Source: Solibacillus sp. FSL R5-0449 (GTDB taxonomy: Bacteria > Bacillota > Bacilli > Bacillales_A > Planococcaceae). Taken from it: a stretch of 64,000 bases of DNA. The notes under the pieces were generated by a model. The model was not told where the DNA came from. It saw nothing but the letters and a program-made list of their open reading frames with translations, and did not search any database. The position numbers and the translations under genes are program-made. The stretch spans positions 3,324,001 through 3,388,000 of the forward strand of contig NZ_CP150239.1 in the NCBI RefSeq assembly GCF_037975215.1. Direction: 5' to 3'. How positions within the stretch are numbered: position 1 is the stretch's first letter; every line of letters begins with the position of its first letter. This document shows, piece after piece, positions 1 to 64,000 of this stretch.

Positions 1-184
1 TTTCGTTATAGTCTTCCGGAATATCGGTTGCTAGAAGCTTTCCCATAATCGGCCAAAAGTGATTCCGTCGGTTGCCGTAGTATTGTTGCTTCTCCAGCGA
101 TTGCTTTCCTGGCATCGATCCAAGGATAAGCACTTTAGTCGTTTCATCCACAATCGGAGGTAATATGTTTCGGATTGGCTCCAT
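1..184 (-). CDS. DNA-deoxyinosine glycosylase (Mug/UDG-like), 3' part cut by window edge
   Basis: The first 61 codons of a gene that runs off the left edge. The product starts MEPIRNILPP and contains LILGSMPG followed by YYGNRRNHFWPIM. These are the active-site loop and substrate-pocket segments of the hypoxanthine/deoxyinosine DNA glycosylase group within the uracil-DNA glycosylase superfamily, which removes deaminated bases for base-excision repair. The ATG at 184 follows a good ribosome binding site (AAGGGGTG). A related Mug-type G:T/U glycosylase cannot be excluded because the C-terminal half is missing. Family call fairly sure; exact substrate inferred. Confidence 0.72.
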   Translation of the reverse strand, partial: MEPIRNILPPIVDETTKVLILGSMPGKQSLEKQQYYGNRRNHFWPIMGKLLATDIPEDYNE

Positions 185-234
185 CGTTTCCCACCCCTTC
201 GCTATAGTCAGTATTATTATAAATAAATTTTCCA

Positions 235-282
235 AACAAAAATACTGTCCACTCCCCCAAATAGCCCGGTTAGTGAACAGTA
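235..282 (-). terminator. Intrinsic terminator after the peptide-binding lipoprotein gene
   Basis: TACTGTCCAC (243-252) pairs with GTGAACAGTA (273-282) with one mismatch. On the minus strand the stem is followed by a T-rich tail (complement of the A run at 237-242). It lies directly downstream of the minus-strand gene ending at 294. Confidence 0.6.
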
Positions 283-293
283 CTTATATTAAA

Positions 294-1916
294 TCATTGT
301 GAAATTTTCACGTTTTGGATCTGATAAATGCCAGTCGCATCGATTGAGAAGCCTGTAACGCTATTTGCATAACCTGTTAAATAAGCTTGGTGGTGGATAA
401 ATGCTGCAGGTGCTTCATTAATAATAATATCCTGTGCCTGTTTATAAATATCCATGCGAATCGTTTCGTCTGTCTCAATGCGCCCAACTTCCAATAGCTC
501 ATCCAGCTCTTTATTGCTGTAGCGTGTACGGTTGTTATTGCCGATATCAGAAGTGTGGAATAGCGGGTAAAGTGCCCCGTCCGCATCTCCTGTAGAAGGT
601 GCCCACCCAAGCATGAACATATCGTGGTCACCTTTAGATGTTCTTTCTAAATAAGCGCCCCATTCCATTACTTCAATTTCCACCTGAATGTTGAGCTGCT
701 TTAACGTTTCTTGCAGGATGATCGCAATTTGCTGGCGTTGCGGGTTATCATTTGTCCAGATTGTCGTTTTAAATCCATCCGGGAAGCCTGCTTCTTCCAG
801 CAATTTCTTTGCTTCATCAATATTAGTGTCCTGTTTCGCCACTTCTTCGTTATAACCCCATACCATTGGCGATAGCGGGCCAAATGCCTGAACACCAAAG
901 CCATCATAAACGCCTTTTAATATCGCTTCACGATCAAGCGCTTTTGAAATGGCCTGACGTACTTTCGGATTATCAAATGGCGCTTTTTCTGTATTGAAAC
1001 CTAAATAGGAAATGGAAACTGAAGGCTGTTTTACTACTTGGGCAAACCCTTCGACAAGCGGTACTTCTGTTGGTTGTACCGGGTCGATAATGTGCGCATA
1101 GCCTGCTTCCAAGTCAGCCGCCCGTGTTGCACTTTCCGGCACGGTTTTAAATACAGCAGAATCATAGGCTACTTGATCACCCCAGTATTCTGTATTTTTC
1201 ACAAGACGAATTTCCTGACCAGGTGTCCACTTCTCTAACTTCAGGAAGCCAGTGCCGATCGGATTTTCATTTCCGTATGCACGCGCTTCACCGCCACTTT
1301 CCATACGTTTATAATCTTCTTCAATAACCGCCGGACTCATCATATCGCCGCCAGGATGTGTTAATGCAAACAGCAACGGTCCATAAGGCTCTTCTGTTTT
1401 AATCTGAACTGTATAGTCATCGACAACGACTACTTCTTTAATCGGTTCAAAATTAGAAAGACGAGGTGATGCAATATTCGGATCAAGCAGACGATCTAAA
1501 TTCGCTTTAACCGCTTCCGCATTGAAATCTGTCCCATCATGGAACTTTACCCCTTGGCGCAGTTTTAACTGCAATGTTAAATCGTCGAGATATTCCCATG
1601 ACTCTGCTAATAAAGGTTCGATCTCACCAGTATCAAAATTACGGACAACTAATGTCTCGAAAATATTGCGTTGTACATTTGATGAAGGGACATCATTTGA
1701 GCCGTGTGGATCTAATTCAACTGCTTCTGAAAGAACTTCAATTACAAGCTCGCCGCCTTCTGATGATGTATTCTCTGTAGCTGAATCTTTACCAGCATCC
1801 GTTTCGGCACTAGAATCGGCCGAACTGTTTGGAGATGTTTCCTCGTCATTACTGCATGCAGCCAATATGAGGATAAAAGAAAACAATAATAGCCACCATA
1901 CTTTTTGTAACTTCAT
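294..1916 (-). CDS. Oligopeptide/dipeptide ABC transporter substrate-binding lipoprotein
   Basis: A 540-residue extracellular solute-binding protein of family 5 (DppA/OppA/GsiB type). It has a hydrophobic signal peptide with a lipobox ending LILAAC, so Cys21 should be lipidated and anchored outside the membrane. A Ser/Asp/Glu-rich linker follows. The family-5 core is recognisable from the ELDPHGSNDV start region, the FHDGTDFNAEAVKANLDRLLDP segment (quoted in part: FHDGTDFNAEAVK) and the late IGTGFLKLEKWTPG block. It presumably captures peptides or similar ligands for an ABC importer, but no permease or ATPase gene lies beside it, so it is an orphan binding protein here. A ribosome binding site AAGGAGG precedes the ATG. 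The ligand is unknown. Confidence 0.9.
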   Translation of the reverse strand: MKLQKVWWLLLFSFILILAACSNDEETSPNSSADSSAETDAGKDSATENTSSEGGELVIEVLSEAVELDPHGSNDVPSSNVQRNIFETLVVRNFDTGEIEPLLAESWEYLDDLTLQLKLRQGVKFHDGTDFNAEAVKANLDRLLDPNIASPRLSNFEPIKEVVVVDDYTVQIKTEEPYGPLLFALTHPGGDMMSPAVIEEDYKRMESGGEARAYGNENPIGTGFLKLEKWTPGQEIRLVKNTEYWGDQVAYDSAVFKTVPESATRAADLEAGYAHIIDPVQPTEVPLVEGFAQVVKQPSVSISYLGFNTEKAPFDNPKVRQAISKALDREAILKGVYDGFGVQAFGPLSPMVWGYNEEVAKQDTNIDEAKKLLEEAGFPDGFKTTIWTNDNPQRQQIAIILQETLKQLNIQVEIEVMEWGAYLERTSKGDHDMFMLGWAPSTGDADGALYPLFHTSDIGNNNRTRYSNKELDELLEVGRIETDETIRMDIYKQAQDIIINEAPAAFIHHQAYLTGYANSVTGFSIDATGIYQIQNVKISQ

Positions 1917-2033
1917 TCTTACCTTCCTCCTTTTTAACTGAATTTTCTGTTTTTAATATATTAACTTTTATTGGAAATAATAACAACCCCTTATTATATA
2001 ATTACTATATGTTTACTAGGATATATTTCAAAA

Positions 2034-2063
2034 TAAAAAGAACCACATTATTTTGTGATTCTT
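2034..2063 (-). terminator. Intrinsic terminator after the amidohydrolase gene
   Basis: AAGAACCACA (2038-2047) pairs with TGTGATTCTT (2054-2063), including one G-U pair. An A run at 2035-2039 gives the U tail on the minus strand. Confidence 0.7.
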
Positions 2064-2071
2064 TTATTATC

Positions 2072-3652
2072 CTAGTCTCTTTTATAAACGATCGTACCTC
2101 CAACAACTGTCAGCAATGCATTTGTCTGAAGAATTTCCTCCGGGCTGCATTTCATTAAATCTGTATCGAGAATTGTAAAGTCTGCATCATATCCTTTTCG
2201 GATATAGCCGCGCTCGTCTTCCTTGCAAATTGCCTCAGCACTTCCAACCGTGTACATTTTTACTGCCTCAAAACGTGTAAGCTTTTGCTTAGGGTCATAA
2301 CCTTCATGTGCATCTGTCGGTTTCTTTCGCTCGACTGCCGCATAGATTGTCTCAAATGGACTCATTGCTTCAATCGGCGCATCAGTACCTGCAGCACATA
2401 TAAACCCTTCTTCTATAAACGTTTTCCACGCATAATGATGACCAGCACGGTTCTCACCAAGTTTCTCCGTTACCCATGGATAGTCTGATGTAACAAAGGC
2501 CGGCTGCAAATCCAATATAACTTGAAGCTTCTTCATTCGGGCAAGTTGTTCTTCTGATACGACACAGCAATGGATCAGTCGGTCGCGCTTCCCGTCAGCT
2601 ACAGGATATTTTTCTAAATACTGTAGCACCTGTTCCATTGCCCCATCACCGATTATATGAATGGCTACCGCTTCATTATATTTACGCGCTAATTGAATGA
2701 GTGCTTCCATTTGATCGTCAGTATGAATAAGCATCCCTTTATTTTGTTCATCATTTGAATAGGGTGCCAAAAGTGCAGCAGTAGAGCCGCCTAACGAACC
2801 ATCCGCAAAAATTTTCATCGCACCCGGCTCAATATACGGTTCATTGAACTGTGCATTATTCGTCATCATTTCTTCGAATACAGTATGATGACGCAATAAA
2901 TTAACTCGGAAATGCTTCCGTTCGCCAACTACACGGTGATAGGCAGTCAATGGATTCAAATAATGACCATAATAACTCATCTCTTCTGTATGCCCGCCAG
3001 TTAATCCGTAAGATTGCATATGTTCAATCGCCAGCTGCAATGACTGCGCTAAGCTCTCAATATAGCTATCTCCCTCTTGTTTGAATAATGAAGATACTAG
3101 ACTCGTTGCCTGTTCGTACAACAATCCGTTTAACTCATTATTTTCATTCCGTCCTATCATTCCGCCTGCCGGATCTTCAGTACCTGTTGTAACCCCCGCC
3201 AATTGAAGTGAAGCTGAATTGACTAAGGCAACATGATGGCACACACGATTAAGGAATACAGGGTTATTCGTTACTGCATCCAATTCTTCTTTCGTTGGGA
3301 TGCGGCTATCTGTAAATTGATTTTCATTCCAGCCATCCCCAATGAGCCACTGCCCTTCCTGAAGTTGAGCTGCCGCATTTTTCACCAGTTTTACAAGCTC
3401 TTCACCGCTTGTAGCTACTGTCAAATCAAGACGCAACAACTTTTCACCGTGTCCAATCATATGGAGATGGCTATCTACAAAACCTGGATACATAACTGCA
3501 CCCTGCAAATCGATAATGTCATCCGCATATACTTGTAATTCATCGAATGTTCCTGTTTCTACGATTTTACCGTCCTGAACAAGCACCGCCTGTACAGTTG
3601 CGCCTTCTTGTTCCATCGTATATATCGTGCCATTAGTCCATAGTTGCTTCAT
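2072..3652 (-). CDS. Amidohydrolase family 3 (YtcJ-like metal-dependent hydrolase)
   Basis: A 526-residue cytoplasmic metal-dependent hydrolase of the Amidohydro_3 (YtcJ/LAF3) group. The typical N-terminal beta-sandwich part is followed by the metal-binding His-x-His at residues 62 and 64 (GFVDSHLHM). A further metal Asp sits in AAGTDAPIEAMSPF, and the C-terminus returns to the sandwich domain (GYIRKGYDADFTILD). Length is normal for the family, whose substrates are mostly unknown amides or formyl compounds. It starts 17 bases after the stop of the GerMN-like lipoprotein gene, so the two are probably co-transcribed, with this gene second. A terminator follows. Confidence 0.85.
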   Translation of the reverse strand: MKQLWTNGTIYTMEQEGATVQAVLVQDGKIVETGTFDELQVYADDIIDLQGAVMYPGFVDSHLHMIGHGEKLLRLDLTVATSGEELVKLVKNAAAQLQEGQWLIGDGWNENQFTDSRIPTKEELDAVTNNPVFLNRVCHHVALVNSASLQLAGVTTGTEDPAGGMIGRNENNELNGLLYEQATSLVSSLFKQEGDSYIESLAQSLQLAIEHMQSYGLTGGHTEEMSYYGHYLNPLTAYHRVVGERKHFRVNLLRHHTVFEEMMTNNAQFNEPYIEPGAMKIFADGSLGGSTAALLAPYSNDEQNKGMLIHTDDQMEALIQLARKYNEAVAIHIIGDGAMEQVLQYLEKYPVADGKRDRLIHCCVVSEEQLARMKKLQVILDLQPAFVTSDYPWVTEKLGENRAGHHYAWKTFIEEGFICAAGTDAPIEAMSPFETIYAAVERKKPTDAHEGYDPKQKLTRFEAVKMYTVGSAEAICKEDERGYIRKGYDADFTILDTDLMKCSPEEILQTNALLTVVGGTIVYKRD

Positions 3653-3669
3653 CTTCAGCTATCCCCCGT

Positions 3670-4176
3670 CTACATATCAAAATCTTCTCGTTTATATGGT
3701 AATCCTATATTCATATGATCCAAGACTGGTTCATCCGATCCTTTATATAAAAACGTCACTTCCTGCAATTCAGGTAAATTCTCAAAATAAGAACGCGCTA
3801 ATGTTTCAACAAACATATTGGCACCTGCTGAACCTTGAATCGTGTATATATCGTCACCTAAATTAAGCACTAAGGTTTTATCTTCATTTTCCATCGTATA
3901 ATCCAGCAGCTCTACATCATGTTCATTTACTTTTGAGAAAATAAACGGGACTAGTTCTTCTTCACTGCTATCAAAATTTTCATCAAATGGTACGGTATTT
4001 TCCGCATTATCATCTGACTTATATAAAGTGATTTTTTCCTCTTTCACTTCAGGGCTACCCTGTGTCACATCGTCTGTATTATTTCCCGGGACATTATTTA
4101 CATCATCACTCGTCTCTTTTGTCCCGCATGCTGCGAGTACAAGCGCAAATAGCACGACCATTAACAATTTCTTCAT
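3670..4176 (-). CDS. GerMN-domain-like lipoprotein
   Basis: A 168-residue secreted lipoprotein with a short signal peptide and lipobox LVLAAC (Cys17). A disordered Asp/Asn/Thr-rich linker comes next, and then a single compact domain of about 110 residues. The segments KITLYKSDDNAENTV and LPELQEVTFLYKGSDEP resemble the GerMN domain found in spore germination protein GerM and related lipoproteins. A role at the membrane or wall surface is likely; a germination role is only inference. The ATG has a good upstream AAGGAG. It is the first gene of a two-gene minus-strand unit with the amidohydrolase. Confidence 0.7.
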   Translation of the reverse strand: MKKLLMVVLFALVLAACGTKETSDDVNNVPGNNTDDVTQGSPEVKEEKITLYKSDDNAENTVPFDENFDSSEEELVPFIFSKVNEHDVELLDYTMENEDKTLVLNLGDDIYTIQGSAGANMFVETLARSYFENLPELQEVTFLYKGSDEPVLDHMNIGLPYKREDFDM

Positions 4177-4348
4177 TGTTGTATCACTCCTTTTGATGTA
4201 TTACTTTCAAGATACAGAATTAACAAACAATTTTCAAACTTCCAGTGACTTTTATGAGTACCATTTACAGTCGGAATCCTCTAAGTCTATTTAATTATAA
4301 TAAATACAATAAATTACAACACTGAAAATAAAATGTTTTCAAAAAATA

Positions 4349-4377
4349 TTGACAACGATAATTGCCTACACTAATAT
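4349..4377 (+). promoter_or_regulatory. Strong sigma-A promoter of the exporter leader transcript
   Basis: TTGACA (4349-4354), a 17-base spacer and TAATAT (4372-4377) form a near-consensus housekeeping promoter. It sits about 45 bases before the 32-codon leader ORF and about 390 bases before the exporter genes. Confidence 0.8.
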
Positions 4378-4422
4378 TAAGGAACACTAAATAAATTAAA
4401 ACAAGGAAAGGAGTTAAGGGAT

Positions 4423-4521
4423 ATGAACACATCAATTGTAAATTTACACATTTCAAAAGCGACAATTTCATATTGCCCTAACCTGAACTTTTGTTTTAAT
4501 TTTGCACGTACATGTAAATAA
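4423..4521 (+). CDS. 32-residue Cys-containing leader peptide upstream of the BmrCD-type exporter
   Basis: A small ORF, ATG to TAA. The peptide begins MNTSIVNLHISK and ends FNFARTCK, with Cys at 18, 24 and 31. It has a strong promoter 45 bases upstream and a ribosome binding site AAGGAAAGGAG 9 bases before the ATG, and an intrinsic terminator begins three bases after its stop codon. That layout fits a leader peptide whose translation controls readthrough into the exporter genes. Bacillus subtilis bmrCD is preceded by the leader gene bmrB and is controlled by ribosome-mediated attenuation; I do not claim sequence homology to BmrB. The alternative is an independently acting small peptide, for example a secreted or modified Cys peptide exported by the neighbour. 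Confidence 0.6.
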   Translation: MNTSIVNLHISKATISYCPNLNFCFNFARTCK

Positions 4522-4523
4522 AA

Positions 4524-4555
4524 GGCACAGGTATGGATTCCCCTGTGCCCTTTTT
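4524..4555 (+). terminator. First leader terminator (attenuator candidate)
   Basis: GGCACAGG (4524-4531) pairs perfectly with CCTGTGCC (4542-4549) and is followed by a T run (4551-4555). It starts immediately after the stop codon of the leader peptide, so a ribosome stalled near the end of that ORF would cover its left arm. Confidence 0.8.
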
Positions 4556-4561
4556 CGTTTT

Positions 4562-4597
4562 GACACCTTTTCGAAAAATTGGAAAGGTGTCTTTTTT
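4562..4597 (+). terminator. Second leader terminator (tandem)
   Basis: An 11-bp stem GACACCTTTTC (4562-4572) / GGAAAGGTGTC (4581-4591) with one G-U pair and six T residues after it. It lies only 7 bases after the T run of the first terminator, so transcription toward the exporter meets two stops. Confidence 0.8.
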
Positions 4598-4676
4598 GTT
4601 TACATCATGCAGGCATTAAACATGTGAATAAATGTACGATGCATTTTAGTGTAACAAAATTACAGGAGGGCTTTAT

Positions 4677-4733
4677 ATGACTATCTTTTTGAACCGAAAA
4701 CTATTAAAAATGGATCGATACGATGATGGGTAG
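4677..4733 (+). CDS. 18-residue upstream ORF just before the exporter genes
   Basis: An ORF from ATG to TAG encoding a short basic peptide (MTIFLNRKLLKMDRYDDG). An excellent ribosome binding site, AGGAGGG, lies 7 bases upstream. It ends 36 bases before the first exporter gene, which has its own AAGAAGG-type site. It may couple translation to the exporter or act as a second regulatory leader. No homologue is recognised. The strong ribosome binding site is the main evidence that it is translated. Confidence 0.45.
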   Translation: MTIFLNRKLLKMDRYDDG

Positions 4734-4769
4734 CAACACGATCAACATTGAAGAAAGAAGGTATACGTA

Positions 4770-6512
4770 ATGTTTAATGTTTTTGTGAAATTAAAATGGT
4801 TTTTAAAAATGTACCGTAAGCAATATACAATTGCGATTGTACTCCTAATGTTGGCGAGCTTTATCGAAGTTTTGCCTCCATGGATTTTAGGTGAGGCCAT
4901 TGATGATATGACAAGTGGAGACATGACTCAGATGCTGCTGCTGAAGTATGTAGGCTTCGTTATTGGGGCTGCCATCGTGAGCTACGCTTTAAATTTCATC
5001 TGGCAATATCAGTTATTTGGCGGTTCCATTACACTTGACCGTATTTTGCGAAAAAAACTGATGCATCAGTTTTTAAAAATGACGCCGACGTTTTATGAAA
5101 AAAACCGTACTGGTGACTTGATGGCCAAAGCCACAAACGATTTAAATGCCGTTACATTAACTGCCGGCTTCGGTATTATGACCCTCATTGATTCGACGGT
5201 CTATATGGCACTGATCATTTTAGCGATGGGCTTTTTCATCTCTTGGAAGCTGACATTTTTTGCAATGCTCCCGATTCCAATAATGGCTATAATCATTCAA
5301 TATTTAGGGAAAATTGTTCATGAACGCTACATGAAAGCACAGGATGCATTCGGTGAGATGAATGACAACGTGCTTGAATCTGTTGCAGGAACGCGTGTAA
5401 TCCGCGCATATGTTCAAGAAGGAAAAGATGAAGAACGCTTCTCGGAAATGAGTGAGAACATTTTCGCCAAAAATATGCGTGTTGCATATATTAACGGACT
5501 TTTTATGCCAATTACGAAAATCGGAACGGGTATTTGTTATGTAATCGCATTAGGCTATGGTGCTGTTCTTGTTTCAAATAATGAGCTAACGGTCGGTCAG
5601 CTCGTTTCATTTAACGTCTATTTAGGTTTGGCAATTTGGCCGATGTTTGCTATTGGCGAGCTTATTAATGTTATGCAGCAAGGAAGTGCTTCCCTTGACC
5701 GTGTACAGGATACATTGGAATATGAAGCGGATGTTCAAAATCCTCCTTCGCCAATGACGCATCATGTACCGAATTCTATCGGGTTTTCTGAGTTTACATT
5801 CCAGTACCCTCTATCTCAGGTGAAAAACTTGCAGCAAATCTCCCTGAACCTCAAAAAAGGGCAAACACTCGGCATTGTCGGTAAAACTGGTTCAGGAAAG
5901 ACGACATTTATTCGTCAGCTGCTGCGTGAATATCCGTTAGGCAATGGGCAAATTGCTATTAATGATACGGACTTGGCAAAAATGACAAAAGAACAAATTT
6001 TGGACTGGATCGGCTATGTGCCACAGGACCATATACTATTTTCACGTACAATCCGAGAAAACATTTTATTCGGGAAAGAAAATGCAACGGACAGTGAAAT
6101 TGAAGAAGCCATTCGACTGGCAGATTTCGAGAAAGATTTGTCCAATTTACCGCTTGGTATTGAGACGCTTGTTGGTGAAAAAGGTGTATCTTTATCAGGT
6201 GGCCAAAAGCAACGTGTATCCATTGCACGTGCATTGATTAAAGATCCCGAAATTTTAATTTTGGACGATTCTTTATCTGCTGTCGATGCTAAAACAGAAT
6301 CAAAAATTATCGAAAATATACAAACAGAGCGCGCTGGAAAAACAACAATCATTTCAACACACCGCCTGTCAGGTATTCAGCATGCGGATGAAATTATCGT
6401 GCTGGATGATGGTTATATCGTTGAACGAGGTACACATGAAGAGCTCCTTCGCTTAGGTGGCTGGTACAAAGAACAGTTTGACCGCCAGCAGCTTGAGGAG
6501 GTGGAGCAATAA
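4770..6512 (+). CDS. bmrC: Heterodimeric ABC multidrug exporter subunit, BmrC/YheI-like
   Basis: A 580-residue half-transporter with an N-terminal membrane domain of about six helices (to about residue 310) fused to an ATPase domain. Walker A is GKTGSGKTT at 371-379, and the signature LSGGQ is intact at 475-479. At the end of Walker B the catalytic Glu is Asp (D499-D500, LILDDSLSAVD). This substitution is the hallmark of the degenerate-site subunit in BmrC/TM287-type heterodimers, which supports the subunit assignment. The product should pair with the next gene, which starts on the last base of this stop codon (TAATG). Drug or lipid export at the plasma membrane is inferred from the family. 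The leader upstream suggests induction by translation stress. Confidence 0.88.
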   Translation: MFNVFVKLKWFLKMYRKQYTIAIVLLMLASFIEVLPPWILGEAIDDMTSGDMTQMLLLKYVGFVIGAAIVSYALNFIWQYQLFGGSITLDRILRKKLMHQFLKMTPTFYEKNRTGDLMAKATNDLNAVTLTAGFGIMTLIDSTVYMALIILAMGFFISWKLTFFAMLPIPIMAIIIQYLGKIVHERYMKAQDAFGEMNDNVLESVAGTRVIRAYVQEGKDEERFSEMSENIFAKNMRVAYINGLFMPITKIGTGICYVIALGYGAVLVSNNELTVGQLVSFNVYLGLAIWPMFAIGELINVMQQGSASLDRVQDTLEYEADVQNPPSPMTHHVPNSIGFSEFTFQYPLSQVKNLQQISLNLKKGQTLGIVGKTGSGKTTFIRQLLREYPLGNGQIAINDTDLAKMTKEQILDWIGYVPQDHILFSRTIRENILFGKENATDSEIEEAIRLADFEKDLSNLPLGIETLVGEKGVSLSGGQKQRVSIARALIKDPEILILDDSLSAVDAKTESKIIENIQTERAGKTTIISTHRLSGIQHADEIIVLDDGYIVERGTHEELLRLGGWYKEQFDRQQLEEVEQ

Positions 6513-8248
6513 TGAGTACATCAAAACGACTGTACCTTTATGCTTTAAAATTTAAAAAACCGATTTTAATCGGCTTAGCTTTATTAACAATTGCGGTCGC
6601 AACTGATATTGCAGGACCGTTCATCGCGAAATATATTATCGACCATTATATGGAACCAGGTAATTTGCAAGTAGAACCGATTGCGATACTGCTGTCGATT
6701 TTCTTCCTATTATCTGTGCTTACTGCTGTGTTCCGTTATTTAATGTTCATCTTTTTACAACGTGGTGCAAACTTCGTTATTCAGCAGTTACGGAAAGATG
6801 TATTCGGACATATTCAAAAGCTGCCAATTGAATACTTCGATAACTTACCAGCCGGGAAAGTTGTTGCCCGTGTCACAAATGATACCGAAGCAATTCGAAA
6901 TCTGTATGTAACTGTACTTTCGCAATTTGCGAACAGCTTTATTACCATTGCAGGGGTATATATAGCCTTATTTATTTTAAATTGGAAAATGGCACTCTTT
7001 GCTCTATTACTCGTTCCGATCGTTTATATTTGGATGATTTTATACCGAAAATTTGCTTCCCAGTACAATCATATTATTCGAACAAAAATTGCGGATATTA
7101 ATGCAATGATCAATGAGTCGATCAACGGGATGACGATTATTCAGGCATTCCGCCGTGAAGAGCAGATGAAGCAAGAGTTCGATGAGATGAATGACGAACA
7201 TTATAAATACAATCGTAAACTTTTAATGCTGGACTCCGCGACGTCACATAACCTTGTCAACATTTTACGACTAGGAATGTTTGCCGTATTTGTTTTTTAC
7301 TTCGGTACTCAATCGATGACATTGCCTGAAGCGGTAACAGCGGGTACGCTGTATGCATTTGTTGATTATATTACGCGTCTGTTCAATCCGATTACGAATT
7401 TAGTCAACCAGTTCTCCCAGCTTGAACGTTCACTTGTTGCTGGTTCACGGGTATTTGAACTGCTGGATCAGCAAGGGGAAACTGTAAGTAAAGAACGAAT
7501 TGAACGCTATAAAGGTAATGTTGTATTCGATCATGTATCATTTGCCTATAAAAATGATGAGTATGTGTTGAAGGGTATTAACTTTGAAGCAAAAGAAGGC
7601 GAAACAATTGCACTTGTCGGTCATACAGGTTCAGGAAAAAGTTCGATCATGAATTTATTGTTCCGCTTCTATGACCCGCAAAAAGGCCGCATCATTATTG
7701 ATGGAAAAGATATTACGAAGCTACCCCGTCAAGCAATTCGTGAACATATGGGAATCGTATTGCAGGACCCTTACTTGTTCACTGGGACAATTGCTTCGAA
7801 CATTAGCCTCAATGATAAGCGGATTTCAAGAGAAACCGTTGAAAAAGCACTCGAAGCAGTCGGAGGCGATCGTGTATTATCAAAATTCGAAAAAGGAATT
7901 GATGAGCCTGTAATCGAAAAAGGCAGTACGCTTTCTTCTGGTCAGCGCCAGTTAATTTCGTTTGCGCGAGCGCTTGCATTTAATCCGGCTATTCTTATTC
8001 TGGATGAGGCGACATCGAACATTGACTCAGAAACAGAAGAAATTATCCAACATGCAATGGATGTACTGAAAAAAGGTCGTACAACATTTATTATCGCTCA
8101 CCGACTTTCAACTATTAAAAATGCAGATAAAATTTTAGTATTGGACCGTGGTGAAATTGTTGAACAAGGCAACCATGATGAACTTGTCGCACTTGGCGGC
8201 AAGTATGAACTCATGTATCGCCTGCAATCCGGTTCATTAACTTCCTAG
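6512..8248 (+). CDS. bmrD: Heterodimeric ABC multidrug exporter subunit, BmrD/YheH-like
   Basis: A 578-residue half-transporter, the partner of the preceding gene, with which it overlaps by one base. The N-terminal membrane domain is followed by Walker A GHTGSGKSS (370-378) and a canonical catalytic Glu (D498-E499 in LILDEATSNID). The signature motif is altered to LSSGQ (474-478). In the heterodimer this altered signature would face the Asp-bearing Walker B of the first subunit, forming the inactive site, while LSGGQ plus Glu499 form the active one. It is shorter than Bacillus subtilis BmrD, which as I recall is over 650 residues. A strong bidirectional terminator follows. Confidence 0.88.
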   Translation: MSTSKRLYLYALKFKKPILIGLALLTIAVATDIAGPFIAKYIIDHYMEPGNLQVEPIAILLSIFFLLSVLTAVFRYLMFIFLQRGANFVIQQLRKDVFGHIQKLPIEYFDNLPAGKVVARVTNDTEAIRNLYVTVLSQFANSFITIAGVYIALFILNWKMALFALLLVPIVYIWMILYRKFASQYNHIIRTKIADINAMINESINGMTIIQAFRREEQMKQEFDEMNDEHYKYNRKLLMLDSATSHNLVNILRLGMFAVFVFYFGTQSMTLPEAVTAGTLYAFVDYITRLFNPITNLVNQFSQLERSLVAGSRVFELLDQQGETVSKERIERYKGNVVFDHVSFAYKNDEYVLKGINFEAKEGETIALVGHTGSGKSSIMNLLFRFYDPQKGRIIIDGKDITKLPRQAIREHMGIVLQDPYLFTGTIASNISLNDKRISRETVEKALEAVGGDRVLSKFEKGIDEPVIEKGSTLSSGQRQLISFARALAFNPAILILDEATSNIDSETEEIIQHAMDVLKKGRTTFIIAHRLSTIKNADKILVLDRGEIVEQGNHDELVALGGKYELMYRLQSGSLTS

Positions 8249-8281
8249 AACAAAAGCGCTAATGCGCCCGTATAACACTAA

Positions 8282-8325
8282 AAAAAGCGTATAGTCCCTT
8301 AAAATTAGGGAGCTATACGCTTTTT
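8282..8325. terminator. Bidirectional terminator between convergent genes
   Basis: A long near-perfect stem, AAAAAGCGTATAG and CCCT (8282-8299) with AGGG and GCTATACGCTTTTT (8307-8325). It serves the exporter operon on the plus strand and the MMPL gene on the minus strand. Confidence 0.85.
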
Positions 8326-8326
8326 C

Positions 8327-10528
8327 TTATTTTTCGAGCTTTTTGTTCGGCCAGTATGACCATTTACCAAACACCGTAATGAGCGCCGGTACAAGTAATG
8401 GACGTACGACAAATGTATCTAGCAATACCCCTACGGCTGTTACGATACCGAATTGTACTAGCAGTTGGATTGGTAATGTCGCTAATACTAGGAATGTACC
8501 AGCTAAAATTAGACCAGCAGATGTGATAACCGCACCTGTTGATGCTATACCATTTGAAATGGCCTCTCTATGTGCAATACCGCGCTTGCGGTTTTTCCAT
8601 ATATCAGAAATCATGAAAATATTATAGTCATTACCTAATGCGATAATAAATACGAAACTATACAACGGAATCGAACTAGCCATTGCTTCATGTCCTAAAC
8701 CGTAATGAATGATCAGCCAGCCTGCACCTAAAGCAGCGAAGAAAGAAATCACTACTGTTACCATTAATTGAACCGATGTGATTAAGGCACGTAAGTAGGC
8801 TAATAATACGACGAAAATAATAATAATCATGACAGGTTGAATGATTTTCTCATCGCCTGACTGAACGACTTTTGTATCAAGTTGCGAACTCGTTTCGCCC
8901 CCAATCCAGAATTTACCGTCTTCCAGATTTTTATCAGCAAGTATTTCTTTAACATCGTCCTTCATTTGCTCAACATCATCCATCGCTTCATTCGAGTATG
9001 GATTTTTATCCAAATCAATTTCATAAAGCTGAATGTTGTTATTTGTTTCCCCTTTACGCATTTCTTTTACTACACCGACATAAGGGAGTCTTAATAATTG
9101 CTCAGTAATGTTCAAATCAGTTCCTTCACTGTCTACTAACAACTGAACCGGTGCTAATTCACCTGGTGTAAAGTTTTCTTCAATGATTGTAAATCCTTCA
9201 CGTGAAGGCATATCTTCAGGGAAGGAAGAAATTAAATCGTAGTTGTACTTAATATTTGTTGAAGCGAATGCTAAACCAATTAATATTACTCCTGCAACAA
9301 TTATGACAAGCCATGGTTTCGAAGTAACAAATTCACCAATCTTGCGCATATAGCGGTGATTAGGTTTACGTTGTTTATATGGTTTATTTTTCTTTTTTGC
9401 ATGTGCTTTTTCAGCTTCTTCCGTACGTGGAACAAATGGCCAAAACGCAGCGCGACCTAAAATACCAAGAATAGCCGGCAGCAATGTAACTACTGCAAAA
9501 CCTGTAATTAATACACCAAAGCTAAACGGAACCGCAAAACGCTGGAATGCCCCATAATCTGCCAATGCCAATGTCGCTAAACCGATAACTACTGTTAAGC
9601 CACTCATGACGATTGCACCTGTCGATTCACGCACAGCCGATGCCAATGCTGTAAATTTATTGTCTTCAGTCAGCAATATATCTCGGTAACGTGTGATTAA
9701 AAATAAACAATAGTCCGTACCTGCACCAAACAATAGTACAATCATAATTGCTACCGCTTGTGCGTCTTTATCGATCCATCCGTTTTCAGCCATCACGCCC
9801 AATAGTGGACTTACAACTAAATACGCAATCCCTACAACTATTAACGGGATAATCGCTAAAATTGGCGAACGGTAAATTACTAATAAGATGACTAAAATGA
9901 TTACTACAGTGGCAACCATTAGTTGTACGTCAGCTGCTTTGAATAGATCTGTCGCATCAATCGAAATACCAACCGGTCCAGAGAATCTAGCATGAAGTCC
10001 TTCATCTTCTAAATTATTATCATATGGATTTTCGCCAAATTGACTTTCTGTACGTTCTTTAATAATCGCTAAATTTTCTTTTAAGACATCTGAATTTTTA
10101 TCTGTTGAAAAGAAAACAGGTGTAACAAGTGCTGCACCGTTCTCGGAAAGTGATCCCATTAATGCTGAAACGGGAAGTTCATGGAATGGCGGGATTGTTT
10201 CCTGCCCATCTAACGGATCATCCGCCAGCTGTTTGTATAACCCTTGAATATTTGTCAAATCTTCTTCTGTAAGGCCTGATTCGTTATACCAAGTAATTAA
10301 TAGCGGGATCCCACTGTCAGAAGAAAATTCTTCCTCCATAATTTTTCCTGCTTGAATTGATGTATAAGTATCAGGGATTTCATCGCCTACAAAGTTTTCA
10401 ACACTATTAATTTGCGGAAAGATAAGTGCAAATACAACGGCAAACATAATCCATAAAGCCAAAACGACCCAACGTGTTTTCTTACCGCCCATTACAGTTC
10501 CCCATTTTTCCAATGGATGTTTAGACAT
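8327..10528 (-). CDS. MMPL/RND-type membrane transporter (YdfJ-like)
   Basis: A protein of about 733 residues with two repeats of an extracytoplasmic domain plus six-helix MMPL membrane unit, giving about 12 helices in all. Conserved membrane motifs include GAGTDYCLFLITRYRD in the first half and ALGNDYNIFMISDIWKN in the second; the Asp-Tyr pairs are typical of proton-relay MMPL proteins. The family exports lipids, surfactants or drugs. The start is placed at MSKHPLEKW (10528) because AGGAGG lies 7 bases upstream; an upstream in-frame extension has no binding site. It is divergent from the MerR/B12-type regulator at 10707, a plausible controller. Confidence 0.87.
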   Translation of the reverse strand: MSKHPLEKWGTVMGGKKTRWVVLALWIMFAVVFALIFPQINSVENFVGDEIPDTYTSIQAGKIMEEEFSSDSGIPLLITWYNESGLTEEDLTNIQGLYKQLADDPLDGQETIPPFHELPVSALMGSLSENGAALVTPVFFSTDKNSDVLKENLAIIKERTESQFGENPYDNNLEDEGLHARFSGPVGISIDATDLFKAADVQLMVATVVIILVILLVIYRSPILAIIPLIVVGIAYLVVSPLLGVMAENGWIDKDAQAVAIMIVLLFGAGTDYCLFLITRYRDILLTEDNKFTALASAVRESTGAIVMSGLTVVIGLATLALADYGAFQRFAVPFSFGVLITGFAVVTLLPAILGILGRAAFWPFVPRTEEAEKAHAKKKNKPYKQRKPNHRYMRKIGEFVTSKPWLVIIVAGVILIGLAFASTNIKYNYDLISSFPEDMPSREGFTIIEENFTPGELAPVQLLVDSEGTDLNITEQLLRLPYVGVVKEMRKGETNNNIQLYEIDLDKNPYSNEAMDDVEQMKDDVKEILADKNLEDGKFWIGGETSSQLDTKVVQSGDEKIIQPVMIIIIFVVLLAYLRALITSVQLMVTVVISFFAALGAGWLIIHYGLGHEAMASSIPLYSFVFIIALGNDYNIFMISDIWKNRKRGIAHREAISNGIASTGAVITSAGLILAGTFLVLATLPIQLLVQFGIVTAVGVLLDTFVVRPLLVPALITVFGKWSYWPNKKLEK

Positions 10529-10607
10529 CACATAGCCTCCTCTTATTTTATTTCTTCCAAATATTGCAAGGTGATGGCACTTTTTTATAATACCCCTCAC
10601 TTCATGT

Positions 10608-10668
10608 TATACAAACATTGTACAGTATATGAAAAACATTTGACAAGTACTTTATTTTTCGGTTGAAT
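10608..10668. promoter_or_regulatory. Divergent control region with dyad and promoter
   Basis: An inverted repeat TATAC (10608-10612) / GTATA (10625-10629) with 12 bases between the arms lies between the divergent MMPL and MerR-type genes. A candidate promoter for the regulator is TTGACA (10640-10645), a 17-base spacer and TTGAAT (10663-10668). Operator function is inferred. Confidence 0.4.
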
Positions 10669-10706
10669 AGAGTTTAACAAGGATTCCTTTTAGGAGGTGG
10701 TAAAAT

Positions 10707-11582
10707 ATGACTAAAAAAACATACTCAATACAACAAGTATCTAACTTAACAAATCTTTCTAAACAACTGATCCGAAAATGGGAAGATCGCTACCAGATCA
10801 TTCAACCGGACAGATTAGACAATGGTTATCGCGTATATTCGGAAGATGAAGTTCAAACGTTATTGCAGCTGAAACAGTATGTGAATAGCGGCATGACGAT
10901 CAAACAAGCGGTCGATCACTATATTAAAAATAAGGATGTACCGGAAGAAGACCCTGTATCGTACTTCCACAAAGCACTAATTCAGGCCGGTACCGATGCG
11001 AATGAGCATAAAATATTACATTTGCTCGAACAGGCTCACCATAAATTTGGTGTAGAGAAACTGATTCGGGACATTGTTGTTCCCTTCCTTCACGAAGTTG
11101 GACAGCTTTGGTGCGAAAAAGCCTGGGGTGAATACCAAGAAGCAATAAGCAGTCAAACAGTGCGCGACTTTTTAAGCCACCTTCGTCGACATTTTTATGT
11201 TCCGGACGATGCGCCGCTCGCATTAGGGAGCTGTCTACCTGGAGAAAGACATGAAATCCCTATGCAAATTCTACTCATCCAATGTATGTTGCGGGGTTAC
11301 CGCACACTTATGCTCGGTCCTTCACCAGCACCAACTGCGATACAATCTGCTATCGCGTTAAAAAAGCCGGCAATTGTTTTATTAACAGGATCTACCGAGA
11401 TTGCTTACAATGAATTCGCCCAATCTATTCATACCCTAGAAAAATTGGCACAAGTTCACGAGCATATTTCTTTTTATATCGGTGGTGCAGGGACAGAAGC
11501 CTTTTATGAACAGTTCCAGTTAAAAGCGTTAAAATTAGCACGAACAATTGATGATATTCTTCCTCCCGTCAGTCTTTCGTAG
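10707..11582 (+). CDS. MerR-family regulator with B12-binding-like C-terminal domain
   Basis: A 291-residue protein. Residues 1-75 form a MerR winged helix (YSIQQVSNLTNLSKQLIRKWEDRY and NGYRVYSEDEV, each shown only in part: SKQLIRKWEDRY). Residues about 85-170 look like the helical cap, and about 170-285 like the cobalamin-binding Rossmann domain of CarH/LitR-type light-responsive repressors (PGERHEIPMQ corresponds to the ligand-His loop). The cap region has GQLWCEKAWGEYQEA where CarH-type proteins have W...EH, so the His expected there is missing; true B12 sensing is uncertain. It is probably a repressor of its own gene and of the divergent MMPL transporter gene. Ribosome binding site AGGAGGTG is present. 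Confidence 0.82.
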   Translation: MTKKTYSIQQVSNLTNLSKQLIRKWEDRYQIIQPDRLDNGYRVYSEDEVQTLLQLKQYVNSGMTIKQAVDHYIKNKDVPEEDPVSYFHKALIQAGTDANEHKILHLLEQAHHKFGVEKLIRDIVVPFLHEVGQLWCEKAWGEYQEAISSQTVRDFLSHLRRHFYVPDDAPLALGSCLPGERHEIPMQILLIQCMLRGYRTLMLGPSPAPTAIQSAIALKKPAIVLLTGSTEIAYNEFAQSIHTLEKLAQVHEHISFYIGGAGTEAFYEQFQLKALKLARTIDDILPPVSLS

Positions 11583-11592
11583 TTTCACACCA

Positions 11593-11625
11593 AGCTCGCT
11601 GCGTTCATTTACAGCGGGCTTTTTG
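11593..11625 (+). terminator. Intrinsic terminator after the MerR/B12-type gene
   Basis: AGCTCGCTG (11593-11601) pairs with CAGCGGGCT (11612-11620) with one G-U pair, followed by T residues. Confidence 0.75.
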
Positions 11626-11703
11626 CTGATTAATTTCGAACAGCAAAAATTGACCACTTTGCCTAATTTGCAAAATGGCCAACCTCTAAACTTTATTTGT
11701 AAA

Positions 11704-11925
11704 TTACTTATCTTTCGTTTCGTCCGGCGAATTTTTACGCTCACTACCGGAAGTAGTTTTCGTGTTCGCACGATATTTTTCATCTTTCACCTGATCATTC
11801 AATTCTTCCATCGGAATTGGATCCACAAATTTCATTTCCTCATCTATATCGAAAATGCTTTCCTTTTCGGTATTCAATAAATCCGGATTGTCGAGCTTTT
11901 TATGTTTTATTTTATCGTCTTTCAT
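11704..11925 (-). CDS. Small highly charged hypothetical protein
   Basis: A 73-residue, very hydrophilic protein rich in Lys, Asp and Glu, with no membrane segment and no Cys. It begins MKDDKIKHKKLDNPDLL and ends in a Ser/Thr/Lys-rich tail that looks disordered. A strong AAGGAGG lies 8 bases before the ATG, so it is likely real. No family recognised; function unknown. Confidence 0.55.
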   Translation of the reverse strand: MKDDKIKHKKLDNPDLLNTEKESIFDIDEEMKFVDPIPMEELNDQVKDEKYRANTKTTSGSERKNSPDETKDK

Positions 11926-12010
11926 TATAAAAGCCTCCTTTTCGAATGTTCTCTTATCTATTACCCGAAATTAGAGATGCTTACACTTTTACTTTTAAGC
12001 ATTAACATTT

Positions 12011-12304
12011 TTAACTTTTAAAATTTAAGCTCTTCTCAGCCATCGCTTGTTTTAATTTAGGCATCGAAGAAGGTCCAATCCCATGCAATTGTAAAATTTC
12101 ACTTTCCGTATATTCAGCAAGCTGCTCCAACTCGGTAATGCCCGCATTTATTAAGGCATTTCGTGCAGGTGAAGTTAAACGAGATAAAAATCCTTTTGAC
12201 GGTTTATTAGCCTGCTCGCATTTAGGACAAGTTCCACAATCTGTACTTTTATAATATCGGTGTCCCTTTGGACAAATACGCAATGTTCGCTCCCTTTTCA
12301 CCAT
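12011..12304 (-). CDS. Zinc-ribbon plus helix-hairpin-helix small protein
   Basis: About 97 residues. The N-terminal part has a Cys/His cluster (CPKGHRYYKS, CGTCPKC) that looks like a zinc ribbon. The C-terminal part, from about residue 45, resembles the RNA polymerase alpha C-terminal domain or a helix-hairpin-helix fold (LTSPARNALINAGI, LQLHGIGPSSMPKLKQAM), as used for DNA contact. Proteins of this design are common in Bacillales and have no established role. The ATG at 12304 is preferred over an in-frame TTG three codons earlier. DNA binding is inferred from the fold only. Confidence 0.7.
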   Translation of the reverse strand: MVKRERTLRICPKGHRYYKSTDCGTCPKCEQANKPSKGFLSRLTSPARNALINAGITELEQLAEYTESEILQLHGIGPSSMPKLKQAMAEKSLNFKS

Positions 12305-12352
12305 TCTCACCAACTCTCGTTAAGCTTGATTTAATTACCGTTATTTTACCCT

Positions 12353-12392
12353 TAAAAAAAATCCGTTGCACGATTTTACGTACAACGGATTT
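12353..12392 (-). terminator. Intrinsic terminator after ahpF
   Basis: ATCCGTTG (12361-12368) pairs with CAACGGAT (12383-12390), extended by inner ACG/CGT pairs. The A run at 12353-12360 supplies the minus-strand U tail. Confidence 0.8.
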
Positions 12393-12397
12393 TATAA

Positions 12398-13954
12398 TTA
12401 TGCTTCTACAAATTCACGTGAATCTACATTACGGATCATATAGTCGAATGCACCTAAAGCAGCTGTTGCCCCAGAGCCCATCGAAATAACGATTTGCTTG
12501 TATACTGTATCTGTGCAATCGCCTGCTGCAAAAACTCCAGGAACATTAGTTGCACCGTGCTTATCGATAATAATTTCGCCATGCGCATTCATTTCTACAG
12601 TTCCTTCAAGGAATTCTGTGTTTGGCAATAAACCAATTTGAACGAATACACCTTGTAATCCGATATGCTTTTCTTCACCTGTCACAACATCTTTATACGT
12701 TAGACCATTTACTTTATCCGTTCCTGTAATTTCAGTAGTTGAAGCATTTGTAATTACTGTAACGTTTTTCAGGCCGCGAACACGCTCCTGCAACACTTTA
12801 TCTGCCTTCAACTCACTGTTGCGTTGCAGTAACGTAACATGGTTAACAATACCCGCTAAGTCGATTGCCGCTTCTACGCCTGAGTTACCGCCGCCGATTA
12901 CCGCAACATCTTTCCCTTTGAATATCGGGCCGTCACAGTGCGGGCAATACGCAACGCCTTTATTTTTAAACTCTTCCTCACCAGGTACACCAAGCTGACG
13001 ATAGCGAGCCCCTGTAGAAAGGATAACTGTTTTCCCTTTTAATACCGCGCCGTTTTCTAACGTCACTTCAATCAGATCTTTTTTCTCGATTTTTGCCGCA
13101 CGTTGCGATTTCATCACATCAATGTCATAGTCCAATACATGCGCTTCCAGGCTCGATACAAAAGCAGGACCTTCTGTAGCCTTTGTCCCGATAATATTTT
13201 CAATTGATAGCGTATCGTTAACCTGACCACCGAAGCGTTCTGCCACGATACCCGTACGAATCCCTTTACGTGCCGAATAAATAGCAGCTGCAGAACCTGC
13301 AGGACCACCACCTACTACCAATACATCAAATACTTCTTTATCCGCAAATTCCGAGCCGTCCGATACTTCGCCTAACTTTGTTAAAATATCTTCTAACTCC
13401 ATACGACCGCCACCGAAGTTTTCGCCGTTTAAAAATACAGTAGGTACTGCCATAATGTCTCGGTCTTTAATTTCAGACTGGAATGCTCCACCTTCGATCA
13501 TCGTGTTCGAGATGTTCGGGTTTAAAACTGCCATAATATTCAATGCCTGCACAACATCAGGACAGTTATGACAAGTTAAACTTACGTACGTTTCAAACTT
13601 CAATGGTTGCTTAATCGCCTGAATGCGTTTTACAACAGCTGCATCGATTTTCGGTGCGCGACCTGAAACTTGTAAAAGCGCTAAAACTAATGAAGTAAAT
13701 TCATGACCAAGTGGTAATCCAGCAAACGTAACACCAGATTCCCCTTCGCCTACTTTATTAATACTGAAACTCGGTGTACGTTCTAATATTGCATGCTGTA
13801 CCGTAATGCGGGGTGACATCTTTTCCAGCTCTTCAACTAAATTGAGCATTTCTTGCGATGTTTTGTCGTCATTAACACTCACTTTAATTAATAAATCACC
13901 TTCCAGCATTGATAAATACTGCTGTAATTGCGCTTTAATCTGATTATCTAACAC
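12398..13954 (-). CDS. ahpF: Alkyl hydroperoxide reductase subunit F
   Basis: A 518-residue flavoprotein disulfide reductase that uses NADH to re-reduce AhpC. The N-terminal tandem thioredoxin-like domain carries its redox pair in LTCHNCPD (C128, C131). The FAD Rossmann motif is [11 protein letters not shown] (about 213-223), the second active disulfide is YCPHCDGP (C337, C340), and the NADH site is [12 protein letters not shown]. The length matches AhpF. The start is taken as GTG at 13954 because [14 protein letters not shown] matches the family N-terminus, yet no good ribosome binding site precedes it. It follows ahpC on the same strand with a hairpin between them, so expression is probably partial readthrough from the PerR-controlled ahpC promoter. 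Confidence 0.95.
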
Positions 13955-14101
13955 TGCACAAGCTGCTGTATGAATACCGCTTATCGTTCTCTCCCGAAAA
14001 ATAAGCGGCGATTCTCTCTCTAATACAGCCAGCCTTCCACCTCTTTCCTATTTAATTTAGAAGGTAGAGAGCTTCCCATTCTTATCTCAAGTTAAAAACA
14101 G

Positions 14102-14140
14102 AGCGACAAAAACCAAGCCATAAAGGTTGTTTTTGTCGCT
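14102..14140 (-). terminator. Hairpin between ahpC and ahpF (partial terminator)
   Basis: AGCGACAAAAAC (14102-14113) pairs exactly with GTTTTTGTCGCT (14129-14140), with T residues after the stem on the minus strand. It would make ahpC transcripts more abundant than ahpC-ahpF transcripts. Confidence 0.65.
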
Positions 14141-14166
14141 TACTTGTTTGTTATTTACTACTCAGA

Positions 14167-14730
14167 TTAGATTTTACCTACTAGATCTAAGCTTGGTGTT
14201 AAAGTTTCGCCGCCTTCTTCCCATTTAGCTGGGCAAACTTCACCTGGATTGTTACGTACATATTGAGCCGCTTTAATTTTATTCACTAAAATTGAAGCGT
14301 CACGGCCGATACCGCCAGCATTAATTTCTAATGCTTGTACAACACCGTCTGGATCGATGATGAATGTACCGCGTTCCGCTAAGCCGTCTTCTTCATTTAA
14401 TACGTCAAACGCTTTAGAAATTGTATGAGATGGGTCACCAATCATGATGTACTCAATTTTACCGATTGCATCAGAAGTATCGTGCCATGCTTTGTGAGTG
14501 AAGTGTGTATCAGTCGATACAGAGTAAACTTCTACTCCTAAAGATTTTAAAGTAGCATATTCATTTTGTAAGTCTTCTAACTCAGTTGGGCAAACGAATG
14601 TGAAGTCTGCAGGGTAGAAGCATACTACTGACCATTGTCCTTTGAAGTTTTCTGAAGATACGTCGATGAATTCACCTTTGTGGAATGCTTTTGCAGCGAA
14701 TGGTGCGATTTCTTTACCGATTAATGCCAT
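14167..14730 (-). CDS. ahpC: Alkyl hydroperoxide reductase C, 2-Cys peroxiredoxin
   Basis: A 187-residue typical 2-Cys peroxiredoxin that reduces hydrogen peroxide and organic peroxides in the cytosol. The peroxidatic Cys47 lies in [11 protein letters not shown] and the resolving Cys166 in [10 protein letters not shown]. Length and both motifs are canonical. It forms a functional pair with AhpF, encoded downstream. The ribosome binding site is AGGAGG, and two overlapping PerR-like boxes lie just upstream, which indicates peroxide-induced expression. Confidence 0.97.
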
Positions 14731-14760
14731 TTTAAAATTCCTCCTATATAAATATCAATG

Positions 14761-14789
14761 AAATAATTATTATAAAATAATTATTATTA
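14761..14789 (-). promoter_or_regulatory. Double PerR-type operator upstream of ahpC
   Basis: AAATAATTATTATAA (14761-14775) matches 13 of 15 positions of the Bacillus PerR box TTATAATNATTATAA. A second copy, AAATAATTATTATTA (14775-14789), matches about 12. The placement 30-60 bases before ahpC fits repression by PerR with metal. PerR binding is inferred. Confidence 0.65.
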
Positions 14790-15107
14790 CCATTTAAAAT
14801 TATCTTATATTAGCTATATTTCGTCAACCTTCTATAAAATAAATTCAGTAAATACTTCTATATAAATTGCATATTTATGTCACACATTAATTAAGACCGA
14901 AACTAACTACATAAAAATTCTACTTAGAATCATTATTTCTGTATACCCATCTATTTAAAGTATAGTTATCGTTCTTATAACATTCTCCTCTTCTTCTGTA
15001 ACTAGCAGCCAGAAATCTCTCTAAGCGTCGTCATTCTCGTTTAAGATACCTTTAATTAAATAAACGAGAAAAATGGACCGATCCACTCTCAATATTCCAC
15101 CGCAAAT
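14790..15107. other. Intergenic stretch, no gene seen
   Basis: A+T-rich DNA upstream of the ahpC operator and beyond the terminator of the small paralogue pair. Only very short frames without credible ribosome binding sites were seen on either strand. Confidence 0.5.
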
Positions 15108-15153
15108 AAAAAGGTCTATGCAGGATTCTTCCGTTTCCTGCATAGACCTTTTT
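15108..15153 (-). terminator. Strong intrinsic terminator after the small paralogue pair
   Basis: AAAAAGGTCTATGCAGGA (15108-15125) pairs perfectly with TCCTGCATAGACCTTTTT (15136-15153): an 18-bp stem with a 10-base loop and a U tail on the minus strand. Confidence 0.85.
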
Positions 15154-15156
15154 AAA

Positions 15157-15279
15157 TTAGTTTGTAAACGATAGGACAGCATTTTTGTACTTTGCTAAAA
15201 ATGCAGCAGCCTCGCTTTTCGTTGCGTATTCGAACATACGAATATCATTTGGATTATTGAACACTGTTACTACCCACAT
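15157..15279 (-). CDS. 40-residue conserved small protein, paralogue 2
   Basis: Starts MWVVTVFNNPNDIRMFEYAT and ends in a Lys/Tyr/Ala-rich helix-like tail. It is nearly identical in layout to the neighbour at 15303-15425 (same length and same WVVTVFNN, NDIR and FEY blocks), which is strong evidence that both are real genes arising by duplication. AAGGAGCGG lies 6 bases before the ATG, and a strong terminator follows directly. The N-terminal half looks like a beta hairpin and the C-terminal half like a helix; no signal peptide or Cys. Function unknown. Confidence 0.7.
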   Translation of the reverse strand: MWVVTVFNNPNDIRMFEYATKSEAAAFLAKYKNAVLSFTN

Positions 15280-15302
15280 ATTTTACCGCTCCTTTTTCGT
15301 TT

Positions 15303-15425
15303 TTATTTTGTATAGGATAAGATTGCGTTTTTATATTTTTCTAATGTTGATGTTGCTTCCATCTTCGTCGTATATTCAAATATACGAATATCGTTTATAT
15401 TGTTAAATACTGTTACTACCCACAT
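15303..15425 (-). CDS. 40-residue conserved small protein, paralogue 1
   Basis: First gene of the tandem pair. It starts MWVVTVFNNINDIRIFEYTT and ends KYKNAILSYTK. AAGGAGA lies 8 bases before the ATG, and a TATAAT hexamer lies about 25 bases upstream on the same strand. The stop is 23 bases before the second paralogue's start, so the two share one transcript. About 26 of 40 residues agree with the paralogue, with differences concentrated in the C-terminal half. No known family recognised. Confidence 0.7.
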   Translation of the reverse strand: MWVVTVFNNINDIRIFEYTTKMEATSTLEKYKNAILSYTK

Positions 15426-15724
15426 GTTTCATTTCTCCTTTTTTATAAAACTGTATTATAAATAGTCGATTCTCCCGTGACAGTTGCAGTTTGTTATATA
15501 ACACATTTCCTGTTTTCTATATTACTCCTTTTAATTTAAAAAGAAACCCCCAATCCCCTATATTCACAATGTTTTCACAATTTATCTGATTAATTTGAAC
15601 AATTTATGAATGCCTTGAATTTAATGTTTTAAACAAAAAACAGAAGAATAGATTATAAGCCAGCAAGTTCTGTTCTAGTACAGAAAAATAACGCTTACAT
15701 TCAAAATTACGTTAAATTTGAATT
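15426..15724. other. Intergenic stretch, promoter of the small paralogue pair only
   Basis: Apart from the TATAAT hexamer (minus strand) just upstream of the first small paralogue, I see no gene, repeat or RNA structure here. Confidence 0.4.
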
Positions 15725-15761
15725 AAAAAAGGAATGTACAGAGTTTTTGTACATTCCTTTT
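15725..15761 (-). terminator. Intrinsic terminator after the DUF948 gene
   Basis: AAAAAAGGAATGTAC (15725-15739) pairs with GTACATTCCTTTT (15749-15761); the minus-strand transcript ends in a U run. Confidence 0.8.
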
Positions 15762-15765
15762 CCTT

Positions 15766-16167
15766 TTATGCTTTTCGCTGAATAATACCCATTGCAGTAT
15801 TAGTCCAACGTTCTACCTCAGCTTGTCTTTGTGGATCATTGTTTGCTTTCTTCATTACTTTCACAGTCGCATCGTGTGACTCATCGCTTACTTGATCCAG
15901 TACCTTACCAGTCTGTTTGACAGATTGGATGACTGACTGGACAGATTCTTTTTTATATTCGATATCTGCCATCATGCGATTGACTGTTGTTGTTAATTTT
16001 GTTGTTTCGGTTTGAATAGGGTTCAGCTGTTTTTTGATTCCTTCAGCATGTGCCAACAGCAGTGTAACGACCTTTTTTATTGGTCCGATTACTACAACAA
16101 TACAGACGATTAACAGAACTACAGCAATTCCCAGTACAACAAGGGACGCTATTAACCACGGATTCAT
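15766..16167 (-). CDS. DUF948 family membrane protein (YoxC/YtxG-like)
   Basis: A 133-residue protein with one N-terminal membrane helix (about 5-28, rich in Val/Leu/Ile). A long amphipathic helical region follows (about 35-105) that looks like a coiled coil, as in DUF948 proteins and chemoreceptor-like stalks. The motif NPIQTETTKLTTTVNRMM is typical of the family. Members are often general-stress proteins of unknown role at the membrane. Single-gene transcript with its own terminator. Confidence 0.75.
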   Translation of the reverse strand: MNPWLIASLVVLGIAVVLLIVCIVVVIGPIKKVVTLLLAHAEGIKKQLNPIQTETTKLTTTVNRMMADIEYKKESVQSVIQSVKQTGKVLDQVSDESHDATVKVMKKANNDPQRQAEVERWTNTAMGIIQRKA

Positions 16168-16296
16168 AAAATATGCCTCCTTATTAAAATTCCTTTATTC
16201 CTTACATATACCCAACTTACTCCTAACAATACACTAAATAGTTCGACATGTAAGTTAAAAAGAAACGGAAAATTTTTGATTAACTGTGCATGCCTA

Positions 16297-17877
16297 TTAT
16301 AAATAGCGTCTTGCGCCAGAATAGTTCTTTTTGTAGACACCACTATTCATTGATTCAATTTTAACTTTTGATGCGTAGTGCGGTGCATGTAACATTTTAC
16401 CGTCACCGATATAAAGGCCGACATGATAAACTTTCCCTTTGCCGCCATTATACGCAAAGAATACAAGGTCACCCGGTTTTAAATCCTTCTTCGCAACAGC
16501 TTTACCCCCTGTCGCCTGATAGAATGAATCCCTCGGAATCATGATACCGTGTGTACGGAAAACACCATATAAAATGCCCGAGCAGTCATATCCCCATGAA
16601 GAGGTGCCCGCCCAAAGATACGGTAACCCTAAATAGCGTTTCGCTTCTTTAATGATTGTAGCAGCTGTCGGTTTAGGGACATCGCTATAGGAATCATATG
16701 ATTTTGCTGCACTTTTCTTTAGTAGCTTGACCCCATCACCTGGTGTCTCTACATAATAATATTTTGCAGTCTCATCAATTACCGGCAAAATCGTCGCATA
16801 GCTGATCTGTAAAAATTTCGTTTTCGCATCTTTTTCTAACAGATTTGTTTTATCAGCAGTAATAATCGCAATGCCGCAGTCATCATAGTTTTTGTTCGTT
16901 GCCACAATATGAGATTGTGGAACCCAGCCAGGATAGCCTGCTTTTAAATATGGTACATATTGATCTTTTGCCGCAACACGTTGCCATTTTCCTTTTGTTT
17001 CAAGCATTGATACTTCATCGCCGTACAACGCCTGGGTATCTGTACGACCAACAAGCCATTTCTTTTGAGCTAAACTTAATGATGAAATCCATTTTTGCAT
17101 TTCTACCGGATTTTTTGTCGAAGGATAGTCAACAGCACGTGCCTGGTCAGGTTTATTCCATAAGTTTGTTACTGCGACATCAACTACATAACGTTTTTTC
17201 GCCGTTTCTTTCACACAGCTTTGGAAGACAGGCTGTTCTGGTTCAGTAGGTCTTAATGATGGCTCAATAATTCTCGCAAGATATGAAACAAAATCCCCGC
17301 GTGTCATCAGCTCGTTCGGATTAAATTTTTGGTTTTTTGCCGGATATACAATTTTATTTGCCAACAGTGCTTGAATTGCAGGTACGGCACTATGGTTTTT
17401 TGCAATATCCGTATAGGAGATTGCCGCCTGCCCAGTTAACTGAAACGCAGGCATCAAAATCTTTACCGCCTGTGCGCGCGTTAATTTTGCGTCAGGATTA
17501 AATTTCCCTTCAAATCCCGTCATCATCCCAAGCTCAGTTATTGCTGCAATGACTGGCATTCGCGGATCTTCGGCAGGAATGTCTAAATATGTAGGAATTG
17601 TTGTACTCATCTCTAAATCAATTTGCAGTGTACGTACGATAAACTCAGCCACTTCATAGCGTGTAATCGGATCATCTGCACGAAATTTTTCATTTGGTGA
17701 TTGTATTACTCCACCTAAATTATTTAACACTGTCAGTTCTTCATCTAATTTAGAATCACTTTTTACATCAGAAAACATTTGGGCATAGCCTGTAGTTGCT
17801 GCAGCTGCTAACAGGAAACAAATTACCCCAATCTGAAATACAATTTTCCTTATACTGTTCATATTTCTACTCATCAT
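16297..17877 (-). CDS. SLH-anchored NlpC/P60 cell-wall endopeptidase
   Basis: A 526-residue exported wall hydrolase. The N-terminal signal peptide (about 1-32) is followed by three SLH repeats (about 33-210; for example MFSDVKSDSKLDEEL and KFNPDAKLTRAQAVKIL), which bind pyruvylated secondary wall polymer. A middle region of SH3-like character leads to a C-terminal NlpC/P60 cysteine peptidase (about 410-526). Its catalytic residues are visible: Cys in WGYDCSGI, His in VYHVGLYIG, and a third polar His in MLHAPHYAS. It should cleave peptide cross-links in peptidoglycan at the cell surface. Transcribed alone. Confidence 0.9.
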   Translation of the reverse strand: MMSRNMNSIRKIVFQIGVICFLLAAAATTGYAQMFSDVKSDSKLDEELTVLNNLGGVIQSPNEKFRADDPITRYEVAEFIVRTLQIDLEMSTTIPTYLDIPAEDPRMPVIAAITELGMMTGFEGKFNPDAKLTRAQAVKILMPAFQLTGQAAISYTDIAKNHSAVPAIQALLANKIVYPAKNQKFNPNELMTRGDFVSYLARIIEPSLRPTEPEQPVFQSCVKETAKKRYVVDVAVTNLWNKPDQARAVDYPSTKNPVEMQKWISSLSLAQKKWLVGRTDTQALYGDEVSMLETKGKWQRVAAKDQYVPYLKAGYPGWVPQSHIVATNKNYDDCGIAIITADKTNLLEKDAKTKFLQISYATILPVIDETAKYYYVETPGDGVKLLKKSAAKSYDSYSDVPKPTAATIIKEAKRYLGLPYLWAGTSSWGYDCSGILYGVFRTHGIMIPRDSFYQATGGKAVAKKDLKPGDLVFFAYNGGKGKVYHVGLYIGDGKMLHAPHYASKVKIESMNSGVYKKNYSGARRYL

Positions 17878-18183
17878 TTCTCCCTAACCTCCCATATTAT
17901 AAAAATTTAACGATCTATTAACGCGCTTACCCTTTCTTTCTAAATATAATAGTATTTATTGTAATTTTTTTCTATGTTATTTCGTTATTATTTTTTGATT
18001 TTTACAAATTTTTATTATTTTCTTTCTTTTAAATGATTCATATTTAGTTGGATTTTTTTCACGTGGAACATAAACTGACAACTTTCGATAAATTCGAACA
18101 TTATTTTTTTGTAATATAAAAGACATCGTTACTTTAAATTTCTGTCGCAAACTAAACTATTTTATATTTTTCAAATGTTTTTA
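17878..18183. other. A+T-rich intergenic stretch
   Basis: About 300 bases between divergent genes, with long T-rich runs. No small ORF with a credible ribosome binding site and no hairpin terminator seen. Confidence 0.5.
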
Positions 18184-18214
18184 TTGCATGTTACGTTACG
18201 TCAGCTTTTATACT
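18184..18214 (+). promoter_or_regulatory. MerR-type promoter with 19-base spacer
   Basis: TTGCAT (18184-18189) and TATACT (18209-18214) are separated by 19 bases. That is the over-long spacing typical of promoters activated by MerR-family proteins through DNA untwisting. The spacer contains ACGTTACGT, a near-palindrome. It directly precedes the MerR-exporter operon, so autoregulation is likely. Confidence 0.6.
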
Positions 18215-18234
18215 ACATACAAGGAGTGAGGACT

Positions 18235-18969
18235 TTGTATTCAATCGGGGAGTTTTCTAAAAAGACCGGCATTACAATTCGTACTTTGCGTTACTACGGA
18301 GAAAAGGGGTTATTAGTACCTGCACGCATTTCGGAAGGCGGGCAGCGTTATTATAATGACGCCAATATTATCACTGTCCAAAAAATCGTGACTTTCAAAT
18401 ATCTTGATTATTCTTTGGAGGAAATTAAAGAGCTGCTCAAAAAAGACGATTCACTGCTTCAATCTTTGGAAAATCAAAAAGCACAGTTATTAAAGAAGAA
18501 AAAGCAGTTGGATCAAATGCTTGCAACGATTGATACGGCCATTCTCATTCACCAGGAAAGTGCGGCTGTTGATTCTACTACCTTACTGCTCATTATTCAT
18601 AGTTTACTGACAGAGGATGCCCAGAAGGATTATTTAAAACAGTATATCCCGGAGCCGCTCATTGAACAGATCTACAATTATTTAGATATTAACTTCATTG
18701 AAATTAATCGGCGTTACATTGAAAGTCTCTATGAAATTAAGCAGGCTTTCCTGCATCCGCCAGATAATACGGAACTGAAACGACTAATTGAACAATTATT
18801 TTCTATTATTCCGGCAGAATTAACGAAAAGTTTAGCGCAGGAATTTGAAAAATATCCAAATGTCGATTTTGATAACTGGCTGTTTACAATTCCGCTTTCT
18901 GCTGAAGAAGAAAATTGGCTCTTGGAACAAGCTGCACGATTGAACATATTAGAGGGGGTTATTACATGA
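18235..18969 (+). CDS. MerR-family transcriptional regulator of the adjacent ABC exporter
   Basis: About 245 residues. Residues 1-70 form a MerR DNA-binding domain (YSIGEFSKKTGITIRTLRYY, EGGQRYYNDANI), followed by a dimerisation coiled coil (about 75-115) and a C-terminal helical effector region of unknown ligand, similar in length to TipA/BltR-type drug sensors. The start is placed at TTG 18235, because AAGGAG lies 8 bases upstream and the family N-terminus begins at YSIGEF; the longer frame lacks a binding site. Its stop overlaps the exporter's ATG (ATGA), so the two are translationally coupled. It presumably activates the operon on drug binding. Confidence 0.85.
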   Translation: MYSIGEFSKKTGITIRTLRYYGEKGLLVPARISEGGQRYYNDANIITVQKIVTFKYLDYSLEEIKELLKKDDSLLQSLENQKAQLLKKKKQLDQMLATIDTAILIHQESAAVDSTTLLLIIHSLLTEDAQKDYLKQYIPEPLIEQIYNYLDINFIEINRRYIESLYEIKQAFLHPPDNTELKRLIEQLFSIIPAELTKSLAQEFEKYPNVDFDNWLFTIPLSAEEENWLLEQAARLNILEGVIT

Positions 18970-20678
18970 ACGTTCAACTAAAACAATTATGGGAACTTAT
19001 AAAAAAAAGCAAATTCCCCAAGAAGCTCGTCATTATTGTTTTTGTATTAAGTATTATCGAAACACTTGCTTCACTGGCTGTGCCGTTATTTACGATGAAT
19101 ATGATCAATGATTTCTCGACTTCAGGTTTTGCTTGGACAGCGGTCACTGCCGTTGCACTAATTTTAGTTATACAGGCGGTTCTTAGTGGATTGACTTACT
19201 TTCTGATGCGTATGCTCGGGGAACGGATTGTAGCAAATCTGCGAAATACACTATGGCAGCATATTTTACATTTAAAAACCCCTTACTTTGATGCCCATGA
19301 ATCAGGGGAAACGATGAGCCGTATTACACAAGATACAAGCGTCGTAAAGGAACTTGTAACAGACCACCTGGTAAATTTTGTGTCGGGCATTTTCTCTATA
19401 ATCGGGGCGATTGCAATTTTACTTTGGATCGACTGGAAAATGACGCTTCTTATGTTAATAGCCGTACCGCTTGCGATTTTTGTTACATTACCGCTTGGAC
19501 AAAAAATGCATAAAATCGCTAAAGCCAATCAGGATGAACTTGCTTCATTCAGCGGGCATCTTGGACGTGTATTATCCAATATTCGACTTGTAAAATCTTC
19601 ACAGACCGAACCATTGGAAAAAGAAAGGGGTGGAAACCGGATTGAGCAGCTTTACCGATTTGGTTTAAAGGAGGCGAAAATCCTCGCTATTTTATCTCCG
19701 ATTATGACGCTCATTATGATGATTGTGCTGATTCTTTTATTCGGATATGGGGGAACACAAGTATCTTCGGGAGCAATATCTTCAGGAGCGCTTGTGGCGA
19801 TAATGATTTACCTTGTGCAAATCATTATTCCCTTTACGCAAATGGCGACATTTTTTACAGCCTTACAGAAAGCGCTTGGAGCAACAGAACGTATTCAAGC
19901 AATTATCGCTCAGGCAACCGAAAAATTATCCGGTCTTTCAATTCCTGCTAAGGCACAAAATATCGTTTTTCAAAATGTAAAGTTCCAATATGCCGAGCAG
20001 CCTATTTTAAAAGGAATGAACTTTACGATTCCTTCCGGAAAGACAACCGCATTTGTAAGTAGCAGTGGCGGTGGAAAAACGACAATGTTTTCTTTAATCG
20101 AACGTTTTTATGAAGTAACAGAGGGGAAAATTTTATATGGACAGTCGAATATTGAAGAATATGATTTATATGAATGGCGAAAATTGTTTGGCTATGTGAC
20201 GCAGGATGCACCACTTATGAATGGCTCAATCCGCGAAAATGTTTTGTACGGTCAAAGCGAAGCAACAGACGAACAAGTAATAGATGCATTGAAGGCCGCC
20301 TATGCCTATGAATTTGTCATGGCACTTGAACAAGGAATCGAAACAGAAGTTGGAGAAGGCGGTATTAAGCTTTCAGGGGGACAAAAGCAGCGGATTGCAA
20401 TTGCCCGGGCAATATTACGCAATCCTCAAATATTGCTGCTTGATGAAGCGACATCCAATTTGGACAATGAATCCGAGCGCGAAGTACAGCTTGCATTGCA
20501 TACATTAATGCAAAACCGGACGACGATCATTATTGCACATCGTCTTTCTACAATTACTAATGCCGACCAGATTTTACTGTTCGAAGACGGCCAGCTGTCA
20601 GGTGAAGGTACACACGCGGAGCTTATTGACTCCCATTCCTACTACAAACAGCTGTGGTCAAAAATGCAGATAGTTTAA
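18966..20678 (+). CDS. ABC multidrug exporter, BmrA-like homodimeric half-transporter
   Basis: A 570-residue half-transporter with a six-helix membrane domain and a C-terminal ATPase. The first part of the membrane domain carries LKTPYFDAHESGETMSRITQ, a stretch strongly like BmrA of Bacillus subtilis. Walker A is SSSGGGKTT (about 365-373) with Ser replacing the usual Gly-Pro at its start. The signature LSGGQ is intact, and Walker B LLLDEATSNLD has the catalytic Glu, so a homodimer would have two competent sites. It probably exports drugs or amphiphiles. The ATG overlaps the MerR stop codon, with GAGGGGG as ribosome binding site. Confidence 0.88.
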   Translation: MNVQLKQLWELIKKSKFPKKLVIIVFVLSIIETLASLAVPLFTMNMINDFSTSGFAWTAVTAVALILVIQAVLSGLTYFLMRMLGERIVANLRNTLWQHILHLKTPYFDAHESGETMSRITQDTSVVKELVTDHLVNFVSGIFSIIGAIAILLWIDWKMTLLMLIAVPLAIFVTLPLGQKMHKIAKANQDELASFSGHLGRVLSNIRLVKSSQTEPLEKERGGNRIEQLYRFGLKEAKILAILSPIMTLIMMIVLILLFGYGGTQVSSGAISSGALVAIMIYLVQIIIPFTQMATFFTALQKALGATERIQAIIAQATEKLSGLSIPAKAQNIVFQNVKFQYAEQPILKGMNFTIPSGKTTAFVSSSGGGKTTMFSLIERFYEVTEGKILYGQSNIEEYDLYEWRKLFGYVTQDAPLMNGSIRENVLYGQSEATDEQVIDALKAAYAYEFVMALEQGIETEVGEGGIKLSGGQKQRIAIARAILRNPQILLLDEATSNLDNESEREVQLALHTLMQNRTTIIIAHRLSTITNADQILLFEDGQLSGEGTHAELIDSHSYYKQLWSKMQIV

Positions 20679-20681
20679 AGT

Positions 20682-20721
20682 AAAAAAAGTGCTGCGAAGT
20701 ATTCTTCGGAGCACTTTTTTT
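20682..20721. terminator. Intrinsic terminator after the MerR-exporter operon
   Basis: AAAAAAAGTGCTGCGAAG (20682-20699) pairs with CTTCGGAGCACTTTTTTT (20704-20721) around a tetraloop. A and T runs on both sides make it work in both directions, also serving the minus-strand gene at 20769. Confidence 0.85.
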
Positions 20722-20768
20722 ACTATAGAAAAACACATCAAATACTTTTGACGTGCAATGTATTAATT

Positions 20769-21125
20769 TTAAGCTTTCAATTGAGCGAACTGTATATTTT
20801 TACAGCGCTTTTTCAGCACACCCAATACTTCATTTAAAAAACTAATTTCATCCTTTTCGACCATCCAGGCGTTTTCATCATGCTGCGCGACATACGAACT
20901 GCTAACATATGGCGCATTTTCCGCAGTAATAAGACGCACATAACCGAATGTCATACCGGCTTCCTTGTAATCGACTCTCAATATGTCATCGTAAGAAATA
21001 GTTTTCATACGGGGCTTAGATTTATTTATAAATAGAAACTTTTCGCCGGCATAGTCAATTGTTATTTCTGTTTTATCAAGTATCACCTTATAGCCACCAA
21101 ATAATTTAAAGCTATATGTTTTCAT
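20769..21125 (-). CDS. PH-like domain small cytoplasmic protein
   Basis: About 118 residues. The pattern of short beta strands (YSFKLFGGYKVILDKTEI, KTISYDDILRVDYKEAG, GYVRLITAENAP) ends in a helix, as in bacterial PH-like or DUF4429-type domains. No signal peptide or membrane helix. The start is set at MKTYSFKLF (21125), which has a GGAG 9 bases upstream; a longer in-frame start has no site. Function unknown. Confidence 0.55.
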   Translation of the reverse strand: MKTYSFKLFGGYKVILDKTEITIDYAGEKFLFINKSKPRMKTISYDDILRVDYKEAGMTFGYVRLITAENAPYVSSSYVAQHDENAWMVEKDEISFLNEVLGVLKKRCKNIQFAQLKA

Positions 21126-21201
21126 CGTTAACGACTCCATTTCAACTATCATTAGTTTTATTATACGGATTGTGCCGATGAATTTCTAACTTTTACATAG
21201 A

Positions 21202-22248
21202 TTACTGAGCTAAAAGGTCCTCAACCGTAATTTTCCCATTGCTTGTTTTTAACTTTATAGTGTTTGCTCTAGTTCCATGCGAATAATGCGATGTTTTTTC
21301 ATTATAAATGGATACAGATCCCCAAGCGGTCCAGCTATCAATTTCTATATTTTGAATTTTGCCTTCTGTACTCAATATTATTTGACCATTATCGGTTTCA
21401 AAATTTATAGGTGATTGGACAGTATTTAACTGTGCAACGATCCGGCCGTTTCGTGATCGTGCTTTAATTTCACCTAAAACATTTTTCATTTCGACACGTC
21501 CGTTATCTGAATCAAACTGAAGCTCTTGACCCTTCACATTCTCTGCGATAATCCGTCCATTATTTGAACTTGCCTTTACAAGATCAATATTCGTTTCTGT
21601 AAGCACCACTCGCCCATTAGCCGAATGGGCATCAAGAACTTTCCCTTGGATATAGTCTGTTAAGATGCGTCCATTATCTGATTGCAGGTAAAATTGCTGC
21701 GCGATTGTTTCCGACACTTTAATCCGTCCATTGTCATTATGAATCACAAGTTTTTCATACTGCTTTTTAGGCAGATAAACAACTGTATCTATTGTATTGA
21801 TCGTTCCTATTATCGTAATAAACCAAAAACGGCGAACCTGTTCCTGACGCTTAATCGAGATATATAGCGTATCATCTTTGATCTGCATCGCTGCTTCTGT
21901 CAGGTGATCCTTATCCTTTGTTTCAATAATAACCTCTTCAGCGTCAGTAGGAACAATTACCACATTCACACCGTTAGCTTCAATTTCTACATTTTGGTAC
22001 GGAATTGGCTTATCATTTTTTACAACCGCAACATTTTCCATGAAATCTTCTTCATCATATGAAGCAAGGAGCTCTTCCGCCAATTCTTCAATACTTCCAA
22101 ATGATTTTATAATATCTTCTGTCGTTTTTCCTTCTGTACGACCATTTTCAAAATACTCTTCAAAGTCTCTGCGGATGTCATCTCTTTCTTGCTGTTGTAA
22201 TTTTACTAAATGGTAATCAAGTAAATCCAAAAATTGCTGTTCGTTCAT
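21202..22248 (-). CDS. HAAS (DUF1700) plus DUF4097 beta-solenoid protein, PadR-associated
   Basis: A 348-residue protein. Residues 1-65 form the helical HAAS domain (FLDLLDYHLVKLQQQER, FGSIEELAEELLASY), which usually partners PadR regulators. From about 150 to the end is a DUF4097 region with at least six repeats of the motif (S/D)NGR(I/V) or NGQ/NGK at about 20-residue steps, expected to fold as a right-handed beta-solenoid. No membrane helix is obvious, unlike some relatives. It starts one base after the PadR stop codon, so it is co-transcribed and probably works in an envelope-stress response like LiaG/YvlB. The role is inferred. Confidence 0.8.
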   Translation of the reverse strand: MNEQQFLDLLDYHLVKLQQQERDDIRRDFEEYFENGRTEGKTTEDIIKSFGSIEELAEELLASYDEEDFMENVAVVKNDKPIPYQNVEIEANGVNVVIVPTDAEEVIIETKDKDHLTEAAMQIKDDTLYISIKRQEQVRRFWFITIIGTINTIDTVVYLPKKQYEKLVIHNDNGRIKVSETIAQQFYLQSDNGRILTDYIQGKVLDAHSANGRVVLTETNIDLVKASSNNGRIIAENVKGQELQFDSDNGRVEMKNVLGEIKARSRNGRIVAQLNTVQSPINFETDNGQIILSTEGKIQNIEIDSWTAWGSVSIYNEKTSHYSHGTRANTIKLKTSNGKITVEDLLAQ

Positions 22249-22249
22249 T

Positions 22250-22564
22250 TTATTCGCTCCCTTGAATTAAAGTATTTACACCTGAAATAAAACTTTCCCA
22301 TTCATTACGTAAGCTCTGTAGTTGTTCAATCCCTAGTTCGGTAATTTGATAATATTTACGCGGCGGGCCTTCTGTGGACTCCATTAAATATGTTGTAAAA
22401 AGACCGTCTTTTGTTAACCTGCGCAACAGCGGGTATACCGCCCCTTCTGATATTTCGATTTGTGTAGAAATTGCTTGAACGAGTTCATATCCATACATAT
22501 CTTTCTTTTCCAACAAGGCGAGGACACATAAATTCAGCACGCCTTTTTTAAATTGAGGATTCAT
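22250..22564 (-). CDS. PadR-family transcriptional regulator
   Basis: A 104-residue short PadR protein. It has a winged helix (KGVLNLCVLALLEKKDMYGYELVQ, quoted in part: MYGYELVQAI) with the wing segment EGAVYPLLRRLTKDGL and YYQITELG, then a C-terminal dimerisation helix. This is the s-PadR layout, which typically represses its own operon until envelope stress or a small ligand releases it. It is the first gene of a two-gene operon with the HAAS/DUF4097 protein. Paired inverted repeats overlap its promoter. Confidence 0.88.
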   Translation of the reverse strand: MNPQFKKGVLNLCVLALLEKKDMYGYELVQAISTQIEISEGAVYPLLRRLTKDGLFTTYLMESTEGPPRKYYQITELGIEQLQSLRNEWESFISGVNTLIQGSE

Positions 22565-22576
22565 TATTTCACCTCA

Positions 22577-22630
22577 CTACTATTCATTATACAGTAGTTT
22601 AACAAACACTATTATTCATTGCAAGGTAGT
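22577..22630 (-). promoter_or_regulatory. Tandem operator sites overlapping the padR promoter
   Basis: CTACTATTCATTATACAGTAG (22577-22597) is an inverted repeat CTACT-N11-AGTAG that covers the minus-strand TATAAT (22586-22591). A second related copy with the same CTAnTATTCATT...AGT layout lies at 22608-22630. Autoregulation by the PadR protein is inferred. Confidence 0.55.
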
Positions 22631-22680
22631 ATACAAAAAATAATTGTGCTAAGCGATCCCCTTAGCACAATTATTCTTCA

Positions 22681-23340
22681 TTAAAATCTTCTATATGGTC
22701 TGTCATTCGAAAAATGAATCGCTGTCCACATTAAAGTCGCAATTAATACTAGCTCAAAGGCATTTGTAATTGCGTCACTCCCAATATCAATCGGAAATGC
22801 ACTACCGATTGTCATAACGATTGTCCCGACAAGCATCCACCACCATTTTCTTTTCCTGCCAAGCATGATTGCGGCAATTAATAAGGCGACAAGGACAATC
22901 AAAATCATTGGCGGCGGTCCGGATGCTGCTTCTGTTGTACTGTAGCTAAGTACACCATACGATTCTTCCGAAGCTAGTTCCAGTCCATTCAATTCCGCAA
23001 AATATTCTACAATCACGGCAACAATCCATAAGGCACCAAATGTAAAGGGAACCCAGTTCTTATAGGCGAAGTGTAGATTTGCCTCTTTCATTACAAATAA
23101 TGAAAAAAGTATTAACGTAGGGGTAAAGATTGCATGAAGCCAAAAACGGCCATAGCTTAGGGTTTCAAGAAGGTCTCCCTCTCCGATGAGATGGCCTAGC
23201 GCTAATATTGCATTATCGTAAATCAGAGCGGCAATAACTAAAAACAAAATGGCAGATGCCGTTTTTTTATGTTTTGCCATTCCCCAGGCGAAGATGGCAA
23301 TATAGGCAATCGTGAAAAACCCGAAAATATAAGGATCCAT
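22681..23340 (-). CDS. Hypothetical polytopic membrane protein
   Basis: About 219 residues with roughly seven predicted membrane helices. It starts MDPYIFGFFTIAYIAIFAWGM, with a conserved-looking LGHLIGEGDLL loop and HAIFTPTLIL in the middle. No family recognised beyond a general integral membrane protein. The start at 23340 follows AAGGAGGG; a 27-codon in-frame extension has no binding site. Divergent from the FAD oxidoreductase gene. Confidence 0.6.
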   Translation of the reverse strand: MDPYIFGFFTIAYIAIFAWGMAKHKKTASAILFLVIAALIYDNAILALGHLIGEGDLLETLSYGRFWLHAIFTPTLILFSLFVMKEANLHFAYKNWVPFTFGALWIVAVIVEYFAELNGLELASEESYGVLSYSTTEAASGPPPMILIVLVALLIAAIMLGRKRKWWWMLVGTIVMTIGSAFPIDIGSDAITNAFELVLIATLMWTAIHFSNDRPYRRF

Positions 23341-23463
23341 CATATCCCTCCTTTTAATTTCTATTCTTTCCCCTTTACCCCGAAAGTAAGTTATTAAAAA
23401 TTTCAAGGTTAGAAACAGCAAAGAGCGGGAATTATTCTTTAGATTATACGAGGAGGACTATTT

Positions 23464-24675
23464 ATGGAATTACACAACGGTTTATTATTTTGGCCAACAA
23501 CACTTTTAAAACAACCTCACACCAACCCACCAATCAAACCTCATTATGATGCAATTGTCGTAGGTGCGGGAATGAGCGGAATACTGACAGCGAAAGCACT
23601 AATTGATGAAGGCTTAACGGTAGCCGTTTTAGAACGAAACGAGATTGGCTCCGGCAGTACCTCGGCAAATACAGGATTACTTCAATATTCAAATGATATT
23701 CAACTACATGAACTAAGTGAAAAAATTGGAGAGGAGGATGCTGTACGCTTTTATAAACTTTGCTATGAAGCAGTTGACGAGATTGAAAAAATTGCACAAC
23801 CTCTAAAAGATACTGCAGATTTTATACGACGTCCCAGCATCTGTTTTGCCAGTGAAAAAAAAGATGTATCAAAGCTGGAAAAGGAATGTGAAATGTTGGT
23901 GAAGAACGGATTCCCTGCTGAATTTTGGAATGAATTAGTTGTAGAAAAGCGCTTGCCATTTAAAGCTCCTGCCGCTTTGTACACACAAAATGATGCAGAA
24001 ATAAATCCTTATAAGTTCGTTGTTTCACTAACTGAGCAGCTGATTGCAAAAGGACTCGATTTATTTGAAAATACGTATGCCAATGTGATTGAAGATGAGG
24101 GAAATGAGATCACTTTGCACACTATGAACGGAACCTTTACAACATCCCGCATTGTATACACGACCGGGTATGAGCGTCTTCCTTACGGAAAAATGAAGGG
24201 GGCTGACATTAACCGTTCTTATGCGATTGTGACAGAGCAAAAACCCGGCTTTGAAGGCTGGTATGAAAATGCACTCATTTGGGAAACAGCTCGCCCGTAT
24301 TTATATATGCGAAAGACGGTAGATCACCGTGTAGTAATCGGCGGATTAGACGAAAAGAAAGCCGATCCTGCCAAAAATGAAACAAAAGTGGATGCAATGG
24401 CTAACGTGCTGCTGGATAAGCTACATGAGTTATTGCCTGATGAAAATTTCCATGCCCCATATAAATACTGTGCTTCCTTCGGCGAGTCTTTAGACCATCT
24501 CCCTTTTATCGGACAGCATCCAGAACAGCCGAATCACTATTACCTGCTCGGATTTGGCGGTAACGGTACGGTTTATAGTATGCTTGGCTCTCAAATTATT
24601 GCCGACTTAGTCATGAACCGTCCGAATGACGATGCGCGCCTTGTAACATTGGATCGAAAATATGGAATTAAATAA
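23464..24675 (+). CDS. FAD-dependent amino-acid/amine oxidoreductase (DAO family)
   Basis: A 403-residue flavoenzyme of the DadA/glycine oxidase/gamma-glutamylputrescine oxidase superfamily. The dinucleotide-binding motif is AIVVGAGMSGILTAKAL (about 31-47), ending in the acidic residue of VLERNEIG. The FAD-contact block GSTSANTGLLQ follows, and the late GGNGTVYSM segment closes the flavin site. Typical length. It should oxidise the C-N bond of an amine or amino acid, but no substrate-specific neighbour points to which one. A strong AGGAGG precedes the ATG. Confidence 0.85.
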   Translation: MELHNGLLFWPTTLLKQPHTNPPIKPHYDAIVVGAGMSGILTAKALIDEGLTVAVLERNEIGSGSTSANTGLLQYSNDIQLHELSEKIGEEDAVRFYKLCYEAVDEIEKIAQPLKDTADFIRRPSICFASEKKDVSKLEKECEMLVKNGFPAEFWNELVVEKRLPFKAPAALYTQNDAEINPYKFVVSLTEQLIAKGLDLFENTYANVIEDEGNEITLHTMNGTFTTSRIVYTTGYERLPYGKMKGADINRSYAIVTEQKPGFEGWYENALIWETARPYLYMRKTVDHRVVIGGLDEKKADPAKNETKVDAMANVLLDKLHELLPDENFHAPYKYCASFGESLDHLPFIGQHPEQPNHYYLLGFGGNGTVYSMLGSQIIADLVMNRPNDDARLVTLDRKYGIK

Positions 24676-24752
24676 CCTATCCCCTATTACTAGAATTGTA
24701 TTTTTAATTTCTGCCTCTATGTTATAAGCTATAAGGAGAAGGGGGCCGTTTC

Positions 24753-25154
24753 ATGATTTTTAAATCAAAAGTGGATATTTGGATAGCTATAGTTTTTATT
24801 TTTGTGCCCATCTCGATGATATACGGGGTCATTACTGAACCAAGTGCTGTTTTGCTGCTTGTTACGGCACTTATAATTGTCCTATTATGCATCCTGTTTT
24901 TTGGTACAAAATACGTTATCGAAAAGGATGAACTCATCGTTTACGGCGGGATTTATAAAAAGCGTATTCCCATCAACCAAATCCGAAGCTTACGCCCATC
25001 GAAAAATCCTCTATCAGCTCCGGCTATGTCAATTGACCGGATAGAAATTACCTTTGACCCGCATATTCAAATCATTCTGGTATCTCCTAAGGATAAGGAG
25101 CTGTTTGTAAAAAAGCTCCTTGAAATCAATCCAAGTATTACCCTCAAATCATGA
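24753..25154 (+). CDS. PH domain membrane protein, SunI/YnzG-like
   Basis: A 133-residue protein with two N-terminal membrane helices (about 8-28 and 33-52) and a cytoplasmic PH-like domain (YVIEKDELIVYGGIYKKRIP, INQIRSLRPSKNPLSAPAMS, FVKKLLEINPS). This matches the bacterial PH domain found in SunI, the sublancin immunity protein, and its relatives. No bacteriocin gene is adjacent, so immunity is not implied. AAGGAG precedes the ATG. The terminator within the following repeat serves this gene. Confidence 0.75.
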   Translation: MIFKSKVDIWIAIVFIFVPISMIYGVITEPSAVLLLVTALIIVLLCILFFGTKYVIEKDELIVYGGIYKKRIPINQIRSLRPSKNPLSAPAMSIDRIEITFDPHIQIILVSPKDKELFVKKLLEINPSITLKS

Positions 25155-25165
25155 AAAAGAGACTG

Positions 25166-25396
25166 GGACATAACCCAAAAAAGCTATTTTTCTCTGAGAG
25201 AAAAATAGCTTTTTTTTGCTGAGCGTTAAAATTGATTTCCATTCCGGGACGCTTTCCGCGGGCGTGGCCTGAGCCTGTAGTCTCAGGCGTCACGCTATTC
25301 CCGCAGGAGTCGCCCTCCATTCCAATCAATTTTGCAATATATCCATTTCTTAATAAAGGCATTCCATTTATTTAGCAATAATTCTACTTATGTCCC
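25166..25396. repeat. Palindromic intergenic repeat, copy 1, with built-in terminator
   Basis: Bounded by GGGACATAA (25166-25174) and its inverse TTATGTCCC (25388-25396). Inside is an 18-bp hairpin (25178-25195 / 25199-25216, loop TGA) that should terminate the upstream SunI-like gene. Then comes a G+C-rich palindrome in which GCGTGGCCTGAG pairs with CTCAGGCGTCACGC. The 43756-43934 segment is nearly identical over about 150 bases. A non-autonomous, MITE-like or structured-RNA nature is inference. Confidence 0.75.
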
Positions 25397-25406
25397 GGCC
25401 ACTTTT

Positions 25407-27110
25407 TTATACAAGTATCCCCTTTTCACTTAAACGTTGCGAAAAGTCATCGATCGTCAATGGGCGGCTATAATAGTAACCCTGTACAAATTCACAGTCA
25501 AACTCCCGTAAAAGGTGTAAGTCTTCATGTTCTTCGACACCTTCTGCCACTACTTTTAAATTAAGTGCGCGGGCCAAAGAAATCATCGCAGAAACCATCG
25601 CAATGTCTGCATTGTTTTTATACATTTCATGAATAAATGTACGATCGATTTTTAATAAGTCTACCGGGAACTTTTTTAAATAGCTCAATGAAGAGTAGCC
25701 AGTCCCAAAATCATCAATAGCTAACGTAATATCCATTTCATTCAATTGCTTAATTGTATGGAGCAAATCTGAATTTTGATCTAAAAAACTCATTTCTGTT
25801 ATCTCGATTTCCAGCGCGCTTGGTGAAATTTCATGCTGCAATAAAATATGATTTAAGCGCTCGATAAAGTTATCTGCTTTCAAATGACTAGGCGAAATAT
25901 TTACTGCTACGCGAAGATTTAAATTATACTGTTCATTCCATTCTGTTACTTGACGACCGGCTTTAGCAATAACCCACTCACTAATATCACTGATCAGCCC
26001 GAAATCCTCTGCAAATGGGATGAACTGATCCGGAGGTACAAAACCAAGCTCATCATCAAACCAGCGAATCAGTGCCTCCATACCTTCAATTTTGTTCGTT
26101 TGGAGATTCACTTTCGGCTGGTAATACAGTTCAAATGCCTCATTTTTAATGGCATCATGTAACTTTGTTTCCAATGTCAGTAGCTGGTTATGTGAAAAGC
26201 GCTGTTGTTTTTTATAGACGACAAAACCTTTATTGTTGCTTTTTTTCGCTTCATACATCGCAATATCTGCATATTTTAAAATATCTTGCGCCGAGTGCCC
26301 ATGTTCCGGGTAATTTACCGCCCCGATGCTGATCGATGCATAAAACGCATGGTTATTTAAATTGAATTGGTGTTTAAATAACGCCTGTATATTTTCTGCA
26401 GTACTTTCTAACAGGTCTGAATCTCTTAATATACAGATAAATTCATCCCCACTTAAACGGTAAAAAGTCTGAAGCGGACTATTCAACGTTTTTGTTCGCT
26501 CTGCAATTTCTACTAAAAACATATCTCCAACACGATGACCTAAGCCATCATTAATATTTTTGAAACGGTTCACATCAAATAACATAAGTGAAAACGGTTG
26601 TTGCTCAACTTCGATCAGTGTTTTTAAATCATTAAGTAACATCCGGCGATTTGGCAAACCGGTCAAATCATCATGGTGTGCAATATGTATCATTTCCCCA
26701 ATTTTCTTTTGGGCCGTAATATCATTACGAATCGAAATATACTGATACGGTTTTCCTTTCTCATTCAAAAAAGGCACAATCGTCGTCTGTACCCAATATG
26801 TTGAACCATCCTTTGCGCGATTGCATACTTCCCCATGCCATGTCTTACCAGAACCGATCGTACGCCACATTTCCTTAAAAAATTTCTTAGGATGATAGCC
26901 AGAATTTAAAAGTCGGTGGTCTTTGCCAATGAGTTCACAACGTTCATATTTGGAAATTTTACAAAATCGGTCATTTACCATTGTAATAATGCCTCGTTGA
27001 TCTGTAACAGCCAAAATGGACGACTCGTCTAATGCAACTTTAATATTTTGTAATTCCTCTACTGTTAGCTGCATTGAACTTAGCACATTTGTATCTTCTG
27101 TTTTCACCAT
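25407..27110 (-). CDS. PAS-GGDEF-EAL cyclic-di-GMP signalling protein
   Basis: A 567-residue soluble protein. A PAS sensor with PAC segment spans about 20-135, a GGDEF domain about 145-300 and an EAL domain about 312-560. The GGDEF signature reads SGDEF (220-224), a variant that may or may not retain diguanylate cyclase activity. The EAL signature is intact (EAL at 345-347), with [10 protein letters not shown] and the metal Asp-Asp region present, so phosphodiesterase activity toward c-di-GMP is likely. It should link a cytoplasmic signal to motility or biofilm decisions. Transcribed alone. Confidence 0.92.
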
Positions 27111-27406
27111 CTATTCACCAACTTCTATTTAGTGATTCTTTTCTAATATATTTTCTAAAATTTTGCATTCTTCAAACCATAATTATAGTTCTTAGTTATT
27201 GATTTTGGTAGTTCTTTTAGATAATTTCGACTATTTTTTATAATTTTTTACTTTTTCTTTATATTTTTTACTTTCAGTTGGTCTCAGTTTCATTTGAAAT
27301 CTATCCAATTTTTTACTTAAATATTCTATTAAAGTTCAACAATTTCTACTTTTACTGGAATATTCTGATAAAATAATAGTAATTTCCATTGAAAGGATTG
27401 ATAAAA
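27111..27406. other. A+T-rich intergenic stretch
   Basis: Divergent upstream DNA of the GGDEF-EAL gene and of the acetyltransferase leader. It has long T-rich tracts; no gene or stable hairpin was seen. Confidence 0.45.
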
Positions 27407-27459
27407 ATGAGAACATTTACGAACGTGATTGAAAAGTAATCTTTCCACTCTTTTCAATC
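27407..27459 (+). promoter_or_regulatory. 10-codon leader ORF with overlapping hairpin before the acetyltransferase
   Basis: An ORF ATG-TAA (27407-27439; MRTFTNVIEK) is preceded by GAAAGG at a suitable distance. A perfect 10-bp inverted repeat GATTGAAAAG (27427-27436) / CTTTTCAATC (27450-27459) begins inside the last codons. This is the arrangement of a translational or attenuation leader, as seen before some resistance genes. There is no clear U tail, so translational control is more likely than termination. Confidence 0.4.
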
Positions 27460-27496
27460 CATTATAAACAGAAAATTATTTGAAAAGAGGAAAACA

Positions 27497-28039
27497 ATGT
27501 ATACAGACCAGGAACTAATCATACGACCAATTTTAGAACAAGATATGGACCGTTTATGGGAACTCATTTATAAAGATGAGCAGCCAGAATGAAAAAAATG
27601 GGATGCACCGTATTATCCGCATAGAGCGATTCCATATGAACAATTTATCGAAACAATGCATGATTGGATCGGAAATACTAGCATGTGGGTTATTGAAGTA
27701 TCGGGGGTTGTCCGTGGGATTATCTCCTACTACTGGGAACACGAACCGTCAAAGTGGCTTGAAATGGGCATCGTCCTGCATGAGGGACAATCATGGGGAA
27801 AAGGTATTGGAACACGGGCACTAAAATTATGGATTGCACATTTATTTCATACAATGCCATTAGTGCGTGTTGGCTTCACGACATGGTCAGGCAATGAACG
27901 CATGATTCGTGTTGGTGAAAAACTGGGGATGCAGCTTGAAGCCAAAATCCGTAAAGTTCGCTATTACGAAGGGCATTATTATGACTCGATTCGCATGGGG
28001 TTACTTAGAGAAGAATGGGAAGCATTGAATAACGAATAA
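27497..28039 (+). pseudogene. GNAT acetyltransferase interrupted by an in-frame TGA
   Basis: The frame from ATG 27497 (site GAAAAGAGG upstream) to the stop at 28039 encodes a 180-residue GNAT protein. It carries a TGA at 27590-27592, codon 32. The context is QPE-stop-KKWDAPYY. Proteins of this family commonly read EWKKWDAPY there, so a TGG Trp codon has become TGA by a single change. The rest is intact: acetyl-CoA loop EGQSWGKGIGTRAL and C-terminal IRVGEKLGMQLEAK. An ATG at 27656 could allow a truncated product lacking the first strand. Either a recent pseudogene, low-level readthrough, or a sequencing error. Confidence 0.75.
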
Positions 28040-28058
28040 TTTTTCAGGGGTGGAGAAA

Positions 28059-29231
28059 ATGAGCGTAAAAGAGAAACTGCAAGCAAACTATGAGGATATG
28101 ATTGAAATCCGAAGACATCTGCATATGTATCCGGAGCTGTCATTTAAAGAAGTGAATACACCAAAACTCGTTGCCGAAAAGCTTCGTTCTTATGGGATTG
28201 ATGTGAAAGAGAATGTTGGTGGTAATGGCGTTGTAGGCTATTTAAAAGGTGCCTTTGAGGGACCGACAATTGCGTTCCGCGCAGATTTTGACGCACTACC
28301 GATTCAAGATGAAAAAGATGTACCTTATAAATCGCAAGTCGATGGAGTAAGCCATGCTTGTGGTCATGATATCCATACAGCTGCACTACTCGGGTTGGCA
28401 AAATCACTTGCTGATAACCGTGACGCACTTCATGGCAATATCGTATTCATCCATCAATTTGCGGAAGAAGTCGTACCAGGTGGTGCAAAGGCAATGGTAG
28501 AAGCAGGATGTCTTGACGGTGTCGACTATGTGTACGGCTCTCATATTTCATCGTGGAGCGAATTAGGTACTGTGCTGTTTTGTGAAGGCTACGCAATGGC
28601 AGCAGCCGACTTTTTTGAACTTACGATTCAAGGTAAAGGCGGACATGGGGCATCTCCTCACGAAACAGTAGACCCGATTGTTGCCGCGGCACAGTTTGTA
28701 TTTGGTGTGCAGCCAATCGTCAGCAGAAATACTGATCCGATTGAATCTGCTGTTATTACAATTGGAAAAATTGAAAGTGGCACAGTCGGCAATGTCATCC
28801 CAGACAAAGCACATTTAACAGGAACAGTGCGTACATTCAATCCGGCAATTCGCGATATGGTAGAGCAAAAGTTGAACAATTTATGCAAAGCGATTGAAAT
28901 TCAGTACGGTGCTACACTTGAATTTAAATATACTCGCGGCTATGACGCTGTATATAATCACCCGAACGAAACAGCCATGCTTCGCGAAGCTGTCTCAATA
29001 AACTTGCCGGACTTGCAAGTATTGAATGCTCCACCTCGTATGGGCGCAGAAGATTTCACTTATTATTTACAGGAAAAGCCCGGCACGTTTTTCTTCACAG
29101 GCGGCGGCAATCCGGAGATCGATGCCATCTACCCGCATCATCATCCAAGATTTGATGTTGATGAACAGTCTATGTTGAACATTGCGGATGTGTTTGTGGA
29201 AGCATTGAAGCTTCATGGGGTTGTAAAATAA
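28059..29231 (+). CDS. M20 family metal-dependent amidohydrolase/aminoacylase
   Basis: About 390 residues of the M20D family (hippurate hydrolase, N-acyl-amino-acid or N-acetyl-diaminopimelate deacylases). The metal-binding blocks are seen: RADFDALP, HACGHDIHTAALLG, the catalytic Glu pair in HQFAEEVVPGG, and MGAEDFTYY near the end. The dimerisation insert starts near IQGKGGHGASPHETVDP. It probably removes acyl groups from amino acids or peptides in the cytosol. The ATG at 28059 follows AGGGGTGGAG; an in-frame GTG three codons earlier lies inside that site. It follows the broken acetyltransferase by 19 bases and may share its transcript. Confidence 0.9.
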   Translation: MSVKEKLQANYEDMIEIRRHLHMYPELSFKEVNTPKLVAEKLRSYGIDVKENVGGNGVVGYLKGAFEGPTIAFRADFDALPIQDEKDVPYKSQVDGVSHACGHDIHTAALLGLAKSLADNRDALHGNIVFIHQFAEEVVPGGAKAMVEAGCLDGVDYVYGSHISSWSELGTVLFCEGYAMAAADFFELTIQGKGGHGASPHETVDPIVAAAQFVFGVQPIVSRNTDPIESAVITIGKIESGTVGNVIPDKAHLTGTVRTFNPAIRDMVEQKLNNLCKAIEIQYGATLEFKYTRGYDAVYNHPNETAMLREAVSINLPDLQVLNAPPRMGAEDFTYYLQEKPGTFFFTGGGNPEIDAIYPHHHPRFDVDEQSMLNIADVFVEALKLHGVVK

Positions 29232-29273
29232 TTTTAACCCAAGCTGCTAGGTTCTTTAAGGAGGTTATAGAAA

Positions 29274-29834
29274 ATGAAAAAAGAAAAAAATGAGCTTTTT
29301 GAATGGATTAAAGTTATCGCCATAACCGCCTTGTTTGTTGTAGCTATTCGCACATTTATTTTCACTCCGATTGATGTGAAAGGTGCTTCCATGATGCCGA
29401 CATATGAAGACGGAGACCGGATTATCGTCAATAAAATCGGAAAATCGCTTCATGATTTTGATCGATTCGATGTCATTGTGTTTGATGGTCTGGAAAGCGA
29501 ATATTTTATTAAACGGATTATCGGAGTTCCAGGTGACCATATCGAATATAAAGATGATGTACTTTATATAAATGGTCAGGAAATCGACGAACCTTATTTG
29601 GATGAATATAAGTCTGCTCTTAACGACCCTGGTGATTTGACTCTCGATTTCACACTGGAAGATATAGCTGGTGTATCAGAAATTCCGAATGACTATTATT
29701 TTGTTATGGGTGATAACCGCCGTAAAAGTAGTGACAGCCGAGATCCACGCATCGGGTTAGTCTCAAAAGATCAAATTCTCGGCTCTACATCGATCCGTTT
29801 TTACCCGCTCGATTCCTTAGGTATAGTTAAATGA
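29274..29834 (+). CDS. lepB: Type I signal peptidase
   Basis: A 186-residue membrane-anchored serine peptidase that removes signal peptides from exported proteins. There is one N-terminal membrane helix (about 12-30). The nucleophile Ser39 is in GASMMPTY, and the general-base Lys80 in EYFIKRIIGVPGD. The conserved box E motif VMGDNRRKSSDSRDPRIG is intact. Length is normal for Gram-positive SipS/SipT types. AAGGAGG lies upstream, and a strong terminator follows. Confidence 0.95.
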   Translation: MKKEKNELFEWIKVIAITALFVVAIRTFIFTPIDVKGASMMPTYEDGDRIIVNKIGKSLHDFDRFDVIVFDGLESEYFIKRIIGVPGDHIEYKDDVLYINGQEIDEPYLDEYKSALNDPGDLTLDFTLEDIAGVSEIPNDYYFVMGDNRRKSSDSRDPRIGLVSKDQILGSTSIRFYPLDSLGIVK

Positions 29835-29848
29835 TCAAAGAACATATG

Positions 29849-29882
29849 CCGTGACTGCTAATGAAAGCAGTCACGGTTTTTT
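29849..29882 (+). terminator. Intrinsic terminator after the signal peptidase gene
   Basis: CCGTGACTGCT (29849-29859) pairs perfectly with AGCAGTCACGG (29866-29876), followed by six T residues. Confidence 0.9.
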
Positions 29883-29924
29883 ATTGTAATTGAATAAAAT
29901 AAATTACAAAATGACATATATAAA

Positions 29925-29952
29925 TTGCATTATGAATTATATAATGTATAAT
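29925..29952 (+). promoter_or_regulatory. Promoter and operator of the DUF6773-XRE operon
   Basis: TTGCAT (29925-29930), a 16-base spacer and TATAAT (29947-29952). The inverted repeat CATTAT (29928-29933) / ATAATG (29941-29946) with a 7-base gap lies across the spacer and is a good candidate operator for the XRE regulator encoded at the operon end. Confidence 0.6.
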
Positions 29953-29985
29953 GAGGTTAACAACAACAAATATGGAGGGGATAAA

Positions 29986-30513
29986 ATGGGGTTTTGGAAC
30001 AAAAAGATAGTGGATGAGCGTGTGTACAACACGCAAAATAAAATTTACCGGGAAATCTATATACTTACGATGATCATTGTTATCGCTTCAATTGCGGTTA
30101 AATTTTACCTTTCCGGAGTAAGTATGGAGTCTGTTGCAACAGAGATGGTCATTTTAATATGTGGGAGTTTATATTACGGCTTCCGTTCGGCGCAACTCGG
30201 GGTATTTTCGGATGAAGTTGAACTTCATGATGCCAACAGCAAGTTTTCATACAGTACAAAACAGCTGATTGTCGGTAGTGGATTAGGTCTGGTCATCGCA
30301 CTTTTCATGGGAATTAATAGCGCATACCAATATGCGGACAGCTCTTCTCAAGCAATTGAATATTTCTTTTTAGTGTTTATCGTTTCACTTATGATTTACG
30401 TTCCATTCTATTTACTGCTTTTATTTGGTGCCTATAAAAGCGCATTGAATAAAAGTCAAAAAGTGAACAGTAAAATGCTTGAAGAAGATGATGATGCGGG
30501 GCGAAACCGATGA
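29986..30513 (+). CDS. DUF6773-like membrane protein
   Basis: A protein of 175 residues with four probable membrane helices in two hairpins (about 25-45, 50-65, 95-115, 125-150). Cytoplasmic ends are charged. The start MGFWNKKIVDERVYNTQNKI and the SAQLGVFSDEVE loop resemble DUF6773 proteins that are usually encoded with a small XRE regulator, as here. The ATG at 29986 follows GGAGGGG. Its stop overlaps the regulator's ATG by four bases (ATGA). Function unknown. Confidence 0.7.
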   Translation: MGFWNKKIVDERVYNTQNKIYREIYILTMIIVIASIAVKFYLSGVSMESVATEMVILICGSLYYGFRSAQLGVFSDEVELHDANSKFSYSTKQLIVGSGLGLVIALFMGINSAYQYADSSSQAIEYFFLVFIVSLMIYVPFYLLLLFGAYKSALNKSQKVNSKMLEEDDDAGRNR

Positions 30514-30713
30514 AAAATATTCGCTTGAAAATGGCTCGAATTGAACATGATCTATCACAGGATGAACTCGCAAAAAAGGTTGGGGTTACACGCCAAACAA
30601 TTGGTCTCATCGAGCTTGGCAAGTATAATCCGACATTAAGTGTCTGTATCGCCATATGCAGAACATTAAACAAGACTTTGGATGAACTGTTTTGGGATGA
30701 ACAGTCAGAATAA
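30510..30713 (+). CDS. Small XRE-family regulator (YozG/YgzD-like)
   Basis: A 67-residue protein that is essentially one helix-turn-helix domain: DLSQDELAKKVGVTRQTIGL, then LGKYNPTLSVCIAICRTLNK. It is typical of the compact Cro-like regulators paired with small membrane proteins in Firmicutes. Translationally coupled to the DUF6773-like gene. Probably autorepresses through the palindrome over the operon promoter. Confidence 0.88.
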   Translation: MKNIRLKMARIEHDLSQDELAKKVGVTRQTIGLIELGKYNPTLSVCIAICRTLNKTLDELFWDEQSE

Positions 30714-30723
30714 CAGCAACGAC

Positions 30724-30766
30724 AAAAAGAGGAGTGCAAAAGTTATTTCACTTTTACACTCCTTTT
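30724..30766. terminator. Terminator between convergent genes
   Basis: AAAAAGAGGAGTG and AAAAGT (30724-30743) pair with ACTTTT and CACTCCTTTT (30750-30766) with one mismatch. It serves both strands. Confidence 0.75.
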
Positions 30767-30767
30767 G

Positions 30768-31829
30768 CTATAGCTCAAGCTTGTACAGCTGATCATCTTT
30801 TTCTCCTGGTGTACCGCGCCCGTCTGTATTATTCGTAATCCAATACAATGTATGATCTTCAATCCAGACATCGCGGATTCTTCCCATATTATTGACGATT
30901 TCTTTTACCTCTTTTGTCTGCAAATCAAATTCAAGGACTGCTGTTCCCCGCAGTGCCGCAACATATAGCTTGTTGTTGAAGAATGCCATACCGGAAGGGG
31001 CCCATGTATGTTCACTACCTGATGTAAATAAAGGAGATATGAATCCTTCCTGCGTTTGTTCTCCTTCTATTGATGGCCAGCCATAATTCTGCCCAGCTTC
31101 AATTTTATTGATTTCATCATTTGCGCTTTGTCCATGCTCACTTGCATACATTGTGCCGTCCGGTGACCACGTAATACCTTGCGGGTTTCGATGTCCGTAA
31201 CTGTATACGTATGAATTCGGAAAAGGATTGTCGTCCGGAATGCTCCCATCTAAGTTCAGGCGCAATATTTTTCCGCCGAGTGTAGACAAGTCCTGTGCTG
31301 TTTGAGGATTCGATGCATCACCTGCTGTCGCATAAAGCTTCTGATCCGGACCAATTTTCACACGTCCTCCGTGATGATACGTACCACTAGGGATTCCATC
31401 GAGAAGTACACTTTTTTCCAGCCATTTATTATTTTCAAGGAAAAGCAATACAATCCGGTTAAATTGGTCACTCCCCTTTTCATACGTATAATACGCATAT
31501 GCCTCATTTGATTGTTCAAAATCCGGTGCTAATACAAAGCCAAGAAGCCCTGCCTCTGAAGCAGTGGAAAGCATTCTTTCAAGCTTCACTTCCTGCCTTG
31601 TCACTTCTCCTTGCTCCACTTTTGCAATATGCCCTGTTCGCTCCGTTATATAAAAAGCGTCCCCAAGTTTATTAATAGCCCATGGTGCCTCTAAATTAGC
31701 AGAGATTGTTTCGTATTGCACCAACGTTTGCGAACTATTCCTTTCACTGGACACAGATCCCTTCTCATTTGTAGAACATCCTGTTAGACATACTAGGGAA
31801 ATACCTAATCCAAAGAATAACTGTTTCAC
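30768..31829 (-). CDS. PQQ-type sugar (glucose/sorbosone) dehydrogenase lipoprotein
   Basis: About 353 residues. The signal peptide ends in the lipobox LVCLTGC, so it is a surface lipoprotein. The body is a six-bladed beta-propeller of the soluble glucose dehydrogenase/YliI-Asd group: AGLLGFVLAPDFEQ, YHHGGRVKIGPDQKLY, TLGGKILRLNLDGS and YGHRNPQGITWSPDG are all hallmark segments, and the His in HHGGR is the likely catalytic base. It would oxidise an aldose using PQQ, if the cell obtains PQQ. The start is GTG 31829, with AGGAGG 7 bases upstream. Confidence 0.85.
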   Translation of the reverse strand: MKQLFFGLGISLVCLTGCSTNEKGSVSSERNSSQTLVQYETISANLEAPWAINKLGDAFYITERTGHIAKVEQGEVTRQEVKLERMLSTASEAGLLGFVLAPDFEQSNEAYAYYTYEKGSDQFNRIVLLFLENNKWLEKSVLLDGIPSGTYHHGGRVKIGPDQKLYATAGDASNPQTAQDLSTLGGKILRLNLDGSIPDDNPFPNSYVYSYGHRNPQGITWSPDGTMYASEHGQSANDEINKIEAGQNYGWPSIEGEQTQEGFISPLFTSGSEHTWAPSGMAFFNNKLYVAALRGTAVLEFDLQTKEVKEIVNNMGRIRDVWIEDHTLYWITNNTDGRGTPGEKDDQLYKLEL

Positions 31830-31874
31830 AGAAAAACCTCCTTCACGGTACAAATCGCCTCAAGGATTCTTCAT

Positions 31875-32312
31875 TTAAAAATCTATGAAAAACGGGTGTT
31901 TCGTTGCATCTAAACAATATTCTATTCTTTGGCGAAAGTTTCCGGCCGTCACCATTTCCAATGCCTTTTCCATGGGGAAATAACCGACTTCCAGACTTTC
32001 CGGTGAAGTTGTCGGTGTCCCCCCGATTGGTTTTGCCAGAAAAAGTGTATTGCAAATACATTTCTCTACATTTTGAAAAATACCGCAGAATTTAAGTATT
32101 TCTACGTCAATTCCCGATTCCTCTTTTGTTTCCCTAATCGCTGCAGCAGTCAAAGATTCGCCTTCTTCTACTTGACCGCCAGGCATTTCCCATCCTCTTT
32201 TAGGTCCTTTTATAAGCAGAATCTCATTTTTACTGTTCAGTACAATTGTTGCGGCAGACACAATATGTTTTGGCGTTGTATTTATTTTCTGCTGAATTTG
32301 TTCCAATTTCAT
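31875..32312 (-). CDS. Nudix hydrolase
   Basis: About 145 residues with a full Nudix box (GGQVEEGESLTAAAIRETKEESGI shown in part: GGQVEEGE...RETKEESGI) matching GX5EX7REUXEEXGU. The fold hydrolyses nucleoside-diphosphate-linked substrates with a divalent metal. The substrate is not evident; housecleaning of damaged nucleotides is possible. The ATG at 32312 has AAAGGA upstream and is preferred to an in-frame start seven codons earlier. Confidence 0.88.
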   Translation of the reverse strand: MKLEQIQQKINTTPKHIVSAATIVLNSKNEILLIKGPKRGWEMPGGQVEEGESLTAAAIRETKEESGIDVEILKFCGIFQNVEKCICNTLFLAKPIGGTPTTSPESLEVGYFPMEKALEMVTAGNFRQRIEYCLDATKHPFFIDF

Positions 32313-32412
32313 CAGTCCTTTTAAAAGTATCATTATCGCTTATTTTAAAAGGTTCTAGATAGAAAATTTAAAACCCTGCCATTAATAGAATGTTTCTTTA
32401 AGCCTGCATACT

Positions 32413-32949
32413 CTAATTAAAATATTCTTCAGCTAAAATAGCTAAGTAATCCATATCTTCATATATATCGTCCTTTAAAAACTCCTGTCTGTGGCGTCCT
32501 TCCCACACCATGCCGGACTTCTCCATTACTTTTCTTGATGCGACATTTCTAACCATGCAACGGCTGTAAATTCGATTTAACTGATGTTCCTGAAATCCGT
32601 AATCTATTATTTTTTTACACGCTTCTGTTGCATAGCCGTTACCCCACTCTGCGACATCGATAAAATAACCTACCTCTGCATTACGGTGGTTTTTTGAAAC
32701 TGTTACGAGTCCGCAATTCCCGATATAGCGGCCGTTCTCTTTTAAAAACACAGCAAACTCATAGGCTGTCCCTTGCTCAAAGCTTTTTTGCAAATAGGAA
32801 ATCCACTGATCAACGACTTCCCGTGGGTACGGATGCGGAATCATGACCATCGTATCCGCGATTTCCCTATGCTTTACCACTTCATAAATAGCATCCGCAA
32901 ATTCAATTTCATATGGCTTTAATATGAGTCTTTCCGTTTCTAAAATCAT
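32413..32949 (-). CDS. GNAT acetyltransferase, RimJ/RimL-like
   Basis: About 178 residues. It starts MILETERLILKPYEIEFADA, the classic RimJ/RimL-type N-terminus, and has the acetyl-CoA loop segment EWGNGYATEACKKIIDYGF and the late MEKSGMVWEGRHRQEF motif. It probably acetylates an N-terminal amine or small amine. GAGGAA precedes the ATG at 32949. It begins 16 bases after the stop of the other GNAT gene, so the two form an operon. Confidence 0.88.
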   Translation of the reverse strand: MILETERLILKPYEIEFADAIYEVVKHREIADTMVMIPHPYPREVVDQWISYLQKSFEQGTAYEFAVFLKENGRYIGNCGLVTVSKNHRNAEVGYFIDVAEWGNGYATEACKKIIDYGFQEHQLNRIYSRCMVRNVASRKVMEKSGMVWEGRHRQEFLKDDIYEDMDYLAILAEEYFN

Positions 32950-32965
32950 TTCCTCATCCCCTAAA

Positions 32966-33415
32966 CTATTTAATGAAATATTCCATATAAATATCATTTT
33001 CCTTAAAACCGATTTTTTTGTATAACGGTTTTCCCATCGGTGAGGAAATCAAAAATATGTGGTGCACATTTCTTTCTTGTGCTTCTGCCAGCAACCGCTC
33101 CACCAACTGTTTGGCAAGCCCTCTACCCCTGCTTTCCGGGACTGTATACATATTTAAAATATAGCCGCGAATTCCTGTAGGATTGGAATAACTAGGGGGA
33201 AAAGAAATAAACTGAATGCCCCCTGTAGCGATCGCACGTTTCTCTTCCTCGATAATCCATTGAACAAATTGATTAGAGTTTAATTGCTTATCAAAGAAGC
33301 TTCTTAATTGTTCATCGATATTGGAAGATACTGTTTGCCCTTCCTCCACTAATAATCGTTTGCGTAAATCTATTAATATTTCCATATCTTCTGTAGTAGC
33401 CAATCGAAACTCCAT
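32966..33415 (-). CDS. GNAT acetyltransferase
   Basis: A 149-residue acetyltransferase. The N-terminal helix region EDMEILIDLRKRLL is followed by the pyrophosphate loop VPESRGRGLAKQLVERLL and the C-terminal strand LYKKIGFKENDIYMEY. Target unknown. First gene of a two-gene unit with the RimJ-like gene. Confidence 0.88.
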   Translation of the reverse strand: MEFRLATTEDMEILIDLRKRLLVEEGQTVSSNIDEQLRSFFDKQLNSNQFVQWIIEEEKRAIATGGIQFISFPPSYSNPTGIRGYILNMYTVPESRGRGLAKQLVERLLAEAQERNVHHIFLISSPMGKPLYKKIGFKENDIYMEYFIK

Positions 33416-33448
33416 TTATATCCACCTTTCTGATTTTATGAATCTCTT

Positions 33449-33868
33449 CTATTCCCTATCTATCATGACGATCTTTTTCGTTTTGAACTTTTCTGAAACA
33501 GCATAAATTAGTGTGATTACAAGTGCTGTAATACATGGATAACCTATCATCACAACAATGTTTGTATGTTCGACTAAACTGAATTCCCCCCACTCAAGCC
33601 ATAGACGCCAGCCCATTCCAAGAGCACTGAATAACAACGAAATTAAGAAAACCAATTCTATTTTGTGAACAAAAATCCCTACAAAAACATTTGCAACAAC
33701 AATATAGATTAGAAACACTATCAATGTAGAGCCTAAATCAAATCCCTTTAAACTTGGAATAACAAAAGTAAAAGATATTCCCGTAAAAAATAGAATCGTA
33801 ATGAGATTAAAAATCAAGAAATGTTTTCTATTCTTTTCTAATTTTTTATACGCATCTGTATCAAACAT
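33449..33868 (-). CDS. Hypothetical four-helix membrane protein
   Basis: About 139 residues with four hydrophobic segments (about 20-40, 48-68, 72-90, 105-125) and charged ends (MFDTDAYKKLEKNRK at the start, KFKTKKIVMIDRE at the end). AGAGG lies 8 bases before the ATG at 33868. No family recognised; function unknown. Confidence 0.6.
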   Translation of the reverse strand: MFDTDAYKKLEKNRKHFLIFNLITILFFTGISFTFVIPSLKGFDLGSTLIVFLIYIVVANVFVGIFVHKIELVFLISLLFSALGMGWRLWLEWGEFSLVEHTNIVVMIGYPCITALVITLIYAVSEKFKTKKIVMIDRE

Positions 33869-34001
33869 TCCATTCACCTCTTTTACTTATTGTAACAATT
33901 AATGGAATATAGAGGAGCAGTAAATCGCTTTATGCACTCAGAAACTTTCCGAATTTTCCGACGTCTATAGTATATATTGCGGAAAAAAGAGGAGGATTAA
34001 C

Positions 34002-34460
34002 ATGCGGAAATTAAACTCAATCTTTTTAAAAACTGTTATTATTTCAACGGGTATACTTGTGTTGTTATTATGTGTATTTGTTTTACCGTGGTTAGCTCAG
34101 GAAACTGCGCATTTAAATCCGGAAGTTGCTTACCTTCAATATCCGATTTTGCTTGGTATGTATGCGACCGCTATTCCGTTTTTTTATGCGCTTTATGAAA
34201 CTTTGAAGATGATTACTATTATTGAGCGGGAGTCTGTTTTCTCCAGTCGTCTTGAACAGGGGTTAAACTATATTAAATATTGCGCCTATGCCATTCTTAC
34301 TTTGTACATTTCGGGTTTCTTTCTACTCGATTATACAAATGCACTGCCTCCGTTAGTTGCGGCAATTGGTATTGTGATCATTTTAATTACAATTCTCATT
34401 GCTACAGGTGCGGCATTTTTAAAACATGAACTTATAAAAAGCCGATTGAATATAAATTAA
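34002..34460 (+). CDS. DUF2975 membrane protein
   Basis: A 152-residue protein with four membrane helices. PILLGMYATAIPFFYALYET and the conserved block VFSSRLEQGLNYIKYCAYAI match DUF2975. Members normally sit next to a small XRE regulator; none follows here, as a terminator and a convergent chemoreceptor gene come next. AGGAGG lies before the ATG. Function unknown. Confidence 0.78.
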   Translation: MRKLNSIFLKTVIISTGILVLLLCVFVLPWLAQETAHLNPEVAYLQYPILLGMYATAIPFFYALYETLKMITIIERESVFSSRLEQGLNYIKYCAYAILTLYISGFFLLDYTNALPPLVAAIGIVIILITILIATGAAFLKHELIKSRLNIN

Positions 34461-34461
34461 A

Positions 34462-34496
34462 AACAACCACTCCGATCATCTTTCGGAGTGGTTGTT
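34462..34496. terminator. Terminator between convergent genes
   Basis: AACAACCACTCCGA (34462-34475) pairs perfectly with TCGGAGTGGTTGTT (34483-34496). Confidence 0.85.
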
Positions 34497-34504
34497 CGAT
34501 TCTA

Positions 34505-35329
34505 TTATTTTACTTCACTAATCTCCAACAGCTTTTCTGCCGTGCCATTCACACTTCCATATGCATCGTTCAGTTCATGCATACTTGTTGCAAACTGTTC
34601 TGTAAACGCTGCGATTTGGCTTGTCGTTCCATTTACATCTTCAATGGAAACACGAATATTATTTAACTGCGCAGCAATTTTTTCTGCGCTTTCTTTGCTG
34701 TTCTGCGCCATTTTTTGAATTTCCTTCGCTACAACTGCAAAGCCTCTTCCATGCTCACCAGAACGGGCAGCCTCAATTGATGCATTTAATCCTAAAATTT
34801 GTGATTTCGATGCAATCCCTTTTACAAGCTCGACCATTTGATTAATTTCCCCTATATCTGCGGTCATCGTTTCTGTAGATGTGACAAGCCCGTCCAAACG
34901 ATTTGAAACATCCATGCTCGCTGAGGTTAACTCTTCATTCGTCGCTGTCATTTCCTCTACTGCACTCGATAACTCTGTCGCTAATTGGCGCATAGAATCC
35001 ATTTTTTCATTTGAAATAATGGCACTTACGACCCCAATTATTTCCCCGTTATCAAAAATAGGCTGTGCTGTTGAAATATAAGCAAACCCAAATTTTTCAG
35101 GACCTTTTTCTTCTCTTAAAAAACGTTTGGATGTTAACGCCCGCTCTGTAACGGTCCCTCGGAAGTTCTCCAGTTTCATCCCTACAGCAATTTTCAAATC
35201 AATGACCTGACCTGGCTGATATCCGATAACCTCAGATTTATTCGCTACAACGATACATGCATCTTCCGGAAAAGTTGCCTGATATAACTCCATCGTATCT
35301 ACTACTGCTTGTAATTTTGTATGCATCAT
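34505..35329 (-). CDS. Soluble methyl-accepting chemotaxis-type receptor (YfmS-like)
   Basis: A 274-residue receptor with no membrane helix. Residues 1-110 are a small sensory domain that includes an AYISTAQPIFDNGEIIGVVS strand pair like YfmS/CZB-free cytoplasmic receptors. From about 115 comes a shortened signalling coiled coil with the conserved tip ILGLNASIEAARSGEHGRGFAVVA. It should dock to CheW/CheA in the cytoplasm. Length matches Bacillus subtilis YfmS closely. The cue is unknown. Confidence 0.88.
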   Translation of the reverse strand: MMHTKLQAVVDTMELYQATFPEDACIVVANKSEVIGYQPGQVIDLKIAVGMKLENFRGTVTERALTSKRFLREEKGPEKFGFAYISTAQPIFDNGEIIGVVSAIISNEKMDSMRQLATELSSAVEEMTATNEELTSASMDVSNRLDGLVTSTETMTADIGEINQMVELVKGIASKSQILGLNASIEAARSGEHGRGFAVVAKEIQKMAQNSKESAEKIAAQLNNIRVSIEDVNGTTSQIAAFTEQFATSMHELNDAYGSVNGTAEKLLEISEVK

Positions 35330-35429
35330 CCATCTCCCCTTTATAAGTATTATATACTAAATAATGATATAGAAATATTTCAATTTTCAAAATACCATTC
35401 TATCATCAGATCAACATTTTTCCATGAAA

Positions 35430-35463
35430 AAATCCCCTCCTCTACTAAATAGAAAGGGGAATT
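35430..35463 (-). terminator. Intrinsic terminator after the SLH protein gene
   Basis: AAATCCCCT (35430-35438 region) pairs with AGGGGAATTTT (35453-35463); the A run before the left arm gives the minus-strand U tail. Confidence 0.7.
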
Positions 35464-35467
35464 TTCA

Positions 35468-36610
35468 CTATTCTTCCATTGCCGCCGCAGCAGTCAGCAT
35501 ATTATCATAATCTTCTTCATCATAGACCAAATTATAGATTTTCCATAGGCCGTCATCTGTTTTCTTTAAATAAGCCGTTCCGGATAAGTCTAATGTCATT
35601 TCAAGATTAAAGTTGATTTCAGGATCAGTCATCTTAATATGAACTTTCAAATCATCAATTTTTACTGCTGCAAAACGTTTATTCAGCGTAATCAGCTCAC
35701 TAGAATACTCGCCGACTTTTTGAGATGAACTTGAACCAGTTGAAAAGTCTGCGTCTTCCAACAGCAATTGACTATCAAGTGAATAAGCTAAATAGTAACC
35801 TGTTGTCGTTTCGCGATAAAGCGCATCCATATCTTCAACATTTTCTGTGTCTGAAGAAAACTCAAACTCTTGATCAATATAGCGATTTACTGTGGCAATA
35901 ATTGAAGCTTCATCTGTTGCTTCACCATTCTCTAAATGCAGTGCACGGTCAATCATCAATACTGCATGAGAACGTTTTGCATAATCATTCGGTTTAAATG
36001 TTTCTCCGTAGCCATTTACAATACCAGCACCTGCAGTTTTAACAATCGCTTCGTAAGAATAGCTATTCGGATTTACATCGTTAAACATTTTCCCTGTTTT
36101 CGAGAAATCCACTGTGCCATTAAATGCACGATAAATCATCGCTGCCATTTGTGCACGTGTAATTTTATCGTTCGGTTTGAACGTACCGTCTTCTTTCCCG
36201 GTAATGATGCCTTGACTGCTGGCAATATGGACAAAATCATAATACCAGGCAGAACTGTTTACATCAGGGAACTCTTTTTTTAAATCCCCGTTTTTTAAAT
36301 TCATTGCGTTCACTAAAATCTTTGTAAACTGTGCACGCGTAATACTAGTTTCGGGCTTTAAAAGAATTGAAGTATATTCGTATACTTCCCCATCTTCTTC
36401 ATAAACTGTTGGTTCTTCATATCCATCGATAATATTTGCATACAAGAAACGTTCCAACTGCTCATATGCGCCATGTTCATAACTTACATCATCCATGTAA
36501 TACTGATCGATTGTTTTTACTGCTGCCGATGCTGGCGTTACAGTAATAAAACAAACTGCAAAAATTAATAAAAATGCTAATTGAAGTACCTTCAATCTAG
36601 TTAACCCCAC
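35468..36610 (-). CDS. SLH-domain surface protein
   Basis: A 380-residue exported protein. The signal peptide (about 1-29) ends near PASAA. Three SLH repeats cover about 35-225 (TSITRAQFTKILVNAM, KFPD-type FPDVNSSAWYYDFV, DKITRAQMAAMIYRAF, NDYAKRSHAVLMIDRAL). A C-terminal domain of about 140 residues follows, with alternating strands of NTF2/SnoaL-like character. Anchors to the wall polymer. The role of the C-terminal domain is unknown. Confidence 0.85.
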   Translation of the reverse strand: MGLTRLKVLQLAFLLIFAVCFITVTPASAAVKTIDQYYMDDVSYEHGAYEQLERFLYANIIDGYEEPTVYEEDGEVYEYTSILLKPETSITRAQFTKILVNAMNLKNGDLKKEFPDVNSSAWYYDFVHIASSQGIITGKEDGTFKPNDKITRAQMAAMIYRAFNGTVDFSKTGKMFNDVNPNSYSYEAIVKTAGAGIVNGYGETFKPNDYAKRSHAVLMIDRALHLENGEATDEASIIATVNRYIDQEFEFSSDTENVEDMDALYRETTTGYYLAYSLDSQLLLEDADFSTGSSSSQKVGEYSSELITLNKRFAAVKIDDLKVHIKMTDPEINFNLEMTLDLSGTAYLKKTDDGLWKIYNLVYDEEDYDNMLTAAAAMEE

Positions 36611-36699
36611 TTCTCCAAAATCTATAATACATTAACATATTACTTAAACTGAATTTATATGAATACAAGTATATAATGGTAATGTTTTTGAGAGATAAA

Positions 36700-36999
36700 T
36701 TAATAGCCTAAATAATAGTAAAAAATGAATGCAACGACAAAGTTAGGAACTGCCATTATGAGGGAACACCAAGCAATCTTATTTCTTTGAACCCAGCTTT
36801 CTTTCGTTTCCATTGCCAAGTTTGCCCTCATCCGGTCACCATTTACGAACGCCCCGGAAAAAAGGCATGCCACAATTAAAAAGATAAAACCAATCCCGCT
36901 CGTAATATTGGAAATCATATGAACATCCCAAATAATAATAGCTAGCAAAATACCGATTAGAGATAGTCCTGTACCAATAAAAAAGTATTTCATATTCAT
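36700..36999 (-). CDS. DUF5316-like small membrane protein
   Basis: 99 residues with three hydrophobic helices (about 5-22, 30-52, 75-96). The loop between the second and third, AFVNGDRMRANLAMETKESW, resembles DUF5316 proteins. AAGGAG lies 8 bases before the ATG. Function unknown. Confidence 0.65.
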   Translation of the reverse strand: MNMKYFFIGTGLSLIGILLAIIIWDVHMISNITSGIGFIFLIVACLFSGAFVNGDRMRANLAMETKESWVQRNKIAWCSLIMAVPNFVVAFIFYYYLGY

Positions 37000-37055
37000 T
37001 CCCCCTTCTCCTTTATACTTTCTTAATTTGGAAAAGGTTTCAAAACAGAAAAATG

Positions 37056-38237
37056 TTAAGCATCCTCTGGAATTAAATAATGATGGACAATACTTAGAAA
37101 TCCTTTCGCAGAATTTTTCATTGCCCGTTCATCGATATTAAATTTGGGATGATGATGAGGAAATTGCGTGGCGGGGTCCTCTGTAGCTGAACCAGTATAA
37201 AAATATATTCCGGGAACATGTTGGAGATAATAGGCAAAATCTTCACTTGCCATAATAGGAGGGATTTCAATTACACTTAAATGGTCGATATTATTCAGTA
37301 AGTCTTTTACAATTTCTGCTTCTTTATCCGTATTAACTAATGGCGGATACCCCCTCTTATACTCCAGCTCATAAGTGGCCCCGTAAGTTACTGTGACATT
37401 GTTGAGAATATGCGTTAAAATCGTTTTGACATTATCCCTTTGTTCCTGGTTAAATGTACGGACCGTCCCCGCGATTGTAGCTTCTTCCGGTATTATGTTT
37501 ATTGCTACACCGGAATTGAACATAGTAATCGCCGCTACTACTGGTTGTACTGGATCAACTTTTTGGCTCAACAACAGATGAACTTGATTGACGATTTGTG
37601 CACCTATCACAATCGGATTGACTGAAGTGTGGGGAGCAGAAGAATGTCCACCTTTACCGATTATTTTAATCTTTACATAATCGCTGGAAGCCGTTGCACT
37701 CCCTTTAGGTACCGTAAAATTACCTAATGGAACAGAAGATAGTAAGTGATTACCGAAAATCACATCTACCCCTTCCAGTACACCTTCTTCTATCATTTGA
37801 ATGGCTCCACCCGGAAATTGTTCTTCAGCAGGTTGAAATATAAATTTAACCGTACCATGTAACTGATCTTGATATTTGCTTAATATTTTTGCCACCCCTA
37901 ACAATGTTGCCGTATGTGCATCATGACCACATGCGTGCATCACATTCGGTACTTGCGATTTATAGGGAACGTCATTTTCCTGTTGAATCGGCAATGCATC
38001 CATATCAGCTCTTAGTGCAATGGTCGGCCCTGGATTTCCTCCTTTTAATATACCGACTACACCATGCCCGCCAACATTCCGTTGAACTTCAATCCTATAC
38101 CCAGCTAAAATATCGCCGACCATTCTCGCTGTTTGTACCTCATGAAATGGCAGTTCAGGATTCTCATGCAAATGTCTTCTCCAAGCAACCATTTGATCGT
38201 ATACTGCCTCAACTTCTTCATGCCATTCTTTTAGCAC
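37056..38237 (-). CDS. M20 family amidohydrolase
   Basis: A 393-residue M20D-type amidohydrolase like the other two in this window. Metal ligands lie in MHACGHDAHTATLLG, the Glu pair in FQPAEEQFPGG, and further ligands in MASEDFAYY. The dimer domain starts at GKGGHSSAPHTSVNP. It starts with GTG, with AAGGG upstream. It lies just beyond the next M20 gene on the same strand, with a terminator between, so the two are probably separately expressed after duplication. Substrate unknown; N-acyl or peptide amide cleavage likely. Confidence 0.9.
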   Translation of the reverse strand: MLKEWHEEVEAVYDQMVAWRRHLHENPELPFHEVQTARMVGDILAGYRIEVQRNVGGHGVVGILKGGNPGPTIALRADMDALPIQQENDVPYKSQVPNVMHACGHDAHTATLLGVAKILSKYQDQLHGTVKFIFQPAEEQFPGGAIQMIEEGVLEGVDVIFGNHLLSSVPLGNFTVPKGSATASSDYVKIKIIGKGGHSSAPHTSVNPIVIGAQIVNQVHLLLSQKVDPVQPVVAAITMFNSGVAINIIPEEATIAGTVRTFNQEQRDNVKTILTHILNNVTVTYGATYELEYKRGYPPLVNTDKEAEIVKDLLNNIDHLSVIEIPPIMASEDFAYYLQHVPGIYFYTGSATEDPATQFPHHHPKFNIDERAMKNSAKGFLSIVHHYLIPEDA

Positions 38238-38325
38238 TTGAACACACCCTTCTCTCGTTCGTTTTTACGCATCAAATTAGTATATACAGTTGTTGCATGA
38301 GATGTTCGGTATAGATGGTATCCAA

Positions 38326-38356
38326 TAAAAAAAGCCTCGGCATGAATCCGAAACTT
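38326..38356 (-). terminator. Intrinsic terminator between the two M20 genes
   Basis: The A run and AAGCCTCGG (38326-38341) pair with CCGAAACTTTT (38346-38356) using G-U pairs in the minus-strand RNA. The U tail comes from the A run at 38326-38332. Confidence 0.65.
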
Positions 38357-38365
38357 TTATAAATT

Positions 38366-39550
38366 TTATTCTTCATAGTAGCCGGCAACAACCTGTCCCA
38401 CTGCTTTTGCTGCTACTAGAAGTGCATCCTCATCGATATCAAATTTTGGGTGATGATTGTAGAAAGGTTTTTCCACTCCTTTTGGCGTACAGCCAATATA
38501 GAAGAAACAAGAAGGGAACTTTTCCGCATAATAGGCAAAGTCTTCAGATGGCGACATTGGTGGTACTTCCTTCACCTCTTTAATGTCCGGATCATCCGCA
38601 TCTATTAAATAACCCGCGACTTTCGCCGTTAGCTCGGGATCGTTATATAATGGCGGGTAGTCATTTTCATACGTCAAATCGCAAGTAACACCAAATTGTT
38701 CTTCAAGACCTCTTACTAATCTTTTTACTTCCGCTTCAATCTTTTCTTTCGTTTCTATCGTCATATAGCGAATATCGCCTTCCAGTTCCACGCTGTCTTT
38801 AATGACATTGAATGTCCCTTTACCATCGAATGATCCTATTGTAATTACACCGATATCAAACGGACTTAATCGGCGGCTAATAATTGTTTGTGCTGCAGTG
38901 ACAAAATGGGCACCCGCAACAATCGCATCGTTTGCCAAATGTGGTGAGGAACCATGTCCGCCACGTCCTTGAATTTTCAGTTTCAAGTACGCACGGCCAT
39001 TGAACGCAAAACCTGAATTATAACCGATAAATCCTGCAGGTCCCATGGGCAGCAAGTGAATCCCGAAAACATTATCTAGATCATCGAGAAGCCCTGACTC
39101 TACAATACTTTTCGCTCCGCCCGGCGGAACTTCTTCTGCATGCTGGTGAATAATTTTAATTGTTCCTGCAATCTCATCTTTCAACTCGATAAAACAGTCC
39201 GCCAATACAAGCAAATAGGCGGTATGTCCGTCATGGCCGCATGCGTGCATGACCCCTTCATTTACCGATTTGAACGGAACATCGGCTTCTTCGGTAATCG
39301 GCAGTGCATCAAAGTCTGCGCGAAGCCCGATATTTTTGCCTGGTTTTCCGCCTTTAATCGTAACGATAATTCCATAACCGTTCCCTACGTTTGAATGAAT
39401 TTCTACATCTTTTCCTTTATAAAAATCGAGAATATATTGTGCGGTGTTTTCCTCTTGGAACGATACTTCGGGATGCTGATGTAAATGTCTCCGGATTTGA
39501 ATGATTTCATTTTTACGAACTTCCAGCATGTCCATTAGTTTTTGTCTCAT
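38366..39550 (-). CDS. M20 family amidohydrolase
   Basis: About 394 residues, the third M20D enzyme of the window. Visible blocks: RADFDALPITEEADVP, MHACGHDGHTAYLLVLA, HQHAEEVPPGGAK and MSPSEDFAYYAE. It differs from its neighbour throughout the dimer domain, so specificity probably differs. The ATG at 39550 has AGGAG 8 bases upstream; an earlier GTG overlaps that site. The LysR regulator gene lies upstream on the same strand and may control it. Confidence 0.9.
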   Translation of the reverse strand: MRQKLMDMLEVRKNEIIQIRRHLHQHPEVSFQEENTAQYILDFYKGKDVEIHSNVGNGYGIIVTIKGGKPGKNIGLRADFDALPITEEADVPFKSVNEGVMHACGHDGHTAYLLVLADCFIELKDEIAGTIKIIHQHAEEVPPGGAKSIVESGLLDDLDNVFGIHLLPMGPAGFIGYNSGFAFNGRAYLKLKIQGRGGHGSSPHLANDAIVAGAHFVTAAQTIISRRLSPFDIGVITIGSFDGKGTFNVIKDSVELEGDIRYMTIETKEKIEAEVKRLVRGLEEQFGVTCDLTYENDYPPLYNDPELTAKVAGYLIDADDPDIKEVKEVPPMSPSEDFAYYAEKFPSCFFYIGCTPKGVEKPFYNHHPKFDIDEDALLVAAKAVGQVVAGYYEE

Positions 39551-39761
39551 GGTAACCACTCCTAAGCATCTATTTTAAATGAATTGTATCAAATGAGATA
39601 AATCCTTCATATTTTTTAAGCACAACTATAATGTCTTCATATCTCTTTAAATCATACTTTCCACTCGTAAGAAATGGTCAAAAAGAAAAAGCAATTGCTG
39701 CGATGAAAATACAACAATTGCTTTAAATTTATTTATAACATTAAACCCTAGTGAATGATGT

Positions 39762-40634
39762 TTAGATTAACTGTCGATTATGTTGAATTGTTTCAATAAA
39801 TTTTTCGATAGTTGTCGTTAAGTACCCATCTGCCCTGCGGATAAAGACTGTTTTCACTTTGCTGAATTCACTTGGCAATTGATGACAAGTAATCTCTCCG
39901 CTTTTTTCCAGATGAGCTACCGCTGATTTCGGAACAAATGATACACCAAGTCCCATTGCAACACTGCGTATAATTGTTTCCAGCGTTCCAAATTCCATCA
40001 CTTTTTCGGGCATCGCACCTTCGTGCTCATACCACTTTTCCAGACGAGCCCGGTAACCGCAGCCTTTTTTAAAACATAGGAACGGTTCATCTTTCAGCCC
40101 CTCCAATGTCTTCTTACGAGGTTCTGTAATGAGGACAAGCTCCTCATCGAATACATCATACGCTTCAAGATCCGGATGAACATTTGAGGCCGTAATAAAT
40201 GCACCATCCAATTTATAATTCAATACTTTTTCTTCTAGTTTCTCAGTGACGCCTGTTACAAGTGACAAGTCTACATTTTCATAGCTTTTTATATAGGTAG
40301 ACAAGATGTTCGGTAAATGATAAACCGTTTCTACTGTACCGATTTCAAGTTTGCCGACTGGTTCATCTTTATTCAGGACGGCGCGTTTCATTTCCTCTGT
40401 CAGCATTAATATCTTTTCACTATAGGCCAACAGTTTCTTTCCTTCGGGAGTTAATATCATTCCTCGACGATGTCTGTTAAACAATGGTGTATTTAACTCC
40501 GCTTCAAGCTTTTGTATTCTTGATGTAATATTCGATTGTACGTAATTCAACTCTTTTGCGACTTCTGTAACCGTACCTTTATCTGCAACGAGCTGGAAAA
40601 TTTCCAAGTCTTTAAACTCCACACTTTTCACCAT
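39762..40634 (-). CDS. LysR-family transcriptional regulator
   Basis: A 290-residue regulator. The winged helix (FKDLEIFQLVADKGTVTEVA, NYVQSNITSRIQKLE) covers about 5-65, and the periplasmic-binding-like effector domain about 95-290. Divergent from the EamA transporter gene with 129 bases between, the usual arrangement for a LysR protein controlling an exporter. The start is uncertain: ATG 40634 or in-frame GTGs two to five codons later, all near AAGG. Confidence 0.9.
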   Translation of the reverse strand: MVKSVEFKDLEIFQLVADKGTVTEVAKELNYVQSNITSRIQKLEAELNTPLFNRHRRGMILTPEGKKLLAYSEKILMLTEEMKRAVLNKDEPVGKLEIGTVETVYHLPNILSTYIKSYENVDLSLVTGVTEKLEEKVLNYKLDGAFITASNVHPDLEAYDVFDEELVLITEPRKKTLEGLKDEPFLCFKKGCGYRARLEKWYEHEGAMPEKVMEFGTLETIIRSVAMGLGVSFVPKSAVAHLEKSGEITCHQLPSEFSKVKTVFIRRADGYLTTTIEKFIETIQHNRQLI

Positions 40635-40659
40635 CCTTCTACATAACCTTCTATTATGG

Positions 40660-40676
40660 TATCAAAAAATATGATA
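40660..40676. promoter_or_regulatory. LysR-type operator in the divergent intergenic region
   Basis: TATC (40660-40663), nine bases and GATA (40673-40676) form a dyad that contains the LysR T-N11-A box. A further GGTATC/GATACC pair (40658-40663 and 40705-40710) spans the region. Confidence 0.5.
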
Positions 40677-40763
40677 TTAACAATGTTTTTTATTCATTTT
40701 ACGAGATACCATTTCAATTGTAAGATGATGTAGATATTAATTGAATGAAAGAGGTAAAGAAGA

Positions 40764-41732
40764 TTGAAAAACAGTGTTTTTATAGGTTCCATTCTTTGTT
40801 TTATAGCTGCAGTATCATGGGGTGCCATGTTTCCGGTAGCACATGATGCGTTTAAACATATAGATCCGTTTTACTTTACAATTTTCCGATATGGCGCTGT
40901 AACAATCATTTTGGTTGCACTGCTATTATGGAAAGAAGGAAAGCGCGCTTTCCGTATGGAAGGAAAAGGTCTTCAGCTTTGGTTTTTCGGTACAATGGCC
41001 TTTACAATTTATAATTTGCTTATTTTCTGGGGCGAAGATTTACTCGGCCAATCAGGTGTTATGACGGCCTCAATTATGGAATCACTGATGCCGATGATTT
41101 CAATTGTAATTTCATGGATGATTTTTAAACATCGTCCATCCCTATTTACATTACTCTGTGTATTGCTGTCATTTGTCGGGGCAGTATTAGTCATTACAAA
41201 AGGCGATCTCCAGGCGTTTTTAGGCACAACGGGTCAGTTTATCCCATCACTATTAATTTTTATTGCTGTCGTTGGCTGGGTTATTTATACAATGGGTGCC
41301 AATGAATTCAGTCATTGGTCTGCATTGCGCTATTCGACATTGAGCTGTTTACTCGGAACTATTACGGCATTGTTCGTTACCCTAGGTGCAACAATGTTCG
41401 GCGCTGTACCGGTACCGGCTATTAATGATGTAGTCACAGTAGGTCCCCACTTACTGTTTATGATTATTTTCCCGGGTGTTATTGCTTTATTGGGCTGGAA
41501 CATTGGCGTTAGCTACCTAACCCCTTTAAATGCATTACTGTTCATCAACTTTGTTCCTGTGACAACTCTGTTCATTTCCATTATTCAGGGAAATGCGGTA
41601 ACAGTATTCGATATTGTTGGAACGGTATTGATCATCATCGCACTTCTATCTAACAATATGTATTTAAGAATGCGTGACAAGAAAAGGACTAATCATTCCG
41701 TACGTTCTACATGGAGCGAAGGGGTTTCTTAA
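40764..41732 (+). CDS. EamA/DMT-family transporter
   Basis: A 322-residue protein with ten hydrophobic helices in two EamA repeats. It starts with the typical GSILCFIAAVSWGAMFPVAH segment; the first repeat ends near ALLLWKEGKRAF, and the second starts near PSLLIFIAVVGWVIYTM. The family exports amino acids and related metabolites. Control by the divergent LysR regulator is likely. The plus-strand gene runs into the interrupted repeat that follows. Confidence 0.88.
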   Translation: MKNSVFIGSILCFIAAVSWGAMFPVAHDAFKHIDPFYFTIFRYGAVTIILVALLLWKEGKRAFRMEGKGLQLWFFGTMAFTIYNLLIFWGEDLLGQSGVMTASIMESLMPMISIVISWMIFKHRPSLFTLLCVLLSFVGAVLVITKGDLQAFLGTTGQFIPSLLIFIAVVGWVIYTMGANEFSHWSALRYSTLSCLLGTITALFVTLGATMFGAVPVPAINDVVTVGPHLLFMIIFPGVIALLGWNIGVSYLTPLNALLFINFVPVTTLFISIIQGNAVTVFDIVGTVLIIIALLSNNMYLRMRDKKRTNHSVRSTWSEGVS

Positions 41733-41793
41733 TTACAATAAGCGACTGGGACATAATCCAAAAAGGGGTTGGGACAGAATTAGTTCCAGTTCA

Positions 41794-41835
41794 CGCAAAA
41801 AGAGAAATTGCACAATGCAATTTCTCTTTTTTGCG
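41794..41835 (-). terminator. Hairpin after the transposase gene
   Basis: CGCAAAAAGAGAAATTG (41794-41810) pairs with CAATTTCTCTTTTTTGCG (41818-41835), close to the left end of the IS. Confidence 0.75.
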
Positions 41836-41863
41836 TTTTATAAAGAAAATATTGGAAGAGGTG

Positions 41864-43432
41864 TTATCCTCTTACCGCATACTTCCTTAAATTTGTGGCC
41901 ATTAATGCCAAACCTATTTCGTTAGTAACTTTCGATTTTCCACGAACAGAAAATCGACGGAAACACAAATTAGCCTTCAAGAATCCAAAAACTGGCTCCA
42001 CGTCGATTTTACGTCGACGATAAATGGCAGCCGTTTTTTCTTCTGAAAGCTTCGCTCTTACTTCTTCTTTTTGTTTTTCCCATTTCTCATTAATCATGAG
42101 TCTTCGATTTTTACCTTCTGCAGCTTTTGTACATTTTGTACGGAAAGGACACCCTGTACATTCCTCACATTCATAGATTTTAAATTCTCGTTGGAAACCT
42201 GCTTTATCCGTACGAACAGAATTGTATTGGAATCTTAATCTCTTTTCATTTGGACAAATGTAGACATCGTTTTCTTTCTCATACACCCAATTACTTGTCT
42301 TAAAAGGGTCATTTTTATATTTTCGCTTCTGTTCGTTCAAGTATTGATTAAATGTAATGAGTGGAGTTCGTTTGCGTTTGTTAAGAATATCATGGTAATT
42401 CTGTTCACTGCCGTATCCGGCATCCGCTACAATATGTTTTGGTAACTCAAAATAATTTTCTTCAATTTGATTAAGAAATGGAATAAGTGTTTTCGTGTCT
42501 GTTGGATTTGGAAATACATCATAAGCGAGTGTGTATTGACCTTCAGTAGCGATTTGTACATTATAACCTGGCTTCAATTGACCGTTTTGCATATAGTCAT
42601 CTTTCATCCGCATGAATGTTGCTTCATGATCCGTCTTTGAATAACTGTTACGTGTGCCAAACACTTCAAAATCTTTTTGGTATTTCTGCTTTCTTATGAT
42701 CCAATCATGTACTTGTTTGAGGATTTGCTTTGGTGTTTTTCGTTCGCTACGTAATCTTTTTCGCTCAATGACATCTTCAGAATGTTCTATTTTGCTTGTA
42801 TAGTCGTCGACTACTTCTTCTAGGTGATGTGCTACTTGAGTTAACTCTTCTATCGATAACTGCTCATCACTTTCACGTTTGATTTCAGGAATAATTTGAT
42901 GTTCCAATAACTCATCGTAAAGTTTATTTGATTTTTCTACGAGGTTGGTATGATGTTTTTCCACTGATTTTTTCCAAACAAATGTGAACTTATTGGCATT
43001 TGCCTCAATCTTTGTGCCATCGATAAAAATCGCTTCTTGATCGATGAGTTTTTCTTCAACTAGCTGACAACGAAATTGTACAAAACATTGGCGAATGAGT
43101 TCCTTCATATTGGGATGTACACGAAAACGGTTAATAGTGCGATAACTTGGTTCATATCCTTGGGCAAGCCACATCATACGGATACTGTCTCTTGTCAGAT
43201 CCTCTATTTTTCTTCCTGAAAAAGTGGATTGTGTGTAACCGCATAAAATCAGCTTTAGCATCATACGTGGATGATATGATGGACAACCAGTATGGTGAAT
43301 AAAAGGAGCGAAAGCTTCGTTCGGAATGCTTTCGACCAAATGATGGATAGAAAAGGCAATATCATTTTTATGTAACTTTACTTCTAAATCTAGCGGTAAT
43401 ATAATTTGATTCATGTTATAATCTTTAAACAT
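41864..43432 (-). CDS. IS1182-family transposase
   Basis: A 522-residue DDE transposase. The N-terminal DUF772-type region (RMMLKLILCGYTQSTFSGRKI, shown in part: LILCGYTQSTFSGRK) and FIDGTKIEANANKFTF with the first catalytic Asp are followed by VADAGYGSEQNY with the second Asp and a Cys-rich CEECTGCPFRTKC segment. The C-terminal KIDVEPVFGFLKANLCFRRF holds the catalytic Glu. All hallmarks and the length are intact, so it may be active. Start near MFKDYNMNQ; the inner ATG six codons later is an alternative. Confidence 0.92.
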   Translation of the reverse strand: MFKDYNMNQIILPLDLEVKLHKNDIAFSIHHLVESIPNEAFAPFIHHTGCPSYHPRMMLKLILCGYTQSTFSGRKIEDLTRDSIRMMWLAQGYEPSYRTINRFRVHPNMKELIRQCFVQFRCQLVEEKLIDQEAIFIDGTKIEANANKFTFVWKKSVEKHHTNLVEKSNKLYDELLEHQIIPEIKRESDEQLSIEELTQVAHHLEEVVDDYTSKIEHSEDVIERKRLRSERKTPKQILKQVHDWIIRKQKYQKDFEVFGTRNSYSKTDHEATFMRMKDDYMQNGQLKPGYNVQIATEGQYTLAYDVFPNPTDTKTLIPFLNQIEENYFELPKHIVADAGYGSEQNYHDILNKRKRTPLITFNQYLNEQKRKYKNDPFKTSNWVYEKENDVYICPNEKRLRFQYNSVRTDKAGFQREFKIYECEECTGCPFRTKCTKAAEGKNRRLMINEKWEKQKEEVRAKLSEEKTAAIYRRRKIDVEPVFGFLKANLCFRRFSVRGKSKVTNEIGLALMATNLRKYAVRG

Positions 43433-43547
43433 AGGGACACTTCTTTCGTTTGAAATTTGGTTGTAGGATACTTAAATTTTAACAGAGAATGTCCTTTTTT
43501 CATGCCTGAAATTATGCAGAGATTTACTTGATATAGAAGAAAAATTA

Positions 43548-43651
43548 GTTGTTCGGAGTGAAGGCGGCGACTCCCAGGGGACAAGCACGTGGGAGAGACT
43601 ACAGGCTCGAGCCGTGCCCCCAGGAAAGCGTCCGCCGTAACGGAGAACAAC
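43548..43651. repeat. Second palindromic repeat, related and inverted
   Basis: Bounded by GTTGTTC (43548-43554) and GAACAAC (43645-43651). The interior GGCGGCGACTCCC...GGAAAGCGTCCGCC reads like a diverged, reverse-oriented relative of the 25166 and 43756 repeats (shared GCGACTCC, GACTACAGGCTC and GGAAAGCGTCC blocks). It lies upstream of the transposase inside the presumed IS limits. Confidence 0.6.
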
Positions 43652-43677
43652 GACTACATAGTAGACACATAATAATA

Positions 43678-43719
43678 AAGCCGTTCAAACTTTACTCATC
43701 GTAAATTTGAACGGCTTTT
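43678..43719. terminator. Hairpin near the right end of the IS
   Basis: AAAGCCGTTCAAACTTTAC (43678-43696) pairs with GTAAATTTGAACGGCTTTT (43701-43719) with one mismatch. It could block outside transcription from entering the transposase gene. Confidence 0.65.
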
Positions 43720-43755
43720 GATTTTGAGGCGGGTTTTGTCCCACCCCCTTTTTTT

Positions 43756-43934
43756 GCTGAGCGTTGAAATTGATTTCCATTCCGGGACGCTTTCCGCGGG
43801 CGTGGCCTGAGCCTGTAGTCTCAGGCGTCACGCTATTCCCGCAGGAGTCGCCCTGCATTCCAATCAATTTTGCAAAATATCCGTTATTTAACAAAGGGCT
43901 TCCTGTTATTTAACGGTCATTTTACTTATGTCCC
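43756..43934. repeat. Palindromic intergenic repeat, copy 2 (split by the IS)
   Basis: Nearly identical to 25218-25396 through GCTGAGCGTT, the GCGTGGCCTGAG/CTCAGGCGTCACGC palindrome and the terminal TTATGTCCC (43926-43934). The matching left border GGGACATAA lies on the far side of the IS at 41748-41756. Removing 41760-43753 restores the order seen in copy 1. Confidence 0.75.
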
Positions 43935-43989
43935 ACCCTCGAAATTCTGCTACTTTATAGTTCATTGTAAAAATTCAACTGTTAAATAG

Positions 43990-44172
43990 TTAGCTTCCTA
44001 TAGAGATTTACGCTATTTAAATGCTGTGGCTATGGCAACGATGATTTATAAAGAAGGAGATATTTTATTTGAAGATATTAATATAAAAATGGCTGTTTCA
44101 AAGGATGCAAACGGAAAGTGGCAGTTGAATGTAGAGAAGATCAATTATCAGGAGTTAGATTGCAACGGCTAG
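43990..44172 (+). pseudogene. C-terminal gene remnant, start lost
   Basis: A 60-codon open frame with no start codon or ribosome binding site at its head. It ends in a credible domain tail (MATMIYKEGDILFEDINIKM, DANGKWQLNVEKINYQ) and a stop followed by a terminator. It abuts the repeat/IS region, so the 5' part was probably lost by insertion or deletion. Family not recognised. Confidence 0.5.
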
Positions 44173-44174
44173 AC

Positions 44175-44200
44175 GGCTAACCTTATTGATTAGCCTTTTT
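44175..44200 (+). terminator. Terminator of the gene remnant
   Basis: GGCTAA (44175-44180) pairs with TTAGCC (44190-44195), followed by five T residues. Confidence 0.65.
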
Positions 44201-44214
44201 GTATAAGTTGAAAT

Positions 44215-44643
44215 TTACGTTTTTCTGTTCGGCCTTTCTCTCGGTGTAATATTGATAATATAATAGCTAATAATCAAAATGAGAATCACACCTGCAAAAA
44301 TGAGTGTATCGATTGCGGAATCGTGTTCGACAATAATAAGCCGGAGCATTGCCGTAATTCCGATATACATAAAATAACGGAGCGGGAAATGATAATCCTC
44401 TTTAAAGTACTTCACAATCATTGTGATAAACTCGAAATACAGGAAGAATACTAAAATTTTAGCCAGAAAATATTTGTATTCATGCTTTTCCCCATTGAAT
44501 ATGAATTTTAAAAGCTCGACCATTTCGATAATGAGCATGACGCAAAGAGCCAACGCCAGTACTGTTAAACCAGTATTCAAAATCACTTGCAGTACTTTCG
44601 GAATGATTTCTTTATAAGGCTTAGGTTTGGATAAAAATTTCAT
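44215..44643 (-). CDS. PsiE family membrane protein
   Basis: A 142-residue protein with four membrane helices. LYFEFITMIVKYFKEDYHFP and FMYIGITAMLRLIIVEHD match the phosphate-starvation-inducible PsiE family. Role unknown even in model organisms; linked to phosphate limitation. Transcribed alone. Confidence 0.85.
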   Translation of the reverse strand: MKFLSKPKPYKEIIPKVLQVILNTGLTVLALALCVMLIIEMVELLKFIFNGEKHEYKYFLAKILVFFLYFEFITMIVKYFKEDYHFPLRYFMYIGITAMLRLIIVEHDSAIDTLIFAGVILILIISYYIINITPRERPNRKT

Positions 44644-44764
44644 TTATTCACACCTCCAGACGTTATATTTTCAGATTATTCCATCATCTGAAATGTGTCA
44701 ATTTTGTAAGCGATTACTATTTCAAAAAATTTTTTTGCATAGATTTTTATATAAAAAAAGCAAT

Positions 44765-45652
44765 TTAAATATCTAAATTGCTTAAGTTCTCCTTCAAATA
44801 TTGAATAAACGGATGCGCCATCTTATCCACTTTTCTTGTACAGCAAAACAGGCTCTGGCTGATTTCCACCTGATCTACAAAGACGCGTGCAATGCTGCCT
44901 TGCGATAACTTTTCCTTTACACTGAATGCTGGAGCAATTGCCATTCCATACCCCGCTTCAACAACTTTAATCGATTCCAGTACACCTTCTATTTGTAAGC
45001 CAAACCTCGGTAACGGGCAATTATGCGTATAAAAAATAGCCTCCATCAAGTCCAGCGTTGAACTGCCTCGTTCCCTATATATAAAATCATGTTGACTTAG
45101 TTCAAAAATCGATACTACTTTATTTGCCAAAGGATGTGTTGGATGAACAACAAACCAAAATGGAATATCCATTATTTTTTCGAAGTTTAAATCTTCATGA
45201 CCTATATTGCTTTGCACTACGAAACCAAAATCGACTTTATAATCGAGAACAAGACGTTCAACAGATTGAACATTTCCTAGTGAAACATACATATCGATAT
45301 TCGGATTTTCCGTTTTATAGCCTGCAATGATTGGCGGTAAAATATAATTCGTTGAAATATAGGAAGAAGCGATTTTTATATTCTCTTTCTTTTCCAAAAA
45401 GTTTTTAAACTTTTCATCAATCTGTTCTTCCAGATGAAATAACCGTAGCCCTTGCTCATAAAGAAATTCACCTTCATATGTTAGCTGTATCCCTCTTCCT
45501 TTACCTTCAATAAGTTTAACTCCGATTTCTCTTTCGAGTTTACGGATTTGCACAGTAACAGCAGGCTGACTGATATGAAGGTGTTTTGCTGCTTCTGTTA
45601 TACTGCCTAGCTTCGCAACACTTGTGAAGATTCTTAGCGTATGTAAATTCAT
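44765..45652 (-). CDS. LysR-family regulator (CysL-like)
   Basis: A 295-residue LysR protein: winged helix 1-65 (LHTLRIFTSVAKLGSITEAA, HISQPAVTVQIRKLE) and an effector domain with the anion-pocket-like segment SSYISTNYILPPIIAGY. It resembles CysL/CysB-side regulators of sulfur genes. It is divergent from a TSUP exporter gene, a common pairing for control of sulfite or sulfonate export. Confidence 0.88.
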   Translation of the reverse strand: MNLHTLRIFTSVAKLGSITEAAKHLHISQPAVTVQIRKLEREIGVKLIEGKGRGIQLTYEGEFLYEQGLRLFHLEEQIDEKFKNFLEKKENIKIASSYISTNYILPPIIAGYKTENPNIDMYVSLGNVQSVERLVLDYKVDFGFVVQSNIGHEDLNFEKIMDIPFWFVVHPTHPLANKVVSIFELSQHDFIYRERGSSTLDLMEAIFYTHNCPLPRFGLQIEGVLESIKVVEAGYGMAIAPAFSVKEKLSQGSIARVFVDQVEISQSLFCCTRKVDKMAHPFIQYLKENLSNLDI

Positions 45653-45688
45653 TTTCTCACCCCACTCATAACTTCTATTTATGAATAC

Positions 45689-45707
45689 ACAAAATATATA
45701 TATTTGT
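45689..45707. promoter_or_regulatory. Candidate LysR operator between lysR and tsup genes
   Basis: ACAAA (45689-45693) and TTTGT (45703-45707) flank nine A/T bases, forming a 19-bp palindrome in the 99-base divergent gap. Confidence 0.45.
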
Positions 45708-45751
45708 TTTATGAGTAGTATAGCAGTATTTTGAGACTAGGAGGGATTTGT

Positions 45752-46519
45752 ATGGAGAATTTATTTATAGAGTGGCTATCAGTAGACGGGCTCATTTTAT
45801 TCGCGATTGGCATACTTGCTTCCGTTGTAGGGGTCATGTTTGGGGCTGCTGGATTCGTATTGCTTCCTTCTCTATTGTTAGTCGGAATTCCAATTCATGC
45901 GACTGTCGCGATTAATAAATTTGCAACAGGCATTTCTTCATTTTCGACTGTCATTGTTTTAACGATGAAAAAAAGAGTCTCGCTGAAAAAAATGATTCCT
46001 TTTATGCTGATTGCTGCAAGCGGCGGAATAAGCGGGGCATTTTTAGCGACTAGATTAGCGGAACAGACGATGAATATTGTTGCCTGTACTGTATTGATCG
46101 TAATGTTCTTTTTCGTTATTAAAAGGAAGAAGAAAGAAGTCAAAAGTGAGCAGCCGGACATCGAAAAGAAAACTAATTTAATCGCGCCGTTTTTTATCAG
46201 CATCTATGATGGCGGGCTAGGAACAGGGTCTGCACTTCTTAACATTACCTATTTTCTAAAGAAACAAGTCGGCTATGTAATGGCTGCTGAAATGACTCGC
46301 TTTTTAATGTTTGCAAGCTGTACGACTGCTTTTTTATTTTACTTATTTTATGGCATTGTTAATTGGGGAGTCGCTGTACCGGTAGCTGTCGGCTCGATTG
46401 TCGGCTCACACATTGGTTTAAAAATCATTCCTTATTTAAAAGGAAAATGGGTTGAAATTCTGCTCCCCATTATATTTTTCCTTTTAATTATCCAAGTGAT
46501 ATCGGATTTACTATTTTAA
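45752..46519 (+). CDS. TSUP (TauE/SafE) family anion exporter
   Basis: About 255 residues with eight membrane helices. The first repeat has GVMFGAAGFVLLPSLLLVGIP and the second has DGGLGTGSALLNITYF, both typical TSUP half-motifs. The family exports sulfite, sulfonates or thiosulfate. Control by the divergent CysL-like regulator supports a sulfur role. ATG 45752 follows AGGAGGG. Confidence 0.85.
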   Translation: MENLFIEWLSVDGLILFAIGILASVVGVMFGAAGFVLLPSLLLVGIPIHATVAINKFATGISSFSTVIVLTMKKRVSLKKMIPFMLIAASGGISGAFLATRLAEQTMNIVACTVLIVMFFFVIKRKKKEVKSEQPDIEKKTNLIAPFFISIYDGGLGTGSALLNITYFLKKQVGYVMAAEMTRFLMFASCTTAFLFYLFYGIVNWGVAVPVAVGSIVGSHIGLKIIPYLKGKWVEILLPIIFFLLIIQVISDLLF

Positions 46520-46526
46520 TACTGTA

Positions 46527-46552
46527 GCTGGGACAAACTAAACTGTCCCAGC
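46527..46552. terminator. Hairpin between convergent genes
   Basis: GCTGGGACA (46527-46535) pairs perfectly with TGTCCCAGC (46544-46552). No U tail is evident, so strength is uncertain. The GGGACA core recalls the borders of the intergenic repeats. Confidence 0.55.
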
Positions 46553-46554
46553 CA

Positions 46555-46755
46555 TTATGAATTATTTAGAAACAGAAGAAAATAGCTCCCTGCAAAAACA
46601 AACATCGCAATTCGTGTAACAATATAAACCGCACGTTCAGAGGATGTAAGCTTGTTTTGTTTCTTCAGCTTTTTAAAATGCCAATAAAAATATACACCAC
46701 ATATGAGGAGGATCACTCCCGAAATTTGATAAGCATTTTCCAGTATGTTATCCAA
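46555..46755 (-). CDS. Small membrane protein
   Basis: About 66 residues with two hydrophobic helices (about 8-26 and 45-64) and a Lys-rich loop (FKKLKKQNKLTSSERA). The start is placed at TTG 46755 because AGGAGAGG lies just upstream and 31 bases after the methyltransferase stop. Last gene of a three-gene minus-strand unit. Unknown function. Confidence 0.5.
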   Translation of the reverse strand: MDNILENAYQISGVILLICGVYFYWHFKKLKKQNKLTSSERAVYIVTRIAMFVFAGSYFLLFLNNS

Positions 46756-46786
46756 AAAATCCTCTCCTGTTCTATTATCATTCAAA

Positions 46787-47500
46787 TCATTTTTTACAAT
46801 GAAAGACATACGATTTTGCCTGGTTCGTAGCCAGCTGTAATTTAAAATCTTCATACGCGTTCACTGTCGAAAATCCCGCTTCTTTAAGAGAGGACGAAAT
46901 TTCTTCAAAGCTACGGAATATTAGCTGAACCTTTGCTTCGTATGTAATATCCGTATTAACATTTTTGATTTTTTCATAAAAGGTAAAAACATTCCGATCT
47001 AGACCTTCATATTCATCCCAGTACAGCAACGGGTCCCCTGTATGAACGTCTTGAAGCTCGTCTACTGTCTCATCTTTTTGCCATTCTTCCCATACTTTTG
47101 CTTGAGGATTCCGCGCATCAAAAATAAAGTGCCCACCAGGCTTTAATGCTGTAAATACATCCTGCAGTACACGATTCCAGCTCTCTTCCGAAATAAAAAC
47201 CTGCGCCACATTCGCTGTCATGATTACTGCATCATATGAGTTACTTGTCAGGTCCTGACTATCACCGATTATCCATGAAACCGATTGTGCATGCGCTTTG
47301 TTTTGAGCACGAAGAACGGCTTCTTCATTTGGATCGATTCCAGTTACTTCATAACCCGCCTTTGCCAATTCTATCGTTACCCGTCCAGTACCACATCCTA
47401 AGTCGGCTATCTTTTTAGCTTTTGTTGATTGGAGAAGCTCCATGAAGAAGTCATCCTCTTTTCCCCATGTATGAAGCTGATCGTAGTAATAGGCAATCAT
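46787..47500 (-). CDS. Class I SAM-dependent methyltransferase
   Basis: A 237-residue methyltransferase. Motif I is ADLGCGTGRVTIELA, the acidic ribose contact is in VTGIDPNEEAV, the motif III region GGHFIFDARNP follows, and the C-terminus has a long beta-sheet part. Small-molecule acceptor likely but unknown. The ATG overlaps the stop of the upstream small membrane protein gene by four bases, so the genes are coupled. Confidence 0.88.
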   Translation of the reverse strand: MIAYYYDQLHTWGKEDDFFMELLQSTKAKKIADLGCGTGRVTIELAKAGYEVTGIDPNEEAVLRAQNKAHAQSVSWIIGDSQDLTSNSYDAVIMTANVAQVFISEESWNRVLQDVFTALKPGGHFIFDARNPQAKVWEEWQKDETVDELQDVHTGDPLLYWDEYEGLDRNVFTFYEKIKNVNTDITYEAKVQLIFRSFEEISSSLKEAGFSTVNAYEDFKLQLATNQAKSYVFHCKK

Positions 47501-47706
47501 TTAACTTCCCCCTCCTTCCTCTTAAGCATCCGTTCAGTTATTATCCCTACTGCTGCTCCCACAAAGATTGGCAGCAAAGCTATTTCAGTATGTGAGAGTG
47601 AAATTTTAAATATAAGAAAATTTATATCAGCTAAATAACCGATAAAATATAATACGGCTATCGTCGCAAAGGAGGAAATTAGTGGAATCCAAAATACTTT
47701 CCCCAT
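47497..47706 (-). CDS. Small two-helix membrane protein
   Basis: 69 residues with two hydrophobic helices (about 4-26 and 38-58) and a basic tail (ERMLKRKEGEVK). GGAGATG precedes the ATG. It overlaps the methyltransferase start (ATGA). No family recognised. Confidence 0.6.
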   Translation of the reverse strand: MGKVFWIPLISSFATIAVLYFIGYLADINFLIFKISLSHTEIALLPIFVGAAVGIITERMLKRKEGEVK

Positions 47707-47726
47707 TTTTTCATCTCCGTTCTATT

Positions 47727-48656
47727 CTATTTATTGCTCTCTAGCTTTTGATCAACCAAATTTAATTCTCCCTTATACCAAGTTGGGACGGGATTGTTCA
47801 TTCCGTCAAACCATTCCAAAACATTTTTAGCCTGATTTTTCATGATGTTCAAATCTTCTTCCCCGTAATCTAAAGCCCAAGGAATGGATGACAGCATATT
47901 ACTGCTTATATAAAATGCAAGCAATGCGAAAAATTCCATCGGTGGTGTTCCGTTAAAATATCCGTTAAGCTGACCTGTGGCAAAGTACGGACTCATATCG
48001 GCACTCCACACTATCCGGTTAAACTCTTCCCACGGGTCGCCGTAGTCACTGCGGTTAAAGTCAATAACATATAGCTCTTTTTTGGGGGATATAATCATAT
48101 TTCCAACATGGTAATCTCCATGATGAAAACATTGCTCCCTGCCTTCGAGGAGGTGTCTGTTCGCTTCAATATACTGAATAACTTTATCGTCACCCGCTAT
48201 TTTCACATCACATTCTTGGTACATTTTAATTTTACTGTCCGCTTTACGGTTAAATCGTGTTGCCCATTCTTCCTGCTCTGCCGGTGCAGGAATACTGTGT
48301 ATTCCCTTCAGTATTTGCCCTGATTTCACCCCTAATGAATATTGTTCGGCTTCTGTCAGATTCGGCAGTATCTGCTGCGCATCTTCACCATCACACCATA
48401 CGAATATCGTATAGACACTTTTGCCGTTGTCACATATTCCAAAATCAACTGGGCGTGAAACAGGCAAACCTCTTTCAGCTAAACTGCTTATAATTTCATA
48501 TTCCCTTTTCTTTTTGTCATACTCTGCAATATCATTAATGCGCAGTAACAGCCTCTCATCTGTAGCTGTTTCAATATAGTACTTTTTATCGTCCGACCAT
48601 CCTTTATTGATCGCTTCAATTTTCATGAATGATTCATAGTTTTTTATATCGACCAT
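47727..48656 (-). CDS. Aminoglycoside-phosphotransferase-like kinase
   Basis: About 309 residues with the APH/choline kinase fold: the nucleotide loop area in the first 70 residues, the catalytic loop CFHHGDYHVGNMI, and the metal Asp in LYVIDFNRSDYGDPWEEF. It phosphorylates a small molecule; antibiotic inactivation is possible but unproven. The start MVDIKNYESF follows GGAGG; a longer in-frame frame lacks a site. Confidence 0.85.
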   Translation of the reverse strand: MVDIKNYESFMKIEAINKGWSDDKKYYIETATDERLLLRINDIAEYDKKKREYEIISSLAERGLPVSRPVDFGICDNGKSVYTIFVWCDGEDAQQILPNLTEAEQYSLGVKSGQILKGIHSIPAPAEQEEWATRFNRKADSKIKMYQECDVKIAGDDKVIQYIEANRHLLEGREQCFHHGDYHVGNMIISPKKELYVIDFNRSDYGDPWEEFNRIVWSADMSPYFATGQLNGYFNGTPPMEFFALLAFYISSNMLSSIPWALDYGEEDLNIMKNQAKNVLEWFDGMNNPVPTWYKGELNLVDQKLESNK

Positions 48657-48755
48657 AAATTTCCTCCATTTGTTCGTGATTGTATGTAGTAGTTTAACAT
48701 ATTCAAGTACATAATTTTCCAAATAAGTTAAAATTGATAGTCACCTTTAATGACC

Positions 48756-49460
48756 CTAAAGTAAATGAAGGTAATATCCGATTAGTCCAAACCCGACTAA
48801 TGTGCAGCATACAACTTTTAGTACTGTAGATTTATGAAGTGCCGGATATAAGATTTCTGATACGGTAACGATAAAGATCATCCCCATAGCGAAACTCATG
48901 AAGATCGTATTAAGGAAAGGATTAACTAGAAAACCACCGATAAAAACACCTAAAGCAACTGGAATCGATACGAGTAGTGAAATTAGTAAAATAGCAAATA
49001 GACTTAACCCAGCCAAAACTAATGGCATAAACAAAATTATTCCCTCGGGAATACTATGAAATAAAAGGGTTTGCAGTAAGGCCTTTGTAAAATCGGCTTT
49101 TTCATTGGCTCCTAACGTTATTCCAATCGGTAAATTATGAACCGCAAAACTAAGCATCAATAATAGGCCAGTACGAATATATAATTTCTTTACAGTGTGA
49201 CTTTTGTCTTCTCTAAAATGCAATCTGCTATGTAGCACTTTGAATAGCATCATCCCCAGAATGAATCCGATAACCGTACTTAACCAGCCACCTGACTCTA
49301 CCGCTTCCGGGAGTACCTCAAAACTGATTAAACCTAAAATAATCCCAGTACAAAGCGCATAAATAATATGTGCTTTCTTGTTAATTCCTTTAAAAAGCCA
49401 AGCGAGCATGCCACCAATGAATATACCTGCAGAAGTCCATAAAAACCCTAGTAGCCACAT
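48756..49460 (-). CDS. ZIP family divalent metal transporter
   Basis: About 234 residues with eight membrane helices. The metal-binding helix motifs HNLPIG and HSIPEG are both present (helices 4 and 5), which is diagnostic of ZIP transporters (zinc or other divalent cations). AAAGGTG precedes ATG 49460. No metal-responsive operator was recognised upstream. Confidence 0.9.
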   Translation of the reverse strand: MWLLGFLWTSAGIFIGGMLAWLFKGINKKAHIIYALCTGIILGLISFEVLPEAVESGGWLSTVIGFILGMMLFKVLHSRLHFREDKSHTVKKLYIRTGLLLMLSFAVHNLPIGITLGANEKADFTKALLQTLLFHSIPEGIILFMPLVLAGLSLFAILLISLLVSIPVALGVFIGGFLVNPFLNTIFMSFAMGMIFIVTVSEILYPALHKSTVLKVVCCTLVGFGLIGYYLHLL

Positions 49461-49521
49461 CGATATCACCTTTCACTGAGTATAGTTAGTCGTATGGTTA
49501 GTGAAGGGAATTTATGAAAAT

Positions 49522-49563
49522 AAAAAAACCGTATTTAAAGTATGAGCTTACTTTAAATACGGT
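49522..49563 (-). terminator. Intrinsic terminator after the MacB-like ABC operon
   Basis: ACCGTATTTAAAGTA (49528-49542) pairs with TTACTTTAAATACGGT (49548-49563). The A run 49522-49528 gives the U tail on the minus strand. Confidence 0.85.
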
Positions 49564-49581
49564 AAATATAATTTAATTTGA

Positions 49582-50259
49582 CTATGCTTCCAAAGTTAAA
49601 ATTCCGTCTTCCATACGATAAACTTTATCGCAGAACTCCAGCATACGTTCATCATGGGTTACCATAATTGCTGCTTTGTTACGTTCTTTAACTTCTTTTC
49701 GGATTTGCTTTACAACTTCAAATGCGCGCTTAGAATCTAAGCTTGCTGTTGGTTCATCCGCTAAAATGATGTTTGAATTATTCACGAACGCACGAGCAAT
49801 CGCAACACGTTGACGTTCCCCACCAGATAATTCATTCGGGAATTTGTTGAACTTATCGCCTAATCCTAATTCCGTTAATAATGTTTTTGCAAATTTTGTA
49901 TCTTCAGCTGTAACTTTACCTTTCATTTTACGTACAAGCAACAACTGATCTAACACTGTTAAATAAGGAATTAAGTTCGATGTTTGTAAAATGAAACCGA
50001 CATCTGTTAAGCGAAAAGCCGATAAATCTTTTTCCTTCATCTTGCCGATATCTGTCCCGTTAACAAGTACTTCGCCTGTCGATGGCTGAAGTAATGCTCC
50101 CGCAATCGATAAAAGTGTACTTTTCCCTGAACCTGATGGACCGATAATCGCGATGAAATCACCCGGGTTTACTGTAAGGGATACATTTTTTAATGCATCT
50201 ACTGTAGAAGACCCTTCTTTGAATGTTTTCGTTACATTTTTCAGTACTAAACCTGGCAT
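49582..50259 (-). CDS. ABC transporter ATP-binding protein, LolD/MacB type
   Basis: A 225-residue ATPase. Walker A is GPSGSGKSTLLS, the signature LSGGERQRVAIARA, and Walker B LADEPTASLDS. It belongs to the mechanotransmission (MacB/LolD/FtsE) class that energises FtsX-like permeases. It starts immediately after the stop of the permease gene, with which it forms one transporter, probably for peptide or lipid handling or drug efflux. Confidence 0.92.
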   Translation of the reverse strand: MPGLVLKNVTKTFKEGSSTVDALKNVSLTVNPGDFIAIIGPSGSGKSTLLSIAGALLQPSTGEVLVNGTDIGKMKEKDLSAFRLTDVGFILQTSNLIPYLTVLDQLLLVRKMKGKVTAEDTKFAKTLLTELGLGDKFNKFPNELSGGERQRVAIARAFVNNSNIILADEPTASLDSKRAFEVVKQIRKEVKERNKAAIMVTHDERMLEFCDKVYRMEDGILTLEA

Positions 50260-51372
50260 TTATTCCACTCTCCCAATCGCTGTTAAAGGATCAATTTTTG
50301 TCACTTGGCGGGCTGAAATAACAGAACCTAAAACAGAAACAATTAATAACACAATGGCATATAAAATAACCATTTTAAAGTCTAAGCTAAACGGCATTCC
50401 CTCTGGAAAAACAAGAGCAGTCAAGTACGTTAATACAATGCCGGCAATGATGCTGATTAGTGATAACACGAATACTTGAGAAATAATTGATTTTTTAATA
50501 AAGCTGTCTGATGCACCAATTGCTTTCATAACACCAAACTGTTGTGTTTTTTGTAAAATGAATACATAGAAGAATACTGCAATAATTACAGCTGAAATAA
50601 TGAATAGGAAGGCAAGCATCATATAGATTGTGCCGCTTTCTTCTTTATAACCTGGCATACCCATTACAGCTTCAGATTTTGTAAATGTATCAATTTCAGC
50701 ATAGTTGTCCTCGATTTTTTCAGCGTCAATGTCTGTACCTTGTAATGCGATCATTGCTACTGGGCTCTCTAGGCCATTATCTGATCCTGGTGCTGCAAAT
50801 GCATAGCTTTGCCAAACGTCTACGTTTACAAATACACTTGGTAAATGGTTGAATGTTTCACCTTTTGTAATACCGACTACTGTTAATTCGATGCTTGAGC
50901 TTGTTACCTCAATTTTATCGCCGATTTCATAGCCTTTTTCCTGTAATGACTCATCGATGATTACACCCATTTTGTCTTCAGCAGATAACTGGTTACCTGA
51001 AGCAACTTTTGGCTCGATAAACTTCCCTGGTTCGATTCCAAGGAATGCTACGTCCACTTTATCTTTCGCATCCGGTGACTTCACGATAACAGTAGATTGT
51101 CCAAATTTAGCAGCCTCTTTTACACCAAATTGTCCTTCCACATCATCGGCAATCGTACCTGGTACCTTTGTTTTCATCATTGTTGCTTCAGAGCCTTCCT
51201 CATAAATAAAAAGATCTCCGTCGATATTTTTCATTGTGGCTGCAGCTAATGATGATAAGCCATTACCTAATCCTGATAAAATAAATACAAGCCATGCGAT
51301 AAGCATAATAATTGCGCCAATCATCATGAAACGTTTTTTAGCGTGTTTCATTTCTTTAATTGCTAAAAACAT
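50260..51372 (-). CDS. FtsX/MacB-like ABC permease
   Basis: A 370-residue permease with one N-terminal helix (about 15-38), a large extracytoplasmic domain (about 40-245), and three C-terminal FtsX helices (about 250-365). The core ends KTQQFGVMKAIGASDSFIKK. This MacB_PCD-FtsX arrangement matches its ATPase partner downstream. AAGGAGG precedes the ATG. First gene of the two-gene operon. Confidence 0.9.
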   Translation of the reverse strand: MFLAIKEMKHAKKRFMMIGAIIMLIAWLVFILSGLGNGLSSLAAATMKNIDGDLFIYEEGSEATMMKTKVPGTIADDVEGQFGVKEAAKFGQSTVIVKSPDAKDKVDVAFLGIEPGKFIEPKVASGNQLSAEDKMGVIIDESLQEKGYEIGDKIEVTSSSIELTVVGITKGETFNHLPSVFVNVDVWQSYAFAAPGSDNGLESPVAMIALQGTDIDAEKIEDNYAEIDTFTKSEAVMGMPGYKEESGTIYMMLAFLFIISAVIIAVFFYVFILQKTQQFGVMKAIGASDSFIKKSIISQVFVLSLISIIAGIVLTYLTALVFPEGMPFSLDFKMVILYAIVLLIVSVLGSVISARQVTKIDPLTAIGRVE

Positions 51373-51896
51373 TATAAATCCTCCTTAGTTTTTATATGAA
51401 CCGATTCTTCAATTGTTCTAATTACTAGAAAACTGATCACCTCTAAATAAATTATCCTACTTTCAAAAACTATAGTTCAATATCAATTTACAGTTATTAA
51501 AAATTGGATAAATATAATTTTCTTCCATTTCCGTTCTCTAGTATAGACCTTTATTATGAACTTTATATAAACTATTTAATATTTTATATAAATATTTTCC
51601 GGCAAATTACTCGTTATAGTAAAATAAAAAACCGTTTGCTTATTTAAAAGCGATGTAGCTTTGAAATAAAGTTTGAGCAAAACACCTCGTAAATCCCTAT
51701 TTTACGATTAATAAGAAGAAGTCATTTAGAAAAAAGATTGTTCAAAATGGATTCTTCGTTTGTTTTTATAAGTTTGGTTTTTATAAAAAAGTTTGATTAT
51801 TTTCTTATTCTAAAAACGCGCCTTATAATGGAATAACTGAGTAGCTTCTATTAGCTTGTTTTGTTGAAAATCGTTATTAAACTAAATAAGCTCTAG
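51373..51896. other. Non-coding or decayed stretch
   Basis: A+T-rich DNA with stops in all frames. TTGTTCAAAATGGAT at 51738-51752 recurs at 52116-52130 inside the terminator hairpin downstream. No intact gene is seen; it looks like decayed sequence next to the transposon insertion. Confidence 0.45.
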
Positions 51897-52034
51897 TTAG
51901 TTGAATATCAACAAAATGATGAAGCACTGGAAAAAGCAGTGAAAACAAACGCTACTTATCGAAAAACACGACTACCATTGTGTTATCGTTCAGTAGTAAA
52001 AAAAGTTAACCTAGTTAGGAATTCTACAAGATAA
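51897..52034 (+). pseudogene. Possible gene remnant
   Basis: A 45-codon open frame without start codon or binding site, opening right after an in-frame TAG. Its translation (YQQNDEALEKAVKTNATYRK...) has natural-looking helical composition, which suggests the tail of a lost gene. No family recognised; could be chance. Confidence 0.25.
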
Positions 52035-52095
52035 TAATCAACTTTCGAAAAGGTTAGATTCGAATACCTAGTAGACCCACAATATAAGATAAATT

Positions 52096-52135
52096 AAAAC
52101 ATCCATTTTGAATCTTTGTTCAAAATGGATGTTTT
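52096..52135. terminator. Strong bidirectional terminator
   Basis: AAAACATCCATTTTGAA (52096-52112) pairs perfectly with TTCAAAATGGATGTTTT (52119-52135), a 17-bp stem. It lies just downstream of the minus-strand gene ending at 52158. Confidence 0.75.
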
Positions 52136-52157
52136 AGATTATTGTAGAGTTTTAGTT

Positions 52158-52421
52158 TTACGCTCTTTTGGCTCTTATAGACAAGAATATTCCTAAAATA
52201 AATAGAACAACAAATAGTGGCGCGATAGCTGAATATTCATTGTTTGTTAAAGTTAGAATAGAAATCACTAACATTACTAAGGTAAAAAATAAATTCCCTA
52301 ATAATTCTCGCTTTTTTTTCGGAGTAGTATCTCCTGTAAGTTTTTCCTTAAATATTAGAATTAAACCTAATACAACTCCAATAATAATTAAAGTTATCCA
52401 AACAACATACAATAAATCCAC
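52158..52421 (-). CDS. Small three-helix membrane protein
   Basis: 87 residues with hydrophobic helices at about 4-25, 43-60 and 64-82, and a Lys-rich loop (FKEKLTGDTTPKKKRE). It starts with GTG and has AAGGGGG 8 bases upstream. It is the last intact gene before the left end of the Tn7-like element. No family recognised. Confidence 0.55.
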   Translation of the reverse strand: MDLLYVVWITLIIIGVVLGLILIFKEKLTGDTTPKKKRELLGNLFFTLVMLVISILTLTNNEYSAIAPLFVVLFILGIFLSIRAKRA

Positions 52422-52485
52422 ACAAAATGCCCCCTTAGTAAATAAACAACTGACACAAAGGGAGGACCTTTTATGTCATGTTTAA

Positions 52486-52563
52486 CTATGAATTAAATAT
52501 GACAACGTTATATATACCCGCCTCTAACATTTGATCATAACTTCTTGTATCTCCACCAAAGCG
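52486..52563 (-). pseudogene. 3' end of a gene interrupted by the Tn7-like element
   Basis: From the transposon boundary the minus strand reads 25 open codons (RFGGDTRSYDQMLEAGIYNV...) to a TAG at 52486-52488. The peptide looks like the natural end of a folded protein, and the frame stays open only by chance into the transposon end. The 5' part, if it exists, should lie beyond the right end of the element outside this window. Family not recognised. Confidence 0.4.
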
Positions 52564-52713
52564 TGTGTACTGATAATAAAGTTGTTTAATTTTAATCTTA
52601 TAAATGCACTAACCACCTATCTGTGAATATGAAAGGTGGTATTAAAGTTGTTTAAAAAATCATTTTATTCCTTTGGTTTAAGCTTAAAACAAATAATAAA
52701 GTTGTTTATTTTT
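52564..52713. repeat. Transposon left end with three TnsB-like binding sites
   Basis: TGTGTACTGATAATAAAGT begins at 52564. From memory Tn7 ends start TGTGGGCGGACAATAAAGT, so the ATAAAGT block sits at the same distance from the terminus. The core AAAGTTGTTTA occurs exactly at 52578-52588, 52644-52654 and 52698-52708, all in one orientation, with steps of 66 and 54 bases. A degenerate fourth copy, AAAGCCTTTTA, is at 52758-52768. Three sites across about 150 bases is the Tn7 left-end layout. Confidence 0.8.
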
Positions 52714-52807
52714 TGTTTAATTATTAACTTATTTGCTTTTACTTTTTTATAATATCTAAAGCCTTTTAATTTTTTACTTTAGTTCTCCTCAGATAACAAA
52801 TGGCGTT

Positions 52808-52833
52808 GTGTATTAAGTAACTAATTAATACAC
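52808..52833 (-). terminator. Weak hairpin after the cargo gene
   Basis: GTGTATTA (52808-52815) pairs with TAATACAC (52826-52833), six bases past the cargo stop codon. No U run follows, so terminator strength is doubtful. Confidence 0.35.
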
Positions 52834-52839
52834 TTACTT

Positions 52840-55800
52840 TTAATGAGAGTCATATACCCTTACTACCTGATAGACTTCTCCTTTAAGTTTTTTATATAAT
52901 TTATCAAATATATCCGGTCTCATTACCAATTCACAACCTGATAATCTAAATGTTTCTTCACTTAGATCTGTTCCAATTAAGTCATAATCCCAACTTCTAT
53001 AAGCTACCGCAACTTCATTATTATGATCTAGCAAATCTAATTTACTTGGAAAATCTGCCGCCGTTAAATTTAATTCTTTTATTATTGAATCATCTAATTT
53101 CAATAAGTGGTATTCTCCAAAATCATTATAAATCTTTTTGTATCTAACTAAATGAAGTAACGATTGTCCTGAAGAATTGATATCAGATGACTCATCAATA
53201 TACCACCAATCTAAATCTTCTTCTTTCTTAAATGGGGATTTAATATAACTAATTTCAGCAAAATCAGTACTTACAAGACCACTATAAAACTTATTTTGAC
53301 TTATCATGTTTGCAGAGTAGCCTTCTTCTAAAATCACTTCATTTTGAATACTAGCAATCTTAATCCAGCCTTCAAATCCATCTAGATTTGACTTTTGAGG
53401 AGAATATTTTTCTAATACTTTATTCGTATTTTCTGGATAGCGAACTTTGCTATAATTCATTGAAATTGGAATCTTTAAATCACTAATCATATACGTCAAT
53501 ACTAATGGGTGTACATTACCAAAATTCGATACTTCTCTATTTAAAACTTGTTTATAAATTTCGTTTTCTATCCCCCAATAATGTACTTTGGGTAATATAC
53601 GCTCTCTTGTACTTCTAAAAGCATTATACATACTTCGCATCTCTTCTAAATAAGCTTCATTACTATCAAATATACTCTTAAAAGTATTACAAGTTTTCTC
53701 CACTAAGTTTGGTAAATATTTTTCTATATTTATAGCTGCTTGATTTCTGTCTAAAGACAAGATGCTCTTATCATAATAAGTTTCAACCAATAACTCATTA
53801 GCTAATTTATTATCTTCATTTTCAGGATTAATTCCGAGAGCAAAATGAGCTAACTGTTTTATACTGAAATAATCCGATGTTAATAAAAATTGGATCCATT
53901 CACTACTCAAAATTTTCTCAGGAATTTCCTTCTCTAACAAGAGACATAAAATTACCTCAAATGTTGATTCATATATATCTGTTTTCACAAACTCGTTTAA
54001 AGCATTTAAAAATTCATCTTCATAGTTAAAGTAATTATATTGCATTCCCCATAAGGCCCATGTTCTTCTTTTTAATTCTGGATGTGTGAATCTGGATAAT
54101 ACTAGTTCAATAATACTTTCTAAACTATTCGTTCTGACCCCTATATCTTCACAATCTATAAACGGTCCAGAGAATTTTCGCTCAGTTTTTAAACGTAATG
54201 CAATTACCTCAAACGCTTCAGCCCAAAGTTCTTTAGCTAAATCAATATTTAATTTCACAAATAAATTTATAAGATTGGACGTTACCCCAAAAGAAGGTAT
54301 CTCACTATATGTATTGAGTACAAGTTCATTTTGAAGAATACTCTCAACATATTCAGGATATTCACTATAGTAACTTTCTATTTTTGGAATTATTTCTTTC
54401 CCACCAAAATAACTCCATCCGTTTTCATATACTCTTGTAAATTGTAGAATTGATAAATATACTGCAGGCTCAGTTATGTTATGCCTTTCTAAACCTTCTA
54501 TTAAATTATTAAATATATAACATAACTCTTTATTATAGAGTCTAAGTTTTTTGGCTAATAGCTCGATAACTTTATTAATCTCTTCGTGTTTTCCATGATT
54601 TGAATAATCAACCATTTTATAACCTAATGAATTAATAAATTTTTCGGTACATAGTTCATCATAATTTAATCTTTTAATATATAAAATTAATTCCATGAAA
54701 GAGGCCTCGGAAAGGTAGTACTCTACCATCTCATTAGTTCCCTTTTTAATTAAATCCTCTTCACCTTTAACCTCTCTTGTATCGACAAAGGACCCTTTAC
54801 CCTCAAATTCATTCAATAAGTTTAAAGTTTTATCTTCAAAGTTATTTTCATAAATTCTAGCTTTTACAAGACTATAAAGACTATTAGCTTTTTCTATATT
54901 TGTCTCTTTAATTAACTTAATAGCTTCAATCAAATTTTTCACTAATTCGTGACTTAAAGGAACACTAGTTGAAAAAACTGAAATGATATAAGCATCTGCA
55001 GGGATTACACCATAACTCTTAATCATTACTTCTTCTAGTGCTTCTTCTAGTTTCCAATTAATTTTTCCCCAGTTAGATTTTAAAGATTGAGACAATATTC
55101 TAGTGGCCAGATTAAAATCCAAACGTAATAAATATTTAAACCAATCATTGTGAACATACCTTACTTCTTTTTGATCCGTATGATTTAAAATATTATTTAA
55201 TAATGGTAACAACTTAAATAACCCGTGTTTTATCCATTCATCATCAATTCCAATAAAATATTCCGTACTATAAAGCAACTCATAAATAGTAATATCTTTA
55301 TGGAAGCCATAAGAAGATAAGTATCTACAAACCCTGTTCCAACTAGAAAATGCAGCTTCTTTGTTCCCCACTTCATTCATAATAATTGAATAATACATTT
55401 CGTGTTCTGCTTGAATTTCAAAATATTCGCCACTTCTACTTGCTTTATGAGTAAGTCTCTCTATAGCATCAACAATTGCTGGCTTTGCAACATCTACATT
55501 AGTCAATGAATAAAGTAATTCAATCAATTTGGAGGAAATTAGTGGACCACCAGCACTCCCCATTAAATATGTAGTCGTTTTCTTAGAAATACTCTCTAAA
55601 ATAAGTAATAATTCTTCCCATCTACTTACACTACATACATATTTAACACTTTTACTAAATGAATCATAAATATAAGGCTCTATACTATACAAATCACAAG
55701 CACGGGGTTTTCCTTCAAATGGACCGATAATATTTAATAGCGATTTAAAGGATTTTAAAACTTCATTTTCTCTTTCTAAGTCGGATTTAAAATCATAAAA

Positions 55801-58689
55801 TTCAATTTGTGCCATTTTTATATTAAAAACAAGCCACTTTCTATACCAACCACGACCTGAAACCCTATCTAACTCTGAATCTATTATTTCATTATTTTTT
55901 TGGGCTGCATGTATCCTAATAGCTAATATCCACTTATATATATTTTCGGCTCTTGAAATATGACCATTCAAAAATAAATCTATTTCTGATGGGTTTTCTA
56001 CCTTTACACCTTCTAGAATAGAGATGTCTCCAAACTGTAAGAATAAATCTGTTAGTTTTTCTCTATTCCATTCGGAAGGTAAACTTAGAAGCATTTCTTT
56101 TGCCTTAACTCTATCTACTGAAATAAAATATTTTACCAACTCAAATCTAAGTGTATTTTTTAATTCCTCATTCAATTCCATATTAACTAATTCACTAATA
56201 AAATCCGCTAAGTCTAAATCTAATAATATACCTATAATTCCCTTAACATACGAACCATTAAATTCTTCATTCAAATTTTTAAACCAATCAATTAATATTG
56301 GTCTTTTTTCATTCCAAGATTCTAGCTTTAAAACCCCTCTAAAATATGCTAAAGCTGCCTCTAGATTCTCTTGCTTATCAAGCTCCCTATAAGCTTCACA
56401 GTATTCTGCCCATGGAGCTACTTCTCCTTGCTTATCAATTAAATCGCATAGGATAAGTCCGGAATTAATATCTAAAGTAATACGACCATCAAGTATCAAT
56501 CTCTGCGCTAATAAATCAAATCCATAAAGCAATCCAAATGTTTTTGCATATAAACGAATGTCCATTAATTTTTCTTCATATGCTACGTATAAAGATTTTT
56601 TTAATTCATTTATCCTAATCTGCAATCCAAAATCATTCAATTCTTTTGCAGCGTTAGATGCTAGTATTAAATTTCTTTCTATAGCTTTTCTAGGATGACA
56701 ATAAGATATACTATTAATTATAAATTCGTTATTTACTATACTTTTAATTTCATCTAGTAATTCGCCTTTTCTAAGCATACTTAATAAAAACTCATAGGCT
56801 TTAGAATCTAAAAAGAAATCTTTAGTTCTTAACCAATCTATAATGGGTTGAACTAAACTTTTAATTGATCCACCATCATGCTCTAATCTTTCTATAATAA
56901 ACCTTCTAAAACTTTCATGATAAATTCGAATTCCACCTTGTGCAGATACATTAACGAGTATAGGAGATAATAATTCTAATGCTGGAGATACCAATCTACC
57001 ATATGGTCCTAAAATCTCTTTTATTTCTAATTCAGTTAAACCAAAATCTACTGAAGATAAAATTTCTCCAACCAAATTAGCCCCAGAGTCTGTTGTTGAT
57101 TGAAGTAAATATTCGTAATAATTCCTAATATCCCCATCTATTAAAGGTATATTACTTATAAATTCTTCCATATTAATTACTTTTTTATCAACATCTATTA
57201 ATAAACGCTTTATCAAAAAAGTAACGTATAATGGATTTCCTTCAGTTTTTTTCTTAATCTCTTCATAAAAATCAATATCGGAACCTACTAACGATGTAAC
57301 CTTATCGTGTAATTGATAATTATTAAATAATTGTTTTATCTCTTCATTTCCCCAATTAGACATTTCATAATAACGAGTATTATCTAACCTCGATAAAGGT
57401 TCTAGATGCTTACCAGGTTGTGTTCCTAGTATAATATGAACGTTATCAGGGATCTTTAACATCATTAATTTATCAACTATATCTATTTCATCTCTTGATA
57501 AATCTGTTGTAGTATTGAATACTCTAGAAATATGATCTAATCCATCTACGATAATATAGACTTTTTCATTATCGACTGATGCTTGTTCTAAAATATTATT
57601 TAATTCGTCCTCATCAGCACTAAATAATGTTTTCTTTGAATATCTCTTTCCATCTTCTGAATTCATCAAATCTGCTATTAGATTTCCGAACATGACATTA
57701 GTTGTAATACGTCTTTGTACATCTTGATCCCCCGGTTCTAAATAGCAATAATGTCTAGCAACTAAGTAATCCGTTTTTAGATTTTCGTACAACATCGATA
57801 ATAACCATGATTTCCCTGAACCTGGTGTTCCAATTAAAACTGTAAATGCTTTATCTATAGATAACTTAAAGTCATCGAGAATGCTTTCTCTGTTTACGTA
57901 TCTTTTTAAATCTACAATATTTTTCTGAGATACTTTTCCAAAATCCGTTCTTATACCTAACTGGCTAACAATTTCTTTGGGAGTAATAGTTCTACTTTCT
58001 GCTCTACAAATATTGGCTAACCTAATAAGCGTTGCTGCCACATCTATTGCGTTTCTATCTTCATTGGGGTACTTACCAATCCCAATATTATCTTCTAATA
58101 TATTAATAAGATATCTTTCTAATATACCCGGAGATGTTAAATCCAAAGATGCCTTTGGCCAATTCAATTCAATAATAAGAAAATCAAATAGCTCTTGAAT
58201 ATCTCGTCTGTCTATATTTAACTTCGCTATTTCATCCCAAATAGGCTCACTGCCCTCTGGCCACAACTTATCTATTTGTAGTTTGTAGCAGTTAGTAGTC
58301 AATACTTCTAAACTTGGTTCACATTCAATTTTCTTTAGAACTGATAATATTTCATCTTCTACTGGATCATCCCATGCTAAACATAACCTGTATTCTTTCT
58401 CACCGTCTTTTTTAAATTCTAAATGACTCTTAATAATTTCTACTATACTGATTGTGCCTTTTTCATCTTTTATATCTTTAAGTTCTAATATTCGATTTTG
58501 ACTATACTTAAATTGTCTTCTAATCGTTTTCCCCCTTATAAAAATCGTTAAATCATCAAGAGAATCCCCTTTAAATAATTTTTTGTCTACCATAATACTT
58601 TCATAGTTATGCGTTATTGATTGTGCAAAATAACAAGCTGTTACCAAATCTTGATAAATATATCCTCTATGAGCTGCATTTAAAGCCAT
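52840..58689 (-). CDS. Giant Avs-like STAND NTPase with N-terminal Cap4/DUF4297-like nuclease domain
   Basis: About 1949 residues from the ATG at 58689; a GTG four codons earlier has no better site. Residues 1 to about 150 look like a Cap4/DUF4297 dsDNA endonuclease: GYIYQ (9-13), then acidic Asp45-Asp46 and Gln59-Phe-Lys61 as a PD-(D/E)xK-type core. A STAND NTPase follows: Walker A GTPGSGKS (about 287-294), Walker B VYIIVDGLDH (about 377-386), and the KTEGNPLY motif before a winged-helix region. From about 600 to the end is a long helical-repeat region, presumably the sensor, with a small beta-rich C-terminal part. Avs proteins bind phage proteins and then cut DNA; that role here is inferred. 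It starts 25 bases after the tnsE-like stop and is the only cargo. Confidence 0.8.
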   Translation of the reverse strand: MALNAAHRGYIYQDLVTACYFAQSITHNYESIMVDKKLFKGDSLDDLTIFIRGKTIRRQFKYSQNRILELKDIKDEKGTISIVEIIKSHLEFKKDGEKEYRLCLAWDDPVEDEILSVLKKIECEPSLEVLTTNCYKLQIDKLWPEGSEPIWDEIAKLNIDRRDIQELFDFLIIELNWPKASLDLTSPGILERYLINILEDNIGIGKYPNEDRNAIDVAATLIRLANICRAESRTITPKEIVSQLGIRTDFGKVSQKNIVDLKRYVNRESILDDFKLSIDKAFTVLIGTPGSGKSWLLSMLYENLKTDYLVARHYCYLEPGDQDVQRRITTNVMFGNLIADLMNSEDGKRYSKKTLFSADEDELNNILEQASVDNEKVYIIVDGLDHISRVFNTTTDLSRDEIDIVDKLMMLKIPDNVHIILGTQPGKHLEPLSRLDNTRYYEMSNWGNEEIKQLFNNYQLHDKVTSLVGSDIDFYEEIKKKTEGNPLYVTFLIKRLLIDVDKKVINMEEFISNIPLIDGDIRNYYEYLLQSTTDSGANLVGEILSSVDFGLTELEIKEILGPYGRLVSPALELLSPILVNVSAQGGIRIYHESFRRFIIERLEHDGGSIKSLVQPIIDWLRTKDFFLDSKAYEFLLSMLRKGELLDEIKSIVNNEFIINSISYCHPRKAIERNLILASNAAKELNDFGLQIRINELKKSLYVAYEEKLMDIRLYAKTFGLLYGFDLLAQRLILDGRITLDINSGLILCDLIDKQGEVAPWAEYCEAYRELDKQENLEAALAYFRGVLKLESWNEKRPILIDWFKNLNEEFNGSYVKGIIGILLDLDLADFISELVNMELNEELKNTLRFELVKYFISVDRVKAKEMLLSLPSEWNREKLTDLFLQFGDISILEGVKVENPSEIDLFLNGHISRAENIYKWILAIRIHAAQKNNEIIDSELDRVSGRGWYRKWLVFNIKMAQIEFYDFKSDLERENEVLKSFKSLLNIIGPFEGKPRACDLYSIEPYIYDSFSKSVKYVCSVSRWEELLLILESISKKTTTYLMGSAGGPLISSKLIELLYSLTNVDVAKPAIVDAIERLTHKASRSGEYFEIQAEHEMYYSIIMNEVGNKEAAFSSWNRVCRYLSSYGFHKDITIYELLYSTEYFIGIDDEWIKHGLFKLLPLLNNILNHTDQKEVRYVHNDWFKYLLRLDFNLATRILSQSLKSNWGKINWKLEEALEEVMIKSYGVIPADAYIISVFSTSVPLSHELVKNLIEAIKLIKETNIEKANSLYSLVKARIYENNFEDKTLNLLNEFEGKGSFVDTREVKGEEDLIKKGTNEMVEYYLSEASFMELILYIKRLNYDELCTEKFINSLGYKMVDYSNHGKHEEINKVIELLAKKLRLYNKELCYIFNNLIEGLERHNITEPAVYLSILQFTRVYENGWSYFGGKEIIPKIESYYSEYPEYVESILQNELVLNTYSEIPSFGVTSNLINLFVKLNIDLAKELWAEAFEVIALRLKTERKFSGPFIDCEDIGVRTNSLESIIELVLSRFTHPELKRRTWALWGMQYNYFNYEDEFLNALNEFVKTDIYESTFEVILCLLLEKEIPEKILSSEWIQFLLTSDYFSIKQLAHFALGINPENEDNKLANELLVETYYDKSILSLDRNQAAINIEKYLPNLVEKTCNTFKSIFDSNEAYLEEMRSMYNAFRSTRERILPKVHYWGIENEIYKQVLNREVSNFGNVHPLVLTYMISDLKIPISMNYSKVRYPENTNKVLEKYSPQKSNLDGFEGWIKIASIQNEVILEEGYSANMISQNKFYSGLVSTDFAEISYIKSPFKKEEDLDWWYIDESSDINSSGQSLLHLVRYKKIYNDFGEYHLLKLDDSIIKELNLTAADFPSKLDLLDHNNEVAVAYRSWDYDLIGTDLSEETFRLSGCELVMRPDIFDKLYKKLKGEVYQVVRVYDSH

Positions 58690-58714
58690 ATAATTCACCA
58701 CTATTCAAAGTAAT

Positions 58715-60277
58715 TTATTGAAATGCCTTTTCTAAACGTATTTTCCACTCAAAATAATTTTGGTCGATATGTTTTAATCTTTTAAAATCATATTTGAAAA
58801 GTTCTTCTGTCTTCCAATTCCCGCTATTGAATACAAGACTTTTAATAATTGTTAATATGCTTAATTCAATATTAGATTTATCCATAGATGTAAGTATTAA
58901 TGTTGACAGGTTCCTTTTATCGGGAGTCGCTATTTCAAGTATGTAATATTCCTTATTACTCAGTTTGCACTTTACATGTACTAAACAACAAATTCTTCTT
59001 GTTCCATCCGGTAATAACGAAAATTTCCTTCCTAACGGTAAATTAATAAAATTCAAAGCAACTTGATATTTATGAGTATATGTAGACAACAATTGAATCA
59101 TCTTTATAAACTTCTCTAGACCTTGCCCTCTAGTATTTCTAGTTACTTCCACCGAATTAAATTCAATCGGTTGAATCGTCCCTCCTAAGACTGAATCATC
59201 CAAACCTACTATTTGGTGTTGCTCCTTTTGAATACCACCACCTTGACCTTTATTTGAAATATAAATATCACCTTGATTTACATGTTGAGTATCGCCAAAT
59301 ACCTTATGTATAGTCGCAGGATTACCAAAATCAAATTGTGTACCTAATATATTTTCTACTGGCTGATTAGTATCTTGCCTTGAACGTTCATTTGAATCAT
59401 CATTTAAAATACTTTCAAATCCATCTTTTGATTGTGAATTTCGATATTTTCGATCAGCTGGTGCATAAATTCTTTTCTTAAATGCCTTATGTATAATTTC
59501 TATATCATTAAAGTACGTTCCTTCTAAATCAGAACCTAACCACTGTAAAATCAAAAACTTGTTACCATTTTGTAATCCTCGGAAACGAATTTGAGTGTTA
59601 CTGCTACTAGGGAGCTGCACTTCTAATCTCATATACCTTCCATTTTTTTCCTTAGTTTTGATTAATGTATAAATAGATTCAAAGGAAGTTTTAATCTCGG
59701 GACTAAAGTATAACCAGACAAAATACCGTAAAAAATTGTCATCTTTTACAACCGCATTAGGAATCTCATATGCAAGTTCTAAATAAGCTTTGTAATTATT
59801 TATATATGATTTTTTAACCAAAAGCTCTAATCCATTAGGTTGTATCATTGAGTTTGTAATAGTTTTATTAATTGCAAATACCGCGCGAATAAATTCAAAT
59901 TGTGGAAGGAAATATGTATTACCTTCCACCGTATATTCAAAAACATTTTGAAACATCAACTCAGGCATCTTATGCAAGTAATAACCAAACGCCTTACAAG
60001 CATCTAAAGAGCTTACAACTTTATATAGATTCAACTGAGGTATGTTTACGTCATAAACAATACCCGTAGTATTAGTATCCATAAGCTGACCATCTTTATA
60101 AAATGCACCTACCCGTAACAAAGGTAATGCAGCAATTGGAAAATCTAGCATTTTAATTTGATTATCTACTTCAAAAGCAGCCCTAATTCTCCACTGTTTA
60201 TCTTTAATTTCAACATTACCAACCCATTTCAAAACTACTTCTTTATCCTTACCAAAAGTCCATGGTCTTAATTTCAT
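58715..60277 (-). CDS. tnsE: TnsE-like transposition targeting protein
   Basis: 520 residues, close to Tn7 TnsE (538). The conserved C-terminal third is the recognisable part: FKSL-like FIKMIQLLSTYTHKYQVAL, then LPLGRKFSLLPDGTRRICC, YYILEIATPDKRNLSTLI and FNSGNWKTEELFKYDF. This is the TnsE DNA-binding domain layout. TnsE directs insertions to replicating DNA and mobile plasmids through the sliding clamp. A central Gly/Gln-rich loop (about 335-360) is a linker. The gene overlaps tnsD by 29 bases. Assignment rests on position, size and the C-terminal pattern; the N-terminal half is divergent. Confidence 0.75.
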   Translation of the reverse strand: MKLRPWTFGKDKEVVLKWVGNVEIKDKQWRIRAAFEVDNQIKMLDFPIAALPLLRVGAFYKDGQLMDTNTTGIVYDVNIPQLNLYKVVSSLDACKAFGYYLHKMPELMFQNVFEYTVEGNTYFLPQFEFIRAVFAINKTITNSMIQPNGLELLVKKSYINNYKAYLELAYEIPNAVVKDDNFLRYFVWLYFSPEIKTSFESIYTLIKTKEKNGRYMRLEVQLPSSSNTQIRFRGLQNGNKFLILQWLGSDLEGTYFNDIEIIHKAFKKRIYAPADRKYRNSQSKDGFESILNDDSNERSRQDTNQPVENILGTQFDFGNPATIHKVFGDTQHVNQGDIYISNKGQGGGIQKEQHQIVGLDDSVLGGTIQPIEFNSVEVTRNTRGQGLEKFIKMIQLLSTYTHKYQVALNFINLPLGRKFSLLPDGTRRICCLVHVKCKLSNKEYYILEIATPDKRNLSTLILTSMDKSNIELSILTIIKSLVFNSGNWKTEELFKYDFKRLKHIDQNYFEWKIRLEKAFQ

Positions 60278-62141
60278 TTTGCATTTCCCCTTGCTGATAA
60301 AGTTTTATTTCATTTTCTAAAGCTATTTCTACAACATTGCTTAGTTTATTCCTTAATCCTGCTATGCGTCTAACTTTCCAAGTTACTATATTGTTTTCAT
60401 CTTCCATGTAAAGCTTTCTACATGCCCATTTAATACGACGAATTTGAAATTGCTCGCGTGTTTCTATATGTTTATTGAGATAAACTTTTGTTTGCGGGAG
60501 CTTATCTAATAGCTTTTCAAGCAATGATAATTGCCCGATTTTCTTTGCTACTCTACTTTTATTGACGTATACAGGCTTTTCGATGGCGTACAATTTTTGA
60601 ATTGCTTTCTTCACCAAATGAAGAGTATCTAAATCTCGCTTCTCCCAATCAACTCGTTTATTAACTGCCACTTTCATGGTCGTTCTAGGAGGATTTTCTG
60701 TTAACCAACTACGGTTATTACGATAATGCCAAGCATATAAAGCTGAATTGATTTCTCTTAATTGCGTAACGGTATAATCAGAATATATTTCTATTAACTT
60801 GAGCCACTCTGCTTCTTTTTGAATACGTAAATCCATAAGAAGCTCTTTATTATTTAGAGATTTATCTTTTGAGTTAGATATATATTTTTTCACCGTTGCA
60901 TAATCACATTCTAAAACTTGCGCAATACTATACAGACTTAATCCTCTTGTTGCTAATTGGATTAATTTAGCCTGCCATACAGGACCAAAATTCTTTATTC
61001 TACCTACTTTCAGGGCATCTAACTTGTCCATATCTGGTCCGCGCCTTGAATAAACAAATCCACAGTCACAGCTAAACGTACCAACAGGCTTTCTAGTATC
61101 CGTACAAGTTGTTATAGTAACGTTTGATACAATACGTTGTTTATAATGATCCGCCGCTGGATTTAAACAATAATAGGGTGCCTGTCCAAACGGCTCATAT
61201 TTCTTACCTATAAACTTTTCTAAATCTTTAAAAGAAACGTTTAAAAACTGTAGTAACAATAGATGCTGCACTGGATGAAATGCCTTACGGTGTTTTCTAA
61301 CAATGCTTCTTAGCCATGACGTATCGGAATGTTCATCGAAATTGCAATCCATTAATGTTAAAAATTCTTCTCCATAGTAGTGTTTGAACTGCTGCGTAAA
61401 ATATTGCTGATGCACTTTTCCGAAATGATTAGCATAGTCATTTACTTGCATTAAATATTTATAGATTTGTGTGAAGTCTTGTATTTGTGTGTTTTCTACA
61501 TAGTGGATTAAATTAATACTTTCATTGGAAAGCTTTTTCAATTGTTGCTCAATCTTTGGTGAAAATACAGTAAGTAAATGTGGTGATGATAACGTTGCTT
61601 TTTCAGCTGAAACAAATTCATGTTTATGTGGGTTGCGAAATTCAATAGTTGAATCGTGAAGTAATTCTTGATGTAAGTGGCAATAAAACACTTTCGGCAA
61701 TTGCTGACTCATGTGCCAATAAGCTTCTCCGTATTGTTCTCTATCTTGCTGTACACAACTAGGACAAAACCGAAGATATTGCCAATTTTTGATTGTGGAA
61801 GCAGCGATGCCTAGAAACATATGAATAGCTCCAGGCTTTCCGCCGTTATTAATATGGTTTCTTGCACGACATTTCATTATATCTGATTGAAAAGCTGTGT
61901 AGTAATTATACAGTGTATGATTTCTCACCAATTCATTGATATTAGGTGGATTAAAATGTGCGATGTTTCTATAAAAACTCTCTAAATTATTAGGGAAATC
62001 TACTACGGCTACTGAACTCATATTTCCGAACAATTCTTTCATTGTTCGCTTTGAGCTTGTGTTGCCGGAGTGATCATGATAGCGTGCAAACCAGCTATAC
62101 AACAATTCGTCCGGATAAAGATTAGGAAAATAACTAAGCAT
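60249..62141 (-). CDS. tnsD: TnsD/TniQ-family target-site selector
   Basis: 630 residues. The N-terminal TniQ domain has the start FPNLYPDELLYSWFARYHDH and the zinc finger FCPSC (C126, C129) with YCHLH (C154, H157). A second Cys cluster, GTFSCDCGFVYSRRGPD, lies near 355, and several helix-turn-helix-like segments follow toward the C-terminus (LSLYSIAQVLECDYATVKKY). TnsD proteins recognise a specific chromosomal attachment sequence and recruit TnsC. This full-length form indicates site-specific insertion by protein. Eleven bases separate it from tnsC, and its end overlaps tnsE. Confidence 0.92.
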   Translation of the reverse strand: MLSYFPNLYPDELLYSWFARYHDHSGNTSSKRTMKELFGNMSSVAVVDFPNNLESFYRNIAHFNPPNINELVRNHTLYNYYTAFQSDIMKCRARNHINNGGKPGAIHMFLGIAASTIKNWQYLRFCPSCVQQDREQYGEAYWHMSQQLPKVFYCHLHQELLHDSTIEFRNPHKHEFVSAEKATLSSPHLLTVFSPKIEQQLKKLSNESINLIHYVENTQIQDFTQIYKYLMQVNDYANHFGKVHQQYFTQQFKHYYGEEFLTLMDCNFDEHSDTSWLRSIVRKHRKAFHPVQHLLLLQFLNVSFKDLEKFIGKKYEPFGQAPYYCLNPAADHYKQRIVSNVTITTCTDTRKPVGTFSCDCGFVYSRRGPDMDKLDALKVGRIKNFGPVWQAKLIQLATRGLSLYSIAQVLECDYATVKKYISNSKDKSLNNKELLMDLRIQKEAEWLKLIEIYSDYTVTQLREINSALYAWHYRNNRSWLTENPPRTTMKVAVNKRVDWEKRDLDTLHLVKKAIQKLYAIEKPVYVNKSRVAKKIGQLSLLEKLLDKLPQTKVYLNKHIETREQFQIRRIKWACRKLYMEDENNIVTWKVRRIAGLRNKLSNVVEIALENEIKLYQQGEMQNEIKTMDFW

Positions 62142-62152
62142 GGCTTTTCCTC

Positions 62153-63730
62153 CTACATTGCATATTCATCCAAAGGCGATTTGATATATCCTGCTTCTTT
62201 CAATAATTCATAATTCGATTGTTTATTTTTCTTTGCTTGTTCTACTATTTTTACTAATGTGCCTGTACGTTCTTTAGTTACTTTTTGCTTCGGCTTGCTC
62301 AATTGTTCCGCTATATTAATTGCTGATTTCATTAGTGACGGTAAATCTTTATTATCTGTTTCATTCAATGCCTTAGTAGTAGCTTTTTGCGCTATCTCTA
62401 CATCGATTCCTAATGCTATTAAAGAACTCATAATAGTTTCTATATGCGTAAGCCGCTTGTCTTGACGCTTTTGAGCTTGCAGTTCCTTTTTCTTTTGAAT
62501 AGTTGCTCTTAAATCAATTTTCGACTCTCGCATAACTAAATATTCTTCAATATCCATTGGCATAATATCGGCATATTTCTCTAGTTCAGATGTTCGTCCA
62601 TCCTTTAGTGCTTTCAACATTGGCTGTACTAGCTTTAAATCGTCCTTTGCTACTTGCTTAATTGCTGCCGGAGTAATCATCTCCGCACCTGTTTCAATAG
62701 CTCTACCTTGTGCTAATGCAAACAATTTTACAGCTATATCTACAATGCCTTGGCTCTCTTCGTAAAAGGTTTGATTTAGCTCTTCAGTTAAGCTTGTACG
62801 TTTTTGAATCCATTGGTATTCCCATAGACTCTCAATAAGTAAATCCCAATCATCATCTTTCTTCATTTGCTGCCAAACCATATCGCCTTGGCCACTACCT
62901 CTACGTGCTTGTCGAAAATCCTGCTGCAACACCGCTTTTGCTCGCATCGTTCCAATTAATATTACAGGTACACCAATTTCATTAATCAACGTCACAAAGA
63001 AATTCATCATTTTCTCTGAATTATTATCTCGTGTCGCTAATAAATGTTGGATTTCATCAATAATGATTGCACCAATGCAATGTAAGCGAGCAATTTTCCC
63101 CATTTGCGTAACCATGGAGCTGATTGAGTTTCTTCGATTGCCAAACTTCTCATAATAATTTGTACCAAGTAGCGCGTCCATCTTTAAAAAGAAATCTAAG
63201 CATAAAGACTTTAATGATCCGTCATGCGGGCAATTTAATTTTAACCACACGACTTGCATTAAATTTAATGGATGTTCATGCAATATCACTTGCGGATAAA
63301 GCGATAATACCCGTTCAATCGCCGTTGTTTTACCGATACCCGAAAATCCCATTAACGTCATACTAGATGCTGTGGAACGGATATCTTGAGATCCGTTTAA
63401 TGCACGATTATAATCTGGTAGCCTAGGATTCCTACTAACATAACCATGGCGTAACAATCTAGAAAATCGTTGTTCCAAATCCAAATGCTGCATAACTGGC
63501 TGAAAAAATTTATTAATGCGAGGAATCGCATGATAGCGTATATGTGTTGGTAAATTAGCTTCCTGTACATCGTAAGGCGGATAGTAGCTTAATTTTTCGT
63601 ACGCTTCTTCGGGTGAAAGAATTGGTGGTAATGCTTCAATTAAAGGATTACCTTTGAAATCAATAATTTCTTGCTCATTGTATATAGCTGGCATAATTCC
63701 TTGAAGATTTGGCTCATTCATCTTTATCAC
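62153..63730 (-). CDS. tnsC: TnsC AAA+ transposition regulator
   Basis: 525 residues, near Tn7 TnsC (555). AAA+ ATPase core with Walker A GFSGIGKTT (128-136) and Walker B AIIIDEIQHL (221-230). A preceding basic region (about 60-115) and a C-terminal charged tail (about 400-525) likely contact TnsB/TnsA and TnsD. It links the chosen target to the transposase and enforces target immunity. It overlaps the end of tnsB by 17 bases. Confidence 0.92.
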   Translation of the reverse strand: MIKMNEPNLQGIMPAIYNEQEIIDFKGNPLIEALPPILSPEEAYEKLSYYPPYDVQEANLPTHIRYHAIPRINKFFQPVMQHLDLEQRFSRLLRHGYVSRNPRLPDYNRALNGSQDIRSTASSMTLMGFSGIGKTTAIERVLSLYPQVILHEHPLNLMQVVWLKLNCPHDGSLKSLCLDFFLKMDALLGTNYYEKFGNRRNSISSMVTQMGKIARLHCIGAIIIDEIQHLLATRDNNSEKMMNFFVTLINEIGVPVILIGTMRAKAVLQQDFRQARRGSGQGDMVWQQMKKDDDWDLLIESLWEYQWIQKRTSLTEELNQTFYEESQGIVDIAVKLFALAQGRAIETGAEMITPAAIKQVAKDDLKLVQPMLKALKDGRTSELEKYADIMPMDIEEYLVMRESKIDLRATIQKKKELQAQKRQDKRLTHIETIMSSLIALGIDVEIAQKATTKALNETDNKDLPSLMKSAINIAEQLSKPKQKVTKERTGTLVKIVEQAKKNKQSNYELLKEAGYIKSPLDEYAM

Positions 63731-64000
63731 CCTTTCTACGTTTTAAAAAATCTCGTACATTAGGTCTTTTAAAGTCTGTTTCAGCAATTGTTTGAGGAAA
63801 CTCAATAACCTCTGTATCTGCTACTTGCTTTTCAATTATTGGCTTTGCTTCCGCTTTGTGCTGTCTTTCCTTTTCTTCCTTACGGTTATCTCGAATCGCA
63901 CTAACTTGTTCCAATTTACTTAGCGTCGGATCTTGCTGTTCCTTTTTCGCTTTCTCCGCTTTCTTAATAATCGCTTCCACATCAGCAATATAATCAACAT
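63714..64000 (-). CDS. tnsB: TnsB transposase, C-terminal end only
   Basis: The last 94 codons of an open frame that continues past the window edge (upstream residues VDYIADVEAIIKKAEK). It is a very charged helical tail ending PNVRDFLKRRKGDKDE. The catalytic DDE core is not visible. The identification rests on its place directly before and overlapping tnsC; the TnsB C-terminal tail is known to contact TnsC. tnsA is expected further right. Confidence 0.75.
   Translation of the reverse strand, partial: VDYIADVEAIIKKAEKAKKEQQDPTLSKLEQVSAIRDNRKEEKERQHKAEAKPIIEKQVADTEVIEFPQTIAETDFKRPNVRDFLKRRKGDKDE

What the first reader, a model, noticed from the sequence alone, without database searches (positions are those of the whole stretch)
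52840..58689. Cap4/DUF4297-like nuclease fused to a STAND NTPase and long sensor: candidate new Avs variant
The N-terminus shows GYIYQ, DD and QFK in the order of a PD-(D/E)xK nuclease, followed by Walker A GTPGSGKS, VDGLDH and GNPLY. The C-terminal region of over 1300 residues is not recognisable to me as an established Avs sensor type, so the phage trigger may be new.
Basis: partly seen in the sequence, partly recalled or inferred. Interest (0 to 1): 0.78.

Follow-up and report, generated by a model that had tools for sequence, protein, structure and literature searches.

The report
Transposon-carried suicide-type phage-defence protein
A bacterium carries, inside a jumping gene parked next to one of its essential genes, a very large three-part protein that most likely senses an infecting virus and then cuts DNA to stop it, built like known immune proteins but with a sensing part that matches none of the known ones tested.

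Summary
In detail: one intact 1,949-codon gene (ATG 58689, minus strand) with the stated motifs in place. It is a STAND/NACHT NTPase with a nuclease-like N-terminus and a ~1,350-residue C-terminal region, one of nine family members found (Bacillota; plasmids of a cyanobacterium and two gammaproteobacteria). By profile comparison the NTPase resembles Avs1b and a second Cap4-STAND family; against Avs2, Avs3a and Avs4 only the P-loop matches. The sensor matches only the second family's. The Cap4-like assignment is indirect: no Pfam Cap4 match, a link through the second family. In the three other related elements read, that slot holds other defence-type genes. A 96% homologue sits in a collapsed relative of the transposon, its tns genes decayed but this gene intact (dN/dS 0.21). 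Best reading: an Avs-like abortive-infection sensor-nuclease, a new variant of a known kind. Trigger unknown: the Avs1b, Avs2 and Avs3a sensors do not match each other either, though the literature gives them one ligand, so an unfamiliar sensor does not imply a new trigger. No usable structure was obtained.

The parts
52840..58689 (-). Cap4-like nuclease / STAND NTPase / long sensor gene, 1,949 aa from ATG 58689 (GTG at 58701 gives 1,953 aa)
   Evidence: dN/dS
58225..58689 (-). Nuclease-like core, residues 1-155: GYIYQ 9-13, D45 D46, Q59, K61
   Evidence: invariant in nine members; profile comparison to the second family E 3.5e-4 in register; second family matches Cap4-type models
56890..57912 (-). 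STAND/NACHT NTPase, residues ~260-600: Walker A 287-294, DGLDH 382-386, GNPLY 484-488, YHESFRRF 590-597
   Evidence: Pfam; profile comparison to Avs1b E ~1e-20 and to the second family ~1e-27 or better
53470..56889 (-). Sensor region, residues ~601-1740, probably a helical solenoid (inferred)
   Evidence: matches only the second family's sensor, E 1e-13; least conserved part, mean pairwise identity 25.0% against 38.1% (nuclease) and 37.8% (NTPase)
52840..53469 (-). C-terminal module, residues ~1741-1949 (boundary approximate; BLASTP-matched part ~1773-1931), a separate overlapping gene in two gammaproteobacterial plasmid members
   Evidence: profile E 5e-11; overlaps 8 and 11 nt
58715..60277 (-). 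tnsE
   Evidence: Pfam TnsE_C 3.3e-13; 25 nt between its stop and the cargo ATG
60249..62141 (-). tnsD (attTn7 target selector)
   Evidence: Pfam TnsD 1.6e-108, TniQ 2.3e-23
62153..63730 (-). tnsC-like AAA ATPase
   Evidence: Pfam AAA_22 1.1e-19, TniB 7.4e-14
63714..64000 (-). tnsB, 3' part; the gene runs off the window to frame position 65858; tnsA, a 406-aa ORF, the right end (68036) and glmS follow outside the window
   Evidence: Mu-transpos_C 8.2e-11; TnsA domains 6e-21 and 6.9e-09
52564..52740 (.). Left end of the Tn7-like element: TGT terminus and three TnsB-like repeats (52571, 52637, 52691)
   Evidence: three inverted counterparts at the right end
52559..52563 (.). 5-bp target-site duplication AAGCG, repeated just beyond the right end

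Best explanation
It is an Avs-like innate immune protein carried as cargo of a glmS-specific Tn7-like transposon. SHOWN by sequence: intact gene, nuclease-like N-terminus with invariant catalytic-type residues, STAND/NACHT NTPase related to that of Avs1b, long divergent C-terminal region, location in a complete transposon, and a cargo slot that in the three other related elements I read holds different defence-type genes. INFERRED: the protein rests as an inactive monomer; its C-terminal region binds a phage-encoded protein made during infection; ATP binding then drives oligomerisation through the NTPase; this pairs N-terminal nuclease domains, which cut DNA without regard to owner and abort the infection. 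Lying 25 nt after tnsE it is probably read from the tns operon or from an unmapped promoter of its own (not tested).
For: Domain order and motifs. NTPase homologous to Avs1b (E ~1e-20) and to a second Cap4-STAND family (domain 1.1e-27, 8.1e-31; whole protein 1.2e-37); in an 18-row NTPase tree the family is one side of a branch, 96/97. Nuclease: motifs in register with the second family, which matches PADLOC models named 'Effector (Endonuclease)' and 'SAVED_PDDEXK', best per protein 2.5e-7 (L021), 3.2e-9 (L022), 5.5e-10 (L035), 1.6e-6 (L033), 1.9e-4 (L034), and Pfam Cap4 at 2.9e-5 (L021) and 8.1e-4 (L035), both under the curated cut-off. Transposon: ends, duplication AAGCG, tnsABCDE, glmS 25 nt away. 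Slot in relatives: MBL protein (Avs1a 3.1e-93) plus trypsin-NACHT (L058), SIR2_2 plus nSTAND5 (L059), PDC-M37A/B at the same attTn7 (L060). Cargo intact in L. alkalisoli while its tns genes are fragments; dN/dS 0.21. Recognised defence genes near 5 of 8 other members. Mechanism by analogy: passages of PMC12931631, PMC12198126, PMC12724215.
Against: No functional data. Pfam Cap4 is not in the table of the window protein, not among the 25 of 39 families shown for the nine members, nor listed for the consensus. Profile comparison with three stand-alone Cap4-type proteins failed for this family, though it also failed for the second family and L037, so it had little power. AlphaFold models were useless (mean pLDDT 33.3 and 36.0): no fold is shown. 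No meaningful PDB sequence relative. The solenoid nature of the sensor is inferred only. At three of eight other members (L016, L023, L026) I recognised no defence gene, and not every neighbour was scanned. Six of the ten other genomes with a tnsE match were not read.
Confidence: 0.78

Rival explanations
1. Same machine, but a known trigger (a narrower case of the best explanation): the sensor binds the phage large terminase or portal by shape, as Avs1-4 do, despite an unrecognisable sequence.
For: Passages of PMC12931631 and PMC12724215 say Avs1-3 target terminase and Avs4 the portal. In my control the sensor regions of Avs1b, Avs2, Avs3a (partial) and Avs4 do not match one another either (E 0.1-0.79 in six comparisons), while Avs4 against Avs4-like gives 3.5e-54. 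So sequence distance does not predict a new ligand.
Against: None direct; the sensor matches none of Avs1b, Avs2, Avs3a (first 1,138 aa only) or Avs4.
Confidence: 0.4
2. It defends against plasmids or competing transposons rather than phages, for instance by sensing conjugation or replication proteins.
For: It sits on a mobile element; three members lie on plasmids.
Against: Neighbours of other members include antiphage types (BREX, PD-Lambda-4, type I restriction); Avs1, whose NTPase it resembles, senses a phage protein (passages of PMC12724215, PMC12799240).
Confidence: 0.12
3. It is a regulator or accessory factor of the transposon itself, an extended tns operon member.
For: Only 25 nt after tnsE and same strand.
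Against: Other proteins fill the slot in the three other related elements read; I saw no tns genes beside the seven homologues other than L005; in L. alkalisoli it is conserved after the tns genes decayed.
Confidence: 0.05
4. The N-terminal domain is not an active nuclease but an adaptor or inactive remnant.
For: No direct Cap4 match; no fold model.
Against: Catalytic-type residues invariant in nine members; the nuclease region has the lowest dN/dS of four regions in both pairs compared, 0.05 and 0.16.
Confidence: 0.1

Closest known systems
Avs1 (AVAST type 1: Avs1a MBL nuclease, Avs1b trypsin-STAND, Avs1c)
   Same: Related NTPase (profile E ~1e-20); length ~1,950 aa; an Avs1-like MBL plus trypsin-NACHT pair fills the same transposon slot in a relative
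   Different: Effector is a fused nuclease-like domain, not trypsin plus a separate MBL nuclease; upstream gene is tnsE; sensors do not match
Avs3 (Cap4-type nuclease-STAND)
   Same: Works like it on paper: N-terminal nuclease-like domain, STAND NTPase, long C-terminal sensor (Avs3 nuclease dimerisation: passage of PMC12198126; that it is Cap4-type is recalled)
   Different: Avs3a model has no match in this genome; whole-protein profile match confined to 107 columns reaching the P-loop, E 0.014
Second Cap4-STAND family found here (L021 Serratia, L022 Pseudoalteromonas, L033 Klebsiella, L034 Cupriavidus, L035 Roseibium)
   Same: Same order of parts; NTPase and sensor both homologous (E 1.2e-37 over residues ~262-1618; sensor alone 1.2e-13); C-terminal part also split off in three of five
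   Different: Separate group (97/100 against 96/97); its N-terminus is closer to Cap4; its split-off module does not match this family's (0.056)
Tn7-like transposons with defence cargo (PMC8649781)
   Same: TnsABCDE, glmS site, 5-bp duplication, defence-type cargo
   Different: Passages of that survey list R-M, Gabija, sirtuin, CBASS, BREX and others; the words Avs, AVAST and NACHT do not occur in its main text; supplements not seen

Membership tests
STAND/NACHT NTPase | NACHT/STAND P-loop NTPase with Walker A, Walker B-type DGLDH and GxP-type motif | tested here: met
   Pfam NPHP3_N and AAA_22 over cut-off, NACHT just under it (24.9 vs 26.7 bits); NPHP3_N and NACHT listed for 9 of 9 members at E up to 1; motifs invariant
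Avs (AVAST) proteins in general | Effector - STAND NTPase - sensor in one polypeptide | tested here: met
   the effector part rests on motifs and an indirect link
Avs (AVAST) proteins in general | Anti-phage activity on recognition of a phage protein | not testable with these tools
   needs plaque and co-expression assays
Avs1 | Trypsin-like protease at the N-terminus and MBL nuclease gene upstream | tested here: not met
   no trypsin match; upstream gene is tnsE; PADLOC Avs1b listed for 2 of 9 members, best 1.7e-10, not for the window protein
Avs2 | Match to PADLOC Avs2 models | tested here: not met
   PDLC02162 and PDLC02165 find a true Avs2 in genome G485 (2.9e-237, 5.3e-287) but give 0.296 and nothing on the family member in that same genome, and nothing on the window gene
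Avs3 | Match to PADLOC Avs3a model | tested here: not met
   PDLC02167 matches 3 of 249 genomes, not G000; profile E 0.014; references incomplete
Avs4 | Match to PADLOC Avs4 model (Mrr-type effector) | tested here: not met
   PDLC02169 matches 21 of 249 genomes, not G000; listed for 1 of 9 members at 0.041; NTPase profile 0.0054 to Avs4 and 6.2e-5 to two Avs4-like proteins, over 43 and 49 P-loop columns
Avs5 | SIR2 effector | tested here: not met
   no SIR2 match in Pfam or PADLOC scans; no Avs5 reference was compared
Cap4 / DUF4297 nuclease | Match to Pfam PF14130 over its cut-off | tested here: not met
   (the model itself works: 4 of 149 other genomes); filed only as Cap4-LIKE
Cap4 / DUF4297 nuclease | G-x-x-Y-Q, D(D) and Q-x-K motifs in order | tested here: met
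   (pattern derived from these families; its role in Cap4 is recalled)
Cap4 / DUF4297 nuclease | Restriction-endonuclease fold | tested here: inconclusive
   AlphaFold mean pLDDT 33.3 and 36.0
Tn7-like transposon | tnsA, tnsB, tnsC, tnsD, tnsE in order | tested here: met
Tn7-like transposon | TGT ends with inward TnsB-type repeats, 5-bp duplication, insertion just downstream of glmS | tested here: met
   15,473 bp, AAGCG twice, 25 nt from glmS

The most novel reading that the evidence does not exclude
The family, with its relatives, is a new Avs type whose sensor recognises a phage (or mobile-element) protein that is neither terminase nor portal, and whose C-terminal ~200-residue module, a separate gene in some members, is an exchangeable recognition subunit; Tn7-like elements of Bacillota spread such receptors through an exchangeable slot after tnsE.
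Probability: 0.25. Interest if true: 0.72.

Novelty: new variant of a known kind. Interest (0 to 1): 0.52.

Why it matters
If right, it adds a clade of bacterial NLR-like receptors with an Avs1-type switch, a Cap4-like effector and an undescribed sensor, and shows a transposon slot in which different STAND-type and other defences are swapped, twice at the same chromosomal site. That gives a ready set of natural comparisons (same kind of element, different cargo) and a clear experiment to find a trigger. The split C-terminal gene points to where recognition may lie.

Tried and rejected
PDB sequence and profile searches: nothing meaningful (best 0.0072, to a lipoprotein that I judge unrelated). 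Viral contigs, 5 scans, and phage records: no relative. Direct Cap4 comparison with three PF14130-type proteins: no match for this family, but none for the second family or L037 either (best 0.0064), so the test had little power. L037, a PF14130-positive STAND protein, shares the NTPase (whole protein 2.5e-15); past it only 63 columns directly behind the NTPase align (0.0018). Promoter and terminator scan: 26 promoter-like sites against 46.0 expected in shuffles, 1 terminator-like against 1.8, so uninformative. Rejected: reading on the + strand; the gene as a tns-operon function. Dropped rows: near-duplicates L005 and L025 left out of the consensus and of the pairwise identity means; L058's 1,042-aa protein fell out of the NTPase tree because my P-loop pattern missed it; Avs3a references are incomplete (1,138 and 775 aa), so the Avs3 sensor was only partly tested. 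In one search the Avs4-like piece was cut too early and still held its NTPase; its alignment to the Avs4 sensor starts behind that. The 21 of 606 ORFs with the motif include the same genes in overlapping loci. Regional dN/dS differences partly reflect uneven dS (0.055-0.184).

Papers: passages only of PMC8649781, PMC12799240, PMC12198126, PMC12724215, PMC7159879 (the last not used); passages and section 6 of PMC12931631; PMC10293859 search listing only. The original Avs papers (Gao 2020, 2022) did not appear in my listings and are recalled or cited through those passages. Searches for later Avs types, Cap4-STAND proteins or STAND cargo of Tn7 showed none among the rows listed; several lists were capped and the library holds only openly licensed papers.

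Full report
WHAT IS THERE. The + strand frame translated is full of stops.

DOMAINS. Pfam gives NPHP3_N (1.2e-07) and AAA_22 (2.8e-06) over their cut-offs and NACHT just under it at residues ~284-462. The N-terminus has no match; the C-terminal region has only one below cut-off (U3snoRNP10, 0.067). PADLOC's only listed match is mad8 at 0.0061 on the P-loop. NCBIfam gives only weak matches round the P-loop, far below cut-off.

FAMILY. Searches found eight relatives that align over most of the protein: G056, which is Lysinibacillus alkalisoli NZ_BMJT01000021 (96%); G398, G446, G462 and G485 in other Bacillota; and plasmids of Pseudanabaena, Pseudoalteromonas and Moraxella. Counts as printed: 2 of 101 relatives, 4 of 398 of the class and 4 of 398 of the phylum, each including the window's own genome; of the class matches, G159 is an Avs1b (MBL gene beside it) and G133 a weak partial match. 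In plasmids 14 of 72,556 records match, 3 of them (H1-H3) family members; in phages 0 of 50,697. The nine-row alignment A1 keeps GYxYQDL, D39, K41, D46, D49, D50, Q63, K65, the Walker A residues, DGxDHI, QP, GNPLY and YHxSFRR (1,953-aa numbering) without exception although identity to the window protein falls to 24%.

NUCLEASE-LIKE N-TERMINUS. The order G-x-x-Y-Q, D-D, Q-x-K is that of Cap4/DUF4297-type PD-(D/E)xK enzymes (recalled). Directly, Pfam Cap4 does not match the window's genome (the model does match 4 of 149 other genomes), the window protein or the family consensus, and is not among the families shown for the nine members. Indirectly, the N-terminus aligns with that of a second family (L021, L022, L033, L034, L035) at E 3.5e-4, probability 37.5%, motifs in register, and that family matches PADLOC 'Effector (Endonuclease)' and 'SAVED_PDDEXK' models and Pfam Cap4 at 2.9e-5 (L021) and 8.1e-4 (L035), both under the curated cut-off. 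Comparison with three stand-alone Cap4-type proteins failed, but also for the second family. So: nuclease-like, Cap4-like by a two-step link, not a proven Cap4 member.

WHERE THE NTPase AND SENSOR BELONG. I took reference proteins found by PADLOC models: Avs2 (G485, 2.9e-237 and 5.3e-287), Avs3a (partial), Avs4, and Avs1b from plasmid record L020 and genome G159. The two Avs2 models that find the true Avs2 of G485 give 0.296 and nothing on the family member in the same genome and nothing on the window gene. Profile-profile comparisons: whole protein against the second family E 1.2e-37 over residues ~262-1618; NTPase against Avs1b 1.4e-20 and against the PF14130-positive L037 1.4e-11; against Avs2, Avs3a and Avs4 only 27-43 columns round the P-loop (E 0.005-0.008), against two Avs4-like proteins 49 columns (6.2e-5). 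Sensor alone: second family 2.1e-13; Avs1b, Avs2, Avs3a and Avs4 no match (0.09-0.55). CONTROL AGAINST OVER-READING: the sensors of Avs1b, Avs2, Avs3a and Avs4 do not match each other either (0.1-0.79 in six comparisons), while Avs4 and Avs4-like sensors do (3.5e-54); since the passages I read give Avs1-3 one ligand, lack of a sequence match says nothing about the ligand. It does mean that sensor sequence separates known Avs types, so this family is as distinct from each as they are from one another. In an 18-row NTPase tree this family (96/97), the second family (97/100) and Avs1 (95/93) are each one side of a branch; the order between them is not resolved.

MODULAR C-TERMINUS. In the Pseudoalteromonas and Moraxella members the protein ends early and a 287- or 291-aa gene overlaps it by 8 and 11 nt. 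That gene matches the last ~200 residues of the fused members (BLASTP 8e-8 and 3e-12; profile 5e-11). The second family shows the same kind of split in three of five members, with its own module (1.9e-34). This marks the C-terminus as a separable unit.

THE TRANSPOSON. Upstream on the same strand lie tnsE (TnsE_C 3.3e-13), tnsD (1.6e-108), a tnsC-like AAA ATPase, tnsB and tnsA, a 406-aa ORF without Pfam or PADLOC match, then glmS. The ends are TGT termini with inward AAAGTTGTTTA-type repeats, at 52564 and at frame position 68036, flanked by AAGCG on both sides; length 15,473 bp; 25 nt from the glmS stop. The gene begins 25 nt after the tnsE stop and is the main cargo. Its G+C is 29.3% against 36.9% for the window.

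SAME SLOT, OTHER CARGO. A tnsE search matched 11 of 101 genomes, the window's included. Of the ten others I read four; G011, G014, G016, G034, G072 and G081 were not read. G029 (tnsE 68%) has an MBL protein (PADLOC Avs1a 3.1e-93, Lamassu LmuA 7e-91) and a 1,042-aa trypsin-NACHT protein (Avs1b 6.5e-20 over the trypsin part; Pfam Trypsin and NACHT) after tnsE, then a 216-aa ORF and left-end repeats. Such MBL-protease pairs are shared by several defence systems (PMC12799240, passages). G028 (broken tnsE) has a SIR2_2-nSTAND5 protein. G008, same genus and same attTn7 site by flank alignment, has PADLOC candidates PDC-M37A and M37B (3e-89, 2.3e-125) after tnsD and a 34-residue tnsE remnant. L005 (G056) has the same cargo as the window (96.7% DNA identity over 6.4 kb) and the same left end (97.8% over 89 bp), while its tns genes survive only as fragments. 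The cargo stays intact with dN/dS 0.21: nuclease 0.05, NTPase 0.15, solenoid region 0.30, C-terminus 0.26; a second pair, L024/L025, gives 0.27 overall.

NEIGHBOURS OF OTHER MEMBERS. Recognised defence genes lie close to 5 of 8: L005 (HsdM N-terminal fragment 1.2e-26, AbiD 5.7e-22), L017 (annotated type I restriction subunit R, two genes away), L018 (PD-Lambda-4_A 5.6e-127, 52 nt upstream), L025 (23 nt after brxL, with an Eco57I-type methylase and a weak PglZ match upstream), and L024 (same brxL 3' end, judged by a near-identical antisense ORF, at a contig edge). None recognised at L016, L023, L026; not every neighbour was scanned, and no base rate was computed.

MECHANISM. Following the published Avs model (passages of PMC12931631, PMC12198126, PMC12724215), I propose phage-protein binding by the C-terminal region, ATP-driven oligomerisation, nuclease pairing and DNA cleavage with abortive infection. 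Shown: parts, conservation, context. Inferred: nuclease activity, oligomerisation, trigger, phenotype.

NOVELTY. A new variant of a known kind: Avs1-type NTPase, Cap4-like effector and an undescribed sensor, in a Tn7 cargo slot. Defence cargo in Tn7-like elements is itself known (PMC8649781, passages; the words Avs, AVAST and NACHT do not occur in its main text). I found no later Avs type or Tn7-borne STAND nuclease among the rows listed, in a library of openly licensed papers only.

Noticed in passing
L001 16681-17901 (frame 66681-67901, just outside the window): A 406-aa ORF with paired cysteines between the transposon's right end and tnsA; no Pfam or PADLOC match.
   Followed up: partly
L058 10416-14750 (genome G029): Avs1-like pair in the tnsE slot whose trypsin-NACHT protein is only 1,042 aa, about half of the two Avs1b proteins compared.
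   Followed up: partly
L025 17-13630 (genome G485): Family member directly downstream of BREX-type genes (methylase, PglZ-like, BrxL), as if part of the operon; the same genome also holds a true Avs2.
   Followed up: partly
L021, L022, L033, L034, L035: A second Cap4-STAND family on proteobacterial plasmids, 1,907-1,922 aa or split in two overlapping genes, for which PADLOC lists no Avs model beyond weak Avs1b NTPase matches in L033 and L034.
   Followed up: partly
L060 7080-10249 (genome G008): At the same attTn7 site a decayed Tn7-like element carries PADLOC candidates PDC-M37A/B and a PBECR4-type protein.
   Followed up: no
window 51648-52558: About 900 bp of the host flank beside the transposon have no counterpart in G008, where the alignment jumps from 51647 to the element's left end.
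   Followed up: no
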